From Clostridiales bacterium (GTDB lineage Bacteria; Bacillota; Clostridia; Lachnospirales; Lachnospiraceae), in assembly GCA_023663185.1 (NCBI GenBank), contig JAMPHY010000011.1, forward strand, positions 1 to 64,000: a DNA stretch of 64,000 nt, read 5' to 3'. The notes under the pieces are model-generated. The model saw nothing but the letters and a program-made list of their open reading frames with translations. It did no database searches and was not told the origin of the DNA. Positions within the stretch are counted from its first letter, which is position 1. Every line of letters starts with the position of its first letter. The translations under genes and the position numbers were made by a program. Below are positions 1-64,000 of the stretch, piece after piece.

Positions 1-49
1 ATTACTGGAACTGTAGCCACTTTTCACTTTCACAAGTGTCAAACTCGGG

Positions 50-78
50 ATTTTAAGTCGTTCGCCTTGATTTGTCAA
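50..78 (-). promoter_or_regulatory. Outward-facing sigma70-type promoter
   Basis: On the minus strand there is TTGACA (78-73), a 17-base spacer and TAAAAT (55-50). It would drive transcription leftwards out of the window. Downstream of the -10 the minus strand has repeated GTGAAAG/GTGAAAAG words (about 15-35) that could be an operator. The gene served lies outside the window. Confidence 0.5.
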
Positions 79-281
79 GGATATTTTTCATATTAGATAA
101 ATGGTAGCATGGCCTCACATAAATCGGATTCTGCATCTTTATTGTCCGCTTTTGTTTGCTGTTAAACCTTTTCCATGCTGGTGCGGATTTTCAGTTTCGG
201 CAAGGTTTTTGGCAATCCAGCCTTTTTTCTATTTTAGTCATTTGGCATTATTTATATAATGACACAAATTCAGAGAAATGG

Positions 282-324
282 ATAGCCCCGGTCATCGTCT
301 ATATGCGATGGTATCCGGGGCATC
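282..324. terminator. Strong hairpin in gene-free left end
   Basis: GCCCCGG (285-291) pairs with CCGGGGC (315-321), and CATCG/CGATG pair inside it. T-rich sequence follows on the plus strand (about 331-337). It lies just past the 3' end of the minus-strand CHAP gene and could terminate transcription in either direction. Nothing else convincing was seen in 1-384 apart from the promoter at 50-78. Confidence 0.45.
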
Positions 325-384
325 CAAAATCATATTTTTAATTAAAATCTTTGGTTGTTACGTATTGTCAGGGCGTCCTGACTC

Positions 385-3300
385 TTACTTATAAATCAAT
401 GCATAAGCATAAAAACTGTTTGTCCTGATTGTGATTGTGTCGGGAACATTGTCCAAATCATCATATAATAATACTTGACCGTTCTGTGTCACGCAGATCA
501 GCTTGTATTTCCTTTCCGGGCTGTAAATGGCATCCGGAATTTTCAACGTGAACTCGATTACCTGTTCTCTGTTATACGATTTTTGTGGATAAGTATATAT
601 ATTGTAGGTTCTTCCAATAGTATAACCATCGAGCGTATAATCAGCAAGAACAGCGTCAAAAGAGTCAAAGCAGAGTTTACCTTGCATGGTATTCTCAATA
701 ACGATGTCATATGCGTTATCTTTCGCGGTCACATACTGAACGGGTTCACTTCCCATACACGCGTATCTTCTTTTTTCATCCGGAGTCTTCGGCATCCATA
801 CTACCGGAGCCGGTGCGGCTTCTGTAGTGTTCCCGCTGCCTGCAATGTTATGGTTAGCCGATGTTTGCTCATCAGGAACAGTCGGAGTAGTGGGCTCGGC
901 TGGCTTATTCGGCTCGTCCGGGTTATTTGGATTGTCAGGCTCATCCGGGGCGTCTGGTGTATCCGGATTGTCTGGTACATCTGGGTTATCTGGTGTATCC
1001 GGGTTATCCGGTGTGTTTGGATTATCTGGTGTGTTCGGCTTATCCGGGGTATCAGGATTATCCGGGTTGTCGGGATTATCCGGGTTGTCCGGGGTATTTG
1101 GATTATCCGGGTTGTCAGGATTATCAGGATTTACCGGGTTATCCGGATTGTTTGGTGTATCTGGATTAACCGGATTTTCGCTGCCTGATTTCGTGACTTT
1201 CAGTACACCGTTTACATATATAATATCCTTATTATAATTTCTATTGTTAGGAACAACCGCGCCGTCTGCCATGATATCTGCTATGATAATAGGATAGCTG
1301 CCTTCTGTGCTCATATCGGCATCGCAGGTAAAAGTCGGTTCTTTTGCTAATTTATCTGGGCCGGCAAGACCATTTGAGGTATAAGTAGGCTCCGGCTTTT
1401 CTTCTCCGGTCTTGGCTTCTTTATCGTCAGCCGTAATCGTGATAGTTGCTTTTTCAATGGAAAAATCCAACTGTAATGAGCCTGTGTAGCCTTCCGATGA
1501 AGGGATTATTGTCAGTGTATAGTCACCTGCGTTGGACGGCTGAAGACTGCTGTTATATGTTGTATCATTCCGACCGGTATAAAGAAAACTAAATCTGCCT
1601 TCATAACCTTCCGCAGACGGTGTTCCTGTATATCCGGATTTGCGTGAGCTGTCATATACGCTGTTCTGCGCTGTAACGCCTGTAATATTCAGTTCCTTGT
1701 CTTTATCATCGTTATCACCCTTATTATCATTGTCGTCATTACCGCCACCGGAAGTATTTTCCTTGACAGTGACATTAATATCAACGGGTTCTGAGTTCTG
1801 GTAACAGTCAGTATTATCCGGTACAAAAACAGCCTGATAGTTTCCGCTTTCAGTAGGCGTTTGTGTAGGTTCGCACCATTGCCATGAACCGGAAACAGCT
1901 TCATTATCATAGGGATTGACTGCTGTGCCGCCGCTTAGTTTACTGCTTGAGAGCTTTGCACCCGCGGTGAGTTCGCCGGCTGTGGGGGCAGTAGTCGTTG
2001 GCATTGTTTTATTCACGGTTATGTCTATATTGGTGAACCAGGGGATATAGTGCTCCGCATCGTCCGGTATAAAAAGGACCGCATATTTAGCACCCGGCAC
2101 CGGTTTTATGCTAGAGTCATTCCACTCAAAAGAGCCTGAGATATTTGCTTCACCGCCGATTAACTTACTGTCAGCCAATATCTGACCGTAGCTTATAGCT
2201 GATGCTGTCGGCCATTTGCTGATATCCAGGTTTTGCCGGACTTCTAATGTTCTGGTCGTGTAATCCGAGCAAAAGTTATTGTATTGCGTATTGACTGCAC
2301 GTACCTTAAAGGTATATGTGCCGTCCGGAATGTTAATATAACCTGGGGTGCTAGCCGTAGTGGTTGTATCATGGTCGTATAATTTACCGGAAGTATTACT
2401 GCCTTCATATATCCAGTATTCATATTCACGTGTATCGTATGTGCCAGCGCGCGCAACCGCACTCCATGTAAAATTGCCAGCATTGGCGTTGTATTGGATA
2501 TTCGTAGGCGCGGACGGTCTTTCTTTTGCATAAGATATTGGTATGATGCTGAATTTCTGTTTGCTGCTCCAAGAGTCACTTACATACAGGCTTACATTAC
2601 CTGTTTCATCCAGAAGATTAAAATCTACTACCCATAATTTATTAGGTCTCTCCTGTGCCGAGGCAATACGATATTTCTGACCAAATTCTCCGCCGGAAGA
2701 GTCAGTATTTAAAATCGCCCATTTTTGGTTAGGCCAGCCGTTATCTGTGCTAAATGTTCCAATATTAGGTGAAAAGTCACTCGTACTCCCGACGGCATCC
2801 ATAGGATGATCGCAGTATTCGTTGATAATTTTATAATAATTATCGCCGTATCTGATAAAATGCCAGATTTTCTTCGGATCAAGACCTTCACCTATATACT
2901 GTGGTGCCGCAGAAAGCTGTACATTCGTCCAATAGGTGCCATCTCCATTAGAACCGATATAACTGTCACTTTCAACATATGCGCCGCTATTTTCGGAGAC
3001 AATATAAGCGTAAAAGTCATCGCCGATGTTTAGCTGAGTCTGACCGGACCAAGTGTTAGAGTCGTTAGTAGTGTCGCCTATCCCAGGAAGATATATATAT
3101 CCCTGAAACTTATAGCCATTATAACCTTCAAGCTTGTTTACATCCATATCTTTGGTTCTAAAATTCCAACCGTTTTGGTAGTTTCCATTTTTATCAGTAT
3201 ATGGATAACTCGAATCAGAAAAGGTAATTGTATTACCATTAATTGCTTCTACTACTGCAACGTGTCCATAAGTGCCGCCACTCCAACAAATAATTGCCCC

Positions 3301-3660
3301 CAGTCTGGGTTTAGTAGGATCTGTGCTTCGTCCATATCCATCATTATATGAATACCACTCATGCGCATTTCCGCCTATGTTTAATTTAGGTCTTTCTCCT
3401 AATAATTCGTATGCACGACCATAAGCATATTTAGTACAATTATTTATTGAATAATGCGGTCCTGTCGAAATCTTATTATCTCCCCAATAATACTTATACT
3501 CAGGTGAATTATTCGCATTTCCTTTTGTAGGCTCAGTGGTTCTGGGAACAAAACCACCAGCCGCCTCAACCTTAATCGGCACCGCCGGCACAAGCGCAAG
3601 CACCATACACAGTGCCATAATCAGGCTTAATAATTTCTTTCTTCTTCGTTTCCATTTCAT
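385..3660 (-). CDS. Secreted CHAP-domain cell-wall protein with PD-rich repeat region
   Basis: A 1091-residue exported protein. The start at 3660 follows AGGAG and gives a classic signal peptide (basic KRRRKK, hydrophobic core, cleavage near VEA|AGG). Residues about 55-185 look like a CHAP amidase/endopeptidase: Cys in NNCTKYAYGR (about 73) and His in GHVAVVEA (about 134). After it come a ricin-like/beta-trefoil-looking stretch, a fibronectin-like domain, MBG-like beta domains, and a linker of Asn-Pro-Asp and Pro-Asp-Thr units (about 827-918). The final domain ends in FYAYALIYK and resembles the domain before the sorting signals of the LRR proteins at 51-59 kb, but no LPXTG-like motif follows. 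Likely role: peptidoglycan cleavage or surface remodelling (inferred from CHAP). The longer upstream reading frame runs through the structured leader and is not used here. Confidence 0.82.
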   Translation of the reverse strand: MKWKRRRKKLLSLIMALCMVLALVPAVPIKVEAAGGFVPRTTEPTKGNANNSPEYKYYWGDNKISTGPHYSINNCTKYAYGRAYELLGERPKLNIGGNAHEWYSYNDGYGRSTDPTKPRLGAIICWSGGTYGHVAVVEAINGNTITFSDSSYPYTDKNGNYQNGWNFRTKDMDVNKLEGYNGYKFQGYIYLPGIGDTTNDSNTWSGQTQLNIGDDFYAYIVSENSGAYVESDSYIGSNGDGTYWTNVQLSAAPQYIGEGLDPKKIWHFIRYGDNYYKIINEYCDHPMDAVGSTSDFSPNIGTFSTDNGWPNQKWAILNTDSSGGEFGQKYRIASAQERPNKLWVVDFNLLDETGNVSLYVSDSWSSKQKFSIIPISYAKERPSAPTNIQYNANAGNFTWSAVARAGTYDTREYEYWIYEGSNTSGKLYDHDTTTTASTPGYINIPDGTYTFKVRAVNTQYNNFCSDYTTRTLEVRQNLDISKWPTASAISYGQILADSKLIGGEANISGSFEWNDSSIKPVPGAKYAVLFIPDDAEHYIPWFTNIDITVNKTMPTTTAPTAGELTAGAKLSSSKLSGGTAVNPYDNEAVSGSWQWCEPTQTPTESGNYQAVFVPDNTDCYQNSEPVDINVTVKENTSGGGNDDNDNKGDNDDKDKELNITGVTAQNSVYDSSRKSGYTGTPSAEGYEGRFSFLYTGRNDTTYNSSLQPSNAGDYTLTIIPSSEGYTGSLQLDFSIEKATITITADDKEAKTGEEKPEPTYTSNGLAGPDKLAKEPTFTCDADMSTEGSYPIIIADIMADGAVVPNNRNYNKDIIYVNGVLKVTKSGSENPVNPDTPNNPDNPVNPDNPDNPDNPNTPDNPDNPDNPDNPDTPDKPNTPDNPNTPDNPDTPDNPDVPDNPDTPDAPDEPDNPNNPDEPNKPAEPTTPTVPDEQTSANHNIAGSGNTTEAAPAPVVWMPKTPDEKRRYACMGSEPVQYVTAKDNAYDIVIENTMQGKLCFDSFDAVLADYTLDGYTIGRTYNIYTYPQKSYNREQVIEFTLKIPDAIYSPERKYKLICVTQNGQVLLYDDLDNVPDTITIRTNSFYAYALIYK
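905..1180. repeat. Degenerate PDNP/PDTP-coding tandem repeats
   Basis: Short units encoding Pro-Asp-Asn and Pro-Asp-Thr are tandemly repeated within the CHAP gene (minus strand). At DNA level they appear as recurring TCCGG-GTTATC/GTTGTC words. The unit order is irregular, as expected from slippage or recombination. The protein stretch is probably an extended, acidic wall-spanning linker. Confidence 0.8.
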
Positions 3661-3738
3661 TCTTTCATCACTCCTGTTCTGTTTAATATAATTGTTAATA
3701 AAAAGCAGTGTCCACCGGAGCAGAAGAAAGATTTCCTG

Positions 3739-3889
3739 AAAAAACTGCGGTCTTTTAAAACCGCAGTTAATATAAACTCCGATTTCCCACCCGAATATCC
3801 CGGCAGTGGAAGAGTGACTTCCACCACCGGAAAATATCCTGTGAGAAATCAAGAACGGGGTGTAAGTATGCGTCCACACTTACACCCCG
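3739..3889 (-). promoter_or_regulatory. Structured 5' leader with intrinsic terminator (candidate attenuator)
   Basis: Read on the minus strand, the leader starts with a 12-bp hairpin (3889-3878 with 3867-3856). A second stem follows (GATTTCTCAC-side 3850-3841 with 3790-3781, one G-U). It encloses two matching GGATATT internal-loop strands and a 12-13 bp hairpin (830-818 with 812-800 of the 3 kb block). Then comes a terminator: AACTGCGGT stem (3768-3760 with 3751-3743) plus a U run (3742-3739). The whole sits between a probable promoter and the CHAP gene start at 3660, the layout of a terminator-controlled riboswitch. It matches no riboswitch consensus I can recall. Confidence 0.55.
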
Positions 3890-4067
3890 ATATTTATTCG
3901 GGAACAAAACGTAATACATACAATAGCATTCCGCCTGATAAAACGACGATACGACTATAAATAAACGCCGTAATCCTTCTTGTAAACGAAGAATAATTCC
4001 TTTATAATACTAATTGTGTGTATCGCAGATTTTGTCTGTATTGTGTGGTATCGACCTACCATCCTTG

Positions 4068-4093
4068 CCGTAAGAGGTTGCAGCCTCTTACGG
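4068..4093. other. Perfect 10-bp hairpin in a 370-base intergenic region
   Basis: CCGTAAGAGG (4068-4077) pairs perfectly with CCTCTTACGG (4084-4093) around a 6-base loop. No U run follows on either strand. It lies between divergent genes (CHAP protein and the Uma2-type gene), so it is more likely a leader or operator structure than a terminator. I saw no gene in 3890-4193. Confidence 0.4.
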
Positions 4094-4193
4094 TGGTACA
4101 CCGTCAATCCTTGAATTCTCTGCCCTTAGTTTACCAGATATATCCAGTTAAGGCAAGATAATTTTTGCTTTCATGAATTAGAAGAATAATTGA

Positions 4194-4221
4194 TTGAAAA
4201 TACTGTGAAACCTGCTATAAT
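4194..4221 (+). promoter_or_regulatory. Promoter of the Uma2-type gene
   Basis: TTGAAA (4194-4199), a 16-base spacer and TATAAT (4216-4221). The ribosome site AAGGAGAAG follows before the ATG at 4249. Confidence 0.6.
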
Positions 4222-4248
4222 AGAGACAGTAAGGAAAAGGAGAAGCGA

Positions 4249-4773
4249 ATGGAAAGTATAACAAATACTGTTTTGACAGACATGGCAGGAGCCTATATTG
4301 AACATTCGGCAGTTATTACAAATTTTGTTGCAACTGTACACAGTCAACTGAAAAATAGTATGTGTAAAGTTTTTCCTGATAATGTTCAATATAAATGGAA
4401 TGTGCAAGGGGAAAATAAGACGGTCATTCCTGATGTGACTATTAATTGCAGGGTTCATGCAAGAAAGGGAAATTCGTTTTTTGACATTCCGCGTTTTGTT
4501 ATGGAAGTACTTTCTCCATCTACCGAACAGTATGACCGTGGGGAAAAGATGGAATTATACCGCCAGCAAGAAGTTGATGAATATTGGATTGTAGACTGGC
4601 AAAAAAAACAGATAGAAATTTATAGTTTGGATTATGACGATAATCAGGAAGCACAGTATTATTTGTGGAATACAATCACAGAAAAAAATAAAGAGGAATT
4701 GAGAATTGTGCATTTCCCCAATATTAAAATCACATTTGATGAATTATTTGAAGAAATAGATATGGGTGAATAA
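4249..4773 (+). CDS. Uma2-type (DUF820) putative PD-(D/E)XK endonuclease
   Basis: A 174-residue protein of the Uma2/DUF820 family, which has a restriction-endonuclease-like fold. Visible family marks are the metal-binding region with PDVTINC (about 64-70), followed by EVLSPSTEQYDRGEKMELY (about 84-102) and DEYWIVDW (about 107-114). The length is normal. The function of these proteins is not established; they are abundant in cyanobacteria and scattered in Clostridia, often as stand-alone genes. It has its own promoter and an AAGGAG ribosome site and stands alone between the CHAP gene and the tyrS T-box, with no partner gene. The fold assignment is by motif recognition; substrate unknown. Confidence 0.8.
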   Translation: MESITNTVLTDMAGAYIEHSAVITNFVATVHSQLKNSMCKVFPDNVQYKWNVQGENKTVIPDVTINCRVHARKGNSFFDIPRFVMEVLSPSTEQYDRGEKMELYRQQEVDEYWIVDWQKKQIEIYSLDYDDNQEAQYYLWNTITEKNKEELRIVHFPNIKITFDELFEEIDMGE

Positions 4774-4800
4774 GAATATGCAATGTGGTAAAAATTCCGC

Positions 4801-4829
4801 TTGACAAATGCCAAAGTTTCAGATACGAT
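4801..4829 (+). promoter_or_regulatory. Promoter of the tyrS T-box transcript
   Basis: Consensus TTGACA (4801-4806), a 17-base spacer and TACGAT (4824-4829), placed just before the first T-box element. Confidence 0.65.
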
Positions 4830-4847
4830 ACAAACAGTTAAATAACA

Positions 4848-5190
4848 CAGGCGTTGAAAAGAACAAGTAGTAAAAGAGGGAACGGACAGAAAACAGCCGG
4901 TTGATGAGAGGCGTAACGGAAAGTCTTTTATGAATACATCTTGGAGCTTCATGACAGAATATAAATACTGCGTTATGCAGGAGACTGCATTTTAGCAATT
5001 TAATTGCAGGCAGGTTTATTAGTAGGTTATGACGTAGGAATGCACGTTACAGCAGGAGAGTATCATCGAAGCTACGCGGTATGCCGCGGCGGGAGATTGT
5101 ACTTGGTAAGGTAGACAGTGTGAGCTGTTTATGAAGTTAGGTGGTAACACGAGATATTAACCTCGTCCTTTCAATAGGGCGGGGTTTTTT
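4848..5190 (+). promoter_or_regulatory. Tyrosine-specific T-box riboswitch
   Basis: A complete T-box leader in front of tyrS. Stem I begins with the conserved GAAAAGAACAAGTAG word. The specifier loop shows GAA-TAC-A, putting a tyrosine codon (TAC, 4935-4937) in the specifier position. The antiterminator T-box sequence AGGTGGTAACACG is at 5139-5151, whose TGGT can pair with an uncharged tRNA-Tyr ACCA end. The competing terminator is CCTCGTCCT/AGGGCGGGG (about 5161-5184) followed by T's to 5190. Uncharged tRNA-Tyr should allow readthrough into tyrS. Confidence 0.93.
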
Positions 5191-5255
5191 GTGTGTGCAA
5201 CAAGATAAACGAGAATGTTTGATTTGACGCAGACTAAGAAAGGAGTATCAATAGT

Positions 5256-6482
5256 ATGAAAATTTATGAAGAACTGCAGGCAAGAGGACTGCTTGCACAG
5301 CTTACGGACGCTGAAGAAATTCGGGAACTTATCAATAACGGGAAGGCAACCTTTTATATTGGGTTTGATCCGACCGCAGACAGCCTTCATGTGGGGCATT
5401 TTATGGCGCTTTGCCTGATGAAAAGATTGCAGGAGGCGGGCAATAAGCCGATTGCCCTGATTGGCGGCGGCACCGGCATGATTGGCGACCCTTCGGGAAG
5501 AAGCGATTTGCGCACTATGATGACGAAGGAAACCATTGAGCATAACTGCGAATGCTTTAAGAAACAAATGAGCCGTTTTATCGATTTTTCAGAAGGTAAG
5601 GCGCTTATGGTGAACAATGCGGACTGGCTGACTGATTTAAATTACATTGAATTTATCCGCGATATAGGTGTGCATTTCAGCGTCAACCGCATGCTGACCG
5701 CCGAGTGCTACAAACAGCGGATGGAAAAAGGACTTAGCTTTTTGGAATTTAACTACATGATTATGCAGAGCTATGATTTTCTGGAACTTTTTAAACGCTA
5801 CGGCTGCAACATGCAGTTTGGCGGCGACGACCAGTGGAGCAATATGTTGGGCGGCACGGAGCTGATTCGCCGTAAGCTTGGCAAAGACGCTTATGCAATG
5901 ACAATCACGCTGCTTTTAAATTCCGAAGGCAATAAGATGGGAAAGACGCAGAAAGGCGCGGTGTGGCTTGATCCTAATAAGACGTCGCCGTTTGAGTTTT
6001 ACCAATACTGGCGCAACGTGGATGACGCAGATGTCTTGAAATGCTTAAGGATGTTGACTTTCCTGCCGATTGAGCAGATTGACGAGATGGATAAGTGGGA
6101 GGGCAGCCAGCTAAACGAAGCTAAGGAGATTCTTGCCTATGAGCTTACCAATCTCGTACATGGACAGGAAGAGGCAGATAAGGCGAAAGAGACAGCGAAA
6201 GCGCTTTTTGCAGGCGGCACTAACTCTGAAAATATGCCGACTTCGGTTATCACGGACGATAAATTCATCGATGGCAGGATAGATATTCTCGGTATTCTTG
6301 CAGCGTCAGGACTTGCAGCGTCACGCTCTGAGGCTCGGCGTGCGGTGGAACAGGGCGGCGTTACCGTAAAGGGCGAGAAGATAAGCGACATAAAGCTAGC
6401 ATACAGTAAAGACGAAATTGCCGCCGAGGAGTTTGTTATAAGGAAAGGCAAGAAGAGTTTCAAAAAGATTGTAGTAGAGTAG
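5256..6482 (+). CDS. tyrS: Tyrosyl-tRNA synthetase
   Basis: Charges tRNA-Tyr with tyrosine in the cytoplasm (class I aminoacyl-tRNA synthetase). The 408-residue length is normal for the bacterial TyrRS family. The HIGH motif appears as HVGH (about 45-48) and the KMSKS loop as KMGKT (about 227-231). [12 protein letters not shown] near the start and the [10 protein letters not shown] block complete the catalytic core. The C-terminal about 70 residues are an S4-like RNA-binding domain ([22 protein letters not shown]). AAAGGAG stands 8 bases before the ATG. Controlled by the T-box upstream, whose specifier codon is Tyr, which independently supports the assignment. Confidence 0.98.
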
Positions 6483-6575
6483 TTTCTGTAAATGTAATAG
6501 GCAATTGTGAAACTAATAGTGTTGGTACCGGGTTTAGCGATTGCCTGTATAAATACGAAAAGCGAGGGAGAAGAT

Positions 6576-7553
6576 ATGGCAGGAAAAACAAGGACATTGA
6601 TGTCCTACACACCGGAAATTAAAGTGTTGGATTGTACATTAAGGGACGGCGGATTGGTAAACGATTTTTATTTCACGGACGAATTTGTAAAAGATTTATA
6701 TAAGGCGAATATCAAAGCCGGAGTTGACTATATGGAATTTGGCTATAAGGCGTCCAAAGAGATGTTTGACGAAAGCAAATTCGGCAAATGGAAATTCTGT
6801 AACGATAAGGATATCCGCGAGATAGTGGGCGATAATAAAACGGATATGAAAATATCGGTTATGGCAGATGTAGGACGCTGCGATTATAAAAAGGACATTA
6901 TCAATAAAAAAGACAGCCCGGTTGACCTTGTAAGAATCGCGACATATATCAACACGATTCCGGCAGCTGTGGCAATGATTGAAGACTGCACCAAAAAAGG
7001 ATATGAAACCACGGTCAACATTATGGCGATTTCCAAATCCAGCGAGGTGGATATCGACGCGGCGTTAGAACTCTTATGCCAGAGCAGCGTAGGCTGCATT
7101 TATCTGGTAGACAGCTACGGTTCTTTGTATCCTGAACAGATAAGCAGGCTTTCGGACAAATATCTGGAAGCGGCGGAAAAGTACGGTAAAAAGGTAGGCA
7201 TTCATGCGCATAACAACCAACAGCTTGCGTTTGCCAACACTATCGAGGCTCTAAGGCGCGGCGTAAGTTATTTAGACGCTACCGTGAGCAGCTTAGGGCG
7301 CGGCTGCGGCAACTGTCCGAGCGAACTGCTTTTAGGCTTTTTGAAAAATCCTAAATACACCATCAACCCGCTGCTTAAGTTCATCGAGGAACATATCGTG
7401 CCGATGAAAGAGTCCGGCGTAGTATGGGGATACGATGTGCCCTACCTTTTGACAGGTATCCTGAACCAGCACCCTAAGACCGCGATTCAGTTCACGAAAG
7501 AGAACAGAAAAGATTACCATGATTTTTATTTGGAATTGCTGGATAATTTCTAA
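6576..7553 (+). CDS. HMGL-like aldolase-domain protein
   Basis: A 325-residue TIM-barrel enzyme of the DRE-TIM/HMG-CoA-lyase-like superfamily. The metal-site signature is clear: VLDCTLRDGG near residue 15-24, and a C-terminal-side HAHNN (about 210-214) supplying the histidines. DATVSSLGRGCGNCPSE follows, as in 4-hydroxy-2-oxovalerate aldolases. The start at 6576 has GAGGGAGAAG before it; an upstream in-frame ATG (6507) lacks a comparable ribosome site. It probably cleaves or condenses a 2-oxo acid, but the substrate cannot be read from sequence. Close relatives are often annotated only as aldolase catalytic domain protein. Ends in the terminator at 7582-7620. Confidence 0.75.
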   Translation: MAGKTRTLMSYTPEIKVLDCTLRDGGLVNDFYFTDEFVKDLYKANIKAGVDYMEFGYKASKEMFDESKFGKWKFCNDKDIREIVGDNKTDMKISVMADVGRCDYKKDIINKKDSPVDLVRIATYINTIPAAVAMIEDCTKKGYETTVNIMAISKSSEVDIDAALELLCQSSVGCIYLVDSYGSLYPEQISRLSDKYLEAAEKYGKKVGIHAHNNQQLAFANTIEALRRGVSYLDATVSSLGRGCGNCPSELLLGFLKNPKYTINPLLKFIEEHIVPMKESGVVWGYDVPYLLTGILNQHPKTAIQFTKENRKDYHDFYLELLDNF

Positions 7554-7581
7554 ATGTGGTTTGCGTTTGATATGGCTGCAT

Positions 7582-7620
7582 GAAAGGGGTTTGGATATGT
7601 TCCGAAGCCCTTTCCTTTTT
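7582..7620 (+). terminator. Intrinsic terminator after the aldolase-like gene
   Basis: GAAAGGG (7582-7588) pairs with CCCTTTC (7607-7613); the inner TTTGGA/TCCGAA extends the stem past one mismatch. A T run (7615-7620) follows. It also argues against an earlier histidine-kinase start at 7597, which lies inside the hairpin. Confidence 0.8.
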
Positions 7621-7656
7621 AAATCGGTTCTGATAATATGGGAAAGAGTGAAGCTT

Positions 7657-8970
7657 ATGGTTTATATTGTAGACAATATATTAAATTATTTAATATATCT
7701 GTTTATCATATATTGTGGATTCAGGATAAGACCAAGAAAAAACAAATTTTTTATTGCTGTATCTGCATTGTCTGTGCTGTTTGCAGGCGCGGTCAACGCA
7801 TATTATGACGTCAATTCTCCGATTGTTTATATCATTTGGAGCGTGCTTTCCATCTGCTTGTTTTTTGAGGAGCGTTTAGGACGTTTGCTTGTACTTAGCG
7901 CCGCACTCATGTATTTTACCGGAATTATTGATACATTCAGCGTCATGTTGATACAGGTCGTGATGATAGGCGGAGGAGTTACAAGTACAGCCCCCGCTTG
8001 GTGGATGGAGCCTGCTTATCTGATTTCATTCCTGATATACCTTTTGGCATACCTGCGGATTCTAAAAAAGCATGAAGTCTATTTGTGTGACATAGAGGTT
8101 AAGTACAAGGCTGCACTTCTGGTGCAGGGCGGCATTTTCCAGATGTTTTACAATTTTGTTTTTGTCTTCTTTAATGAAAATCATACAATGTATGGTTGGG
8201 ACGCCTATGCGTTATTTTTTATCAGTATAGCGGGAGTTATATATTCCATTTTCCTCACCCTTGGCCTTGCTGTTAAAAATATACTGTCAAACAGGCAGAA
8301 CAAGGAGCTTCAATCTTTTATGTATATGCAAAAACAGCAATACGATTACCAGTTACAACAGTCGGTGACTATGCGGCGCTTTAAGCATGATTTGATAAAT
8401 CATATAGGCGTATTAAGGGAGTTATTGAATGAAAAAAAGACAGAAGAAGCCAAAGGGTATGTAGATACTATCTGGAATATTCAAAATACGTTTGATTTAA
8501 AAATTCATACAGGAGATAGTTTCCTCGATGTTATCATCAATTATTATTCGTATCTGGCAGAAAAGGAAAATATAGAGTTCGTTGTCTTAGGAAGGCTTAC
8601 TGAAAAAATGCCCCTTGAGATGTTCGATATTACAACATTGATGGGAAATATACTGCAGAACGCTGTGGAAGCGGCGGTAAAATCAGATACTCCCAAAATA
8701 CATATGGAACTTGTAGAGCATAAAAAAGAAATTTTTATTGTCGTAATCAACAGCGTTGCTGAGAAAATCAATACAAAAATGAATTTCTTTAGGACGTCTA
8801 AAAAAGATAAAGAAAATCACGGTTTTGGTTTGAAAAATATCGTTGCAACCGTCGAAAAGTATCATGGTGAATGTTATATGGAATCCCTAGTGGAAAATGG
8901 GGAAGCGTTATTTAAAATCAGTATTGCCATACCTACTGCTAAAGAGTGGCGTATGCAGCACCGTATATAA
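7657..8970 (+). CDS. AgrC-like membrane sensor histidine kinase (GHKL ATPase)
   Basis: A 437-residue sensor. The N-terminal half (about 1-210) is a run of six or seven hydrophobic helices with no large extracellular loop, typical of peptide-sensing AgrC/ComD-type kinases. The phosphoacceptor region is RRFKHDLINHIGVL (His in KHD). The ATPase domain shows the N box GNILQNAVEAA and the G box GFGLKNIV. The start at 7657 (GGAAAG upstream) was preferred to 7597, which lies inside the preceding terminator. It lies directly before a LytTR response regulator, with stop and start 23 bases apart, so the two form a two-component pair. No AgrD-like peptide or AgrB gene was seen nearby, so the ligand is unknown. 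Confidence 0.87.
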   Translation: MVYIVDNILNYLIYLFIIYCGFRIRPRKNKFFIAVSALSVLFAGAVNAYYDVNSPIVYIIWSVLSICLFFEERLGRLLVLSAALMYFTGIIDTFSVMLIQVVMIGGGVTSTAPAWWMEPAYLISFLIYLLAYLRILKKHEVYLCDIEVKYKAALLVQGGIFQMFYNFVFVFFNENHTMYGWDAYALFFISIAGVIYSIFLTLGLAVKNILSNRQNKELQSFMYMQKQQYDYQLQQSVTMRRFKHDLINHIGVLRELLNEKKTEEAKGYVDTIWNIQNTFDLKIHTGDSFLDVIINYYSYLAEKENIEFVVLGRLTEKMPLEMFDITTLMGNILQNAVEAAVKSDTPKIHMELVEHKKEIFIVVINSVAEKINTKMNFFRTSKKDKENHGFGLKNIVATVEKYHGECYMESLVENGEALFKISIAIPTAKEWRMQHRI

Positions 8971-8993
8971 GCGGCGCAGACCGGGAAGGGAGC

Positions 8994-9710
8994 ATGGTTA
9001 AGGGTATGAAGATAAGCATCATAGAAGATGAAGCAGTATGGAGAGATAAAATACAGACGATTATTGAAAAACATTGCATGGAAAAAAATATTCCATTTCA
9101 AATTAATTCCTATGGAAGCGGAAAAGATTTTATAAAAAGTGCAGATACAGAGCTGTTGTTTTTGGATATCGAACTTGCAGAAGGCGAAGATGGTTTTGAG
9201 ATAGCGGAACAGTTGAGGAATTTTGGCAACAAATGTAAGGTTTGTTTTTTAACTTCGCATACAGAATTAGCCAGAGCAGGCTATAGGGTAAATGCGTTCA
9301 GATACATTGATAAAAAATATTTGGACGAAATAGGTGAGGCGATTGATTTTTTCCTTAAAACTAAGATTCAGGACCGGATTGTATCCTGTAATGATAGCGC
9401 CGGACTTCGCATAAAGATAAACTTAAACGAACTTTTGCTTATTGAAACATATGGAAGGAAATTAAGATACCTTATGCTTGATGGGAAGGAGCATTTATGC
9501 GAAGGGCAGATATCAGAAGCCGCGCGAAGCTTATCCCAATTTGGCTTTTTTCAGATACATCGGTCGTATATTGTCAATTTAAAATATATTGAGAAGGTGC
9601 AAAGTCACGAAATTACACTTTGTAATGGATTAAAGTTAATCATCGGGAGAGCCCATAATAAAGAGTTTAAGAAGGAATTTTTCAAGTGGAGAATGTGGTT
9701 TGATAATTGA
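8994..9710 (+). CDS. LytTR-family response regulator (AgrA-like)
   Basis: A 238-residue regulator. The receiver domain (1-120) has the acidic pocket IIEDE near the start and the phosphorylatable Asp in LLFLDIELAEGEDGFEIA. The C-terminal LytTR DNA-binding domain (about 135-238) has LLIETYGRKLRYLMLDG, FFQIHRSYIVNLKYI and ITLCNGLKLIIGR. Partner of the upstream kinase. The start is uncertain: ATG 8994 has GGGAG only one base away, while ATG 9006 (MKISIIEDE) fits receiver-domain starts better. The likely target is the pair of direct repeats immediately downstream (9782-9814). Confidence 0.88.
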   Translation: MVKGMKISIIEDEAVWRDKIQTIIEKHCMEKNIPFQINSYGSGKDFIKSADTELLFLDIELAEGEDGFEIAEQLRNFGNKCKVCFLTSHTELARAGYRVNAFRYIDKKYLDEIGEAIDFFLKTKIQDRIVSCNDSAGLRIKINLNELLLIETYGRKLRYLMLDGKEHLCEGQISEAARSLSQFGFFQIHRSYIVNLKYIEKVQSHEITLCNGLKLIIGRAHNKEFKKEFFKWRMWFDN

Positions 9711-9781
9711 TTCCCATAAGCAACGAGCCAAATATCTAAATTAATCAGCGATTGGTTTGTACATTTGATGATTGCCGCGAG

Positions 9782-9850
9782 TGTCGTTTACGCAAAAATT
9801 ATGTCGTTTGTGCAGATGGGATTGTATTATTTACTTCGTTGTGATATAAG
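9782..9850 (+). promoter_or_regulatory. Probable LytTR response-regulator site plus promoter
   Basis: Two near-identical words, TGTCGTTTACGCA (9782-9794) and TGTCGTTTGTGCA (9802-9814), are spaced 20 bases start to start. That is the two-repeat, two-helical-turn arrangement of AgrA/VirR-type LytTR sites. A promoter follows: TTGTAT (9822-9827), 17 bases, TATAAG (9845-9850). The start codon of the lipoprotein gene is at 9887. Confidence 0.65.
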
Positions 9851-9886
9851 AAAATAATAAAAATATATATCACAGGGGAGCTTGTT

Positions 9887-11131
9887 ATGATGAAAAAAAT
9901 CTTTTTGCCGGGTTTGATATGCCTTGTTCTGTTATCTGGCTGTTCTACAAATAAGGATACAGGATATACAGATGTTATCCCTACTAAAATTGAGGATACT
10001 GGCAGCGATATTAATCTGCCCAAAGAAAGCGCTTCTGATATACGACAGACGTCCCCTACTGAAATGCACGAACCAGAGCAATCTGCAGCCGCAGAGGAAA
10101 TAGCGGAAACGGAGTCTCAGACGAAAACAGCACAGATTCCGAAAATTTATGAAGGGGAATATACCGGCAATACTATAAGCGATCCTAATTATGACTGTCT
10201 GGAGATTCAAAGAAATGAAGATGATACTTATAGAATACAGGTTAAAATTCCGTTTCTAACCAAGTTATATGAATGCACAGGTTATCAGTCAGAAAATATA
10301 ATCCTGTTTTCCACATCTGAATGGGGTGCAGACAAAAATGTAGAGGGAAGTATCTCTTTTGATGGTGATTTCGCCACAGTGACATTTACTTCCGGCTGGT
10401 ATCAGACAGCCACTACGGAAAGCTCCTATCAATACCATAAAACATCTGATACTTCCCGCATGGAAGATTGCCCTTATGTACGCCCCAACTATACTTCTTT
10501 CACAGGTGAATACTGCGATTCCAACGATGATCCAAGTCTTGAAATCAGGCTAAATGATGATGGTTCTTATCTCATACAGATTAGCATTTTCCGCGAAATA
10601 GGATACGATGCGTGTATCGGCAGTCTGTCGGGAGAAAAAATGTCTTTCACATCAGACCAGCGCGGCGGCGTAAGCGGCAGTATAACTCTTGACAATGACC
10701 TTGCGGTTGTTAAGTTTGAACAGATTGGTTATTTTGAAAATTCTAAAGTAACAACCTATTTGTTTCATAAAATATCCGACAGCCCAAATATTGAGGAACA
10801 ACTTAATGGGCTGGAATATTTAATTGGGGAATATGATTATTCGTCAGATTATGGAATTGGTAAGTTAATTATTAATAAAACAGCTTATGGATATGATATT
10901 TCCGATTATGAATCAGAATCTTCTTATAGATTTTTAGCCAATTCATCTAACATAGACATGATAGAAAATAATAGGATATATATAAAGTATCCTGAGCAGG
11001 TATTTTCTGACGACACAGTTATTTTTAGCTATTATATTTTGGAGTATGGTACAGATGGAATAAATGTGTATTACACAAAAACGGCATATGAAGAAGGTGA
11101 ATTTCTATATTATGCTGCAAAAAATGAATAA
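9887..11131 (+). CDS. Lipoprotein of unknown function
   Basis: A 414-residue lipoprotein. The N-terminus MMKKIFLPGLICLVLLSGC is a type II signal peptide with lipobox LLSGC. A Ser/Thr/Glu-rich linker (about 25-85) leads to two similar ~100-residue beta-rich blocks. They begin YEGEYTGN (about 86) and FTGEYCDS (about 205), each with LEI(Q/R) and a Y-x-(F/Y)HK(T/I)SD ending, so this is an internal duplication. A third, divergent block begins LIGEYDYSSD. No catalytic motif was seen. The ribosome site GGGGAG is 6 bases before the ATG. It is the first gene after the two-component system and has paired repeats in its promoter, so it is the best candidate target. Confidence 0.7.
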   Translation: MMKKIFLPGLICLVLLSGCSTNKDTGYTDVIPTKIEDTGSDINLPKESASDIRQTSPTEMHEPEQSAAAEEIAETESQTKTAQIPKIYEGEYTGNTISDPNYDCLEIQRNEDDTYRIQVKIPFLTKLYECTGYQSENIILFSTSEWGADKNVEGSISFDGDFATVTFTSGWYQTATTESSYQYHKTSDTSRMEDCPYVRPNYTSFTGEYCDSNDDPSLEIRLNDDGSYLIQISIFREIGYDACIGSLSGEKMSFTSDQRGGVSGSITLDNDLAVVKFEQIGYFENSKVTTYLFHKISDSPNIEEQLNGLEYLIGEYDYSSDYGIGKLIINKTAYGYDISDYESESSYRFLANSSNIDMIENNRIYIKYPEQVFSDDTVIFSYYILEYGTDGINVYYTKTAYEEGEFLYYAAKNE

Positions 11132-11177
11132 TGACAATCAACTGCTGGGATTATAGAGGAAAGGAATGTAAATTAGA

Positions 11178-11996
11178 ATGAAGAAATTATTAGAGTTTGT
11201 GTTGTTGTGTCTTATGGCGCTTATGCTGTCGGCATGTGGGAGCGGTGATGACGCTGATGATGGGATTGAATATGTGAAATGGGAGCCGATTGAAACGCCG
11301 GTTCCTACCAAAAGCAACCAGACAGTCGGAGAGGAGACTGAAAAAATAGAAGAGGATACAACGCAACCGCATATAGATACGGAAAGCAGCGGAAACAGTA
11401 CGAAGACACAGGCAGACAATTATGTGGGAGAGTATAATGACCGTGATATTCCGGAGCCGAATCTGGAAATCCAGAAAAACGCGGACGAACTATTAGATTC
11501 ATTTATCAATGGACAGATAAACGCAGTAAACCCTGCAGATACGACGCAGACATTTTATATTACCGACTTAAATATGGATTCAGGGGAATGGGATTCCTAT
11601 TCTGTCGGAGAGAAAGCCGACCTTGACAATGACGGTGAAAATGAACTGATTATTTGTGGTCCGTATGGCGGAATATACCTTGATGCGCGCGATAATAAGG
11701 TATATGAATTTGCAAGGGGAGAGGGCACTGGCGTTACGCTTTCTTATACCGTATATAAGGGGGATATATGGATTATGTACAGCAACTGTATGAATGTAGG
11801 ATATAAAGCATATCATATGGAAAAATTTGAAGGGGCAGATAATTTAGTGGCAGAAATGAATTTTGGTGAGGAGCTTGTTGATGCGGATAATCCAGAGTCT
11901 GAAATGAAATATACATTAAATGGAATGGAAATATCTTCTGATGAATATTATGAATTAGGCAGCAGGATTTTTGCAGCCGAAGTATATGCAAATTAA
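11178..11996 (+). CDS. Lipoprotein of unknown function
   Basis: A 272-residue lipoprotein with a signal peptide ending in MLSAC. A low-complexity Thr/Glu linker (about 35-80) contains NYVGEYND, related to the YxGEY blocks of the preceding lipoprotein. The remainder holds DLNMDSGEWD, DLDNDGENELII and a glycine/tyrosine-rich globular part. The D-x-D-N-D-G stretch resembles a calcium-binding or VCBS/integrin-like loop. No enzyme motif was recognised. It lies 46 bases downstream of the previous lipoprotein gene, without a terminator between, and ends at the strong terminator at 12029-12064, so the two are probably co-transcribed. Confidence 0.65.
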   Translation: MKKLLEFVLLCLMALMLSACGSGDDADDGIEYVKWEPIETPVPTKSNQTVGEETEKIEEDTTQPHIDTESSGNSTKTQADNYVGEYNDRDIPEPNLEIQKNADELLDSFINGQINAVNPADTTQTFYITDLNMDSGEWDSYSVGEKADLDNDGENELIICGPYGGIYLDARDNKVYEFARGEGTGVTLSYTVYKGDIWIMYSNCMNVGYKAYHMEKFEGADNLVAEMNFGEELVDADNPESEMKYTLNGMEISSDEYYELGSRIFAAEVYAN

Positions 11997-12028
11997 AAGA
12001 ATTTCATTTTGTTGAAATAAAAGCAACA

Positions 12029-12064
12029 ATCCCTCTCATTTTCATTTAAAATGAGGGGGATTTT
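12029..12064. terminator. Bidirectional intrinsic terminator
   Basis: ATCCCTCTCATTTT (12029-12042) pairs along 14 positions (one G-U) with AAAATGAGGGGGAT (12048-12061). T's follow on the plus strand and A's precede it. It separates the plus-strand lipoprotein gene from convergent aroC. Confidence 0.88.
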
Positions 12065-12078
12065 CCAAGCCAATACCA

Positions 12079-13179
12079 TCATTTACCATACACCTTTTTA
12101 AGATTATCCACCTTCGCCCCCATATTCACAAGCATAGCGTCTAAAATAGCGATAGCTGCCATTGACTCCACGACCACGACGGCACGTGGAACGACGACAG
12201 GATCATGCCTGCCTTTAATGGCTATTTCAATGTCTTCGCCCTGCCTGTTTACTGTCTGTTGCTTTTGAAAGATAGAGGGCGTAGGTTTTACATGGGCACG
12301 CAGAATAATCGGAGAACCGTCGCTTATTCCGCCTAAAATGCCGCCCGCATGGTTGGTTGCCTTCGTTACTTCACCAGCGTTCATTATGAATGCGTCATTA
12401 TTTTCAGAGCCTTTATATTGGGAAACCTGTACGCCATCTCCGATTTCCACGGCTTTTACTGCGCCGATGGACATAACGGCTTTGGACAGTTCAGCGTCTA
12501 ATTTATCAAAAACAGGCTCGCCGATTCCGGCGGGAACACCTTCTATCAGGCATTCAATAACTCCCCCCACTGAATCGTGCTTTTCCATGCAGTCTGCAAG
12601 ATATGCTTCGGCTTTTTGCGACGCTTCATAATCCGGCATGCAGGTAGGGGTGGTGAGAAGAGCCTGTTTGTCGAAGGCGTTATAATCTATCTCCACAGGA
12701 CCGATTGAGCGGGTATAAGCCGTAACGGTGATACCGAGGCTTCCTAATAATTTTGCCGCCACAGCGCCTGCCGCCGCGCGCCCGATGGTTTCACGCCCTG
12801 AGGAACGTCCGCCGCCGCGGTAGTCCCTGAATCCGTATTTAGCGTCAAAAGTATAGTCGGCATGACCGGGGCGGTAGTAGTTTGCAATCTCACTATAATC
12901 AGCCGAACGCTGCGAAGTATTATGCACTATTATTGAAATGGGAGTACCCGTTGTCTTACCTTCAAAAACGCCGGACATTATCTCCGCCTTATCATCTTCT
13001 TTTCTGGGGGTAGCTATCTTGGTCTTACCGGGTTTGCGGCGGTCAAGGAAAGCCTGTATGTCTTCTTCACAGAGCGCAAGTCCTGCCGGAGTGCCGTCTA
13101 TTATGACGCCTAACGCTTTTCCGTGTGATTCCCCCCATGTAGTAATGCGAAAGATTTTACCGTAAGATGAGCCTGCCAT
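12079..13179 (-). CDS. aroC: Chorismate synthase
   Basis: Converts 5-enolpyruvylshikimate-3-phosphate to chorismate, the last common step of aromatic amino acid synthesis; it needs reduced FMN. The 366 residues match the family. Signatures are FRITTWGESHGKALG near the N-terminus, YRPGHADYTFDAKYGFRDYRGGGRSSGRET in the middle, and GRHDPVVVPRAVVVVESM near the end. The ATG at 13179 follows AGGAAGG by 9 bases; an in-frame TTG two codons upstream is less likely. Monocistronic here, divergent from the VanY-like gene. Confidence 0.98.
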   Translation of the reverse strand: MAGSSYGKIFRITTWGESHGKALGVIIDGTPAGLALCEEDIQAFLDRRKPGKTKIATPRKEDDKAEIMSGVFEGKTTGTPISIIVHNTSQRSADYSEIANYYRPGHADYTFDAKYGFRDYRGGGRSSGRETIGRAAAGAVAAKLLGSLGITVTAYTRSIGPVEIDYNAFDKQALLTTPTCMPDYEASQKAEAYLADCMEKHDSVGGVIECLIEGVPAGIGEPVFDKLDAELSKAVMSIGAVKAVEIGDGVQVSQYKGSENNDAFIMNAGEVTKATNHAGGILGGISDGSPIILRAHVKPTPSIFQKQQTVNRQGEDIEIAIKGRHDPVVVPRAVVVVESMAAIAILDAMLVNMGAKVDNLKKVYGK

Positions 13180-13271
13180 AATCAAATTCCTTCCTAATTT
13201 ATAATTTGTCTAAACAAGCATATCACATTTTCCCCAATAAAAAAAGACATGAAATTTACCGCATTTTTCGT

Positions 13272-13338
13272 GATTTACATAAAAAGATTTACATAAATTT
13301 ATAAAAATGATTTACAAATGAAAATTATGTGATATTAT
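13272..13338 (+). promoter_or_regulatory. Promoter with three GATTTACA direct repeats
   Basis: GATTTACA occurs at 13272-13279, 13286-13293 and 13309-13316 in the AT-rich aroC/peptidase intergenic region. The third copy covers the -35 TTTACA (13311-13316) of a promoter whose -10 is TATTAT (13333-13338, 16-base spacer). The repeats look like an operator, although AT-rich chance similarity is possible. Confidence 0.45.
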
Positions 13339-13381
13339 ATAAAGTAGGTGTTTTATAATTTGAAAGCGGTGCGCGAATAGA

Positions 13382-14479
13382 ATGGAAAAAACTTTTAAAG
13401 AAAAAGTAATTCGTAAATTTACGAATATCATGAAAAAAAACAGGCTGTTGAAACTGCCGTGTCTGGCTGCGTTGACGGTTATATTGAGCATTTATTATAT
13501 ATGCAGACATTTTGCCACAAATACAAAAAGATATGTGTGCACAGCTTTTTCCCTATTCTTTTTTATGTCCAGTTGCAGCTTTTCTTTTGCCGTATTATCA
13601 GGGCAGTCGGGATTTATCAATGTTCAGGAGACTTACAACGCGATTGTGGAGGATTCAGATGTGGAGCTGGCGGTGGAGAAAGATATAATGCCTGATGAAA
13701 GCGCGTTATCCGAGATAGATGCGGAATTAGATGAGATTGGCGATTTGGAGCATAGCGGTGATGCGGATTTCTATACGCTTGACGATATTCTGGAAGAGAA
13801 CCAGTCCTATGAAATAGAAGGAGATATAGCCAGCAACGAAGAAGTTTCTTCAGAAGAAAATATATCTGACGGGCAGGAATTTGTATCCGATGGACAGGAG
13901 CTTGTATTTGACAGCAGCGATTGGCGGCTGATACTGGTAAATAAACACCACCCTATACCTGATGATTACAGTTTAGAATTGGGTATTGTAACAGACAATA
14001 TGAGATGTGACAAACGGATTATTTCGGACGCAATAGCCATGATGCAGGCAGCGCAGAAAGATGGTATTACACTTATTATCCGCTCGCCATACAGGAGCGA
14101 TAATAGGCAGGTAGAATTATTTAATCAAAAAATTAAGATGTATATGGGGCAGGGTTATTCCTATATGGAGTCTTATAAGATTGCTTCACAGACGGTTACT
14201 GTACCGGGAGCAAGCGAACATCAGATTGGTCTGGCGCTTGATATTACGTCAGACACATTTGTACCGCTGAAAGAAGAATTTGCCGATACAGATGCGGGAA
14301 AGTGGTTAGCGGAGCATAGCTGCGAATATGGATTTATACTCAGATATCCGAAAGATAAGGAATATATTACAAGCATTATATTTGAACCGTGGCATTTCCG
14401 CTATGTAGGTAAAGAAGCGGCGACGGTTATGAAGGAGGAGAATATTTGTCTGGAAGAGTTCTGGGACAAATATTTATAG
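13382..14479 (+). CDS. Membrane-anchored VanY-type D,D-carboxypeptidase (M15B)
   Basis: A 365-residue cell-wall peptidase. A hydrophobic helix (about 48-72) with basic residues before it anchors the protein. An acidic, disordered linker (about 80-175) spaces the catalytic domain from the membrane. The zinc peptidase core is clear: SEHQIGLALDIT (SxHxxGxxxD, about 280-291) and FEPWHFRYVG (ExxH, about 337-346). Members trim the terminal D-Ala of peptidoglycan stem peptides. No van resistance genes are nearby, so a housekeeping wall role is more likely than glycopeptide resistance. The ribosome site is weak; an in-frame ATG at 13430 is an alternative start. Confidence 0.88.
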   Translation: MEKTFKEKVIRKFTNIMKKNRLLKLPCLAALTVILSIYYICRHFATNTKRYVCTAFSLFFFMSSCSFSFAVLSGQSGFINVQETYNAIVEDSDVELAVEKDIMPDESALSEIDAELDEIGDLEHSGDADFYTLDDILEENQSYEIEGDIASNEEVSSEENISDGQEFVSDGQELVFDSSDWRLILVNKHHPIPDDYSLELGIVTDNMRCDKRIISDAIAMMQAAQKDGITLIIRSPYRSDNRQVELFNQKIKMYMGQGYSYMESYKIASQTVTVPGASEHQIGLALDITSDTFVPLKEEFADTDAGKWLAEHSCEYGFILRYPKDKEYITSIIFEPWHFRYVGKEAATVMKEENICLEEFWDKYL

Positions 14480-14492
14480 GAGATAGAGGTTA

Positions 14493-15614
14493 ATGTTTAG
14501 AATTATCAGGCAGGAAGGCAGGGCAAAGCGCGGAGAATTTGAGACCGTGCATGGAACGATACAAACCCCTGTTTTTATGAATGTGGGGACGGCGGCGGCA
14601 ATTAAAGGCGCTGTTTCTACGCAGGACCTTAATGTGATAGGCACGCAGGTAGAGCTGTCTAATACTTATCATTTACACGTAAGACCGGGGGATAAAGTCA
14701 TAAAGGCGCTCGGCGGTCTGCATAAATTTATGCTGTGGGATAAACCTATTCTGACAGATTCAGGCGGTTTTCAGGTGTTTTCACTAGCTAAATTGCGTAA
14801 AATCAAAGAAGAAGGCGTCTATTTCAATTCTCATGTGGACGGAAGAAAAATTTTCATGGGACCGGAAGAAAGTATGCAGATACAGTCTAATCTGGGTTCG
14901 ACTATTGCGATGGCTTTCGATGAATGCCCGCCAAGTACGGCGCAGAGGGATTATGTAGAGGCTTCCGTGGAGCGCACGTCAAGATGGCTTAAGCGGTGCA
15001 AGCAGGAGTTAGATAGATTAAATGCTTTGGAAGATACGATTAATCCTAACCAGATGTTATTCGGTATCAATCAGGGAGCTGTCTATGACGACATTAGAAT
15101 TGAACATGCTAAAAGAATATCTGAACTTGATTTAGACGGCTATGCGCTGGGCGGTCTTGCCGTAGGTGAGACGCATGAACAGATGTATCATATCATTGAA
15201 GAAACAGTGCCTTATCTGCCGTGTAATAAGCCGGTTTATCTTATGGGCGTGGGGACTCCGACGAATATTCTGGAAGCGGTAGAGCGGGGAGTCGATTTTT
15301 TTGACTGTGTATATCCGTCAAGAAACGGCAGGCACGGGCATTTATATACAAACCACGGCAAGATTAATCTTTTTAACGCCAAATATGAGTTGGATTCGCG
15401 TCCGATTGAAGAAGGCTGCGGCTGTCCGGTATGCTCTAAAGGATACTCAAGGGCGTATATCAGACATCTTCTTAAGGCGGGGGAAATGTTAGGCATGAGG
15501 TTCTGCGTCCTGCATAATCTGTATTTTTATAATACGATGATGACGGAAATCAGGGAAGCGCTTGATACGGGAACATTTGCAGAATATAAGAAAAAGAAGC
15601 TGGAAGAATTATAA
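14493..15614 (+). CDS. tgt: tRNA-guanine transglycosylase
   Basis: Exchanges guanine-34 for preQ1 in tRNAs for Asn, Asp, His and Tyr (queuosine pathway). The 373 residues fit the bacterial enzyme. Marks are TPVFMNVGTAAAIKG, LTDSGGFQVFSL (catalytic Asp region), the second Asp in FFDCVYPSRNGRHG, and the zinc site CGCPVCSKGYSRAYIRHL with CxCxxC. AGGAGATAGAGG precedes the ATG. Next to yajC, the usual tgt-yajC arrangement. Confidence 0.98.
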   Translation: MFRIIRQEGRAKRGEFETVHGTIQTPVFMNVGTAAAIKGAVSTQDLNVIGTQVELSNTYHLHVRPGDKVIKALGGLHKFMLWDKPILTDSGGFQVFSLAKLRKIKEEGVYFNSHVDGRKIFMGPEESMQIQSNLGSTIAMAFDECPPSTAQRDYVEASVERTSRWLKRCKQELDRLNALEDTINPNQMLFGINQGAVYDDIRIEHAKRISELDLDGYALGGLAVGETHEQMYHIIEETVPYLPCNKPVYLMGVGTPTNILEAVERGVDFFDCVYPSRNGRHGHLYTNHGKINLFNAKYELDSRPIEEGCGCPVCSKGYSRAYIRHLLKAGEMLGMRFCVLHNLYFYNTMMTEIREALDTGTFAEYKKKKLEEL

Positions 15615-15713
15615 AATACTTGTTTTATTGTTTGCGGTATGATAAGCTTTAGATTAATGTGAAAATAAATTTTTCATACACTTATGTATGATAGTAAAGG
15701 AGCACAATTGATT

Positions 15714-16037
15714 ATGGGAATATTATTAGACGCGGCGGCAGCGACGCCGGAAGCAGCGGCAGGTAGTGGAATTGTAATGATTGGAACAATAATTCTGTGG
15801 ATTGCGGTAATGTATTTTATTCTTTTCCGTCCGCAGAAGAAGGAGCAGAAAAGAATAGCGGCAATGCTTGCAGAGCTGGCTGTAGGCGATTCTGTTCTGA
15901 CTAGCAGCGGTTTTTATGGCACGATTATTGATATCACGGACGATACCGTTATTATAGAGTTCGGTAATAATAAAAACTGCCGTATCCCCATGCAGAAATC
16001 GGCAATTACCCAGATTGAAAAAGCCGACGCTGAATAA
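15714..16037 (+). CDS. yajC: Sec translocase accessory subunit YajC
   Basis: A small single-span inner-membrane protein that associates with SecDF and SecYEG. 107 residues. One transmembrane helix (about 20-41, ending in [13 protein letters not shown], the family signature) is followed by a beta-rich cytoplasmic domain ([18 protein letters not shown]). ATG 15714 follows AAAGGAG by about 10 bases and is preferred to an upstream in-frame ATG at 15684. Follows tgt as in many bacteria. Confidence 0.95.
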
Positions 16038-16050
16038 GCAAAAACAAAAA

Positions 16051-16075
16051 AGGTGCATTTCGGTGCATCTTCTTT
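16051..16075 (+). terminator. Terminator after yajC
   Basis: AGGTGCA (16051-16057) pairs with TGCATCT (16064-16070) and TCTTT follows. A second hairpin, AAGGGGA/TCCCCTT (16094-16111), lies in the leuB leader just downstream. Confidence 0.65.
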
Positions 16076-16147
16076 AATATGCACACGTTGACGAAGGGGA
16101 AAACTCCCCTTATTCGATTTATGGCTAATGAAAGGAAGAGGATTTAT

Positions 16148-17248
16148 ATGGAGCTTAATATTACATGTATTTCCGGCGACGGAATTGGTCCGGAGATAGT
16201 GGCGGAAGCCAAAAAGGTATTAGACGCCGTGGCGTCAAAATACGGACATACCATGAAATATACAGACGTACTTATGGGAGGCGCTTCGATTGATGCGTAT
16301 GGCGTACCGCTTACCGATGAGACGATTCAGACCGCTAAAAATGCGGACGCGGTGCTTATGGGCTCTATCGGCGGTAATACTACGACTTCGCCGTGGTATA
16401 AGCTTCCGCCTGAATTAAGACCTGAGGCAGGGCTTTTGGGTATCAGAAAGGCGCTCAATTTATTTGCGAATTTAAGACCTGCGGTGCTCTATGAAGAATT
16501 GGCGGGAGCCTGCCCGCTTAAAGAAGAAATTTCCGCAGCCGGATTTGATATGTTGATTATGAGAGAACTTACCGGCGGACTTTACTTTGGCGAGCGTAAA
16601 ACGGTGGAAGAGAACGGTGTGTTAAAAGCGACAGATACGCTTGTTTATGACGAAAACGAGATAAGGCGTATTGCCATTAAAGGATTTGACATAGCCATGA
16701 AGAGAAGGAAGAAGGTAACAAGCGTCGATAAGGCGAATGTACTGGATTCTTCTAGGTTGTGGCGCAAGGTAGTGGAAGAAGTCGCCAAGGACTATCCGGA
16801 AGTCACCCTAGAACATATGCTTGTGGACAACTGCGCAATGCAGCTTGTAAAAGATCCCGCTCAGTTTGATGTGATTTTAACCGAGAATATGTTCGGTGAT
16901 ATTCTTTCGGACGAGGCAAGTATGGTGACAGGCTCGATAGGTATGCTGGCGTCGGCTTCGTTAAATGACTCGAAATTTGGTTTATATGAACCGAGCCACG
17001 GTTCCGCGCCTGATATTGCGGGCAAAGATATTGCGAATCCGATAGCGACTATTCTCAGTGCGGCGATGATGTTAAGATACTCGTTTGACTTGGACAGCGA
17101 AGCCGACGCAATCGAAGCGGCGGTTAAGAATGTGCTTAAGGAAGGTTTCCGCACAATCGATATTATGCCTAAGGAGGCAGATGAATGTGCGGCAGTTAAG
17201 CAGGTTGGCTGCAGACAGATGGGTGATTTGATTGCAGAACGTATCTAG
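16148..17248 (+). CDS. leuB: 3-isopropylmalate dehydrogenase
   Basis: Oxidatively decarboxylates 3-isopropylmalate to 2-oxoisocaproate with NAD+ in leucine synthesis. 366 residues. It shows [14 protein letters not shown] at the start, [39 protein letters not shown] and the adenosine-binding [15 protein letters not shown]. The RELTGG motif distinguishes it from isocitrate dehydrogenase. AAAGGAAGAGG precedes the ATG. It begins a short branched-chain cluster leuB-ilvD-ilvB; leuA, leuC and leuD are not in the window. Confidence 0.97.
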
Positions 17249-17314
17249 CCGCGAATTAATAAAGTAAGAGCAAACGGAAACAGGGAAAATGAATACTTAA
17301 TAAAGGAGACTTAA

Positions 17315-18991
17315 ATGATGAAAAGTGATAATGTAAAAGAAGGCATACAGCAGGCACCGCACAGGAGTCTGTTTAACGCACTCGGCTTTACGGAAGAAGA
17401 AATGAAAAAGCCGATGGTCGGCATAGTAAGTTCATATAATGAAATCGTACCGGGGCATATGAATCTCGATAAGATAGTAAATGCAGTAAAACTCGGCGTA
17501 GCGGAGGCGGGCGGAGTTCCCGTGGTCTTTCCTGCGATTGCCGTATGCGATGGAATTGCGATGGGACATATCGGTATGAAATATTCCCTTGTGACAAGGG
17601 ATTTAATTGCCGATTCAACCGAGAGTATGGCGTTAGCCCATCAGTTTGACGCGCTGGTAATGGTTCCTAACTGCGATAAGAACGTACCCGGTCTTTTGAT
17701 GGCGGCAGCAAGAATTAACGTGCCTACGGTATTTGTATCAGGCGGTCCTATGCTTGCCGGTCATGTTAAGGGACAGAAACGCAGTCTTTCTTCAATGTTT
17801 GAGGCTGTCGGCTCACATGCGGCAGGCACTATGAGCGAGGAAGAAGTAAGGGAATTTGAAGAAAAAGTTTGCCCTACCTGTGGTTCCTGTTCAGGCATGT
17901 ATACCGCAAACTCTATGAACTGTCTGACAGAGGCGCTCGGCATGGGACTGCGCGGAAACGGAACTATTCCAGCGGTATATTCCGAAAGAATCAAACTCGC
18001 CAAACATGCGGGAATGGCGGTTATGGAAATGTACCGTAAAGATATAAAGCCCAGAGACATTATGACAAAAGACGCTATTTTAAATGCGCTTACCGTGGAT
18101 ATGGCGTTAGGCTGTTCAACCAATTCCATGCTGCATTTACCGGCGATTGCGCATGAGATAGATTTTGATTTTGATATTTCTTTTGCCAATGAAATCAGTG
18201 CAAAGACGCCGAACTTGTGTCATCTGGCTCCAGCAGGTCCTACATACATGGAAGACCTGAACGAAGCGGGCGGCGTATATGCGGTTATGAAAGAGCTTGC
18301 AGATGCAGGTTTGATAAATACAGGCTGTATGACAGTTACGGGTAAGACTATCGGAGAAAATATAGCGGACGCCGTAAATAAAAATCCGGAGGTTATCAGG
18401 ACGCTTGACAATCCGTATTCAAAAACAGGCGGTCTTGCCGTACTGAAAGGAAACCTTGCGCCCGATGGCAGTGTGGTAAAGCGTTCCGCAGTAGTGGAAG
18501 AAATGATGGTGCATGAAGGTCCGGCGCGTGTATTTGAATGTGAAGAAGACGCCATTGATGCGATAAAAGGCGGTAAAATCGTGGCGGGAGATGTAGTAGT
18601 AATACGTTATGAAGGACCTAAAGGCGGTCCCGGTATGCGTGAAATGCTTAATCCTACCTCAGCGATTGCAGGAATGGGACTCGGTTCAAGCGTAGCGCTT
18701 ATTACCGACGGACGTTTCTCAGGCGCATCGCGCGGAGCTTCCATAGGGCATGTATCTCCCGAAGCGGCAGTCGGCGGTCCGATTGCGCTGGTGGAAGAGG
18801 GCGATATTATCAGTATTAATATCCCCGAAATGAAGCTGGATATAAAATTGTCCGATGAAGAACTGGCGGCAAGAAAGGCAAAATGGCAGCCAAGAGAGCC
18901 GAAGGTTACGACAGGATATCTGGCAAGATACCGTGAACTTGTAACCAGCGGAAACCGCGGCGCGATTCTGGAAGTGCCGGGTAAACACTAA
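17315..18991 (+). CDS. ilvD: Dihydroxy-acid dehydratase
   Basis: Dehydrates 2,3-dihydroxy acids to the 2-oxo precursors of valine and isoleucine; an iron-sulfur enzyme. 558 residues, normal length. Cluster ligands are seen in PNCDKNVPG and [18 protein letters not shown]. Further blocks are [16 protein letters not shown] and [22 protein letters not shown] near the end. AAAGGAG is 6 bases before the ATG. Lies 66 bases after leuB and 45 before ilvB, so probably one operon. Confidence 0.98.
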
Positions 18992-19036
18992 ATAAAGATA
19001 TTTGATGCCTGACATGGTAAAATAGGAGGAACAAAA

Positions 19037-20743
19037 ATGTTATTGACAGGTGCAGAAATTGTTGTGGAATGCTTAAAAGAGCAAGGCGTAGATACTGTTT
19101 TCGGATATCCGGGCGGGACTATCCTGAATGTATATGACGCGCTTTATCAACATAGTAATGAAATCAAGCATATACTTACCTCACATGAGCAAGGCGCCGC
19201 TCATGCAGCGGACGGATATGCAAGGGCAACGGGCAAAGTCGGCGTCTGCATGGCTACAAGCGGTCCGGGCGCAACCAATCTGGTAACAGGTATAGCTACG
19301 GCATATATGGACTCTGTACCGATGGTGGCAATCACATGTAACGTTAATCTGCCTTTACTTGGCAAGGACTCTTTTCAGGAGGTGGATATTGCCGGCGTGA
19401 CAATGCCGATTACCAAACATGGATATATCGTAAAAGATGTAAATATCCTTGCAGACACAATCCGTAAGGCTTTTGCGATTGCAAAAAGCGGAAGACCGGG
19501 GCCTGTGCTTGTGGATATTACGAAAGACGTCACGGCAAATAAATGCGAATATACTAAAGTAGACGTCACTGGGCAGGAAAACGAAACAGCGAGCGTTAAA
19601 ACCAAGTCCGCAAAAGATTTTGATACTGATATTGAAAAGGCGCTTGAACTTATAAAAGAATCAAAGAAGCCATATATCTATGTGGGCGGCGGTGCAGTTA
19701 TCTCCGGCGCATATGAAGAAGTACGGGAATTTGCCGCTAAGGTGGACGCTCCCGTATGCGATACCCTGATGGGTAAGGGCGTATTTGACGGACATGATAA
19801 ACTTTACACCGGTATGATAGGTATGCACGGAACGAAAACTTCCAATTACGGAGTGAGCGAATGTGACCTTCTTATTGCGATGGGCGCAAGATTTTCAGAC
19901 CGCGTTGTAGGCAATCCCAAGAAGTTTGCAGAGAAGGCAAAAGTGCTTCATATAGACATCGACGCGGCGGAGATAGATAAAAATATCCGTACGGACGTAT
20001 CAGTAGTGGGCGATTTAAAAGAAGCGCTTAAGAAGCTCAATGCCGCGCTTGATAAGCAGGAGCATACGGAATGGATTGCGCATATTATGGAGCTTAAGGA
20101 AAAATATCCGCTTAACTATGATTCCACCGTGTTGTCTTGTCCTTATATAATGGAAGAATTAGACAGAATTACCAAAGGTCAGGCGATTATTACTACGGAC
20201 GTAGGTCAGCATCAGATGTGGGCGGCGCAGTATTATAAATATTCAAGGCCGCGTACATTCTTATCTTCCGGCGGGCTCGGAACGATGGGCTACGGACTTG
20301 GCGCATGTATCGGCGCGAAGGTCGGCAATCCTGATAAAATCTGCGTAAATATCGCGGGAGACGGCTGCTTTAGAATGAATATGAACGAGCTTGCGACTGC
20401 AAGCAGATATAATATTCCTATTATTCAGGTAGTTATCAATAATCATGTATTAGGCATGGTAAGACAGTGGCAGACATTATTCTATGACAAACGCTATTCG
20501 CAGACCGTGTTAAACGATAAGGTGGATTTCTGCAAAGTGGCGGAAGGACTTGGCTGCGAGGCTATAAGAGTCACAAAGAAAGAGGAAGTTGCGCCCGCAA
20601 TAGAAAAGGCTTTGTCATTAAATGCACCTGTGCTGATAGACTGCATTATTCCAGAAGACGATAAGGTATTCCCGATGGTTCCGGCAGGCGCGCCGATAAG
20701 TGAGGCTTTTGATGCGAAGGATTTGGCGGAGCAGGGGAAATAA
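19037..20743 (+). CDS. ilvB: Acetolactate synthase, large (catalytic) subunit
   Basis: Condenses pyruvate with pyruvate or 2-oxobutyrate, the first common step of branched-chain amino acid synthesis, using thiamine diphosphate and FAD. 568 residues. Visible are YPGGTILNVYDAL, the catalytic Glu in TSHEQGAAHAADGYAR, and the thiamine-diphosphate motif GDGCFRMNMNELATA...VVINN. TAGGAGGAA precedes the ATG. No regulatory subunit gene (ilvN/ilvH) follows; the next gene, serC, has its own promoter. The small subunit must be elsewhere, or absent. Confidence 0.96.
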   Translation: MLLTGAEIVVECLKEQGVDTVFGYPGGTILNVYDALYQHSNEIKHILTSHEQGAAHAADGYARATGKVGVCMATSGPGATNLVTGIATAYMDSVPMVAITCNVNLPLLGKDSFQEVDIAGVTMPITKHGYIVKDVNILADTIRKAFAIAKSGRPGPVLVDITKDVTANKCEYTKVDVTGQENETASVKTKSAKDFDTDIEKALELIKESKKPYIYVGGGAVISGAYEEVREFAAKVDAPVCDTLMGKGVFDGHDKLYTGMIGMHGTKTSNYGVSECDLLIAMGARFSDRVVGNPKKFAEKAKVLHIDIDAAEIDKNIRTDVSVVGDLKEALKKLNAALDKQEHTEWIAHIMELKEKYPLNYDSTVLSCPYIMEELDRITKGQAIITTDVGQHQMWAAQYYKYSRPRTFLSSGGLGTMGYGLGACIGAKVGNPDKICVNIAGDGCFRMNMNELATASRYNIPIIQVVINNHVLGMVRQWQTLFYDKRYSQTVLNDKVDFCKVAEGLGCEAIRVTKKEEVAPAIEKALSLNAPVLIDCIIPEDDKVFPMVPAGAPISEAFDAKDLAEQGK

Positions 20744-20752
20744 TTTAGAACC

Positions 20753-20781
20753 TTGACGAAGTATAATAATAAATGTAAAAT
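20753..20781 (+). promoter_or_regulatory. Promoter of serC-serA
   Basis: TTGACG (20753-20758), a 17-base spacer and TAAAAT (20776-20781), in the 128-base gap after ilvB. The serC ribosome site AGGAGG is downstream at about 20858-20863. Confidence 0.65.
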
Positions 20782-20871
20782 ATTGTTTGGTTTAATGGAG
20801 AGATATAGTAAATTTAGCAGTGTAGCTGTGAAAGTACTAAGCAGTTACAATCGTGACAGGAGGAAAGAAAA

Positions 20872-21954
20872 GTGTCCAGAGTATACAATTTTTCGGCAGG
20901 TCCGGCTGTTTTACCTGAGGAAGTGTTAAAAGAAGCAGCGGCGGAGATGTTAGACTATAACGGAAGCGGAATGTCTGTTATGGAAATGAGTCACCGTTCC
21001 AAAACATACGATAAGATTATAAAAGACGCGGAAGCGGATTTAAGAACCTTATTAAATATTCCGGAGAACTATAAAGTTTTGTTTTTGCAGGGCGGAGCAA
21101 GTCTGATTTTTGCGTCCGTACCTATGAATCTGATGAAAAACCGCAAAGCAGGCTATATTCTGACAGGGCAGTGGGCGAAGAAAGCATTTGCGGAAGCTAA
21201 GATTTATGGTGAAGCGGTAGAGCTGGCATCTTCTGCCGATAAGACATTTTCATATATTCCCGACTGCTCGGATTTACCGATTACAGACGATATGGATTAT
21301 GTCTATATCTGCGAGAATAATACGATTTACGGAACGAAATACCATACGCTTCCTAATACTAAAGGAAAAATCCTTGTTTCAGACGTTTCATCATGCTTTT
21401 TATCCGAGCCGATGGACGTGACGAAATACGGTATGGTTTATGCGGGAGTGCAGAAAAACGTAGGTCCTGCCGGAACACAGGTTGTCATCATCAGGGAAGA
21501 CCTTTTGACAGACGACGTTCTGCCATGTACGCCTACCATGATGAAATATAAGGTTCATGCGGACAACGATTCATTATATAATACGCCGCCGTGCTATGGC
21601 ATATACATCTGCGGCAAAGTATTTAAGTGGCTGTTAAATAACGGCGGCTTGAGCGCAATGAAAGAGCTTAATGAGAAAAAAGCAAAAGTGTTGTATGACT
21701 TCTTGGATAAGAGCGTTCTTTTCAAAGGAACTGTTAGAAAAGAAGACCGTTCGCTGATGAATGTGCCTTTTATTACAGGTGATGATGAGAAAGATGCAGC
21801 TTTCATTAAAGAAGCGACAGCGGCAGGCTTCGTCAACTTAAAAGGACACCGCAGTGTAGGCGGTATGCGCGCAAGCATCTATAATGCGATGCCGATTGAA
21901 GGCGTGGAGAAGTTAGTCGCGTTTATGGAAGAATTTGAAAAGAAAAACAGCTAA
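20872..21954 (+). CDS. serC: Phosphoserine aminotransferase
   Basis: Transfers the amino group of glutamate to 3-phosphohydroxypyruvate, the second step of serine synthesis; PLP-dependent. 360 residues. YNFSAGPAVLPEEVL is the family N-terminus, and YAGVQKNVGPAG holds the PLP lysine. HRSVGGMRASIYNAMP is typical of the C-terminus. The start is GTG (20872), fixed by AGAGG-type AGGAGG eight bases upstream; the first codons SRVYNFSAGP fit. Followed by serA, then DUF1015 a little further on. Confidence 0.97.
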   Translation: MSRVYNFSAGPAVLPEEVLKEAAAEMLDYNGSGMSVMEMSHRSKTYDKIIKDAEADLRTLLNIPENYKVLFLQGGASLIFASVPMNLMKNRKAGYILTGQWAKKAFAEAKIYGEAVELASSADKTFSYIPDCSDLPITDDMDYVYICENNTIYGTKYHTLPNTKGKILVSDVSSCFLSEPMDVTKYGMVYAGVQKNVGPAGTQVVIIREDLLTDDVLPCTPTMMKYKVHADNDSLYNTPPCYGIYICGKVFKWLLNNGGLSAMKELNEKKAKVLYDFLDKSVLFKGTVRKEDRSLMNVPFITGDDEKDAAFIKEATAAGFVNLKGHRSVGGMRASIYNAMPIEGVEKLVAFMEEFEKKNS

Positions 21955-22043
21955 TAACTATTTAGAAGGTCTGCGCATTTACTGCACTGACTGTACGAAA
22001 ACATAAATTTAACAGCTAAACAGGAAAGGGACAGGAAAATTAA

Positions 22044-23207
22044 ATGTTTAAATATTATTGTTTAAATCCCATCTCAAAAGTGGGAACCGAGAAATTCAGC
22101 GCACAGTATGAGAAGACGGAAGATATAAACGAGGCGGAAGGAATCTTAGTAAGAAGTGCGTCCATGCATGAAATGGAAATGCCTAAGAACCTTCTCGCCG
22201 TCGCAAGAGCAGGCGCGGGCGTTAATAATATTCCGATAGATAAGTGCGCAGAGCAGGGAATCGTCGTGTTCAATACTCCGGGTGCTAATGCGAACGGTGT
22301 CAAAGAGCTGGTAATCGCCGGTATGCTGTTAGCGTCAAGAGACGTCGTAGGCGGCATTAAGTGGGTGTCCGATAATAAAGACGATGCGGACATAGCAAAG
22401 ACGGCGGAGAAAGCTAAGAAAAACTTCGCAGGAACCGAAGTTCAGGATAAAAAGCTGGGAATTATCGGGCTGGGAGCTATTGGCGTAAAAGTTGCCAACG
22501 TAGCGAAACATCTTGGCATGGAAGTCTATGGATATGATCCGTATGTTTCGGTAGATGCGGCATGGAATTTAAGCCGTGACGTAAAGCATGTGCTGAATGT
22601 TGACGAGATATACGAAAGCTGCGATATCATTACCATTCATGTGCCGCTTATGGACGCGACTAAGGGCATGATAAATAAGGACGCTATCGATAAAATGAAA
22701 GACGGAGTAATCCTGCTTAATTTTGCAAGAGACCTTCTTGTAGACGAGAAAGCTGTACTTGATGGCATAAAAGCCGGAAAGATACGCAAATATGTAACAG
22801 ACTTCCCTAACGCTACGACGGTAGGACAGGAAGGTTGTATCGTAATTCCACATCTGGGAGCGTCTACGGAGGAATCCGAAGATAACTGTGCGAAAATGGC
22901 GGTTAAACAGATGATGGATTACCTCGAAAACGGCAATATCATCAACAGTGTCAACTATCCGAAATGCGATATGGGGGTATGCGACCAAGCGGGACGTATT
23001 GCGATTTTCCATAAGAATATTGCCAATATGATTACGAAATTTACGGCATGCTTCGGAGATAACAGTATCAATATCACCAATATGATGAATAAATCCAAAG
23101 GGGAAGTTGCTTATACCATGATGGATATCGAAGTTCCCGCGTCTGAGGAGATAATCAAGAAGCTTGCGTCTATTGAAGGCGTATTTCGCGTGAGGGTTAT
23201 TAAATAA
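22044..23207 (+). CDS. serA: D-3-phosphoglycerate dehydrogenase
   Basis: Oxidises 3-phosphoglycerate to 3-phosphohydroxypyruvate with NAD+, the first step of serine synthesis. 387 residues, the short form with a C-terminal ACT domain (about 320-387, GRIAIFHKNIANMITKFTACFG). The nucleotide-binding site is LGIIGLGAIGVKVANVA, and the substrate and catalytic region contains VARAGAGVNNIP and HLGASTEESEDNCA. CAGGAAAA precedes the ATG. The ACT domain suggests serine feedback, though this cannot be confirmed from sequence. Co-directional with serC, 90 bases apart. Confidence 0.96.
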   Translation: MFKYYCLNPISKVGTEKFSAQYEKTEDINEAEGILVRSASMHEMEMPKNLLAVARAGAGVNNIPIDKCAEQGIVVFNTPGANANGVKELVIAGMLLASRDVVGGIKWVSDNKDDADIAKTAEKAKKNFAGTEVQDKKLGIIGLGAIGVKVANVAKHLGMEVYGYDPYVSVDAAWNLSRDVKHVLNVDEIYESCDIITIHVPLMDATKGMINKDAIDKMKDGVILLNFARDLLVDEKAVLDGIKAGKIRKYVTDFPNATTVGQEGCIVIPHLGASTEESEDNCAKMAVKQMMDYLENGNIINSVNYPKCDMGVCDQAGRIAIFHKNIANMITKFTACFGDNSINITNMMNKSKGEVAYTMMDIEVPASEEIIKKLASIEGVFRVRVIK

Positions 23208-23229
23208 GTTAATATGTGATTATAGATAT

Positions 23230-23377
23230 GGAATGGGCTTATATGCTTTCTCTTGAGGTCCTTGTAAAACGCCGGTACTTAGTGAAAAAGCCTGTTTTAT
23301 GGCTTTTGAACTTAGTACCGCTGCGATTTTACACGGAGCGAGAGCGTGCCTCAAGAGAAAGCATATAAGCCCATTCC
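23230..23377. repeat. Long palindromic intergenic element, copy 1
   Basis: A 148-base element with perfect 29-base arms (23230-23258 and 23349-23377). Inside, GTAAAACGCCGGTAC-type sequence pairs with GTACCGCTGCGATTTTAC, with small bulges, and AAAAGCC/GGCTTTT caps the structure. It lies between convergent serA and an 84-residue gene. The core recurs in inverted orientation at 63304-63442, where the outer arms have a different sequence but are again complementary. Confidence 0.9.
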
Positions 23378-23405
23378 GCTAAACAACTATGAATATTAAC
23401 TATTT

Positions 23406-23660
23406 TCATGCCAAACCGCTGTCACGCAATTCTGATTGAAACTGTTCCTCCGCTTTAACGGCAACCTCGCTTGCCAAATCCATATAGAGAATAAACACAT
23501 CTTCAAGCGACATTCCTTTTTCTTGCGCAATTTCTTCCATAATGGGCTTTAATGTTTCAAGCTGGGAAGAAATCGGCGTTTTCTGCGGGTCGATATCGCC
23601 CAATGTTTTTTCGGCATAATCATTGATTCTATGAAGAATTTTTGCATTTTCCGCTGTCAT
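23406..23660 (-). CDS. Small conserved-looking protein of unknown function
   Basis: 84 residues, acidic and predicted largely helical; no signal peptide or membrane segment. The minus-strand ATG is preceded by GGAAAAGGAAG, a good ribosome site, which supports it as a real gene. It contains EKTLGDIDPQKTPISSQLETLKPIMEEIAQEKGMSLEDVF. No domain was recognised. Convergent with serA and separated from it by the palindromic element. Confidence 0.6.
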   Translation of the reverse strand: MTAENAKILHRINDYAEKTLGDIDPQKTPISSQLETLKPIMEEIAQEKGMSLEDVFILYMDLASEVAVKAEEQFQSELRDSGLA

Positions 23661-23819
23661 ACATACACTTCCTTTTCCGTGAATATTTATATTGCTTGTG
23701 GGTTGAACTATTACTGTTACTTTGCTATTTTAGCACCAGACGCTTGTGTTAAACAAGTATTTTTGATAAAATAGATTATATTTTACAAAAAAGATAGTAA
23801 AAAGGTGAGTAGAATTGAT

Positions 23820-24332
23820 ATGAAAAAGAAGATTGGGTATATATGTCTGCTGTTTTGCGCTGTGGGCGTAGTTATCTTTATGTACCGCATGAATAATACT
23901 GGACGTATAATAGATGAAGGAATTGAGAGAAAAATTGCGGTAGAAAAATGCAGAGAGAATGAAAATTATCATTTGGTAAAAGTATCAGGTTACAATACCG
24001 GCTTGGGATATATTATATCTGAGGGTGAAGATAAGGGAATTGAAGTGGAGTTAGAGGGTATCACTCCAAGGACGAGTTTAAGTGATGTTTTTGAGTGTTC
24101 TGATAATGAATTTTTAGTATATGGATTGGAAAAAAATATAGAGAAAAAGACAACTAATGCAGATAGCATGGAGTATATAACAGAACCATATACAATAGTT
24201 GTTGAAGAATGGGAAATAGTTACGCCGATTTACAGAGATTATACATATAGCCAACATGAAAGGATTTTTTATCCAAAAAAATATATTGACAATTATGATT
24301 TAGAGCATGGTGATTATAAAGTAATAAATTAG
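23820..24332 (+). CDS. Membrane-anchored protein of unknown function
   Basis: 170 residues. One N-terminal hydrophobic helix (about 5-23, IGYICLLFCAVGVVIFMY) acts as an uncleaved anchor or signal; there is no lipobox cysteine. The rest is an extracytoplasmic domain rich in Glu, Tyr and Lys, with no motif recognised. The ATG at 23820 has AAGGTGAG about 10 bases upstream; an in-frame GTG at 23805 falls within that ribosome site and is unlikely. Its stop is 18 bases before the DUF1015 gene, so they are probably co-transcribed. Confidence 0.6.
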   Translation: MKKKIGYICLLFCAVGVVIFMYRMNNTGRIIDEGIERKIAVEKCRENENYHLVKVSGYNTGLGYIISEGEDKGIEVELEGITPRTSLSDVFECSDNEFLVYGLEKNIEKKTTNADSMEYITEPYTIVVEEWEIVTPIYRDYTYSQHERIFYPKKYIDNYDLEHGDYKVIN

Positions 24333-24350
24333 AGTGATAGGAGAAAAAGA

Positions 24351-25592
24351 ATGGCAGACATAATTCCGTTTAAGGCGCTTAGACCGCGTGAGGATTTGGT
24401 AGAAAAAATTGCTGCGCTTCCATACGACGTATACAGTAGGGAAGAGGCAAGAAAAAAAGTAGAAGGGGATTTTTATTCATTTCTTAGGATAGACAGGGCG
24501 GAGACACAGTTTCCTAAAGATTACGATATGTATGCGCCGGAGGTTTATGAGAAGGCACATGATATACTCTGGGATATGGTAAGCAGGGGAGAGTTTGTCA
24601 GAGAGAAAAATGACGCTTATTATGTATATGAGCTTGTAATGAACGGCAGGTCGCAGACGGGAATTGCGGCGTGTGCGTCTGTGGACGATTATGAAAATCA
24701 GGTAATCAAGAAACATGAGAATACAAGGGCAGATAAGGAAGCCGACAGAATACGTCATGTAGATGCCTGCAATGCGCAGACAGGTCCGATTTTCCTTGCC
24801 TACAGACAGAGGCAGGATATTAATGAACAGATAGAGAAAGCTAAGAAAAGGAAGCCTTTATATGACTTTAAGGCGGACGACGGCATTATACACAGGGTAT
24901 GGATTATAGATGATGAGGAGTCAGTACGCGCCATCAAAGAAGGTTTTGCACAGGTGGATTCCGTATATATTGCAGACGGTCATCATAGGTGCGCTTCGGC
25001 TGTAAGGGTATCTCAAATGCGCAGAAAGCAGAACCCCGATTATGACGGAAGCGAAGCCTTTAATTATTTTCTTTCCGTGATGTTTCCTGATGAACAACTG
25101 CTTATAATGGATTATAACAGAGTAGTTAAATCTTTGAACGGATATACGGAAGAAGAATTTCTGATAAAGACGGGCGAGATTTTTGCAGTACAGGAAATGG
25201 GAAAAGAGGCATATCGTCCGAAGAAAAAGGGTGAAATCGGCATGTATCTGAAAGACACATGGTATAAGCTTTCTATAAAAGGGGATATGCTTATGGGAGA
25301 GCCGGTAGAGGATTTGGACGTAGCTATATTGCAGAAATATTTGTTAAATCCCGTGCTTAGCATTCTGGATCCTAAGGTTGATAAAAGAATAGACTTTGTC
25401 GGAGGAATCAGGGGGCTTGGAGAGCTTGAAAGAAGGGTTAAAACAGACTGTAAGGCAGCGTTTGCAATGTATCCGACCGATATCCATGAATTATTTGCGG
25501 TTTCCGATGCGGGCAAGCTGATGCCGCCTAAATCAACATGGTTTGAACCTAAGCTGCGCAGCGGTATATTTATACATTCTTTGGCAGACTAA
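24351..25592 (+). CDS. DUF1015 family protein
   Basis: 413 residues of the DUF1015 family. The start MADIIPFKALRPR and LPYDVYSREEA are the hallmark N-terminus (IxPFxxxRP...PPYDV). The centre has the conserved YIADGHHRCASAVR and the family's DYNRVV; FVGG follows near the C-terminus. The biochemical role is unknown. In many Clostridia it lies with serA and serC, as here, hinting at a function tied to serine or one-carbon metabolism (contextual inference only). AGGAGAAAAAG precedes the ATG. Confidence 0.9.
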   Translation: MADIIPFKALRPREDLVEKIAALPYDVYSREEARKKVEGDFYSFLRIDRAETQFPKDYDMYAPEVYEKAHDILWDMVSRGEFVREKNDAYYVYELVMNGRSQTGIAACASVDDYENQVIKKHENTRADKEADRIRHVDACNAQTGPIFLAYRQRQDINEQIEKAKKRKPLYDFKADDGIIHRVWIIDDEESVRAIKEGFAQVDSVYIADGHHRCASAVRVSQMRRKQNPDYDGSEAFNYFLSVMFPDEQLLIMDYNRVVKSLNGYTEEEFLIKTGEIFAVQEMGKEAYRPKKKGEIGMYLKDTWYKLSIKGDMLMGEPVEDLDVAILQKYLLNPVLSILDPKVDKRIDFVGGIRGLGELERRVKTDCKAAFAMYPTDIHELFAVSDAGKLMPPKSTWFEPKLRSGIFIHSLAD

Positions 25593-25653
25593 TACATAAA
25601 CTATATGATGCGGCAAGACTGCATTAAGTAAGTGATGGAAGGAGTAAAAATAT

Positions 25654-28116
25654 ATGAATAAGAGACTCTATAAATTAATGAATTGGGCTGAAATCGAGGG
25701 AGTTATTTATTCCGAATCGGATAATCCGCATAGCATATTGGGAGCGCATGTGAGCGGAAACAATATTCTAATTCAGGCGTTTATGCCCGGAGCAAAAAGC
25801 GTTCGCGTACAGCCGGATACAGCCGATAAAAGCTATCCGATGGAGTGCGTGGACGAAGAGGGATTTTATGCGGTTTTGATTCCTTCAAAGAATATGTTTG
25901 CATATGACTACATCGTAGAGTATGAAGACGGTACGCTTAAAAAGATAAAGGATGCATATAACTTTAAACCACAGATTAGTAAACAGGATACTGATAAATT
26001 CAACGCGGGAATACATTACACTATTTATGATAAACTCGGAGCGCACCCGATGGAAATAGACGGCGTGAAGGGAGTATATTTTGCAGTCTGGGCGCCGAAT
26101 GCACTCCGCGTCAGCACGGTAGGAGATTTTAACGGCTGGGACGGCAGGGTACATCAAATGAGGAGACTTGCCGACTCTGGTATATTTGAAATTTTTATCC
26201 CCGGAGTAAAGGAAGGAGATTGTTATAAATTTGAATTAAAAGCTAAAGGCGGACTTACCTATCTGAAAGCGGATCCTTATGCTTTTGGACAGCAGCTTCG
26301 CCCCGAAACCGCGTCTATTGTCAGGGATTTGCGCGGATTTGACTGGAAAGATGGTAAATGGCTGAAAAAACGCAAAGAGGCTCAGGCGGTCAATGCGCCT
26401 ATCAGCATTTATGAGTTGTATCTTGGTTCTTTTGCTAAGACAGAGGGCGAAAATCCATATATGAATTATAGAGAGCTTGCGCCTAAGATTATTGAATATG
26501 TGAAAAAAATGAATTATACGCATATAGAGCTTATGCCCGTTATGGAGCACCCTTTGGATAATTCATGGGGCTATCAGGTGATAGGCTACTATGCGCCGAC
26601 TTCACGCTATGGTACGGCGGAAGATTTTATGTATTTTATGAACGAAATGCACAAGGCTGATATTGGCGTAATTCTTGATTGGGTGCCTGCGCATTTCCCG
26701 CGCGATACGCACGGACTTTCCAATTTCGACGGCACATGCCTGTATGAACATGCAGATCCGCGCCAAGGAAGCCACCCGCATTGGGGGACGCTTATCTATA
26801 ATTACGGAAGACCTGAGGTGCGCAATTATCTGATTGCCAATGCACTGTATTGGGTAGAGCAGTATCATGCGGACGGTATCAGAATGGACGCAGTAGCCTC
26901 TATGTTATATCTTGACTATGGTAAGAGCGACGGACAATGGGTGGCGAATATCTACGGCGGTAACGAAAATCTGGAAGCGGTGGAGTTTCTTAAACATCTC
27001 AATTCCGTGATGAAAAAGAGAAATGACGGCGTTCTTATGATTGCCGAAGAATCGACGGCGTGGCCTAAGGTGACGGGCGAGCTGAACGACGACGGACTTG
27101 GTTTTGACTTAAAGTGGAATATGGGATTTATGAACGATTATTTAAGCTATATCAAAAATGATCCGTATTTCCGTTCAGGCTGTCATAATAACCTGACATT
27201 TAGCATGATATATGCGTACAGCGAGAATTTTGTGCTGGTATTTTCACATGATGAGGTGGTGCATGGGAAGGCGACCATGCTTGGAAAGATGCCGGGTGAA
27301 AATAAGGATAAGTTTGCTAACTTACGTCTGACCTATGCGTATCTTATGACGCATCCGGGCAAAAAACTCTTGTTCATGGGACAGGATATCGGAGAATTCG
27401 ACGAATGGAACGAGGAACGCACAGTAGAGTGGGAGCTTTTGGAGTATCCTGAGCATAAGAAGCTGAATAAACTGATGGCAGATTTGAATAAACTGTACAC
27501 CACGCTGCCCGCCATGTATAAGAAAGACGATTCGTGGGAGGGCTTTGAATGGATTAACTGCATAACGCCGCAGGCTTGTATGCTTTCATATATGCGTAAG
27601 GCGGATAAGGAAAAGGATACCTTGATTGTAGTTGCCAATTTTGCCAATGCAAAACAGGACTTTACGGTGGGAGTGCCTTACGAGGGTAAATATAAGGAAA
27701 TCCTCAATACCGACGCGACTGCTTATGGCGGCAGTGGAACCGTAAATTCTAAAGAAAAGCATACTATCGATAAAGAATGGGACGGAAAGCCCTATGCGAT
27801 TGAAGTGGTAAGCGCGCCTTTATCTTTAAGTATTTTTGAATATATTCCCTATACTGCGGAAGAAAAAGCCGCTATAGACAAGGCAAAAGCTGAGGCTATC
27901 CGCAAAGCGAAGGAAGAGCAGGAAAAACGTGAAGCCACAGAAGCGGCAAGAATCACGGCAATAGAAGCAGAAGAAGCTAAGGCGGCGGCAAAAAGAGCCA
28001 TGCAGGAAGCCGAAGAAAAGGTCAAAGCTGCAAATGCGGCGGCTGAGCGGCTTAAGAAGATAACGGAGAAGGCGGCGCCTAAGACGAAAAAGACGACAAA
28101 ATCAACAAAACTCTGA
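25654..28116 (+). CDS. glgB: 1,4-alpha-glucan branching enzyme with C-terminal Ala/Lys/Glu-rich tail
   Basis: Introduces alpha-1,6 branches into glycogen (GH13 family). 820 residues against about 630-730 normally. Order: N-terminal domain and CBM48 (FAVWAPNALRVSTVGDFNGWDG, about 145-165), the catalytic barrel with nucleophile Asp in GIRMDAV (about 412), acid/base Glu in MIAEEST (about 464) and transition-state Asp in FSHDEVVHGK (about 532), then a C-terminal beta domain. From about residue 735 a roughly 85-residue helical extension rich in Ala, Lys and Glu follows and ends in Lys/Thr. It is predicted coiled coil and is unusual for GlgB. GGAAGGAG precedes the ATG. No other glg genes are adjacent. 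Confidence 0.95.
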   Translation: MNKRLYKLMNWAEIEGVIYSESDNPHSILGAHVSGNNILIQAFMPGAKSVRVQPDTADKSYPMECVDEEGFYAVLIPSKNMFAYDYIVEYEDGTLKKIKDAYNFKPQISKQDTDKFNAGIHYTIYDKLGAHPMEIDGVKGVYFAVWAPNALRVSTVGDFNGWDGRVHQMRRLADSGIFEIFIPGVKEGDCYKFELKAKGGLTYLKADPYAFGQQLRPETASIVRDLRGFDWKDGKWLKKRKEAQAVNAPISIYELYLGSFAKTEGENPYMNYRELAPKIIEYVKKMNYTHIELMPVMEHPLDNSWGYQVIGYYAPTSRYGTAEDFMYFMNEMHKADIGVILDWVPAHFPRDTHGLSNFDGTCLYEHADPRQGSHPHWGTLIYNYGRPEVRNYLIANALYWVEQYHADGIRMDAVASMLYLDYGKSDGQWVANIYGGNENLEAVEFLKHLNSVMKKRNDGVLMIAEESTAWPKVTGELNDDGLGFDLKWNMGFMNDYLSYIKNDPYFRSGCHNNLTFSMIYAYSENFVLVFSHDEVVHGKATMLGKMPGENKDKFANLRLTYAYLMTHPGKKLLFMGQDIGEFDEWNEERTVEWELLEYPEHKKLNKLMADLNKLYTTLPAMYKKDDSWEGFEWINCITPQACMLSYMRKADKEKDTLIVVANFANAKQDFTVGVPYEGKYKEILNTDATAYGGSGTVNSKEKHTIDKEWDGKPYAIEVVSAPLSLSIFEYIPYTAEEKAAIDKAKAEAIRKAKEEQEKREATEAARITAIEAEEAKAAAKRAMQEAEEKVKAANAAAERLKKITEKAAPKTKKTTKSTKL

Positions 28117-28142
28117 ATTTTATAAAAAATATTAATTCGTTA

Positions 28143-28171
28143 TTGCAAAAAAAGAAATAACCCTTTATAAT
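28143..28171 (+). promoter_or_regulatory. Promoter of tRNA-Thr
   Basis: TTGCAA (28143-28148), a 17-base spacer and consensus TATAAT (28166-28171), 12 bases before the mature tRNA 5' end. Confidence 0.7.
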
Positions 28172-28183
28172 AACATAGGGTAA

Positions 28184-28256
28184 GCTGGAATAGCGCAGTT
28201 GGTAGCGCAACTGATTCGTAATCAGTAGGTCGAGGGTTCGAGTCCCTTTTCCAGCT
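28184..28256 (+). tRNA. tRNA-Thr (anticodon CGT)
   Basis: A 73-base tRNA with a full cloverleaf. Acceptor GCTGGAA/TTCCAGC, D arm with AGTTGGTAGC, anticodon stem ACTGA/TCAGT with loop TTCGTAA (anticodon CGT, reading ACG), and T arm with GGTTCGAGTCC. CCA is not encoded. A T run after it (28257 onward) may end transcription. Confidence 0.95.
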
Positions 28257-28297
28257 TTTTCTTATTTAATTATTTATAGTCTGAAAGAGGGAACAAT

Positions 28298-28663
28298 ATG
28301 AAATTTATCCCTTTATCTGAATCCGAAGGCTCTGCCGACAAAAACATTTTAAAAGAAGAATTTAAAGCCGCGGCGTATGCCGGCGAAGGCAGACTCGGAG
28401 AAAAGCGTCTGTTCTACCGTTATTTTATTAATGTTAAATACATCTCATATCTGAATATACAAAAAGCCTACCTTAGAGTTGAAAGTGGAGAGTCCGGAGA
28501 ATTTCTGTTACAGGAATTCTATCTTATGCTGGTCTTTAAAGATGGCAGCGAAGGAAAATTGCGCTTTGAACGCGAGGGGAATGTGAAGACGATTCTGGAA
28601 TATCTTAAAGAAAATTATCCTGATATCGAAATCGGATATAAAAAACAACGCCCAGAAAAGTAG
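28298..28663 (+). CDS. Small protein of unknown function
   Basis: 121 residues, soluble, alternating helix and strand; no signal or membrane segment. Contains MKFIPLSESEG, YFINVKYISYLNIQKAYLRVE and LMLVFKDGSEGKLRFEREGNVKTILEYLKENYP, which looks like a compact alpha/beta domain with a PH-like or sheet-rich centre. AGAGGGAAC precedes the ATG. It stands alone between tRNA-Thr and the nrd operon. No family was recognised. Confidence 0.65.
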   Translation: MKFIPLSESEGSADKNILKEEFKAAAYAGEGRLGEKRLFYRYFINVKYISYLNIQKAYLRVESGESGEFLLQEFYLMLVFKDGSEGKLRFEREGNVKTILEYLKENYPDIEIGYKKQRPEK

Positions 28664-28721
28664 GTAGCAGTTCAACCATACCATTCATAAGTTGCCAAAA
28701 TATATATTTTCAAACTAATCC

Positions 28722-28776
28722 TTGACATATATTTTTACCGTGCTACAATATATAGTATACTGAGAACTAGATATTG
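28722..28776 (+). promoter_or_regulatory. nrdDG promoter with tandem NrdR-like boxes
   Basis: The promoter is TTGACA (28722-28727), 16 bases, TACAAT (28744-28749). Box 1, CAATATATAG (28746-28755), fits the NrdR core CWATATATWG completely; box 2, CTAGATATTG (28767-28776), differs at one position. They are 21 bases apart, two helical turns, and box 1 overlaps the -10. This is the known layout for NrdR repression of ribonucleotide reductase genes. Confidence 0.75.
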
Positions 28777-28828
28777 TATCAAAATATTTTATGGTAATAC
28801 TATATAATAAGATTGTTGGGGGTTAAAT

Positions 28829-30991
28829 ATGAAGATTATCAAAAGAAGCGGTGCGGAAGTAGCTTTTGACTTGGAGAAGATTTCTGCCGCCATACGCAAG
28901 GCAAACGACAGCGTTGAAGGAATGGAAAAAATTTCCGAGGAGGAAATTGAAGAGATTGCCAAAGTGGTAGCGGACCACTGTGTAGAAATGAAGCGTTCTC
29001 CAAGCGTGGAAGAAATTCAGGATATGGTGGAAAACCAGCTTATGAAGCACGACGCCTATTCTATGGCGAGAAATTATATTACTTATCGTTACAGGCGTGC
29101 GCTTGTGCGTAAGTCCAATTCTACGGACCAGCAGATATTGAGCCTGCTGGAATGCAATAACGAGGAAGTTAAGCAGGAGAACTCTAATAAAAATCCGACT
29201 GTAAACAGTGTGCAGCGCGATTATATGGCGGGAGAAGTGAGCAAGGATATTACAAAGAGGTTTTTGCTGCCGCCTGATATAGTAGAAGCTCATGAGCAAG
29301 GCGTAATCCACTTCCATGATGCAGATTATTTTGCCCAGCATATGCACAACTGTTGTCTGGTAAATTTAGAGGACATGCTGCAGAACGGAACCGTAATAAG
29401 CGAGACGATGATAGACACACCGAAGAGTTTCTCCACGGCATGTAATGTCGCAACCCAGTGTATCGCACAGATAGCCAGTTCGCAGTACGGCGGACAGAGT
29501 ATATCTTTAGCGCATTTGGCTCCCTTCGTACAGGTGAGTCGTGAAAAGCTGCGCCGTGTAGTCCGCGAGGAAATGCAGGCGGCGGGCATTGCCGTAACCG
29601 AGGAGCAGGTAAATACGATTGCCGAAGTGCGCGTAAGGGAAGAAATCAACCGCGGCGTGCAGATGATTCAATATCAGGTTATCACGCTGATGACGACCAA
29701 CGGACAAGCGCCGTTTGTCACCGTATTCATGTATATTGACGAAGCTCCCGAAGGACAGACCAGAGACGATCTGGCAATGGTAATCGAGGAGATGCTTAAC
29801 CAGCGTATCCGCGGAGTTAAGAATGAAAGAGGCGTGTATATTACCCCCGCGTTTCCTAAGCTTATTTACGTTCTCGAAGAGGACAACATTCATGAAGACA
29901 GCAAATACTGGTATCTGACCAAGCTTGCCGCTAAATGTACGGCGAAAAGAATGGTGCCCGACTATATTTCCGAGAAGATTATGAAAAAGTTAAAAGACGG
30001 CAACTGCTATACCTGTATGGGCTGCCGTTCTTTCCTTACAGTATACCATGATGAGAATGGTAAACCGAAATTTTATGGCAGATTCAATCAGGGTGTGGTG
30101 ACATTAAATCTTGTGGACATTGCGTGTTCGTCGGGAAAAGACATGGACGCTTTCTGGAAAATATTTGATGAAAGGCTGGAGCTTTGCAAACGTGCGCTTA
30201 TGTGCAGGCATGACAGGCTAAAAGGCACGCCTTCCGATGTCGCGCCGATTTTATGGCAGTATGGTGCGCTTGCCAGACTTAAAAAAGGAGAGCCGATTGA
30301 CAAGCTGCTCTATGGCGGGTACTCCACGATTTCTTTAGGCTATGCGGGCTTGTGTGAATGTACAAAATATATGACAGGAAAATCGCATACAGATCCGGAA
30401 GCAACGCCTTTTGCACTGGAAGTTATGCAACGTTTAAATGCCGCATGTAAGAAATGGGCGAAGGAAACAAATATTGATTTCAGCCTTTACGGTACGCCGC
30501 TTGAATCCACGACATATAAATTCTCCAAATGCTTACAGAAGCGTTTCGGTATCATTGAAGGCGTGACGGATAAGAGCTATATTACTAACAGCTATCATGT
30601 ACATGTGACTGAAAATATCAACGCTTTTGATAAGCTTACATTTGAATCACAGTTTCAGGAGCTGTCGCCGGGCGGCGCAATAAGCTATGTGGAAGTGCCG
30701 AACATGGAGAATAATATAGACGCTGTGCTTGCCGTTATGAAGCATATTTATGATAATATCATGTATGCTGAGCTTAATACCAAAAGCGATTACTGTCAGG
30801 TATGCGATTACCACGGAGAGATTAAAATTGTGACAGATAACGACGGCAAACTGATTTGGGAGTGTCCAAACTGCAAAAATAGGGACCAGAACAAAATGAA
30901 TGTAGCGAGACGTACCTGCGGTTATATAGGCACGCAGTTCTGGAATCAGGGACGCACGCAGGAGATTAAGGAAAGAGTTCTGCATCTGTAA
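28829..30991 (+). CDS. nrdD: Anaerobic (class III) ribonucleoside-triphosphate reductase
   Basis: Reduces ribonucleoside triphosphates to deoxy forms without oxygen, using a glycyl radical made by NrdG. 720 residues. An N-terminal ATP-cone (MKIIKRSGAEVAFDLEKISAAI) gives allosteric control. Then comes the barrel, with CYTCMGCRS and PGGAISYVEVPN. Near the C-terminus is a zinc site (CQVCDYHG and CPNC) and the glycyl radical segment RRTCGYIG. The start follows TTGGGGG. Operon with nrdG (14-base gap). The host must live at least partly anaerobically. Confidence 0.98.
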   Translation: MKIIKRSGAEVAFDLEKISAAIRKANDSVEGMEKISEEEIEEIAKVVADHCVEMKRSPSVEEIQDMVENQLMKHDAYSMARNYITYRYRRALVRKSNSTDQQILSLLECNNEEVKQENSNKNPTVNSVQRDYMAGEVSKDITKRFLLPPDIVEAHEQGVIHFHDADYFAQHMHNCCLVNLEDMLQNGTVISETMIDTPKSFSTACNVATQCIAQIASSQYGGQSISLAHLAPFVQVSREKLRRVVREEMQAAGIAVTEEQVNTIAEVRVREEINRGVQMIQYQVITLMTTNGQAPFVTVFMYIDEAPEGQTRDDLAMVIEEMLNQRIRGVKNERGVYITPAFPKLIYVLEEDNIHEDSKYWYLTKLAAKCTAKRMVPDYISEKIMKKLKDGNCYTCMGCRSFLTVYHDENGKPKFYGRFNQGVVTLNLVDIACSSGKDMDAFWKIFDERLELCKRALMCRHDRLKGTPSDVAPILWQYGALARLKKGEPIDKLLYGGYSTISLGYAGLCECTKYMTGKSHTDPEATPFALEVMQRLNAACKKWAKETNIDFSLYGTPLESTTYKFSKCLQKRFGIIEGVTDKSYITNSYHVHVTENINAFDKLTFESQFQELSPGGAISYVEVPNMENNIDAVLAVMKHIYDNIMYAELNTKSDYCQVCDYHGEIKIVTDNDGKLIWECPNCKNRDQNKMNVARRTCGYIGTQFWNQGRTQEIKERVLHL

Positions 30992-31005
30992 TTAGGAGAC
31001 GACAA

Positions 31006-31527
31006 ATGTACTATTCGGAGATAAAAGAATATGATATCGCCAATGGACCGGGAGTAAGGGTTACATTGTTCGTGAGCGGCTGTACGCACCACTGTAAAGG
31101 CTGCTTCAACGAGATGACATGGGATTTCCAATATGGCAGACCGTTCATGGCGGAAGATATTGAGAGAATTTTAAAGCTTATGGAGCCGTCATATATATCA
31201 GGACTCACCCTGCTTGGCGGCGAACCGATGGAATATGTAAACGAACAGGGGCTTTTGCCCCTGCTTCGTGCTGTAAAAGAAAAGTATCCGCATAAGTCGG
31301 TATGGTGCTATACCGGTTATCTGTTTGATAAGGACATTCTTAACGATTTTAGCCATAAGTGGCAGGAGACGAAAGAAATGCTTTCTTATCTCGATATCAT
31401 TGTAGACGGTGAGTTCATCGAAGAGCAAAAAGACATAAGCCTTCAGTTTAGGGGTTCTTCCAATCAGAGAATTATCGATGTCAAAAAATCCATGCAATCA
31501 GACGAAATTGTCCTGTGGGAAGGATAA
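31006..31527 (+). CDS. nrdG: Anaerobic ribonucleotide reductase activase (radical SAM)
   Basis: Generates the glycyl radical on NrdD with a 4Fe-4S cluster and S-adenosylmethionine. 173 residues. The radical-SAM motif is CTHHCKGC (CxxxCxxC, about 25-32), with GPGVRVTLFVSGC before it and LTLLGGEPM after it. AGGAGACGAC precedes the ATG. Translationally close to nrdD. Confidence 0.97.
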   Translation: MYYSEIKEYDIANGPGVRVTLFVSGCTHHCKGCFNEMTWDFQYGRPFMAEDIERILKLMEPSYISGLTLLGGEPMEYVNEQGLLPLLRAVKEKYPHKSVWCYTGYLFDKDILNDFSHKWQETKEMLSYLDIIVDGEFIEEQKDISLQFRGSSNQRIIDVKKSMQSDEIVLWEG

Positions 31528-31532
31528 TAAAA

Positions 31533-32777
31533 ATGAAGAAAAAAATACTTATAATAATTCTTACATTATGCGTTGTTCTGATAATGACAGCCTGCGGCAA
31601 AAATACAGACACAGCAGAAGCGGACAGGTTCTATGAAGCGGGGCGCAAAAGCCTTTACGGACTGGACGGAACGCAGATTAACCTTGAGGACGCCTATACG
31701 AATTTCATAAAGTCGCAGGAGCTTGGAAATACTGATGCGAATTTCTATCTCGGTTTATTGGCTGACGAATATTACAATTATCCCATACAGAATTATAAGC
31801 AGGCAAGAGCATATTATGAGCAATGCGGGGACAATCCACATGCGCAGATTGTTTTAGGGCTTTTATACTATTGGGGAAATGGCGTAGATGAAGACAAGGA
31901 AAAGGGTAAAGAACTTTTTCAGTCAGCGATAGAACAGGGTGTGACTGAGGGATATTATGGGTATGCCGTTATCATGCAATATAATGATTATGAAACTGCC
32001 TTAGAATATTATAATAAAGTAATAGAAGAAGGCACAGAGCAGTTTTATATTGCAAGGGCAATGTGTTCTATCGGCGATATGTATGAGTGGGACAGGAGAT
32101 TGGGACGTGATTACGAAAAGGCAGCCGAGTGGTACATAAAGGCAGCGGATTTGGGTGATAAGTACGCAATGCGGGAATTAGGCTCTATGTATGCGTATGG
32201 CAAAGGCGTAGAACAGGACGGAGCAAAAGCAATCGAATGGTATATCAAAGCAGCGGATATAGGCGATACGGGCGCACTGTATTCTATTGGCGATATGTAT
32301 ATGTTTGGCGGAAGCGTGGAGCAGGATTATGATAAAGCAATCGAATGGTACACCAAAGCGGCTGATTTAGGCGATATGGACGCAATGCGCAGACTTGCTA
32401 CTTTATATAAGTATGGCAATATATATGGGTATGGCGAAGAAGAAATACAGCCGGATTATGATAAGGCAGTCGAATGGTATACAAAATTAGCTGATTTAGG
32501 TGATATGAATGCAATGCGTACTCTTGGCGGTATATATAGAGAAGGCGTTGGAGTGGAGCAGGACGGAGAAAAAGCCCTCGAATGGTATGCCAAAGCAGCG
32601 GATTTAAGTGATACGCGCGCAATGTGCATGATTGCTTATATGTATGATGATGGCATTGGAGTGGAGCAAGATTATGAAAAAGCGCTCGAATGGTATACAA
32701 AGGCGGCAAATTTAGGTGATATTGATTCGAAGATTATACTTGGAACTAAGTATAGGTATGGAGAAGGAGTAGAGTAG
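31533..32777 (+). CDS. Sel1-repeat lipoprotein, truncated by an in-frame amber codon
   Basis: 414 residues as read. Type II signal peptide with lipobox LIMTAC, then a conserved N-terminal part (FYEAGRKSLYGLDGTQINLEDAY) and Sel1-like (TPR-related) repeats of about 36 residues. At least six units end in EWYxKAADLGD, joined by MYxYGxGVEQD. Sel1 repeats form a solenoid for protein-protein binding; here it would be exposed on the outer face of the membrane. The frame is cut at TAG (32775-32777), where sister repeats read GVEQD (CAG), and continues in frame for 69 codons. Starts 6 bases after nrdG; GGAAGG is the ribosome site. Paralogue of 33401-35149. Confidence 0.82.
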   Translation: MKKKILIIILTLCVVLIMTACGKNTDTAEADRFYEAGRKSLYGLDGTQINLEDAYTNFIKSQELGNTDANFYLGLLADEYYNYPIQNYKQARAYYEQCGDNPHAQIVLGLLYYWGNGVDEDKEKGKELFQSAIEQGVTEGYYGYAVIMQYNDYETALEYYNKVIEEGTEQFYIARAMCSIGDMYEWDRRLGRDYEKAAEWYIKAADLGDKYAMRELGSMYAYGKGVEQDGAKAIEWYIKAADIGDTGALYSIGDMYMFGGSVEQDYDKAIEWYTKAADLGDMDAMRRLATLYKYGNIYGYGEEEIQPDYDKAVEWYTKLADLGDMNAMRTLGGIYREGVGVEQDGEKALEWYAKAADLSDTRAMCMIAYMYDDGIGVEQDYEKALEWYTKAANLGDIDSKIILGTKYRYGEGVE

Positions 32778-32984
32778 GACGGCGAAAAAGCTATCGAATG
32801 GTATATGGATGCGTTAGATAAAGGCTCTAATATTAGATATGTATGGAATTATATTGCCGATATGTATAGATATGGCGAAGGAGTGGAGCAGGATTACGAT
32901 AAGGCAATAGAATATTACACAAAAGCTGCGAACTTAGGTGATACGTCTGCGAAGGAGACTCTTAAGGAGTTGCAGGGACAGTAA
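32778..32984 (+). pseudogene. Severed C-terminus of the first Sel1 lipoprotein
   Basis: In-frame continuation after the TAG: DGEKAIEWYMDAL, then MYRYGEGVEQDYDKAIEYYTKAANLGD, ending in KETLKELQGQ with TAA at 32982-32984. The ending matches that of the intact paralogue (AKEALAELQGQ), so the original gene ran to 32984. The break is a single C-to-T change (CAG to TAG) or a sequencing error. It has no start or ribosome site of its own. Confidence 0.85.
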
Positions 32985-33039
32985 GCGGAATATAATCTAT
33001 AAAGTCGTATAGAGAGATAATTATGCATAGAATAAAAGC

Positions 33040-33068
33040 TTTACACTTTTTACATACTTTGTTATGAT
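33040..33068 (+). promoter_or_regulatory. Promoter of the first small module protein
   Basis: TTTACA (33040-33045), a 17-base spacer and TATGAT (33063-33068). The gene starts at 33111 with AGGTGAT upstream, so it can be expressed separately from the Sel1 gene. Confidence 0.55.
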
Positions 33069-33110
33069 TAAGTTGTAACAACTGACAGAGATGAAAGGGT
33101 AGGTGATTGT

Positions 33111-33296
33111 ATGACTGAGGGCGAAATGATAAAAATAACAGTCGAAGAGTTTGCAAGAATTCAAAAATATATGCTTTTAATAGAAAATAAAGAGTCAGCA
33201 GCATATAAAGAGATTAAAGGTAGGTATATTGAACTGAAAGTAATACTCACACAATCCGGCGTTAATCTCACAGAACTTGATATAGTAAAAGCATAA
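33111..33296 (+). CDS. Small module protein, copy 1
   Basis: 61 residues, helical, no membrane segment. Clearly related to the 64-residue protein at 35501-35695: both share EEFARIQKYM-L / EDFAKVQKYMML, a Y-x-LK-IL stretch and GVNLTELD / GVNLSELD. Each copy lies directly downstream of a Sel1-repeat lipoprotein, so they travel as a module. It could be a cytoplasmic partner, immunity or regulatory protein; no family was recognised. AGGTGAT is 5 bases before the ATG. Confidence 0.75.
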   Translation: MTEGEMIKITVEEFARIQKYMLLIENKESAAYKEIKGRYIELKVILTQSGVNLTELDIVKA

Positions 33297-33305
33297 TAAC
33301 CAAAT

Positions 33306-33349
33306 AGGTGTAAAGTCTTTATTAAATTATTAAGTCTTTACGCCTTTTT
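33306..33349 (+). terminator. Terminator of module copy 1
   Basis: AGGTGTAAAG (33306-33315) pairs with CTTTACGCCT (33336-33345), followed by TTTTT to 33349. A related GTAAAG/CTTTAC stem ends module copy 2, where a long hairpin lies inside it. Confidence 0.75.
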
Positions 33350-33400
33350 AATTTAGAAAATTCTGCTGCTAAAAACAAATACAGCAAAAGGATAAGAAAA

Positions 33401-35149
33401 ATGAAGAAAAAATTACTTATGATAATACTTCAGTTATGCGTCGTTATAGCAATGGCGGCATGCGTTAGAAATGCAGACACATCGGAAGTAGATAAAACAA
33501 CTGAAACGGAAGAAAGCGCGGATAAAAGCGCGGACGCTGCTGCACAGGTGCAAGAGAACGCAACGGTATGGGTTGCAGAATCGGACGAGTATTACGAGGC
33601 AGGACGCAGGAGTCTTTATGGATTGGACGGAACGCAGATTAACCTAGAGGACGCCTATACGAATTTTATAAAGTCGCAGGAGCTTGGAAATAGTGATGCG
33701 AATTTCTATCTTGGTCTGCTTGCCGATGACTGGTATGATTATCCTAAACGGAATTATAAGCAGGCGAAGGCGTATTATGAGCAATGCGGTGACAACCCTT
33801 ATGCGCAGGTTGCCTTAGGGTTATTATACTATTTTGGGTGCGGCGTAGAGCAAGACACGGAAAAGGGTAAAGCGATTTTTCAGTCAGTAGCAGACCTATG
33901 TATAGCTGAGGGCTATTATGGATTGGCTGCTGACGCATATGATAGGAGAGATTATGAAACTGCGTTAGAATATTATAATAAAGTAGTGGCGGAAGGCGCA
34001 GAGCAGTTTTATATTGCAAAAGCAATGCATTCTATTGGTATGATGTATTGGAATGGTCGTGTAGCGGGTGGTAACGAAAAAGCAGTCGAATGGTATGCAA
34101 AAGCGGCAGATTTGGGTAATGTGTCAGCAATGTTGGACTTGGGTTATTCATATGAGTGGGGCAAAGGAGTACAACAGGACGGCGAAAAAGCAATCGAATG
34201 GTATACAAAAGCGGCGGATTTAGGCGATATATATGGACTGACTTCTATTGGCTATATGTATTATGCGGGCGTTGGAGTTAAGCAGGACGGCGAAAAAGCA
34301 GCCGAATGGTATGCAAAAGCGGCAAATTTAGGTTATGAGGACGCAATATTTATAGTTGCCGATATGTATAGGCGTGGCGATGGAGTAGAGCAGGACGGCG
34401 AAAAGGCAATCGAATGGTACACCAAATTAGTAGAGTCAGGTGATACAGGCGCGATGCGCGATATTGCCGAAATGTATCGGTATGGCGAAGGAGTGGGGAA
34501 AGACGGGGCAAAAGCCGTGGAATGGTACACAAAAGCGGCGGATTTAGATGATGCGGACGCAATGTATGAGCTTGGACACATGTACAGGTATGGCGAAGGC
34601 GTGGAGCAGGACGGCGAAAAGGCAATCGAATGGTATACCAAAACAGCGGTTTATTATAATACCGCGCTGTATTATATCGCCGATATATATTGGCATGGCG
34701 ACGGAGTGGAGCAAGACTATGATAAAGCCATTGAATTGTACACAAAAGCATCAGATTTAGCTGGTACCACACATGGATTGGTTTGGATTGGCAATATGTA
34801 TAGGGACGGCGACGGAGTTAAGCAGGACGGCGAAAAAGCAATCGAATGGTATGCTAAAGCGGCGGATTTAGGCGATGAGGACGCAATGATTTGTATTGGC
34901 GATATATATAGATACGGCACAGGGTTAGAACCAGACGGCGTAAAAGTGATTGAATGGTACGCTAAAGCGGCAGATGAAGGTTATACGGAGCCAATGATTA
35001 AGATTGGCGAGATGTATAGGTACGGCGACGGAGTGGAGCGGGACACAGAAAAGGCGATTGAATGGTATACAAAAGCCTTAGATATGGATGCTGTATCCGG
35101 ATACGCAGATGTGGCGAAGGAGGCTCTTGCGGAGCTGCAGGGGCAGTAA
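33401..35149 (+). CDS. Sel1-repeat lipoprotein, intact paralogue
   Basis: 582 residues. Type II signal peptide with lipobox AMAAC, an acidic Ser/Ala/Thr linker (about 24-60), then the same N-terminal block as the upstream paralogue (YYEAGRRSLYGLDGTQINLEDAYTNFIKSQELGNSDANFYLGLLAD). About ten Sel1 units of 36 residues follow (EWYTKAADLGD ... MYRYGEGVEQDGEKAI), ending in LAELQGQ. It has more units than the upstream copy, suggesting repeat expansion. Likely an extracytoplasmic scaffold for protein binding. AAAAGGATAAG is the ribosome site. The nearly identical DNA of the repeats makes assembly errors and recombination likely in this region. Confidence 0.87.
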   Translation: MKKKLLMIILQLCVVIAMAACVRNADTSEVDKTTETEESADKSADAAAQVQENATVWVAESDEYYEAGRRSLYGLDGTQINLEDAYTNFIKSQELGNSDANFYLGLLADDWYDYPKRNYKQAKAYYEQCGDNPYAQVALGLLYYFGCGVEQDTEKGKAIFQSVADLCIAEGYYGLAADAYDRRDYETALEYYNKVVAEGAEQFYIAKAMHSIGMMYWNGRVAGGNEKAVEWYAKAADLGNVSAMLDLGYSYEWGKGVQQDGEKAIEWYTKAADLGDIYGLTSIGYMYYAGVGVKQDGEKAAEWYAKAANLGYEDAIFIVADMYRRGDGVEQDGEKAIEWYTKLVESGDTGAMRDIAEMYRYGEGVGKDGAKAVEWYTKAADLDDADAMYELGHMYRYGEGVEQDGEKAIEWYTKTAVYYNTALYYIADIYWHGDGVEQDYDKAIELYTKASDLAGTTHGLVWIGNMYRDGDGVKQDGEKAIEWYAKAADLGDEDAMICIGDIYRYGTGLEPDGVKVIEWYAKAADEGYTEPMIKIGEMYRYGDGVERDTEKAIEWYTKALDMDAVSGYADVAKEALAELQGQ

Positions 35150-35254
35150 GCAGATATGACAGAAAGTAGAAAAACAGAAGCAAAAATAGAAAAGATTGAA
35201 TATTGAATGAAATCTGATATAATTAGTCTATAAGTTAGGAAAGAAGATAGGTAT

Positions 35255-35416
35255 ATGAGTGATAGAGAAATACCAAACGAAGAAACATTAGAAGCATTTA
35301 AAGAAGGTGATGAAATGTTAGCAAATGGTACAGGGAAAAGATATACCAGTGCTGCCGCTCTTTTTGCTGATATGGATTTCCGTAGTTTTGTTCACAAAAA
35401 CTCAAGCGAAAATTAG
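35255..35416 (+). CDS. 53-residue RelB/DinJ-like antitoxin fragment
   Basis: A short frame with AGGAAAG upstream encodes MSDREIPNEETLEAFKEGD, then EMLANGTGKRYTSAAALFADM. This resembles the C-terminal, toxin-binding part of RelB/DinJ antitoxins (IPNxETLEAxxE..K.Y). The ribbon-helix-helix DNA-binding half is absent and no RelE/YafQ toxin gene is next to it. It is probably a remnant or orphan antitoxin. Inserted between the Sel1 gene and the small gene in module copy 2 only. Confidence 0.55.
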   Translation: MSDREIPNEETLEAFKEGDEMLANGTGKRYTSAAALFADMDFRSFVHKNSSEN

Positions 35417-35500
35417 AAATCGATAGACTTTGCCGATTGGTTGTGGTATACTAAAATCACTTTAATGATTGTTTCTAGGTCTATAACTGGAGGTGACACA

Positions 35501-35695
35501 ATGCCGAATACAAATTTGGAAATCACACAAAAGGCAATTGAGGATTTTGCAAAAGTTCAAAAATACATGATGCTTGCTAAAGAAGAAAATGCAACAAAAA
35601 CATATGCTAATCTGAAAGATGAATATATATCTTTAAAAGCAATTTTGAATGTTGCCGGTGTCAATCTTTCAGAACTGGACAAAATCAAAGAGTAG
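35501..35695 (+). CDS. Small module protein, copy 2
   Basis: 64 residues, start fixed by a full GGAGGTG ribosome site 5 bases before the ATG. Paralogue of the 61-residue protein at 33111 (shared QKYM, LK-IL, GVNLxELD). Probably helical and cytoplasmic. A -10-like TATACT (35447-35452) upstream gives it its own possible promoter. Function unknown; see the entry for copy 1. Confidence 0.75.
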   Translation: MPNTNLEITQKAIEDFAKVQKYMMLAKEENATKTYANLKDEYISLKAILNVAGVNLSELDKIKE

Positions 35696-35705
35696 AAATT
35701 AAGGT

Positions 35706-35794
35706 GTAAAGTGCATAGGCTTGTACAAAGTATATAACTTATCGCAGGCACTATGCCTGCGGTATGTTGTATACTTTGTACAAGCCGCCTTTAC
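35706..35794. repeat. Long hairpin at the convergent end of module copy 2
   Basis: Arms of 33 bases (35718-35750 and 35754-35786) pair with three non-Watson-Crick positions around a 3-base loop. An outer GTAAAG/CTTTAC stem (35706-35711, 35789-35794) encloses them. It separates plus-strand module copy 2 from the minus-strand ABC permease and probably terminates both. The outer stem matches the copy 1 terminator. Confidence 0.8.
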
Positions 35795-35816
35795 TTTTGG
35801 ACTTTATACAAACCTT

Positions 35817-36638
35817 TCACTTAACCTTCTTATAATGATGCTCCATACTCTGAATAATCTTATACAACCCCATCGCGATAGCGCACAGAATAATAATCGA
35901 CGTAATCACCATATTGAGTTGGAATACCTGCGAACCGTATATTATCAGATATCCGAGTCCGCGCCTTGCCGCGAGAAATTCCCCTATAATCACGCCCACA
36001 AGACATAGCCCGATATTTACCTTCATATTGCTTATTATAAGCGGAATCGAACTTGGCAGGATTACCTTAAATAAAGCGTCCCTCCTGTTGCCGCCCAATG
36101 TGATAATAAGCTTTAACATATCGTCGTCTGCTTGGCAGAAGCCAGTATAAAGATTGATAACTGAGCCGAAGATGGCGACCGATATACCGGCGACGATAAT
36201 GGTTTTAGAACCTGTACCCAGCCAGACGATAAGCAGCGGGGCAAGGGCGGATTTAGGAAGCGAATTAAGCACTACCAGATACGGCTCCAGAATTTCCGAA
36301 AGACTGCCGTGATACCATAACAGCATGGCGGCAAAAAGGCTGAAAAACGTGACAAGCAGAAAACTTACAAGGGTTTCAAGCAGCGTGATGCCGGTATGGG
36401 TGAAAAACGATGCGTCCGCAATCATGCGGTACAAATGAGAGACAATCGCGCTTGGCGAACTGAAAAAGAAGATATCCACATAACCCATTCTTGTTGAAAA
36501 TTCCCAGACCAAGAGAAAAATTATTAAAATCAAAATCCGAAAAAATGAGATAACATGATGGTGTCTGCGGTGCGCTAGAATAAATGCCTGCTGATTAGTC
36601 AGGGGTTCTTTTTTATATTGGTTTGTCTGAAAAATCAT
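35817..36638 (-). CDS. ABC transporter permease (SsuC/TauC/ThiX type)
   Basis: 273-residue integral membrane protein with about six helices. The cytoplasmic EAA-like loop is LGGNRRDALFKVILPSSIPLIISNMKVNIG. The family-typical WEFSTRMG and LLIVWLGTGSKTII are present, as in permeases for aliphatic sulfonates, taurine, nitrate or thiamine precursors. ATG 36638 follows GGAAGGAG by 7 bases; the longer upstream frame has no ribosome site. It overlaps the end of the ATPase gene by 26 bases, so the two are translationally coupled. No substrate-binding protein is in the window, so the substrate cannot be told. Confidence 0.88.
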   Translation of the reverse strand: MIFQTNQYKKEPLTNQQAFILAHRRHHHVISFFRILILIIFLLVWEFSTRMGYVDIFFFSSPSAIVSHLYRMIADASFFTHTGITLLETLVSFLLVTFFSLFAAMLLWYHGSLSEILEPYLVVLNSLPKSALAPLLIVWLGTGSKTIIVAGISVAIFGSVINLYTGFCQADDDMLKLIITLGGNRRDALFKVILPSSIPLIISNMKVNIGLCLVGVIIGEFLAARRGLGYLIIYGSQVFQLNMVITSIIILCAIAMGLYKIIQSMEHHYKKVK

Positions 36639-37377
36639 CTGATAACTCCTTCCATAGAATGTTGAAATAAGTCTGATATTCTTCTGTATTGCGTATGGCA
36701 ATAGCATTGCTGCGCTCGATATTATAAGAAACCGGCAGTTCATATTTTACTTTTGACGGACGTCCCGATAATACCAGTACCCTGTCCGCTAAGGTGACCG
36801 CTTCGGACAAGTCGTGAGTAATAAGGATTGCGGTCTTGCCGGAACTGCGGATAATACTGCCTATATCGGCGGAGACTGTCATTCTGGTCTGGAAATCTAA
36901 TGCGCTGAAAGGCTCATCTAATAAAAGCACGTCAGGCTTTATTGCCATAGTGCGTATGAGGGCTGCACGCTGTCTCATTCCGCCCGAAAGTTCTGATGGT
37001 TTCTTATCCTTAAACGAATAAAGCCCATAGTCTTTAAGCAACTGCAATACATAGTCAGTATTTTCTTTAGTGACTATTTTATTAAGCTCCAAGCCAAGAA
37101 TAACATTCTGATATATTGTGCGCCATTCAAACAAATGGTCGTGCTGCAGCATATAACCGATAGTGGTGGAGCGTCCGAAGGAAAGCGTCCCACCTTCTGC
37201 TTTGAGCAGACCTGCGATTATTGACAAAAGCGTGGATTTTCCACAGCCGGAAGGTCCTACAACCGCCATGAACTCGCCTTCATTTACCTGAAAACTTATT
37301 CCGGCTAAAGCGGCTGTTTCCCCTTTAAGATTATGATATGAATATGAAATGTTTTCCAAAGATAAAATAGGCGGCAT
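36613..37377 (-). CDS. ABC transporter ATPase (SsuB/TauB type)
   Basis: 254 residues. Walker A GPSGCGKST, Q loop in IGYMLQHDHLFEWRT, signature LSGGMRQR, Walker B VLLLDEPFSALD and switch His in ILITHDLSEA are all intact, so it is an active-type ATPase. Closest in style to the nitrate/sulfonate/taurine importers. ATG 37377 follows GGGAG by 9 bases. Divergent from argH, and co-operonic with the permease just downstream. Confidence 0.92.
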   Translation of the reverse strand: MPPILSLENISYSYHNLKGETAALAGISFQVNEGEFMAVVGPSGCGKSTLLSIIAGLLKAEGGTLSFGRSTTIGYMLQHDHLFEWRTIYQNVILGLELNKIVTKENTDYVLQLLKDYGLYSFKDKKPSELSGGMRQRAALIRTMAIKPDVLLLDEPFSALDFQTRMTVSADIGSIIRSSGKTAILITHDLSEAVTLADRVLVLSGRPSKVKYELPVSYNIERSNAIAIRNTEEYQTYFNILWKELSDDFSDKPI

Positions 37378-37546
37378 TCTGATATACTCCCTATAAGATT
37401 TCGTAATGTACTGTTTATAAGATATTTTATGAAAGAAATGCAAATTTGTGTTTCGCATTATTGAAATATAAAGGCATTTATGGTATCATCAAATGTGGAT
37501 TTAACAAATACGGCATTTATGACTTAGAAAGGAGCATGGATTTTAT

Positions 37547-38926
37547 ATGGCGCAGCTTTGGGGAGGACGTTTTACTAAAGAAACGGACAAGCTTGTATAC
37601 AATTTTAATGCTTCTATAACTTTTGATAAGAAATTTTATGCGCAGGATATAGAAGGAAGTATCGCCCATGTCGTGATGTTAGAGAAGCAGGGGATACTGA
37701 CCGAGAACGAGAAAAACGAGATAGTAAAAGGTCTGACGGGAATCAGACAGGATATAGAGAACGGCAGCTTAAATATTACCGAGGAATATGAAGATATCCA
37801 CAGCTTCGTGGAAGCTAAGCTTATAGAGCGCATAGGCGAGGCGGGGAAAAAGCTGCACACGGGAAGAAGCCGCAACGACCAAGTGGCTTTGGATATGAAG
37901 CTTTATACGAGGATAGAAGTGTTAAATGTGAGCGAGCTGCTTAAAGGGCTGCTTGAGACGCTTATAGGGATAATGGAAGAAAATATTGAAACCTATATGC
38001 CCGGCTTTACGCATATGCAGAAAGCGCAGCCGGTCACATTGGCACATCATATAGGCGCATATTTCGAGATGTTTAAAAGGGACAGGTTAAGGCTTAAGGA
38101 CATCTACCACAGAATGAATTATTGTCCGTTAGGCGCGGGGGCGCTTGCCGGAACGACTTATCCGCTGGACAGGTATTATACCGCTTCTTTACTGGGCTTT
38201 GAAGAACCGACGTTAAACAGCATGGATTCTGTTTCCGACAGGGATTATATCATAGAATTTCTTTCTGCATTGTCTACGATAATGATGCACCTTAGCAGAT
38301 TCTGCGAAGAAATAATTATCTGGAATTCCAATGAATACAGATTTGTAGAGATTGATGATTCATATGCGACAGGCAGCAGCATTATGCCGCAGAAGAAAAA
38401 CCCCGATATCGCGGAGCTGATTCGCGGTAAGACTGGAAGGGTGTATGGCGCGCTTATCTCCATTCTGACTACGATGAAGGGGCTTCCGCTGGCGTATAAT
38501 AAAGATATGCAGGAGGACAAAGAACTTACTTTTGACGCTATAGATACGGTAAAAGGCTGTATCGTATTGTTTGACGGCATGATTAAATCCATGAAATTCA
38601 ACAAAACGGTGATGGAGAAAAGCGCAATGTCCGGCTTTACCAACGCAACCGACGCGGCTGATTATCTGGTAGGTAAAGGCGTTCCGTTCAGAGACGCGCA
38701 CAGCATAATAGGTAAGCTGGTGCTTTACTGTATCGACAAGGGCTGCGCCATCGACGAGCTTAATATTGATGAATTAAAGGGCATAAGTCCGATATTTGAA
38801 GAGGACATATACGAGGCAATAAGCCTAAAGACCTGCGTAGAGAAACGCCTAACCGTAGGCGCCCCCGGCTCCGAAGCAATGCGCAGAGTGATAGAGATAG
38901 AGAGAGAGTATTTATTGAAAGCTTAA
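37547..38926 (+). CDS. argH: Argininosuccinate lyase
   Basis: Splits argininosuccinate into arginine and fumarate, the last step of arginine synthesis. 459 residues. The fumarase/aspartase superfamily signature [12 protein letters not shown] is present, with [13 protein letters not shown] near the N-terminus and [16 protein letters not shown] in the middle. AAGGAG lies about 12 bases before the ATG, slightly far. argG is not adjacent. Confidence 0.98.
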
Positions 38927-39008
38927 ATATATGATAATATATCATTTCACAACGTGATATAATTAAAAAATATAATTGTAATATAACAATGATAAAGGAG
39001 AAATTTTA

Positions 39009-40094
39009 ATGAGCAAAAAACTAAGGGTAGGAATTTTAGGCGGAACCGGAATGGTAGGGCAGAGATTTATCGCGCTGCTTGAAAATCATCCGTGGTTTGA
39101 AGTGACGACAATCGCAGCAAGTCCGAGGTCTGCTGGCATGACGTATGAAGAGGCTGTAGGCGGCAGGTGGAAGATGGACACGCCGATTCCCGAAGCGGTT
39201 AAAAAGATTGTGGTCCTTAACGTCAATGAAGTTGAGAAAGTCGCTGACAGCGTAGACTTCGTCTTTTCCGCAGTAGATATGACTAAAGACGAGATTAAGA
39301 AGATTGAGGAAGAGTATGCTAAAACGGAGACGCCCGTGGTGTCAAATAACAGTGCGCACAGATGGACTCCCGACGTGCCAATGGTAGTGCCGGAGATTAA
39401 TCCTGAGCATTTTGATGTGATTGAGTCACAAAAGAAGAGGCTTGGAACCAAGCGGGGCTTTATTGCCGTTAAACCTAACTGCTCTATTCAGAGTTATGCG
39501 CCGGTGCTTACGGCATGGAAAGAGTTTGAGCCCTACGAGGTAGTGGCGACTACATATCAGGCGATTTCGGGCGCAGGCAAGACCTTTAAGGACTGGCCGG
39601 AGATGGTTGAAAATATAATTCCATATATCAGCGGCGAAGAGGAAAAGAGCGAGAAAGAACCGCTTAGAATTTGGGGAAAAATAGAAAACGGCGAGATAGT
39701 TCCTGCAACGGAGCCTGCTATTACCTGCCAGTGTATACGTGTGCCGATTTTAAACGGACATACTGCGGCGGTATTCGTGAAATTTAAGAAAAAGCCTACG
39801 AAAGAACAGCTTATCGAGAAATTACGTCAATTTAAGGGGCTTCCGCAGGAGCTTGAACTTCCGAGCGCGCCGAAGCAGTTTATACAGTATCTTGAAGAAG
39901 ATAACAGACCGCAGGTGAAACTTGATGTAAATTATGAAAGAGGTATGGGAGTCAGCGTAGGACGCTTGAGGGAGGATAGCGTATACGACTGGAAGTTCGT
40001 AGGTCTTTCACATAATACTGTGCGCGGAGCCGCAGGGGGAGCGGTGCTGTGCGCGGAAACTTTAAAAGCGAAAGGATATATAACTAAGAAGTAA
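39009..40094 (+). CDS. asd: Aspartate-semialdehyde dehydrogenase
   Basis: Makes aspartate-4-semialdehyde from aspartyl phosphate, feeding lysine/diaminopimelate, threonine and methionine synthesis. 361 residues. The NADP-binding start is VGILGGTGMVGQRFIALLENHPWF. The active cysteine is in VKPNCSIQS, a variant typical of the archaeal/fungal-like branch also present in some Firmicutes. SHNTVRGAAGGAVLCAE ends the domain. AAAGGAG precedes the ATG. Confidence 0.96.
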   Translation: MSKKLRVGILGGTGMVGQRFIALLENHPWFEVTTIAASPRSAGMTYEEAVGGRWKMDTPIPEAVKKIVVLNVNEVEKVADSVDFVFSAVDMTKDEIKKIEEEYAKTETPVVSNNSAHRWTPDVPMVVPEINPEHFDVIESQKKRLGTKRGFIAVKPNCSIQSYAPVLTAWKEFEPYEVVATTYQAISGAGKTFKDWPEMVENIIPYISGEEEKSEKEPLRIWGKIENGEIVPATEPAITCQCIRVPILNGHTAAVFVKFKKKPTKEQLIEKLRQFKGLPQELELPSAPKQFIQYLEEDNRPQVKLDVNYERGMGVSVGRLREDSVYDWKFVGLSHNTVRGAAGGAVLCAETLKAKGYITKK

Positions 40095-40118
40095 AACGGT
40101 TCTTGGGGGAGAACTGTT
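40095..40118 (+). terminator. Hairpin after asd
   Basis: AACGGTTCT (40095-40103) pairs with AGAACTGTT (40110-40118), 9 bp with one G-U. There is no U run, so it is either a weak terminator or an operon hairpin ahead of the GGDEF/EAL gene. Confidence 0.45.
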
Positions 40119-40151
40119 AGGCAACGATATAATGTATGGGCGGAGAAATTT

Positions 40152-41876
40152 ATGGACGAATTTAAGAAACAAGAGGAGATATTAAACTCGATTAACAGAA
40201 GGCTTATTAACGATGCAAAGATACTTAAGTTGATTTGTGACACATCTAATACGGCGTTTATTTATTATAATTTTGAAGACGATAGTATTCGCACGATAGC
40301 GAATTGGAGTTACTTTTTTGATTTTGAAGTAAAAGAGCATAAAGACTTCTATAAATTCTACGAATGCGTGGAGGATAAGTATGTTTCAGCTATACGTGAG
40401 ACTCTTTTTATAGAGAAAAGAGGGCTTAAATCTTCAACTATCGACGTTAAGATGAAGGACAGTAAGATGTGGTTGGAGGTGGAGACAAATATTATCTATG
40501 ACGACGATATGCGTCCCGTGGATAAGATAATCCGCTTTAAAGATGTAACTAAGTTCAATTCACAGAACGATGAATTAACCTATATGGCGTATTATGACCT
40601 CTTGACAGGGTTATATAACAGAAATTATTTTGTGCGTCTGCTGGGAGAATTTGTATGCAGGGCAGAAGAGAACGATAAAAAAGTAGCTGTCATGTTTCTT
40701 GATTTGGACGGCTTTAGGAAGATGAATGACAGTCTCGGTATTATTATCGGTGATGAAATTGTCCAGCTTTTTGGGCAGTTCCTATCAGAGTTTGCCGGCG
40801 AAAATGTTATCGTATCGCATTTTAACGGGGATTTATATTGTATCGGTATATATGCGCCTCAGGGTGAGTGGAGCGTAGACGCTATATGCGATAAAATAAC
40901 GGAAAGGCTTAAGAAACCTTTCACACTGAGTACAGGACGTAACGTTAATCTTACTGTGTGCATAGGCATAGCGGATTATCCTGAGGCGGCGACAAGCGCT
41001 TTGGATTTGATTAACTGTGCGGAAATTGTCATGGTTGACGCTAAAGCTACCGGCAAAGGACGTATACAGCACTTTGACGGCACTATACTTGAGGACTTCT
41101 TAAAGACTGTCAGCATAGATAATAAATTAAAAGAGGTTGATTTCTCACAGAATTTCGCCATGTATTTTCAGCCGCAGTTTCATACCACAGATAAAATGCT
41201 GCGCGGCGTGGAGGCGCTTATACGCTGGAAAGATGAAAACGGCAAAATGATTCAGCCCGATACTTTTATACCGATTGCGGAGAAGAACGGAACCATAGTT
41301 CCCATCGGGACATGGGTAATGGAAGAAAGCCTGAAGATTTTTGCAGATTGGAAAAGAAAATATCATTATCCCATGATAATGTCCTTGAATGTATCGGCAA
41401 TTCAGTACAAGCAGCCGGATTTTGTGGAAAAAGTAATACAGATTATGGACAAGTATGATATTTCTCCGCATGATATAGAATTGGAAATTACGGAAACAAT
41501 ACTGATAGACGATTTCAAAGGCGTTACGGAAAAACTGACTTCGTTAAGAAATCTGGGGATTAAGATATCGCTTGACGATTTCGGCACGGGCTATTCCTCG
41601 CTGTCATATCTTAAGGGGTTGCCAATCGATACCTTGAAGATTGACAAGACCTTTATCGACACCGTGATTACCGATAAGAATACCCGCATTATCACGGAGT
41701 CCATTATCTATATGGTTAAAAAGCTGGGCTTTGAGACAATAGCAGAAGGCGTGGAGACTAAAGAGCAGTTTGAGTATCTTAACGCGATTAACTGCGATAA
41801 CATACAGGGGTTTTATCTGGGAAAACCTATGCCGCCGGAGAAAATCGAGGAATTAATAGTAAAAGTTCTCGGATAG
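40152..41876 (+). CDS. PAS-GGDEF-EAL protein, probable c-di-GMP phosphodiesterase
   Basis: 574 residues. An N-terminal PAS-like sensor (about 20-130) precedes a GGDEF domain (about 138-305) that begins YDLLTGLYNRNYF. Its active-site loop reads FNGDLY (about 223-228) in place of GGDEF, so cyclase activity is unlikely. The EAL domain (about 315-570) is complete: VEALIRW (about 351), SLNVSA, LELEITE, DDFGTGYSSLSYLKGLPIDTLKIDK and AEGVET. It should hydrolyse c-di-GMP, with the degenerate GGDEF as a possible GTP sensor. No transmembrane segment. GGGCGGAG lies upstream of the ATG. Confidence 0.92.
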   Translation: MDEFKKQEEILNSINRRLINDAKILKLICDTSNTAFIYYNFEDDSIRTIANWSYFFDFEVKEHKDFYKFYECVEDKYVSAIRETLFIEKRGLKSSTIDVKMKDSKMWLEVETNIIYDDDMRPVDKIIRFKDVTKFNSQNDELTYMAYYDLLTGLYNRNYFVRLLGEFVCRAEENDKKVAVMFLDLDGFRKMNDSLGIIIGDEIVQLFGQFLSEFAGENVIVSHFNGDLYCIGIYAPQGEWSVDAICDKITERLKKPFTLSTGRNVNLTVCIGIADYPEAATSALDLINCAEIVMVDAKATGKGRIQHFDGTILEDFLKTVSIDNKLKEVDFSQNFAMYFQPQFHTTDKMLRGVEALIRWKDENGKMIQPDTFIPIAEKNGTIVPIGTWVMEESLKIFADWKRKYHYPMIMSLNVSAIQYKQPDFVEKVIQIMDKYDISPHDIELEITETILIDDFKGVTEKLTSLRNLGIKISLDDFGTGYSSLSYLKGLPIDTLKIDKTFIDTVITDKNTRIITESIIYMVKKLGFETIAEGVETKEQFEYLNAINCDNIQGFYLGKPMPPEKIEELIVKVLG

Positions 41877-41905
41877 AATTACGCTTAATTGCACTGTGGA
41901 AAGGT

Positions 41906-43294
41906 ATGGTAATTTATATGATGGCAGGAAGAATGCCGGAATTGCAATATCTGAATCAGCATTTCGACAAAGATGGCAGTCAGATTCTGGTTGTATATGG
42001 ACAAAAGCATATTGGAAAGACCACACTATCCCGTGAGTTTGCAGACGACAAGCCGTGCTTTTATTATCTTGCCAAGCCTTGCTCGGAACGGGAACAGCGG
42101 TATCAGATGGCTTTGCAGCTAAAGAAGGAAAGAAAAGACAATAAAGCGGCAATAGAGGACTTTCCAGACTTTCAGAATATTTTTGAAGTAATATGCAGCG
42201 ATGAAGTCAGTAAAAAAGTAATTATTATAGATGAATTTCAGAATATTGTCAGGTCAAGCGACAGCTTTATGACAGAACTTGTCCGCTTTGCGCAGCTTAA
42301 GGAGGAAAAACGGGGAGTTACGATACTCTTATGCAGTTCGGCTATCGGCTGGGTTGAGAACAGTATGCCGGAAAAGCTTGGCGATACTGTATCTAAGATA
42401 ACGGGGAAGTTAAAGCTTAAAGAACTGCCTTTTACGGATATTGTCAATCGTTTTCCAAATTTTAGAATTGAAGAATGCGTGGAGGCATATGCTATATTGG
42501 GCGGGATTCCGGGGCTGTGGAACCAGTTCGACGATAAGCTTACGATACAGCAGAATATCTGCCGCCATATATTGAACCCCGACAGCTTTCTTTTTGAAGA
42601 GGGCGAGCGCATTGTTGCAGACCAGCTTAGAGAGACAAGCGTATATAATACGATATTGGCGGCGATAGCATCAGGCAGGCATAAGCTTAACGACATATAT
42701 ACGCATACGGAATTTTCGCGTGCCAAAATCAGCGTATACCTAAAGAATTTAATCGAATTGGAGCTGGTGGAAAAGGTATTTTCCTATGAAACGGCGGGTA
42801 AGGAGAATACGCAGAAGGGTATTTATAAGATAGCTAATCCGTTTGTTGATTTCTATTTTACCTACTTATATCCGTATATGAGCGCGCTGAATACTATATC
42901 TGTGGGAGAGTACTATAATGAATATATCTATCCTAAGTTCAAACGCTATGTCTCCGGCTATTTTAAACGCGCCTGCCGCCAGCATCTTGAACGCTTGAAT
43001 GCACGCGGGAAGCTGCCGTTTAGATTTAGCGAATGCGGCGAATGGATTGGAAAAGAAGGTACGATTGACGTAATCGCGCAGAATGAGGCGAAGGATACGT
43101 TGATAGCGCTGTGTAATTGGGAAAAACCGATGATGACCTATGAAGATTACAGGTGGGTTATGGATTGCGCAAGACAGGCAAAAATTGATGTGGATTATAT
43201 CTATCTGTATACTGCGTCGGGCTTTGATGAGAAGCTTAATCTGGAAGCTAAGGTAAAGCCCGGACTTAAATTAGTGCAGATTACGGATATTTAA
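41906..43294 (+). CDS. Archaeal-type AAA ATPase with DUF234-like C-terminus
   Basis: 462 residues. Walker A is YGQKHIGKTTL and Walker B is VIIIDEFQNIV. LPFTDIVNRFPNF and YAILGGIPGLWNQF are characteristic of the archaeal ATPase (MNS-type STAND/AAA) family. The C-terminal half has a winged-helix-like part (HKLNDIYTHTEFSRAKISVYLKNLIELELVEKV) and a nuclease-like DUF234 region (IDVIAQNEAKDTLIALCNWEK). Members are widespread orphans of uncertain role, perhaps in conflict or mobile-element biology. The start is uncertain: none of the ATGs at 41906, 41918 and 41921 has ideal spacing from GGAAAGG. Confidence 0.85.
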   Translation: MVIYMMAGRMPELQYLNQHFDKDGSQILVVYGQKHIGKTTLSREFADDKPCFYYLAKPCSEREQRYQMALQLKKERKDNKAAIEDFPDFQNIFEVICSDEVSKKVIIIDEFQNIVRSSDSFMTELVRFAQLKEEKRGVTILLCSSAIGWVENSMPEKLGDTVSKITGKLKLKELPFTDIVNRFPNFRIEECVEAYAILGGIPGLWNQFDDKLTIQQNICRHILNPDSFLFEEGERIVADQLRETSVYNTILAAIASGRHKLNDIYTHTEFSRAKISVYLKNLIELELVEKVFSYETAGKENTQKGIYKIANPFVDFYFTYLYPYMSALNTISVGEYYNEYIYPKFKRYVSGYFKRACRQHLERLNARGKLPFRFSECGEWIGKEGTIDVIAQNEAKDTLIALCNWEKPMMTYEDYRWVMDCARQAKIDVDYIYLYTASGFDEKLNLEAKVKPGLKLVQITDI

Positions 43295-43307
43295 TATACG
43301 AGGAAAT

Positions 43308-45353
43308 ATGGGAAAAAATTTATTTATTGCAGAAAAGCCCAGCGTTGCAAAAGAATTTGCTAAGGCTTTAAAATACCATATGAATAATAAAGACGGCTAT
43401 ATGGAGTCGGACGAGGCGCTTGTGACATGGTGCGTAGGACATCTTGTTACGATGAGCTATCCGGAGAGCTATGACGAAAAGTATAGGAGATGGTCTTTAG
43501 ATACCATTCCCTTCATACCCGAAGAGTTCAAGTATGAAGTAATAGATAACGTCAAGAAGCAGTTTCAGATTGTCAGCGGACTGCTGAACCGCAAGGATGT
43601 GGATACAATCTACGTCTGCACTGACTCAGGGCGTGAAGGCGAGTACATATACAGACTGGTGGAACAGCAGGCGCATGTATCGGGCAAGACAAGGAAAAGA
43701 GTGTGGATAGATTCACAGACAGAGGAAGAGATTTTACGCGGAATACGAGAGGCAAAAGACCTTTCGGCATATGATAACTTAAGCGACGCCGCTTATCTCA
43801 GGGCGAAAGAGGACTATCTTATGGGAATTAACTTTTCCAGAGTGCTTACGCTTAAATACAGCTATCCTGTGAAGAATTATCTAAAAGTTGACAAGGCTGT
43901 CATATCGGTAGGCAGAGTTATGACCTGTGTACTAGGTATTGTGGTAAATAGAGAACGTGAAATCAGGGATTTTGTCAAAACGCCTTTTTATCGCGTTATT
44001 GCCGGAATAAACATAAAAGGTAAAGAGTGTGAATGCGAATGGAAAGCGGTAGAAGGCTCGAAATATTTTGAGTCGCCCTTGCTTTATAAAGACAACGGCT
44101 TTCTTGAGAGGAAATCAGCCGAAGAGTTGATTAATTTTCTTGAAGAAGAACCGGTATCCGCGCCGGTCTTAGAGAGTATGGAGAAGAAGAACGAGGTAAA
44201 AAATCCGCCGCTTCTTTATAATCTTGCGGAATTACAGAACGACTGCTCTAAATTTTTTAAGATAAGTCCCGATGAGACGCTTAAGATTGCGCAGGAGCTG
44301 TATGAGAAAAAACTTACCACCTATCCACGTACTGACGCAAGAGTGCTATCGTCGTCGGTGGCGAAGGAGATAAATAAGAACATAAGCGGCCTGCGGCAGT
44401 ATGAAATATGTAAGAGCGCCGCAGAAGAAATACTTACATCGGGCAGCTATAAGAATATCGCCAAGACAAGATATGTGAACGATAAGCAGATTACCGACCA
44501 CTATGCGATAATACCCACGGGACAGGGCTTTGGCAGTTTAAGAAGCTTGAATCCTACCGCGGCAAAAGTATACGAGTGCATTGTCCGAAGGTTTTTAAGC
44601 ATTTTTTATCCGCCGGCTGTGTATAAGAAGATTTCATTAAAGATAAATATAAAGAGCGAGCGGTTTTTCTCGAATTTTAAGGTGTTGTCTGACGAAGGTT
44701 ATCTTAAAGTGACGCAGTATTCTTTTTTTAAGAAAAAAGCTCAAGACCGGACTGATATAAGCGGAAAGACCGAAGAAAGCAATAAAACCGAGGGAGAAGA
44801 TACACAGGAAGATGAAACCTACGACGCTTCATTCGTAGAAGCAATAAGCGGCTTAAAAAAAGGCGAGACGCTCGACTTAAAGGCGTATTCGATTAAAGAA
44901 GGCGAGACTTCCCCGCCGAAACGCTATAATTCCGGAACCATGATTCTGACGATGGAAAACGCCGGACAGTTCATAGAGGACGATGAACTCCGCGCGCAGA
45001 TTAAAGGAAGCGGCATAGGCACTTCGGCGACGAGGGCGGAAATACTGAAAAAACTTGTAAATATCAAGTATCTTGCTTTAAATAAAAAGACACAGATAAT
45101 CACACCAACGCTGCTTGGCGAAATGATATACGAGGTGGTATCCGCCTCTATCAGACCGCTATTAGATCCCAGACTTACGGCAAGCTGGGAGAAGGGACTA
45201 AGCATGGTAGCGGAAGGTTCTATTACGGCGGACGAGTACATGGTAAAACTGGACGATTTCGTGACAAGGCGGACTAATCTGGTGAAGCAGACTAATAATC
45301 AGGGCGCGTTAAACGAAAGATTCAGGTACGCTTCACAATTTTATAAGAAATAA
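43308..45353 (+). CDS. topB: Type IA topoisomerase, topoisomerase III-like
   Basis: 681 residues. The TOPRIM domain starts NLFIAEKPSVAKEFAKAL and has the metal motif TDSGREGEYIYR. The catalytic tyrosine is in TTYPRTDARVL (about 343). The C-terminus lacks zinc-finger cysteines and ends after QFYKK, as in bacterial Topo III and plasmid-type TopB. It relaxes or decatenates DNA by single-strand passage. GAGGAAAT precedes the ATG; the gap to the ATPase gene is 13 bases, so they are probably co-transcribed. This could be an accessory rather than the main Topo III. Confidence 0.92.
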   Translation: MGKNLFIAEKPSVAKEFAKALKYHMNNKDGYMESDEALVTWCVGHLVTMSYPESYDEKYRRWSLDTIPFIPEEFKYEVIDNVKKQFQIVSGLLNRKDVDTIYVCTDSGREGEYIYRLVEQQAHVSGKTRKRVWIDSQTEEEILRGIREAKDLSAYDNLSDAAYLRAKEDYLMGINFSRVLTLKYSYPVKNYLKVDKAVISVGRVMTCVLGIVVNREREIRDFVKTPFYRVIAGINIKGKECECEWKAVEGSKYFESPLLYKDNGFLERKSAEELINFLEEEPVSAPVLESMEKKNEVKNPPLLYNLAELQNDCSKFFKISPDETLKIAQELYEKKLTTYPRTDARVLSSSVAKEINKNISGLRQYEICKSAAEEILTSGSYKNIAKTRYVNDKQITDHYAIIPTGQGFGSLRSLNPTAAKVYECIVRRFLSIFYPPAVYKKISLKINIKSERFFSNFKVLSDEGYLKVTQYSFFKKKAQDRTDISGKTEESNKTEGEDTQEDETYDASFVEAISGLKKGETLDLKAYSIKEGETSPPKRYNSGTMILTMENAGQFIEDDELRAQIKGSGIGTSATRAEILKKLVNIKYLALNKKTQIITPTLLGEMIYEVVSASIRPLLDPRLTASWEKGLSMVAEGSITADEYMVKLDDFVTRRTNLVKQTNNQGALNERFRYASQFYKK

Positions 45354-45385
45354 AAATAAAATCGAAAGGAAATGTCAAAAAAAAG

Positions 45386-46066
45386 ATGTCAAATGGGTTA
45401 AAAGATGTTACAATAAAAGAGCTATATACATTAGATGAGACTATTGCTGCTAAAATATTCGACGATGTGAGCTATCCGTGGGAGGTATTACCGAAAATAA
45501 GTGATTTTATTATAAGTCTTGGAAATACCCTTCCCGCAGACAAATATGAAAAGAAAGGCGAGAATGTCTGGGTGGCAAAATCTGCCAAAGTATATCCATC
45601 GGCGTACATAGGCGGTCCGGCTATCATCGACGAAGACGCAGAGATAAGGCATTGCGCTTTTATCAGAGGCAACGCCATAGTCGGAAAAGGCGCGGTAGTA
45701 GGCAACTCTACGGAACTTAAAAACGTGATTTTATTTAATAAAGTACAGGTTCCGCATTATAACTACGTCGGAGACAGTATTCTCGGCTTTAAGGCGCATA
45801 TGGGAGCGGGCTCTATTACTTCTAATGTCAAAAGCGATAAGACGTTAGTTATCGTCAGAATAGGCAGCGAATCCTGCGAGACGGGACTTAAGAAGTTTGG
45901 CGCGATGCTGGGCGACAATGTGGAGGTCGGTTGTAATTCCGTTTTAAATCCCGGCACGATTATAGGGCGCGGCACGAATATTTATCCTACTTCTATGGTC
46001 AGGGGATTTATACCGGCAGGAAGTATCTACAAAAAACAAGGTGAGATTGCAGAAAAAAGACAGTAA
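45386..46066 (+). CDS. Left-handed beta-helix (hexapeptide) sugar-phosphate acyl/nucleotidyl-type protein
   Basis: 226 residues. A short helical N-terminus (about 1-60) leads to hexapeptide repeats of the LpxA/GlmU type: VWVAKSAKVYPSAYIGGPAIIDEDAEIRHCAFIRGNAIVGKGAVVGNSTELKN and NVEVGCNSVLNPGTIIGRGTNIYPTSMVRG. It resembles the C-terminal half of GlmU/UDP-GlcNAc pyrophosphorylase-related proteins, without the uridylyltransferase domain. It probably acts in cell-envelope sugar metabolism; substrate unproven. AAGGAAATG lies upstream. Directly followed, 15 bases on, by the PAS/GGDEF gene. Confidence 0.75.
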   Translation: MSNGLKDVTIKELYTLDETIAAKIFDDVSYPWEVLPKISDFIISLGNTLPADKYEKKGENVWVAKSAKVYPSAYIGGPAIIDEDAEIRHCAFIRGNAIVGKGAVVGNSTELKNVILFNKVQVPHYNYVGDSILGFKAHMGAGSITSNVKSDKTLVIVRIGSESCETGLKKFGAMLGDNVEVGCNSVLNPGTIIGRGTNIYPTSMVRGFIPAGSIYKKQGEIAEKRQ

Positions 46067-46081
46067 TGGGGATGAAAAGAT

Positions 46082-48298
46082 ATGGCATTTGATATTAATT
46101 TAGAAGAATTTAATTCCATGATTAATAACATTATTGCTGGAATATGCTTTTTCGAGTATGAGGACGGTAAGCTTAATCCGATTTTTTGTAATGACGGTTT
46201 TTTCCGAATGCTTGGATATTCCAAGACCGTAGGCATGGGATATCTAAAGGAAGCGCAAAGAAGCATTGTCCAAGAAGATATGCCGATATATGAGCAGGGA
46301 ATTAAGGATATCCTTAAAGACGACGGCTCGGTAGAGGTAGAGCTGCGTACTGTAACTGCAAGCGGAAATATGAGATGGCTGCAGATAAGGGGGAATCTTT
46401 ACGCCAGACAGGGCTCTAAATACATAATCGTCACCATCATTCAGGATATAACTGAGAAGAAAAACATTGAAGAAGAACTTAAGCAGCAAGCTGAGCGGCT
46501 TCATATACTGCTTGAGGCTGAAGGCGAGAAAATCATAGATTACAATGCCAAGACCGATGTTTTTGTTATTAAAGAGTCGGAAGAATATATGTCAAGCGGC
46601 GATATCATAATTAACAGATATTGGCAGAAATTTGATGTTTCGGATATTCATGAGGAAGATATTGAAAGTTATAAGACAGTGTTCAGCGGAATGCTGAAAT
46701 CTCCTAAACACGATACGATTGAACTCCGTACTAAAAAATTTGACGGCGAATACAGATGGTATCAGCTTAACCTCACATCGCTTTTAGGAACAGAGGGTTA
46801 TGTAACGCGAATTGTGGGAAGAATGATAGATATTAACGATAAGAAGCTGCATGAACTCGATATTGAGCTCAAGGAGCAGAAAGACGCGTTGACAGGTCTT
46901 TATCCTATGGACGTTACAAAGATGCTTATTCAGAATGCCCTGTTTGAAGATACTGACGGAGACGTGCTGAATGCGCTTATGCTTGTTGACTTAGATGATT
47001 TTGCTTCTATAAGTGCCAAGATTGGTCATTCATATGCCAATAGGATACTTGAAGAAGCGGGCAGCTATTTGAGGAAAGTATTTAAAGGCTCAGATATCGT
47101 CGGCAGGGGCGAACACGACAGATTTATAATATATATCAGGAATTTTTACAGTTTTACCGAGCTGGAATATATGGCAGCCGATATTATTAAAAATATTGAT
47201 TACAGACCGGCAAATGTGCAGGAAGATATCCATATTACATGCAGTATAGGAATGGCTGTATATCCGTACCACGGCACCAACTTAGACGAGCTTATGGGTA
47301 AGGCGGTTAGAGCGTTAGCGAGGGCTAAGGCAAACGGTAAGTATATGTACCGTATTTATGACGCTGCCGTGACTTTGGCGTACCATTTGACTAGAAAGAG
47401 CGAAGATAAGGCATATAATCCGGAAAAAGGCATGAAGCTCAATAAGGGTACGGAAGAATTGATAATGAGGATTTTGCTTGACGATAAGATGTTAGAAGCG
47501 GCGCTGACATATGCGATTGAGATTATCACAGTCAGATATAAGTTCCATCGGGCGTATATATGTGGAAATGAAAAAGGCAGCCTGCCGATTTCTGATGAAG
47601 TCAGGTTTGCGGTGCGCGGATATGAGATGGGCAATGAGAGCGTCGAACACCGCGAATTGCGCAGGGTTGTTTATGAAGTTTTATACGAATCCTATAAAAA
47701 CTGCAGCATTATCCATGAGTACGACTTAGGCGCTGATGAGATGCGTTATTATTTCCAGTCGGAAGGAATTAAGAGCCTGCTTTATTATCCGATTACTTCT
47801 AAGGGTGAGTTTCAGGGGGCGATTGTATTCGAGAACCGTATTGAAGCTCAGCTTGAATTTGACGATAACTTAATGGAAGAATTGCGCTCGTTATTCAGGG
47901 TTATAGAAGCGCATATACTCCAAATCGGACTTATGGACAGACTTGGAGACTTCACTACGCAGATTGAAATGCTGGACAATCTGGACAGCTTCGTATATAT
48001 CGTAAATACGGACACGCACGAACTCAGCTTTATTAATAAAAAGATTCTAATGCAGTCTCCGGAAGTAAAAATCGGCGATATATGTTATAAGGCTATTCAG
48101 CATAGGGATACGCCCTGCGAGAACTGCATTTTTAACAACCTGAATAAAAATGATGCGCATGATAGGCGCACCGAAGAACTCTTCAATTATTCTCTGCGCT
48201 GCTGGTGCAGGTGCAGCGCAAGCTGGTTGGAAAATAAAGAGGAAAATACGCTGGGCATGCTGAATTGTATTGATATATCTGAGTATTTTATTGGATAA
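46082..48298 (+). CDS. PAS-GGDEF-GAF-like signalling protein with degenerate GGDEF
   Basis: 738 residues, soluble. Two PAS-like domains (about 1-130 and 150-265), then a GGDEF-type domain (about 270-435) starting DALTGLYPMDVTKML with signature GRGEHDRFI in place of GGDEF. A GAF-like region follows (about 455-640). The terminal part has CYKAIQHRDTPCENC, the Cys motif common in PAS modules of Lachnospiraceae signalling proteins, which could bind metal or a cluster. The degenerate GGDEF suggests a GTP or c-di-GMP sensing rather than synthesising role. GGGGATGAAAAG precedes the ATG. Ends 16 bases before the sortase gene. Confidence 0.85.
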   Translation: MAFDINLEEFNSMINNIIAGICFFEYEDGKLNPIFCNDGFFRMLGYSKTVGMGYLKEAQRSIVQEDMPIYEQGIKDILKDDGSVEVELRTVTASGNMRWLQIRGNLYARQGSKYIIVTIIQDITEKKNIEEELKQQAERLHILLEAEGEKIIDYNAKTDVFVIKESEEYMSSGDIIINRYWQKFDVSDIHEEDIESYKTVFSGMLKSPKHDTIELRTKKFDGEYRWYQLNLTSLLGTEGYVTRIVGRMIDINDKKLHELDIELKEQKDALTGLYPMDVTKMLIQNALFEDTDGDVLNALMLVDLDDFASISAKIGHSYANRILEEAGSYLRKVFKGSDIVGRGEHDRFIIYIRNFYSFTELEYMAADIIKNIDYRPANVQEDIHITCSIGMAVYPYHGTNLDELMGKAVRALARAKANGKYMYRIYDAAVTLAYHLTRKSEDKAYNPEKGMKLNKGTEELIMRILLDDKMLEAALTYAIEIITVRYKFHRAYICGNEKGSLPISDEVRFAVRGYEMGNESVEHRELRRVVYEVLYESYKNCSIIHEYDLGADEMRYYFQSEGIKSLLYYPITSKGEFQGAIVFENRIEAQLEFDDNLMEELRSLFRVIEAHILQIGLMDRLGDFTTQIEMLDNLDSFVYIVNTDTHELSFINKKILMQSPEVKIGDICYKAIQHRDTPCENCIFNNLNKNDAHDRRTEELFNYSLRCWCRCSASWLENKEENTLGMLNCIDISEYFIG

Positions 48299-48314
48299 AG
48301 GAGTTGTTCTTACT

Positions 48315-49526
48315 ATGGCTGACTATAGCGTTGCAGGCAGACAGTTTCGTACTAAGGCGGATTATGATGCAGCACTTAAGGATAAGGCACAGATAGAAGC
48401 AATTAAAGCCAAAGTAAATATGCAGCAGCCGGGAGAAGTGATTACACTCTCAAAGGATTTGGCGGCAGGTAAATACCAGATGAAGACTTTGGTAGGAAAG
48501 GATTTCATCGAAGAGATAGACGAACTGGCTGAGAAATATGAGAAACAAGGCTATACCAAAGACAGTAAAATAAAACTTTCGGGTAGGAGTAAATCTTCCG
48601 GTAAAAATAAACAGACGGCTAAAAGCGGCGCAGGCAACAAGAACAAGCAGACAGGCGGAAGCGCTGCAAAGAGTAGCAATAAGCGTACGCTCGACGATTA
48701 TGATGAGCATATGCAGAAGGAAATAAAAGCCGTTCTTAAGAAGAACGAGCAAAGGAGAAAGCTGATTGTGGTTCTTTGCAGCGTAGTAGCGATAGCGTGC
48801 TTCGGTTACTACGGTGTGTACTATTATAATGCCGAAAAAGCGGAAGCGGAATATAATGAGCTTAACGACCTTAAAGGCAGTACGGCGTTGTCTTACGGAA
48901 CGCCCGGCGTTACGATACACTACACGAAAGATGAAGAGATAGAGCTGGAAGTTCTGGAGGAATACGCTACCCTGTATAATAAGAACAAGAGGCTGATAGG
49001 CTGGATTCAGATTGAAGATACCAATATCGATTATCCGGTTATGCAGACCACCAATAATGAATACTACCTCGACCATGATTATAATCAGGAGAAGGACAGG
49101 AACGGCAGTATTTTCATGGATAAGGACTGCGATATTGTACACAGAAGCACGAATCTTATTATTTACGGACATAATATGAAATCCGGTAAAATGTTCGGCA
49201 CGCTGGGAAAGTACAGCAGTAAGAGTTTCTATGAAGAACATCCCACCTTCCGCTTTGACACGATTTATGAGAAGGGAACCTATCAGGTTATGTATGCGTT
49301 CCGTTCCCATATTTACAATGAAGACGAAATTGTTTTTAAATATTATCAGTTCATAGATGCTGTTTCTGAGCAGGAATTTAATTCCAATCTTCAGGAGATG
49401 GCTGAGTTATCAATATATGATACCGGCGTGACGGCAAGCTACGGCGACGAACTGCTGACACTGTCTACCTGCGACAATTCGGAAGAAGACGGGCGTTTCG
49501 TGGTGGTTGCGAAGAGGATTGAGTGA
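48315..49526 (+). CDS. Class B sortase with a long cytoplasmic N-terminal domain
   Basis: 403 residues. The catalytic domain (about 215-403) has NLIIYGHNM (His), LLTLSTCDNS (Cys at about 386) and DGRFVVVAKR (Arg at about 394). Unlike the usual class B layout, about 148 residues precede the single membrane helix (about 149-171). They comprise a compact domain starting MADYSVAGRQFRTKADYDAAL (about 1-80) and a Lys/Ser/Gly/Gln-rich linker (about 88-125). AAAGGAG lies about 11 bases before the ATG. It probably anchors the two LRR proteins downstream, whose signals are TPKTG and SPNTG; SrtB of Clostridioides is known to accept (S/P)PXTG. Confidence 0.88.
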   Translation: MADYSVAGRQFRTKADYDAALKDKAQIEAIKAKVNMQQPGEVITLSKDLAAGKYQMKTLVGKDFIEEIDELAEKYEKQGYTKDSKIKLSGRSKSSGKNKQTAKSGAGNKNKQTGGSAAKSSNKRTLDDYDEHMQKEIKAVLKKNEQRRKLIVVLCSVVAIACFGYYGVYYYNAEKAEAEYNELNDLKGSTALSYGTPGVTIHYTKDEEIELEVLEEYATLYNKNKRLIGWIQIEDTNIDYPVMQTTNNEYYLDHDYNQEKDRNGSIFMDKDCDIVHRSTNLIIYGHNMKSGKMFGTLGKYSSKSFYEEHPTFRFDTIYEKGTYQVMYAFRSHIYNEDEIVFKYYQFIDAVSEQEFNSNLQEMAELSIYDTGVTASYGDELLTLSTCDNSEEDGRFVVVAKRIE

Positions 49527-49834
49527 AATAAAAGGTGTTTTCTTATAAAAAGTACTTGCACTATTCCATATTATATGATATTATGTACGAAATAAAACAA
49601 ATCTTGACTCTTATACATGATAACTGTGATATATGCTTGTATCACAACATATTAACATTTGCGGTTACATGATTCCGGCAGTTCTGCCAGAGATTCAATT
49701 TTGTTTGGTGGGATTGTTGTAAAATTAAAAGAGAAAAGTAGTGGAATTTACTTTTGTACATAGCTGCATGTTTTCATTTTTTATCTTATGACATATTCCC
49801 ACAAAAATATTAGGGAGGAATAAGGTACGAGGAT
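49527..49834. other. 308-base intergenic region with candidate promoters
   Basis: AT-rich. It holds a candidate promoter (CTTGACT, then TGATAT 17 bases later, near 49603-49632), TTGCAC with a TATGAT-like -10 near 49557-49580, and a short GGCAG/CTGCC inverted repeat around 49678. No gene was found. AGGGAGGAATAAGG near 49813 is the ribosome site region of the next gene. Confidence 0.4.
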
Positions 49835-50728
49835 ATGAAAACAAGGAATGATGGAAACACAAAAAACACAGAAGCCGCGCAAGTTATAAAGCGGGAAGGA
49901 AATGGACTATTAAAAACTTATGAAGAAAGAAGAAAGCAGGCGGAAGAGTTTAATTTAACAAGCGACTTATTCGCAGGAAAGGTATTTGAGGACAAGGAAG
50001 CATGTCAGGAACTGTGTAGAATACTGCTGCAGGATAATAAAATCGTCATTAAAGACGTAAAGACCAAATATGCTATCCGCAACCTAGAAAACCATTCGGT
50101 AGAGTTGGACATTTTCGCAGAGGACATAAGCGGAAAACTTATCAATGTCGAGATACAGATGTATGAAGAAAAGTCGCCGTTTAGGAGAGTACGCTATTAT
50201 CTATCAAGCATAGACATGAGTATACTGGAAAAAGGAAAGCCATACAATGAATTGCCTGACGTGACGCTGGTATACATATCTAAAGGAGATTTTATAGGTG
50301 CTGAAAGAGGACGTTACAAACCGCCCAGAAAAGCAGACGAACAGGACATCACAATGTCGCTTGACAATGGGTTACATGAGATATATTTTAATTTAGAATA
50401 CTACACGGACGATGCAAGGGTAAATGAGCTGCTTGAATATTTCAAGGACTCGAAACCGGACTACATAACAGAGAATTTTCCGAGGATAGTGGAGCGTGTA
50501 AAATATTTCAAAGTACAGAAGGAAGGGGTAAATATTATGTGTGAAATAGCTGACAGAATTAGAAGAGAAGGGAAACAGGAAGGAATAAAGGAAGGAATTA
50601 GAGCGAGCATTATAAATTCCCTAAAGAACCTGATAAAAAACGCAAACATGACACTAGAACAGGCGATGACGGTACTTGAAATTCCAGAAAATGACAAACA
50701 GATGTATGTTATGGAACTGAAACAGTAG
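49835..50728 (+). CDS. Rpn-family PD-(D/E)XK recombination-promoting nuclease/putative transposase
   Basis: 297 residues. Recognised by TSDLFAGKVFEDKEACQELCRILLQ, VELDIFAEDISGKLINVEIQMYEEKSPFRRVRYYLSSID (core with LDI and the VEIQ catalytic pair) and LPDVTLVYISKGDF, then a C-terminal helical tail (REGKQEGIKEGI). These Rpn/PDDEXK_2 proteins nick or cut DNA and have been linked to RecA-independent recombination; they often occur in many copies per genome. It has its own leader and lies between the sortase and its probable substrates. No inverted repeats typical of a mobile element were seen around it. Confidence 0.85.
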   Translation: MKTRNDGNTKNTEAAQVIKREGNGLLKTYEERRKQAEEFNLTSDLFAGKVFEDKEACQELCRILLQDNKIVIKDVKTKYAIRNLENHSVELDIFAEDISGKLINVEIQMYEEKSPFRRVRYYLSSIDMSILEKGKPYNELPDVTLVYISKGDFIGAERGRYKPPRKADEQDITMSLDNGLHEIYFNLEYYTDDARVNELLEYFKDSKPDYITENFPRIVERVKYFKVQKEGVNIMCEIADRIRREGKQEGIKEGIRASIINSLKNLIKNANMTLEQAMTVLEIPENDKQMYVMELKQ

Positions 50729-50900
50729 AAGAAAGCACTCATGGACGTCGTAGAGAGAAATAAACTTTACAATTAATACGGGATTGTATAATTGGGGTGG
50801 ATTTTCAATAAAAACCTCTTGCATAAATTTTTAAATATAGTAAAATGAATTGTGTATAAAAAGCTAAATAATTAATTGAAAAATGCCGATATAAAAGATA

Positions 50901-50949
50901 ATAACCATGCTTCTGCTTAAATATATATGAGTAGGGCTATAATGGTTAT
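50901..50949 (+). other. Stem-loop in the leader of the LRR surface gene
   Basis: ATAACCAT (50901-50908) pairs with ATGGTTAT (50942-50949); an inner CTGCTT/GAGTAG stem sits across an internal loop. It lies 78 bases before the start codon. No U run follows, so it is a leader structure rather than a terminator. No gene was found in the 298-base gap. Confidence 0.4.
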
Positions 50950-51026
50950 GTTTCTGTGTTTTAAAATTAATTAGAATAATAAAGCAATAGGATAAATATG
51001 TATTATTTGCAAAAGGAGAGATTGAT

Positions 51027-54000
51027 ATGTCAAAAAAATCATCCGTGAACAAATCCAAGAAATCGGGAAGAAGATTGAAAAGAAGCGTCAGGCGGACTCT
51101 TGCGGCTGTTCTGATGATAACAGCAATCGGAGTAGCGGCTATACCGGTGCCGGAGAACTTGGCTGCTGATGGAGACGATACAGAGCAGGGGGATAATACA
51201 GGCAATACTACCACCGAGAGTATTGGCGATGTCCATGATATGTCGAAGTTTGGATACGAAGAACATATATATGAAACAAATTCAGATGGTACTCTTAAGA
51301 CAGATGCCAATGGAAATTATATAATAAATAAAAACAATGACATTAAGATAACAAGTGGAACATATTTTCCGCTGGATTTATATGCAGGTGAAACAACCGA
51401 TACTCTGCTTACTCATTTAAAAGATAGTGATGCAAAAGATGATGGTCAGCATAAGACAGGTGATAAACCTGATGTATACGCTTCTTACACAATCAGGGAT
51501 ATCAGCGGTGCACCGACTCTGATATGGGAATTTTTGTATTATCTGGGAATAGAAGGCGGTACAATAAGAGGTGTGGTATGTAAATATAATGAAGGCTTTG
51601 CTACTAATGTAGTGGATTTGGAATCTCATCCTATTACTTCATATTATACATTGACAACAGATAAGTTTGACTCATTGTATGATAGCACTAATGCCAGTCA
51701 TCTAGATACTGTTAAAGAGCATAAAATAGACCCGACAAAAGAAATTAAATTTACATATGATGATTATCAAAAAACTTTTGGAAATTCAAAACCTACAGGA
51801 ATGGATCAGTTCGCTTGGGATTTTTTAAGGAGTGAGTACTGTGCCGCAGATTTTAAAGCGGCATGTGACAGATTTGAAGCGTATTATAGGTGGGATGCGG
51901 ATAAGAATAATCCTAATAGGGCTCCGCTTGCAGCGGGTATAAATAATAGTGATTTTGTAGTATTGCCTAATGATTATATTAATACGGATGAATTGAAGCG
52001 TAAATTCTACTGTGAAAATGATAAAACTTTTCCTGGAACAGGATTTATTTTAGAGCCCGTCTATGATGAAAGACCGGTAAGGAAAGATGCATCTGGTAAT
52101 GATGTAGCTGGTGGAAGGGGCAGAATTTATGTTGCGAGGGGTACAGATAGTTCTACGCCGGATTCTATGTATAGAAAGGATAAAAATAATTATTTGGTTT
52201 TATCCGAAAGCGATTATTCAATGGGTGCTATTGGGGCAAAGGCATTTGCCGGAGTGCAGAATGTAATTAATATGACAATTCCTACCATGATTAATTATAT
52301 TGGAGATGAAGCGTTTCTTGAAGCAGGTCTGATTGAAAGTATTGATATTGCAAATGTTAAACAGATAGGAAACAGGGCATTTAAGAATTGCTATCATTTG
52401 TCTAAAGTTGTTATGGGAGAGGGCGTTAATGATATTGGACAGGAATGTTTTGCCAATACCGCGATTTCCACGATAGCGTTACCGAGCTCAATCAGTGAGA
52501 TAGGAAGCGGCGCGTTTGCGAACTGCAGCGATATGACGGCTGTGGATTTCAGTAAGTTAAGCGGTTGTATTATTGATGATTATGCCTTCTTTAACTGTAC
52601 TGCACTCAGGGAAGTTGATATGTCTAATGCCGGAATTACTCAAATACGTAATGCCGCATTTGCAGCGGATTCAGGAGTATTAGAGAAATTTACCTTCCCA
52701 CAGAGAGATAATCTCATGAATGCAAAGGACAGTATCGGCGACTATTTGTTTGCGGGACGTTCCAGCTTAAAAACCGTAATATTCCCGAAGAGCTACGGAA
52801 GTAATGCGAGAATCAGCACTAAATTACCAGACAATATGTTCCACGGTTGTATCAATCTGGAATATGTAGAGTTTCCGGCTAATTATGTCAGCGCTCCGAA
52901 TGCCTGTGCGTTTGTCAATTATGATCCAGAAAAGTTGTTTAGAGATGTAAGAGGTTCTAAACTCTATGTAAGGGGACCGGCGGAACATAATGGGGCTCCG
53001 GATTCAGACGGTGATATAACGGCATATCCGCGTAAGTGCACATGGGACGCCCTTACTGCCGATAATGGTTATAAGGTACCGTATTTATATATGGATTCGA
53101 GCGGAAAGGAATATTATGAAGTCAGCGACGGTAAGTACCTGCTTTGTATTCAGAAGAATGCGGACGGACAGACCGGAACGCTTGTTTCGTGTAAATTTAA
53201 ACCAAGAAGCGCTGAAAGAAATATTAACTTGACAATACCGGCAATGGTCGGAGATACAAAGGTAACGGCTATTGCATCAAATTGTTTTAGCGATAAGAAG
53301 CTTAATGGTGAGGTAGTATCGCTGACGATTGAGGACGAATCCGTTTCTACGATTGCTGACAGCGTATTTAAAGGCTGGCCTAAGCTTGCCAAAGTATATA
53401 TAGGCAACTCGATTACATCGATAGGAAGAGAAGCGTTTGCAGATTGCAATAATCTCGTGGACGTTACATTTAATTCGCCGCTGAATAATAATCATGCGGG
53501 CTTTACGATAGGTACGGATGCTTTTAAGACCGGAAGTTCCAGACTGACATTCCACGGCGATATAGTAGAAGGTTATGCGCCGTTTGAATGGGCGACTGAC
53601 CCTAATAATATTATTAAGCAGCCTGAGGGTATTCGTGTATGTTATAAGAGTCTTACGCCTACATACCTTACTGTAATGTATAATCCTAATACTGAGCTTG
53701 TTACTTTATTGGATTATCCTAAATACAATCAGGTAAGCGATGTGCTTAATGAAGTGCATGAGCGTGAGTTCTATGATTCCGACGGAAAGCGGATATATAA
53801 TTCATATGAGGATATGATGGAGCAGCGTTCATATGCAGATTATAGCGACGGATATTATGACGGTAACAGAACGGCTTTTGCGAACGCATGGAAAAACGCA
53901 CTTACGCCGGCAGACAGAGAGGCTCTTTATGAGTCTGATGATTATGGACCGTGGATAAATCCTGATTTCTGTAATCCCAAGAGTGATTTATATTGGGAGA

Positions 54001-56690
54001 AAAAATGGGTTACTTCATCAAGTGGCGGCGGAAACACAGAGAATACTGATCCTGATAACACCAGTAGCGGAAGTACGGGTACTGATCCTGACAATACTAG
54101 CGGTGGAAGCACGGAGAACTCCGGTGAAAATAATGGTGGAGAAGGCGATGGTAGTGATGTTTCAGCCATAAATAAGCTTGCCGACTGGTTGTTTGAGCCT
54201 ATTGTCGCTTATGCGGCGGACGTAGATCCAGTACCGTATTATTCTCGTTCCGGTAACGAGTACGACGTAGTAAAATATTCGGAAATGACGAACAGGAAGC
54301 CGTGGCAGACTACAACATCGGAAGCTGATGCATTGATCAATGCAACCAAAACGATAGTTGTTCCTGCCGGAGTAGATTCCATCGATGTATACGGATATTA
54401 TAATAATCTGGATATAGACGGCAACGAACTTGAAGTAAAAGCAGCGGATAACCTTGAGAATGCTAAACAGTATTTGACAGGTGCATATGGTTGTTGGGAT
54501 ACAGATACCATCAAGATGTATACTCTTGAGTCCGTGAAGGACGAGGATAATATTAACAGCGTTCCGGGACTTTTCAGTGGTAATTATGACGATAAGGCGG
54601 GAGAAGGCAAAGAAGAACGCACAAGAGGAAACGACCGAATTATAAGCGTGACCTTGAACAGCGTAAAATATCTGCCGGATTATGCCTTCGATAGCTGCGA
54701 GCAGTTGACTTCGGTTATTCTTGGACCGGATTGTGCGGATATCGGCACGGCGCCGTTCCGTGGCTGCCATTCATTGAAGGCGGTAGGAGATAACGATTAT
54801 TATAAGACTAATAACGGTATAGTTTATTCTGTAAATCCGGACGGAAGCTATACGATTGAAGAATGTCTGTGGGCGAGAGGTCTTGCAGGCGGAGTTGGCG
54901 AGGCGCAGGTAAGCCTTTCCACAGATGAAAATCTGGGTATGGTAAGTACAATCAAAGACGGTGCGTTTGAAGACTGCGATAATATAACGCTGGTTGACTT
55001 AACTAATACGGCGGGACTGGTTGATATACCTGACAGATGTTTCAAGAACTGTGATAATCTTAACAGAATATGGCTGCCGGGTACTGTAAACAGTATTGGT
55101 GAAGAGGCATTTGCAGGGGCTAATCAGCTTAGCGAACTGCAGATTCCGGGTAAAGAAGTATTTATTTCGGGCAATGCGTTTGACACTAATAAGTTAGCGA
55201 CTACAAGCGTATATACATCGGAGGATTCATCAGCAAAAAGATATGTTGATACTTACGGGAGACAATATAAGCTTGAATGGCATAAGAAGGATAACTGGCG
55301 TGTTATCTTCTTGGACGCTGATTTACAGCAGATAGGCAAAGAGCAGGTTGTTGATGATGGCGCTTATGCGGAAATACCGGAGGATCCGGTAAAAGAGGAC
55401 TGGGTATTTGATAAATGGCTTGGAACTAATAATGCGGATCCCAAGAATCCTATTCATGCTGATACAACTTTCGTAGCGACAGGTTATTCCACAAGCTCTA
55501 TGGTGGACGGTAAATATACGGTTGACTTTATGGATCAGGTTGACGGCACTATATTCAGTACTCAGCTTGTAGAACCGGGTGGAGATGCGATTATACCTCA
55601 GGCTCCGACGCATGCAGGATATACCTTCCTTAGATACGGAGGTGATTCGCTTACTAATATTCAGAAGAACTCGATAGCGCTTGCCATGTACAGCGGCGGT
55701 ACGGGAACAGGCGTTAATGGCGGAAACGGCACGACAAGCGGTTCGTCTTCGTCTACGCAGACCAGTAGTAATTCCAGTAGTTCAGGCAGCTCGACCTCTT
55801 CATCGACGTCAGATGGTGCTAGAAGTGTCAGCAAGTATACCGTAACCGTTATCAACGGAAGCGGAAGCGGTACTTATGATGCAGGAAGCACTGTAATAAT
55901 AGCTGCGAATACGCCTGCAACTGGAAAAGTATTTAAGAATTGGACTACGGAATCACCGGGAGTAACGTTTGCAAGCGTAAGTCTTTCGGCAACTACGTTT
56001 ATAATGCCGGATAATAACGTAACAGTTACGGCTAATTATGTGACCGGTTCAAGCAATACATTGACAGGCGTTTCAACTAATGGAAATACCGGCAATAATA
56101 GTAACAACGGCAATACAAGAGTAGATATTACCAAGCCGGGTATCAGTAATAAGGATTTGGCTACGGCGAAGGTCAACGGCTCGACAGATAACTTTGTTGT
56201 AAAGATTTCCGAGACGCCGGAGGCGACGCAGGCGGTAATGAATGCGTTGACTAATAAATACGGCAATCTTGACAGTGTGCTGTATTATGCGATGGATATC
56301 AGTCTGTATGACTCTACGGGTACGGTAAAGATTTCCGATACTACAGGACTGACAGTGGATATTACCATTCCGATACCTGACGCATTGACTGTCTTTGGCG
56401 GTAATAACATGGCTGGCGCAGTAGTAGCAAACGACCAACTGGAAGATTTGAGCGAGCGCTTCTCGACGATTAACGGCGTGCCTTGCATAAGCTTTACGGC
56501 GACTCACTTCTCACCGTATACGGTTTATGTTAATACACAGCAGCTTTCAGACGGCGCGCTTGATATAACGCCGAAGACCGGAGATCCGATTCATCCGAAG
56601 TGGTTCTTGTCGCTTGGTCTTGCATGTATGTCCGTAATACTGTTTATGAAGAAGGACAAAAAGCCTGTAAAAGTTAGAGCCCAAAAATAG
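51027..56690 (+). CDS. Giant sortase-anchored BspA-like leucine-rich repeat surface protein
   Basis: 1887 residues. A basic N-terminus and hydrophobic core form a signal peptide (cleavage near AAD, about 46). After a unique region come LRR_5/BspA-type blocks (IGxxAFxxCxxLxxVxxP; about 390-640, 735-840 and 1195-1380). Then two InlB/Flg_new-type repeats (about 1420-1545), a Ser-rich linker (about 1570-1605), a divergent InlB-like repeat ending in MPDNNVTVTANY, and a conserved pre-anchor domain. The sorting signal TPKTGD starts at about 1848, followed by a hydrophobic helix and Lys/Arg tail. The likely role is adhesion or host/substrate binding (family inference). AAAAGGAGAG precedes the ATG; the next LRR gene follows 23 bases later. 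Confidence 0.92.
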   Translation: MSKKSSVNKSKKSGRRLKRSVRRTLAAVLMITAIGVAAIPVPENLAADGDDTEQGDNTGNTTTESIGDVHDMSKFGYEEHIYETNSDGTLKTDANGNYIINKNNDIKITSGTYFPLDLYAGETTDTLLTHLKDSDAKDDGQHKTGDKPDVYASYTIRDISGAPTLIWEFLYYLGIEGGTIRGVVCKYNEGFATNVVDLESHPITSYYTLTTDKFDSLYDSTNASHLDTVKEHKIDPTKEIKFTYDDYQKTFGNSKPTGMDQFAWDFLRSEYCAADFKAACDRFEAYYRWDADKNNPNRAPLAAGINNSDFVVLPNDYINTDELKRKFYCENDKTFPGTGFILEPVYDERPVRKDASGNDVAGGRGRIYVARGTDSSTPDSMYRKDKNNYLVLSESDYSMGAIGAKAFAGVQNVINMTIPTMINYIGDEAFLEAGLIESIDIANVKQIGNRAFKNCYHLSKVVMGEGVNDIGQECFANTAISTIALPSSISEIGSGAFANCSDMTAVDFSKLSGCIIDDYAFFNCTALREVDMSNAGITQIRNAAFAADSGVLEKFTFPQRDNLMNAKDSIGDYLFAGRSSLKTVIFPKSYGSNARISTKLPDNMFHGCINLEYVEFPANYVSAPNACAFVNYDPEKLFRDVRGSKLYVRGPAEHNGAPDSDGDITAYPRKCTWDALTADNGYKVPYLYMDSSGKEYYEVSDGKYLLCIQKNADGQTGTLVSCKFKPRSAERNINLTIPAMVGDTKVTAIASNCFSDKKLNGEVVSLTIEDESVSTIADSVFKGWPKLAKVYIGNSITSIGREAFADCNNLVDVTFNSPLNNNHAGFTIGTDAFKTGSSRLTFHGDIVEGYAPFEWATDPNNIIKQPEGIRVCYKSLTPTYLTVMYNPNTELVTLLDYPKYNQVSDVLNEVHEREFYDSDGKRIYNSYEDMMEQRSYADYSDGYYDGNRTAFANAWKNALTPADREALYESDDYGPWINPDFCNPKSDLYWEKKWVTSSSGGGNTENTDPDNTSSGSTGTDPDNTSGGSTENSGENNGGEGDGSDVSAINKLADWLFEPIVAYAADVDPVPYYSRSGNEYDVVKYSEMTNRKPWQTTTSEADALINATKTIVVPAGVDSIDVYGYYNNLDIDGNELEVKAADNLENAKQYLTGAYGCWDTDTIKMYTLESVKDEDNINSVPGLFSGNYDDKAGEGKEERTRGNDRIISVTLNSVKYLPDYAFDSCEQLTSVILGPDCADIGTAPFRGCHSLKAVGDNDYYKTNNGIVYSVNPDGSYTIEECLWARGLAGGVGEAQVSLSTDENLGMVSTIKDGAFEDCDNITLVDLTNTAGLVDIPDRCFKNCDNLNRIWLPGTVNSIGEEAFAGANQLSELQIPGKEVFISGNAFDTNKLATTSVYTSEDSSAKRYVDTYGRQYKLEWHKKDNWRVIFLDADLQQIGKEQVVDDGAYAEIPEDPVKEDWVFDKWLGTNNADPKNPIHADTTFVATGYSTSSMVDGKYTVDFMDQVDGTIFSTQLVEPGGDAIIPQAPTHAGYTFLRYGGDSLTNIQKNSIALAMYSGGTGTGVNGGNGTTSGSSSSTQTSSNSSSSGSSTSSSTSDGARSVSKYTVTVINGSGSGTYDAGSTVIIAANTPATGKVFKNWTTESPGVTFASVSLSATTFIMPDNNVTVTANYVTGSSNTLTGVSTNGNTGNNSNNGNTRVDITKPGISNKDLATAKVNGSTDNFVVKISETPEATQAVMNALTNKYGNLDSVLYYAMDISLYDSTGTVKISDTTGLTVDITIPIPDALTVFGGNNMAGAVVANDQLEDLSERFSTINGVPCISFTATHFSPYTVYVNTQQLSDGALDITPKTGDPIHPKWFLSLGLACMSVILFMKKDKKPVKVRAQK

Positions 56691-56713
56691 CATAAGATAC
56701 ATAGGGGGCGCCT

Positions 56714-59425
56714 ATGGGAAAAAAGATTAGTAAGGCATTAGGAGCTGTTTTGATGGCGATAGCGATTGCCGTTACACAGATACCTGTTCCAGATGTAGAA
56801 GCGGTGGATACCGCTTCTGCATCTGAATTTCAAATGTCGGGAACAACGTTAGTTAAGTACAACGGCACGGCTGCGAACGTGTCTATTTCTGATTATGTGG
56901 AAAAAATAGAGTCGCAGGCGTTTGCAGGAAATGAGTATGTGCAGAGTGTAGTAATCGGCAGCAATGTAGAGAGTATCGGTACGGCGGCGTTTGAGGACTG
57001 TAGCGCGCTTACTTCGGTATCTATACCGGATTCAGTTCTGTCCATAGGGAGCGCAGCGTTTGCCGACTGTCCTAATCTTAAGGAAGTAGGCATAGGCAAA
57101 GGACTTGAAACCTTAGGCAACGGCGCTTTTGCAGGAGATATCAGGCTAAAGAGCGTCAATATAAGCAGTGAAAATCCATATTTTACATGTTATGATGGTG
57201 CAATCTATAGTAAAGTAGACGGTGGGATTTTGTATGACGTACTTTCGGGAAGGCAGGAAAAAAGCTATACGATGCCCTCTAGTGTCAACAAAATAATGCC
57301 ATATGCTTTCTGGGGAGACAGATTTCTTGAAAATGTCGCGATAAGCGGCAATGTATCGGAAATATCCGCATATGCTTTTTCTAACTGTTCTAATCTTAAA
57401 AATGTAGATATTCCCTATTCAGTAAGAACAATAGGCATGAAGGCGTTTGAGAATTGTATCAGGCTGCGCAATATTACGATACCTATTTCTGTCGGTACGA
57501 TTCACAGCACGGCGTTTGACGGCTGTACGAAGCTTACGATTGACGCTGTACCGGGCAGCACCGCGAAGTCGTTTGCGGATAATCTGGTGCTTGAAGATAT
57601 AGACGTATCTGAATATGAGGATACGGACTTAGATACTATAAACGATATCGGCGCTGATACGTCGGATACGGATAATTCGAGCAGCGATGTGCCATTGGAT
57701 TATTATCATGAGGTGACTCATATTAATTCGATGGAGGACGAAGAGGAGGATTCCGTTAAGGGCAAGGCTAAAATTGTTGGCAGTCAGGTCTTTGTTTTTG
57801 TCGATAATACCGCGGCGACGGTTAATTCCGGCGTACCGGATTTAAGTAATGTAGAAGGCGTGGTTTTCGGCGAGACCGGAGAAACGATAAGCGATATTGA
57901 CAATAGTGTTGTAAAGGGAAGCTCTTTCCCAAAATACGAGATTATAGATAATAAAGTTATTGCTAATCAGGCGTATTACAATAACAAGAGTGAAGATATT
58001 GCGATACCGGATACAATTACGGAGATAGGCGAGTTTGCTTTTGCAAGGTCGAAGATTACTTCTGCCAAGCTTCCGGAAGGTCTTACGAAAATAGGATATG
58101 CGGCTTTTTATCATTGCGACGGATTGACTGATGTAGTCATTCCTTCTACGGTGACGGAAATAGGATCTTCGGCTTTTGATAAGACGCCGTGGCTTCAGGA
58201 TTGGGAGCAGAACGGAGCAGGTGATTTTCTAATAGTCGGAGATGGTATTTTGCTTAAATACCGTGGCAGTAACGCCGATGTAACGATACCCGATGGAGTA
58301 AAAACGATAGGCGCGGGCGCGTTTTCCGGCAATTCGGGCATTAAGAAGGTTATTTTCCCAAACAGCGTAGAAATTATAGGCGAAGGGGCGTTCTCAGGCT
58401 GCAGCAATTTATCGGATATAGAAGGCGGTAATTCATTAAGGAAAATCAGCGACAGGGCGTTTGCAGGCTGTCCAATGCAAACCATAATAATTCCGGAGTC
58501 TGTGGAGGAGATAGGACTTAAGGCTTTTGCGGTAGCGGATTCTGTAAAAAAGGCAAATATTGGGACCGTGATTTTTGAAGGTTCTTCTCTGCCTGTTCTT
58601 ACGTATGAAGCTTCTTCCTGTAAATTATATAATGATTCATATATGGGGCTTGCATTTGAAGGCGTGAATACTGCGATTATACCTGATGATGTTGAGGATT
58701 TGGAAGGCACGATTTTAGATGAGCGCGTATATGGTTTCAGAGGCGTAATCAGCAGCGAGAGTGGCAGCTTTTCGCGGGATACTTCTATGGTATCGGTTGA
58801 TTTGGAAAGAGAGTTAGAAGCAATAGGACCGTCTGTTACAGTCAGCGTAAGCGGTAATTCATTAGACGCTGCAGAAGACGCAAGCGCGTCATTGGACGGA
58901 GCTGAATCCACATATTTACTTAATATAATGGAAAGCGAAGAGGCAAAGGATACCATTCTTGAAGCATACGGTAAGCTGTATGGGGATAATATGCCCTCTA
59001 ATTTATCAGCATATGACATAACTCTGTATGATATGAAAACAGCGGTTCCTATTATAAGTCTTGGCAGACAGAAGATTGAGATTACTATTCCTTTACCTGA
59101 GGGAATGGTCGAAGAAAATCTGCATGTTATCTGTACGGACGCAAACGGACAGCTAGAAGAGGTGGGAAGCAGCGTATTTTCCACAAACGGTGTGGAATAT
59201 TTGACATTTTCATCGAATCATTTTTCACCGTATGCGATATATAATTATGCGTCGGGCGAAGCGGTTTCCATAGTTGACGGTAAGGCGGTATTTTCTACGG
59301 GAAATAAAGATGCGTCTCCTAATACCGGCGACAATAGTATCCACCCGAAATGGATTCTCTGCATAGGTTTTCTCTTCACAGGTCTTGCCCTGTTCTTTTA
59401 TGGCGGTAAGCAAAGAAAGGCTTAA
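56714..59425 (+). CDS. Sortase-anchored BspA-like leucine-rich repeat surface protein
   Basis: 903 residues, paralogue of the preceding protein in architecture. The signal peptide (cleavage near VEA-VDT, about 35) is followed by LRR_5 units (about 40-290 and 400-650; e.g. IGTAAFEDCSALTSVSIPDSV). An acidic linker lies between the blocks. The conserved pre-anchor domain (about 740-850, with PLPEGMVEENLHV and NHFSPYAIYN) matches the corresponding part of the 1887-residue protein. The sorting signal SPNTGD begins at about 868, followed by the same IHPKW stretch as in the partner, a hydrophobic helix and a basic tail. The ribosome site is GGGGG-type. Operonic with the preceding LRR gene. Confidence 0.92.
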   Translation: MGKKISKALGAVLMAIAIAVTQIPVPDVEAVDTASASEFQMSGTTLVKYNGTAANVSISDYVEKIESQAFAGNEYVQSVVIGSNVESIGTAAFEDCSALTSVSIPDSVLSIGSAAFADCPNLKEVGIGKGLETLGNGAFAGDIRLKSVNISSENPYFTCYDGAIYSKVDGGILYDVLSGRQEKSYTMPSSVNKIMPYAFWGDRFLENVAISGNVSEISAYAFSNCSNLKNVDIPYSVRTIGMKAFENCIRLRNITIPISVGTIHSTAFDGCTKLTIDAVPGSTAKSFADNLVLEDIDVSEYEDTDLDTINDIGADTSDTDNSSSDVPLDYYHEVTHINSMEDEEEDSVKGKAKIVGSQVFVFVDNTAATVNSGVPDLSNVEGVVFGETGETISDIDNSVVKGSSFPKYEIIDNKVIANQAYYNNKSEDIAIPDTITEIGEFAFARSKITSAKLPEGLTKIGYAAFYHCDGLTDVVIPSTVTEIGSSAFDKTPWLQDWEQNGAGDFLIVGDGILLKYRGSNADVTIPDGVKTIGAGAFSGNSGIKKVIFPNSVEIIGEGAFSGCSNLSDIEGGNSLRKISDRAFAGCPMQTIIIPESVEEIGLKAFAVADSVKKANIGTVIFEGSSLPVLTYEASSCKLYNDSYMGLAFEGVNTAIIPDDVEDLEGTILDERVYGFRGVISSESGSFSRDTSMVSVDLERELEAIGPSVTVSVSGNSLDAAEDASASLDGAESTYLLNIMESEEAKDTILEAYGKLYGDNMPSNLSAYDITLYDMKTAVPIISLGRQKIEITIPLPEGMVEENLHVICTDANGQLEEVGSSVFSTNGVEYLTFSSNHFSPYAIYNYASGEAVSIVDGKAVFSTGNKDASPNTGDNSIHPKWILCIGFLFTGLALFFYGGKQRKA

Positions 59426-59485
59426 AATATAAATTAATATAACTAAACGTTGATATAGACAAGAATTAAGATAGCGAACATAAAC

Positions 59486-59526
59486 AAAACTTCCGGCATA
59501 AAATATGAAAAAAGTCGGGAGTTTTT
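59486..59526 (+). terminator. Terminator hairpin overlapping the subtilase ribosome site
   Basis: AAAACTTCCGGC (59486-59497) pairs with GTCGGGAGTTTT (59514-59525), 12 bp with two G-U, followed by a T run. The only Shine-Dalgarno-like GGGAG for the subtilase (59517-59521) is in the 3' arm, so readthrough RNA would have a masked ribosome site. Confidence 0.7.
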
Positions 59527-59527
59527 A

Positions 59528-60418
59528 ATGTATCGCGTTAGAAAACAATTAGGCTGCAGTGACAGGCTGCAGCAATCGTGCAGTGGTAATCCGGTGACGG
59601 TAGCGATTTTGGACACAGGCATCTATATGCATCCCGATTTATCGGGAAGGATAGTGGAGTTTAAAGATTTTGTCAACTATAAAAGCAGAATTTATGATGA
59701 TAGCGGACATGGAACCCATATTGCAGGTTGCGTCGGGGGGAGCGGCGTTATATCAGCCGAAAGATATAAGGGCATAGCTCCGCAATGCTTTTTCTGTATA
59801 GGGAAGGTTTTAGACAGCAATGGTGATGGAACAATCGAAAGTATGTATCACGGAATGATGTGGGTATTGCAGAATCGTGTCAATTATAATATCAGAGTCT
59901 TAAATATATCGGTCGGTATAGGTGAACTCCGTGAAGAGAGAAAAATTGAAGAATTATTGGATATTATTGAAGCAGTCTGGCGTTCGGGCATTGTCGTAGT
60001 ATGCGCGGCAGGTAACGCAGGACCAAAAGAAGGTACGATATCTCCGTTAGGAAACAGTCGTTATGTAATCACGGTAGGCTGTCATGAAGGGGGATATTTC
60101 GGGAACAAGAAAGGTTTATGTGAAAATTATTCGGGGCGGGGAGACAATGATATATTATATAGAAAACCTGATGTGGTAGCGCCGGGGACGGATATTATGT
60201 CCTGTAGTAACAGAGGCAGCTATTATGTAAAAAAGAGCGGAACTTCGATGGCGACTCCGATTGTCTCAGGTGCGGCGGCGCTGCTTCTGCAAAAATATCC
60301 TGACCTTAATAATAACCAAGTCAAGCGGAAAATCATCTATAGTGCTAAGGATTTGGGAGAACCATGGAATAAACAGGGCTGGGGTATGTTGGATATTGGT
60401 AGACTTATACGAGGATAA
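59528..60418 (+). CDS. Leaderless subtilisin-like serine protease (S8)
   Basis: 296 residues. The triad is intact: Asp in AILDTGI, His in SGHGTHIAG, Ser in SGTSMATP; the oxyanion Asn is in CAAGNAG. There is no signal peptide and essentially no propeptide, as in intracellular subtilisins (ISP), although it follows surface-protein genes. It could process cytoplasmic proteins or be exported without a classical signal. Its ribosome site lies inside the terminator hairpin of the LRR operon. It ends 25 bases before the next promoter. Confidence 0.92.
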   Translation: MYRVRKQLGCSDRLQQSCSGNPVTVAILDTGIYMHPDLSGRIVEFKDFVNYKSRIYDDSGHGTHIAGCVGGSGVISAERYKGIAPQCFFCIGKVLDSNGDGTIESMYHGMMWVLQNRVNYNIRVLNISVGIGELREERKIEELLDIIEAVWRSGIVVVCAAGNAGPKEGTISPLGNSRYVITVGCHEGGYFGNKKGLCENYSGRGDNDILYRKPDVVAPGTDIMSCSNRGSYYVKKSGTSMATPIVSGAAALLLQKYPDLNNNQVKRKIIYSAKDLGEPWNKQGWGMLDIGRLIRG

Positions 60419-60442
60419 TTTCTGTTACGGAAACGCAATATA

Positions 60443-60471
60443 TTGACATATTTAATTAAAAATCGTATAAT
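60443..60471 (+). promoter_or_regulatory. Full-consensus sigma70-type promoter
   Basis: TTGACA (60443-60448), a 17-base spacer and TATAAT (60466-60471), an exact match in both boxes. The start would be near 60478. This strength is typical of stable-RNA genes. Confidence 0.85.
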
Positions 60472-60477
60472 AATAGT

Positions 60478-60655
60478 GTAAAGACAGGCAACGGTGAGTG
60501 TCTGTCAGGTGTTGAGATAAGATGTTGCGTCAGCGAGCCGCGTCTTATTGAGCCTTTGAAGGGTTGTATGTAGACCTCAAGCTGACTTTATGCGTGCAGG
60601 ACGCGCAGACAGAAAACATTCAGAAGAGCTCTGTTTTATACAGGGCTTTTCTTTA
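60478..60655 (+). ncRNA. Structured ~178-nt RNA ending in a terminator
   Basis: Between a consensus promoter and the PBECR4 gene lies RNA with a consistent multi-helix fold. TGTCT/AGACA (60499-60503 with 60607-60611) closes it. GTCAG/CTGAC (60504-60508, 60582-60586) is stacked inside and holds two arms: ATAAGATG with CGCGTCTTAT (60517-60549) and TTGAAGG with CCTCAA (about 60557-60580). Then comes GCGT/ACGC (60592-60604). A terminator (AAGAGCTCTG with CAGGGCTTTT, then TTTCTTT) ends it near 60655. It may be a riboswitch or an independent ncRNA. Size and setting recall the raiA RNA class of Firmicutes, but this is from memory only. Confidence 0.6.
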
Positions 60656-60671
60656 TAATACGGAGGATTTT

Positions 60672-61253
60672 ATGGATAAATTACAGGAACGTGCATTGAC
60701 ATTTAACGAACTAATGAAATATCAGTATGACATCAAGCTTGGCAAAAAAGGTAAATTATATGAGTTTACTATCGACTTTCAACCGAGTGATTTTTTTCAT
60801 TTGATTGGGCTGCAAAAACTCATAGACTTGCGGTTTCTCAAACGCTCTGCTGAACATATCTTTAATGAGTGCTTAAAAGGAAATATTACATATTCAATGA
60901 TTGCGGCAAGCCAGTATTTTGATGAACTTGGTTATAGATTTGAATATTTCAATCAGCTTGAAAACATATTAGACAGCAATAATCTTATTTTCAAATTCAA
61001 TAAAAACTCAATGCAAATCTATTCAAAGATTATAGCTGATTATATGTTAAAACATACAAGAGATGATTTAATTTTCTATTTATTCATCGAGCAAAGAAAT
61101 AAATCAAATACTCAGTTTTGTAAATCATTTTTTGAAAACAGCGTTATCGATTATTCGCGAGGTCAGACAAATTTGACCTTGCTGTATAAAGGAAAAATAA
61201 ATATCAGAACAGGCGAAAGAGAAATAAAATTTGATAGGCTTACACAGGGGTGA
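60672..61253 (+). CDS. PBECR4-type nuclease-fold protein
   Basis: 193 residues. It resembles PBECR4 proteins (phage Barnase-EndoU-ColicinE5/D-RelE-like nuclease fold): FTIDFQPSDFFHLIGLQKLIDL (about 33-54), IFNECLKGNITYSMI, and the terminal FCKSFFENSVIDYSRGQTNLTLLYKGKINI. The fold predicts RNase activity, often toxin-like or phage-associated, but activity is untested. ATG 60672 follows CGGAGG by 5 bases; the longer upstream frame passes through the structured RNA and terminator. No antitoxin gene is adjacent. Expression depends on readthrough of the terminator at about 60624-60655 or on a separate start. Confidence 0.72.
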   Translation: MDKLQERALTFNELMKYQYDIKLGKKGKLYEFTIDFQPSDFFHLIGLQKLIDLRFLKRSAEHIFNECLKGNITYSMIAASQYFDELGYRFEYFNQLENILDSNNLIFKFNKNSMQIYSKIIADYMLKHTRDDLIFYLFIEQRNKSNTQFCKSFFENSVIDYSRGQTNLTLLYKGKINIRTGEREIKFDRLTQG

Positions 61254-61261
61254 ACTGTTAC

Positions 61262-61290
61262 TTGACATAAGAGACAAGATTGTATACAAT
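61262..61290 (+). promoter_or_regulatory. GntR-gene promoter with overlapping palindromic operator
   Basis: TTGACA (61262-61267), a 17-base spacer and TACAAT (61285-61290). The perfect palindrome ATTGTATACAAT (61279-61290) covers the -10; its GT..AC centre fits FadR/FCD-type GntR operators. It suggests autoregulation of the regulator, and probably of icd. Confidence 0.7.
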
Positions 61291-61353
61291 TATACGAGGC
61301 AGGGTTGCCCGTTAGGGTGGCTGTAAAGCTGTGAAAGGAGTATATTTATTGTC

Positions 61354-62049
61354 ATGAATAATTATGATATCAGAAATACGATGAATGATAATTATTCCCT
61401 GAGCGGCAGAGTATTCCGAAAGATACGAGAGGACATTCTGAGCGGTAAATATAAGGAGCATGAGGAATTAAAAGAGGTAGCGATAGGTGAAGAGCTGGGC
61501 GTAAGCCGGACGCCTGTGCGCGAGGCGTTCAGACAGTTGGAATTAGAGGGCTTAATTCAGATTATTCCGAATAAAGGAGCGTATGTAACAGGGATTACGG
61601 CAAAAGACGTCAAAGATATATATATGATACGTTCTTTGTTAGAAGGCTTATGCGCCAGACTTGCTACCGAAAAAATTACTAAAGAGCAGATGGAGGAGAT
61701 GGAAGAGAATATCTATCTGGCGGAATTTCATGCAGATAAAGGTCATATGGATCAGATGGCGGAGCTTGATAATCGTTTCCATGATATTCTCTATGAGGCA
61801 TGTGATTCCAAGCTGCTTGAACAGCTTCTTAAGGATTTCCACCAGTATGTGCTGCGCGTGAGGCAGAAAACGCTCTCGGCAAATATCAGGGGACGGGAAT
61901 CGAATAACGAACATAGGCATATTATGGAGGCGATTAAAGCAAAAGACGCAGCGAAAGCTGAAGAACTCGCCAACAAACATATAATAAACGCATATGATAA
62001 TATGGTAAAAAATGGGCTATATGACGTATATAAAGACGAGACAGCTTAA
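61354..62049 (+). CDS. GntR-family regulator, FCD (FadR) type
   Basis: 231 residues. An N-terminal winged helix (about 10-80; LSGRVFRKIREDILSGKYKEHEELKE and GVSRTPVREAFRQLELEGLIQIIPNKGAYVTG) and a C-terminal all-helical FCD ligand domain (about 90-225) with the metal/ligand residues DNRFHDILYEACDS and NNEHRHIMEAIKAKD. Ligands are usually carboxylic acids. It lies 18 bases before icd and has a palindromic operator in its own promoter, so a role in citrate/2-oxoglutarate metabolism is plausible. AAAGGAG precedes the ATG by 13 bases. Confidence 0.9.
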   Translation: MNNYDIRNTMNDNYSLSGRVFRKIREDILSGKYKEHEELKEVAIGEELGVSRTPVREAFRQLELEGLIQIIPNKGAYVTGITAKDVKDIYMIRSLLEGLCARLATEKITKEQMEEMEENIYLAEFHADKGHMDQMAELDNRFHDILYEACDSKLLEQLLKDFHQYVLRVRQKTLSANIRGRESNNEHRHIMEAIKAKDAAKAEELANKHIINAYDNMVKNGLYDVYKDETA

Positions 62050-62070
62050 GTCTAAGGAGGGCATATTTTG

Positions 62071-63282
62071 ATGGAAAAAATAAAAATGACTACTCCGTTA
62101 GTTGAGATGGACGGAGATGAAATGACAAGAATACTTTGGAAAATGATTAAGGACGAGCTTCTTCTGCCTTATATCGATTTAAAGACGGAGTATTATGACC
62201 TCGGTTTAGAGCACCGTAACGAGACTGATGATAAGGTAACGGTTGAGTCTGCTGAGGCGACCAAGAAATACGGCGTGGCGGTTAAATGTGCGACTATCAC
62301 TCCCAATGCGGCAAGAATGACGGAATACAATCTGAAAGAGATGTGTAAGAGTCCGAATGGCACGATTCGTTCTATTCTGGACGGAACCGTTTTTCGTGCG
62401 CCGATTTTAGTAAAGGGCATAGTGCCTTATGTTAAGAACTGGACGAAGCCTATTACGATTGCGCGTCATGCCTACGGCGATGTATATAAGAATACGGAAA
62501 TCAAAGTAGCGGGCAAGGGAAAAGCGGAACTGGTATTTACGGCGCAAGACGGCACGCAGGTAAGAGAACTTATACATAACTTTGACGGCGCGGGAATAAT
62601 ACAGGGCATTCATAATACGGAAAAGTCCATCTCCAGCTTTGCAAGAGCCTGCTTTAGTTATGCGGTGGATACGAAACAGGATTTATGGTTTTCTACTAAG
62701 GATACCATTTCCAAGAAATATGACCATACTTTTAAGGATATTTTTCAGGAAATTTATAACGCCGAATATAAGGATAAGTTCGAGGCGCTCGGAATAGAGT
62801 ATTTCTATACCTTGATTGACGATGCGGTAGCGAGGGTAATTCGTTCTGAGGGCGGTTTTATCTGGGCGTGTAAAAACTATGACGGAGATGTTATGTCAGA
62901 TATGGTGGCGACCGCTTACGGCGACCTTTCGATGATGACCTCCGTACTGGTGTCTCCTTCGGGAGTCTATGAGTATGAGGCGGCGCACGGCACGGTTCAG
63001 CGTCATTATTATAAGCACTTAAAAGGAGAAGAGACGTCTACGAACTCGATAGCGACTATTTTTGCATGGACAGGAGCTTTGCGCAAGCGCGGGGAGTTAG
63101 ACGGCAATAAGGAGCTTATAGATTTTGCCAATAAGCTTGAGCAGGCATGTATTAAGACTGTGGAAGATGGAAAGATGACGAAGAGTTTGTCGCTGATTTC
63201 GGAGTGTAAAAATCCTGTGATACTTAATAGTCTTGATTTTATTAAGGCGATTAGGGAGACGTTGGATAGTATGCTTCATTGA
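62071..63282 (+). CDS. icd: Isocitrate dehydrogenase (NADP type)
   Basis: Decarboxylates isocitrate to 2-oxoglutarate. 403 residues, the length of the eukaryote-like homodimeric NADP form. It has [46 protein letters not shown] (phosphorylation/substrate loop), [29 protein letters not shown] (metal Asp residues) and [35 protein letters not shown] 62071 is preceded by AAGGAGG at 10 bases; a TTG one codon earlier is less likely. Downstream of, and probably co-transcribed with, the GntR regulator. Confidence 0.97.
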
Positions 63283-63303
63283 ATGGATATAGGGTTATTG
63301 GAT

Positions 63304-63442
63304 GCGACATGGACTCATATGCTTCATTTTGAGGCACGCTTCCGCTCCGTGTAAAATCGCAGCGGTACTAAGCTCGAAAGAACCTCGCTAAGTACCGGCG
63401 TTTTACAAGGACCTCAAAATGAAGCATATGAGTTCATGTCGC
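63304..63442. repeat. Long palindromic intergenic element, copy 2
   Basis: A 139-base element with 31-base arms (63304-63334 and 63412-63442, one G-U). The core is the reverse complement of copy 1 (23230-23377): GTAAAATCGCAGCGGTAC with GTACCGGCGTTTTAC, plus the flanking GCACGCTTCCGCTCCGT and GGACCTC words. The capping loop and outer arm sequences differ from copy 1, yet the arms still pair. It lies between convergent icd and the ABC-F gene. Confidence 0.9.
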
Positions 63443-63455
63443 TTAATAATTAAGT

Positions 63456-64000
63456 TTATTCTGATAGTGTTTCCCACTTTTCGTATAGTTGCGTGAGTTC
63501 TGTCTCGTTGTCTTCTCGTTCTTTGGATAATTCCTGAAGCTTTACTACGTCCGTACATATGTCGGGGGCGGACATTAATTCATCAATTTCAGTATTTCTA
63601 TTCTCAAGCTGTTCAATCTGTTCCTCACATTTTTTTAAGTCGTTTTCTTTTTTGCGTTTGGCAGCGTTTTCTTCCTTCATTTTCTTCCAGTCCTGCTTGT
63701 TTTCGGAAGCGTTTTGCGAAGATACTTTACCGATAGAAGATATTTTACCGATATTATTAGAAGAGGGGTTATCGGTATTATCGGCAGCTTCTGCGTTTAG
63801 CCGCTGCATTTTTTTCTCCGAATAATAGTCATAGTTACCAAGATATTCGGTCAGGGTTTTGCCGCTTAGTTCAAGTATGCGGCTGGCGGTTTTATTGATA
63901 AAATAACGGTCGTGCGAGACATAGAGTACCGTTCCCGTATAAGCGTTTATCGCGTCCTCAAGGATTTCTTTGGACATGATATCAAGGTGGTTGGTAGGTT
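63456..64000 (-). CDS. ABC-F ATPase, C-terminal part (5' end beyond window)
   Basis: The final ~181 residues of an ABC-F protein, reading in from the window edge with PTNHLDIMSKEILEDAI, the end of the second Walker B, then VLYVSHDRYFINKTASRILEL (switch His). A long charged coiled-coil C-terminal extension follows (about the last 110 residues, Lys/Glu-rich), as in Uup/YdiF-like or resistance-type ABC-F factors. The N-terminal ATPase domain and linker are missing only because the window ends. An internal ATG at 63977 is not the true start. Convergent with icd across the palindromic element. Confidence 0.93.
   Translation of the reverse strand, partial: PTNHLDIMSKEILEDAINAYTGTVLYVSHDRYFINKTASRILELSGKTLTEYLGNYDYYSEKKMQRLNAEAADNTDNPSSNNIGKISSIGKVSSQNASENKQDWKKMKEENAAKRKKENDLKKCEEQIEQLENRNTEIDELMSAPDICTDVVKLQELSKEREDNETELTQLYEKWETLSE

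Follow-up and report, generated by a model that had tools for sequence, protein, structure and literature searches.

REPINs and the REP/BIME repeats are non-autonomous intergenic hairpins present in many copies, and for REPINs the excerpted text of PMC3116915 reports compensatory changes on both sides of the hairpin. BOX elements of Streptococcus pneumoniae are described, in the excerpt of PMC3049150, as structured and non-autonomous, as thought to be mobile, as built of modules that can be present or absent, and as having a likely effect on co-transcribed genes. The ERIC sequences of enterobacteria are intergenic, about 127 bp long and predicted to form a stem-loop, and their copy number varies widely between genomes (excerpts of PMC2267715 and PMC10969869). 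Finally, MRSC-65-2 has a long covarying stem, often occurs in dozens of copies per genome and is thought to be selfish (excerpt of PMC11109978); the same excerpt counts 250 mobile or repeat sequence candidates, and the repeat described here may be among them.

The present repeat was met as two copies in a 64,000-nt stretch of DNA (the window) from GCA_023663185.1, contig JAMPHY010000011.1, and we file it among the mobile palindromic repeats; REPINs, BOX and ERIC would work alike in outline. It shares with REPINs and REP/BIME a non-autonomous, intergenic, many-copied hairpin; however, REPINs conserve their two REP ends and vary the spacer, whereas this repeat conserves its interior and varies its arms, and, unlike the REPIN case, no Y1 (RAYT-type) gene was matched in the richest three of the tested genus genomes that are free of mobile-gene expansion. 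In BOX the modules are boxA, tandem boxB and boxC; here they are optional hairpins inside the core. The likeness to BOX is one of organisation only. The same is true of ERIC, which belongs to other bacteria and whose excerpted descriptions mention neither a strand-specific GNRA motif nor arm divergence. MRSC-65-2 differs in having UYCCGG repeats and in spanning diverse phyla. It appears to be undescribed so far: no earlier description was found in a search of literature listings, in which PMC12306157 and PMC8632094 were covered by term. No Rfam family matched over the window copies at gathering scores and none of relevance at E≤5 in five loci; the statement of the original prediction that no named family has this core held in these comparisons and in the literature search.

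Results

Two hairpins with a shared core

The source genome (3.83 Mb; G000) and its nearest relative (G007) are the main genomes compared below. In the window, the original prediction had marked two elements with a common inverted core in opposite orientations, arms that are perfectly or nearly complementary, and arm sequences and loops that differ from one copy to the other. All of this was borne out, the element strand being plus for copy 1 and minus for copy 2. The parts of the two copies are as follows.

23208..23400, plus strand: copy 1 at its widest extent, with decayed outer ends GTTAATAT ... ATATTAAC (end-to-end inverted-repeat likeness, by eye)
23230..23258, plus strand: copy 1, 5' outer arm, 29 bases, perfect complement of 23349-23377
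23259..23282, plus strand: copy 1, conserved core, 5' strand TCCTTGTAAAACGCCGGTACTTAG
23283..23310, plus strand: copy 1, variable apical stem-loop, long type
23311..23348, plus strand: copy 1, core 3' strand, with a CT bulge at GTACCG-CT-GCG
23338..23345, plus strand: copy 1, mini-hairpin GC-GAGA-GC (GNRA tetraloop)
23349..23377, plus strand: copy 1, 3' outer arm, 29 bases
63304..63442, minus strand: copy 2, entire hairpin; the element strand is the minus strand
63412..63442, minus strand: copy 2, 5' outer arm, 31 bases
63338..63345, minus strand: copy 2, mini-hairpin GC-GGAA-GC (GNRA)
63304..63334, minus strand: copy 2, 3' outer arm, 31 bases, one mismatch against the 5' arm

Along the element strand, the 5' arm is followed by core TCCTTGTAAAACGCCGGTACTTAG, the apical loop, core CTTAGTACCGCTGCGATTTTACACGG, the mini-hairpin AGC-GNRA-GC and the 3' arm. 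The core joint has a CT bulge, and at the foot of the apical stem GA is opposite GA. Both copies fold far more stably than shuffled sequence: copy 1 has -92.5 kcal/mol where 200 shuffles give -38.1 (sd 3.8; z -14.5), and copy 2 has -80.5 where shuffles give -36.0 (sd 3.7; z -12.1). Each lies between convergent genes, copy 1 between 22044-23207(+) and an 84-aa ORF at 23406-23660(-), and copy 2 between 62068-63282(+) and an ORF from 63456 on the minus strand that encodes an ABC transporter C-terminal domain.

Three other features of the window were noted in passing. The 84-aa ORF beside copy 1 has no Pfam match, and its DNA is kept at the site in many genus genomes. A drum RNA (RF02958, 77.3 bits) at 60507-60624 (+) overlaps the start of the ORF at 60564-61253. 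Two adjoining Sel1-repeat ORFs with 108-base units occupy 31515-35149 (+); they contain 7 and 9 Pfam stretches and are 79-85% alike over parts of their length, a likeness sufficient for paralogues.

Copy number, variants and spread

The further copies anticipated in the original prediction are numerous, and their arms mostly still pair. A covariance model gave 87 matches in the source genome at E≤2.1e-6 and 111 at E≤0.1, some of the weaker ones being opposite-strand echoes; BLAST with copy 1 found at least 40 places at E≤5.3e-29 (40 of 99 candidates were scored), and a 13-base core word matched 62 times, its reversed control not at all. Every one of these 62 matches lies within a covariance-model match, so no far-apart half of the repeat, as an element-borne gene would produce, was seen by that word. 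Two of the 87 places were dropped at contig ends and five more because they lacked the core word, which left the 80 copies used below wherever that number is given. The repeat is short and non-coding, carries no gene of its own, and lies inside an ORF of over 150 aa in one of 85 placed copies. Within-genome matches reach at most 94.9%, so no very recent duplicate was present, though short-read assemblies can lose near-identical copies.

Variation within the source genome takes several forms. A second subfamily has the same core and unrelated arms (GTTGTACAATATATAC...). There are three types of apical loop, a GACCAC...GTGGTC hairpin that may be present within the 5' core strand, and an optional insert of roughly 50 bases within the 3' core strand. 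Three copies (L208, L211 and L148) have, in place of the 5' outer arm, a common left flank GTGCTAAACATGCGCCACTGGCGCATAGCACC, as if the arm had been replaced by another small hairpin repeat.

By the model, 23 of the 25 genomes of the genus carry the repeat (G008 and G013 have none), with from 1 to at least 86 scored matches each, the last figure being that of the richest genome; none of the 16 relatives from other families does, so that the repeat is present in 23 of 41 relatives overall. Lachnospiraceae are common in the gut and the rumen, and in a sample of the family 128 of 299 genomes were positive. A class-wide sample of 392 genomes yielded 13 positives, namely 12 members of the family and one other genome (E 1.8e-5). 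The exact core pattern occurs in at least 101 stretches of the genome collection; most of the 80 matches listed bear Lachnospiraceae or other Clostridia labels, Roseburia inulinivorans among them, and a few of the listed matches bear MAG labels such as Muribaculaceae and Selenomonadaceae, labels being taken as given. The pattern was absent from viral contigs. Phage or plasmid origin was considered and set aside, since neither the 50,697 phage records nor the 72,556 plasmid records gave a match at E≤1e-5.

Fold and strand preference

The fold was assessed on an alignment (A1) of 51 of 67 non-redundant cores, from which the covariance model (R1) was also built; the other 16 were left out as divergent by eye, so both alignment and model lean towards structure. 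In these 51 sequences 95.0% of cells pair, against 82.7% after shuffling, and the covariation score of 0.337 (0.114 shuffled) was reached in none of 500 shuffles; sliding the partners gave scores of 0.04 to 0.14. Changes on both sides occur in 11 of 23 pairs, including every one of the 6 pairs of the outer stem and the two pairs of the mini-hairpin. Since all cores in the alignment were found by an exact core word, the invariance of the central stem (12 pairs) is uninformative.

Several measurements distinguish one strand from the other. The tetraloop is GNRA in 50 of the 51 aligned copies, and a looser script found GNRA in 69 of 74 source-genome copies, 42 of 42 in the nearest relative and 92 of 95 others; the five misses in the source genome (TTAT, ATTC) look like mis-anchoring by the script of copies that bear modules. 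With each context counted once, isolated mismatches in the arms are G.T or T.G in 75 cases and A.C or C.A in 36 (p 2.7e-4), the ratios being 35:11 in the source genome, 37:19 in other genomes and 13:10 in the nearest relative, which is not significant alone. Folded as RNA, the element strand has the better energy of the two strands in 191 of the 219 copies (73 of 80 in the source genome, 34 of 43 in the nearest relative and 84 of 96 others, the nearest relative and some of the other loci being the same genome). The mismatch asymmetry and the folding-energy bias point to selection on one strand of the repeat in folded form, either as RNA or as ssDNA. One of the two readings offered in the original prediction was a structured-RNA terminator with compensatory change; a favoured, structured strand survives from that reading, and its terminator part does not, for reasons given below with gene position.

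Paired changes, inversions and deletions at shared sites

Thirteen sites are occupied in both the source genome and its nearest relative, and there the two arms can be compared pair by pair (two sites contributed few pairs, 6 at C54:111374 and 13 at C24:7164). Of the arm pairs, 287 are unchanged, and in 20 both sides have changed and still pair; the rest comprise 4 other double changes, 12 single changes that broke a pair, 15 that mended one, 8 others and 20 gapped pairs. With 83 changed sides in 346 pairs, and the sides assumed independent, roughly 5 double changes would be expected by chance, and pairing would be kept in about 2. Five of the 20 pairing-kept double changes are of transversion types that a single G.U step cannot bridge. 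Block exchange between copies would also yield double arm changes, and at the two sites where the core is inverted within the same flanks (C1:30471 and C11:577797) the comparison sets physically different arms against each other.

The loop type differs at 4 of the 13 shared sites; the counterpart of copy 1 itself has the short type of apical loop where the source genome has the long type. Core-less arms are also present in the source genome, for example as a perfect hairpin at C1:86793, where the nearest relative has a full element, as a hairpin with a single mismatch at C2:94872, and as a partly deleted one on C31. Inversions, centre deletions and the like are expected of long palindromes and would involve hairpin nucleases and recombination.

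Presence and absence among relatives

Each of the four source-genome copies tested is missing from the sites of relatives that aligned. The copy 1 site is occupied in the nearest relative; among 18 other relatives, 10 aligned poorly and 8 aligned on both sides of an interval of 9 to 257 bases, and the element is absent from all 8. Two of the genomes compared (G006 and G050) have 9 unaligned bases where copy 1 occupies 23208..23400. At C44:86074 seven of eight relatives aligned, and at C44:84810 five of eight, all without element. The copy at C24:5723 is present in the nearest relative and absent from 9 other relatives; one such empty counterpart (L267, in G011) carries TTATTATTCACAGTC, which is very like the outer end motif described below and may mark either a preferred target or the place that a copy left on excision.

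Of 43 copies in the nearest relative, in each of which the core was checked, 9 share a site with an intact source-genome copy and 2 with a remnant; 32 have no match on both flanks in the source-genome sequence that was compared, which included the loci of all 87 matches. Losses by centre deletion could explain part of the turnover. Empty sites in relatives and turnover, together with the inverted cores, deleted centres and differing loops of shared sites, support the other reading of the original prediction, a palindromic mobile or repair-edited DNA element. We think it probable that the repeat is a non-autonomous mobile hairpin, similar to MITEs, REPINs or BOX, that is recognised as a folded strand.

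End motifs

The leading rival to recognition of a folded strand is a classical MITE, that is, a deletion derivative of an insertion sequence whose DDE transposase reads terminal inverted repeats TTACTATTCACAG ... CTGTGAATAGTAA at the base of the hairpin. Like a MITE, the repeat is non-coding, intergenic and present in many copies, and sites in relatives lack it. Furthermore, a 13-base end motif, with 3 mismatches allowed, occurs at an almost constant distance from the core, on the left in 19 of 80 source-genome copies against 1 of 80 in a control stretch and on the right in 16 of 80 against 4 of 80; in the nearest relative the figures are 8 and 13 of 43, against 1 and 0. This motif, which resembles a terminal inverted repeat, keeps a DDE-type mover possible. 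Against a classical MITE, the two ends occur together in no more than 4 of the 80 source-genome copies and 4 of the 43 in the nearest relative, and no target-site duplication was apparent by eye at these 8, empty sites being too divergent to read; the conserved part of the repeat is its interior and not its end; and 100 of 118 arm matches and 14 inspected stretches revealed no insertion sequence that has such arms, Y1 being the only transposase searched for. We regard a classical MITE as possible and somewhat unlikely. It overlaps with the folded-strand reading if a DDE mover reads the ends, so the likelihoods that we attach to the two do not add to one.

Position relative to genes

A cis-acting RNA, whether a terminator or a 3' end stabiliser, would be kept for its effect on neighbouring genes, and its paired changes would be true compensatory evolution. 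The stable fold and the frequent location a few dozen bases or less 3' of a stop codon fit such a role, as do the ordinary-looking hairpins, judged by eye, that some relatives without the element have at the copy 1 site. However, neither window copy has a terminator-like site; there is no U-tract at either, and the flank profile of 55 source-genome copies is without a T-run. The convergent setting noted in the original prediction is correct for both window copies and fails as a general rule, being found for 12 of the 84 copies with two assigned neighbours (by mechanical ORF calls). All four gene arrangements occur: among 85 placed copies (the same mechanical calls, 2 of 87 places having been dropped at contig ends) both neighbours are antisense to the element in 43, both sense in 16, divergent in 13 and convergent in 12, and one copy lies in an ORF. 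Insertion between closely spaced co-directional genes was also seen. Relatives lack copies at the same sites, and cores are inverted at two shared ones. The terminator reading is thus not supported, and we judge a cis-acting RNA of any of these kinds improbable. Mobile hairpins also covary, so covariation alone is no proof of a cis-regulatory RNA.

When the right-hand gene is antisense, the end of the element is usually a few dozen bases or less from that gene's stop codon. The orientation bias in the source genome (43 antisense to 16 sense) compares with 22 to 21 in other genomes and, since cores invert, may partly reflect selection after insertion. A replication-strand bias was considered and rejected: GC skew is confounded with gene direction, and the picture is mixed in divergent (8:5) and convergent (6:6) contexts. 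In other genomes four copies (L042, L049, L085 and L105) stand directly 5' of a likely ribosome-binding site and ATG, in the sense direction and by eye, and may have become 5' leaders.

Y1 and reverse transcriptase genes

No mobility gene recurs beside the copies: 603 ORFs in loci of other genomes formed 7 clusters present in at least 4 loci, which by eye are ABC transporters, sensors, regulators and the like. Two kinds of enzyme encoded elsewhere were searched for by their Pfam domains. Y1 (PF01797) has no match in G000, G007 or G017, all copy-rich (assemblies 95, 96 and 86% complete); it is absent from 9 of 13 genus genomes tested and present in G005, G011, G021 and G022. RVT_1 (PF00078) has no match in G000, G007, G017, G006, G002 or G075, each with at least 11 scored element matches; these six are among 9 of 22 genomes that lack it, and the 13 that have it include the copy-rich G022, G264, G239, G312 and G531 and the copy-free G013. 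In these small samples neither enzyme tracks copy number. Copy-rich G022, which has both, is uninformative, and the exclusion rests on the genomes that lack them.

A REPIN-like element moved as ssDNA by a RAYT or other Y1 (HUH) transposase would account for a non-autonomous hairpin with strand asymmetry and with paired changes of the kind reported for REPINs (excerpt of PMC3116915); however, the lack of PF01797 contradicts it in the three copy-rich genomes unless the gene lies in missing sequence or was lost after the spread, and we think it very improbable. A retro-element, reverse-transcribed from RNA into new sites like a bacterial SINE, would suit the GNRA loops, the G.U tolerance and the folding-energy asymmetry, and is just as hard to credit, being contradicted in the six copy-rich genomes without RVT_1 unless its enzyme falls outside Pfam RVT_1, lies in missing sequence or was lost.

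Discussion

The non-autonomous mobile hairpin that we favour might work as follows. The element strand, as ssDNA or RNA, would fold into a long outer stem, a small GNRA side hairpin, a conserved core stem that bears a CT bulge, and an apical stem-loop of variable form. A protein encoded elsewhere would recognise the folded core and move the repeat into intergenic DNA, often a few bases 3' of a stop codon. Since the outer arms need only pair, their sequence drifts. Pairing would be kept partly by selection on the folded strand, with G.U tolerated, and partly by copying at the DNA level, either from arm to arm within a hairpin or cruciform or, once the palindrome has broken, from another copy. 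The two window copies most likely do no more than place a stable hairpin close to where neighbouring transcripts end.

A bolder version, which we advance tentatively and consider unlikely, is that this is a family-wide structured mobile repeat of Lachnospiraceae with an undescribed mechanism, independent of Y1 and reverse transcriptase, in which a protein reads an RNA-like branched hairpin (the GNRA side loop, the GA/GA apical joint and the CT bulge) and arm-to-arm copying keeps the arms complementary. If this version is true, it is the shape of the element that is inherited and not its sequence. The sites shared by two genomes are a natural record of palindrome evolution, with arms changed in pairs, inverted cores, differing loops and deleted centres, and the mover of the repeat is a concrete target for study.
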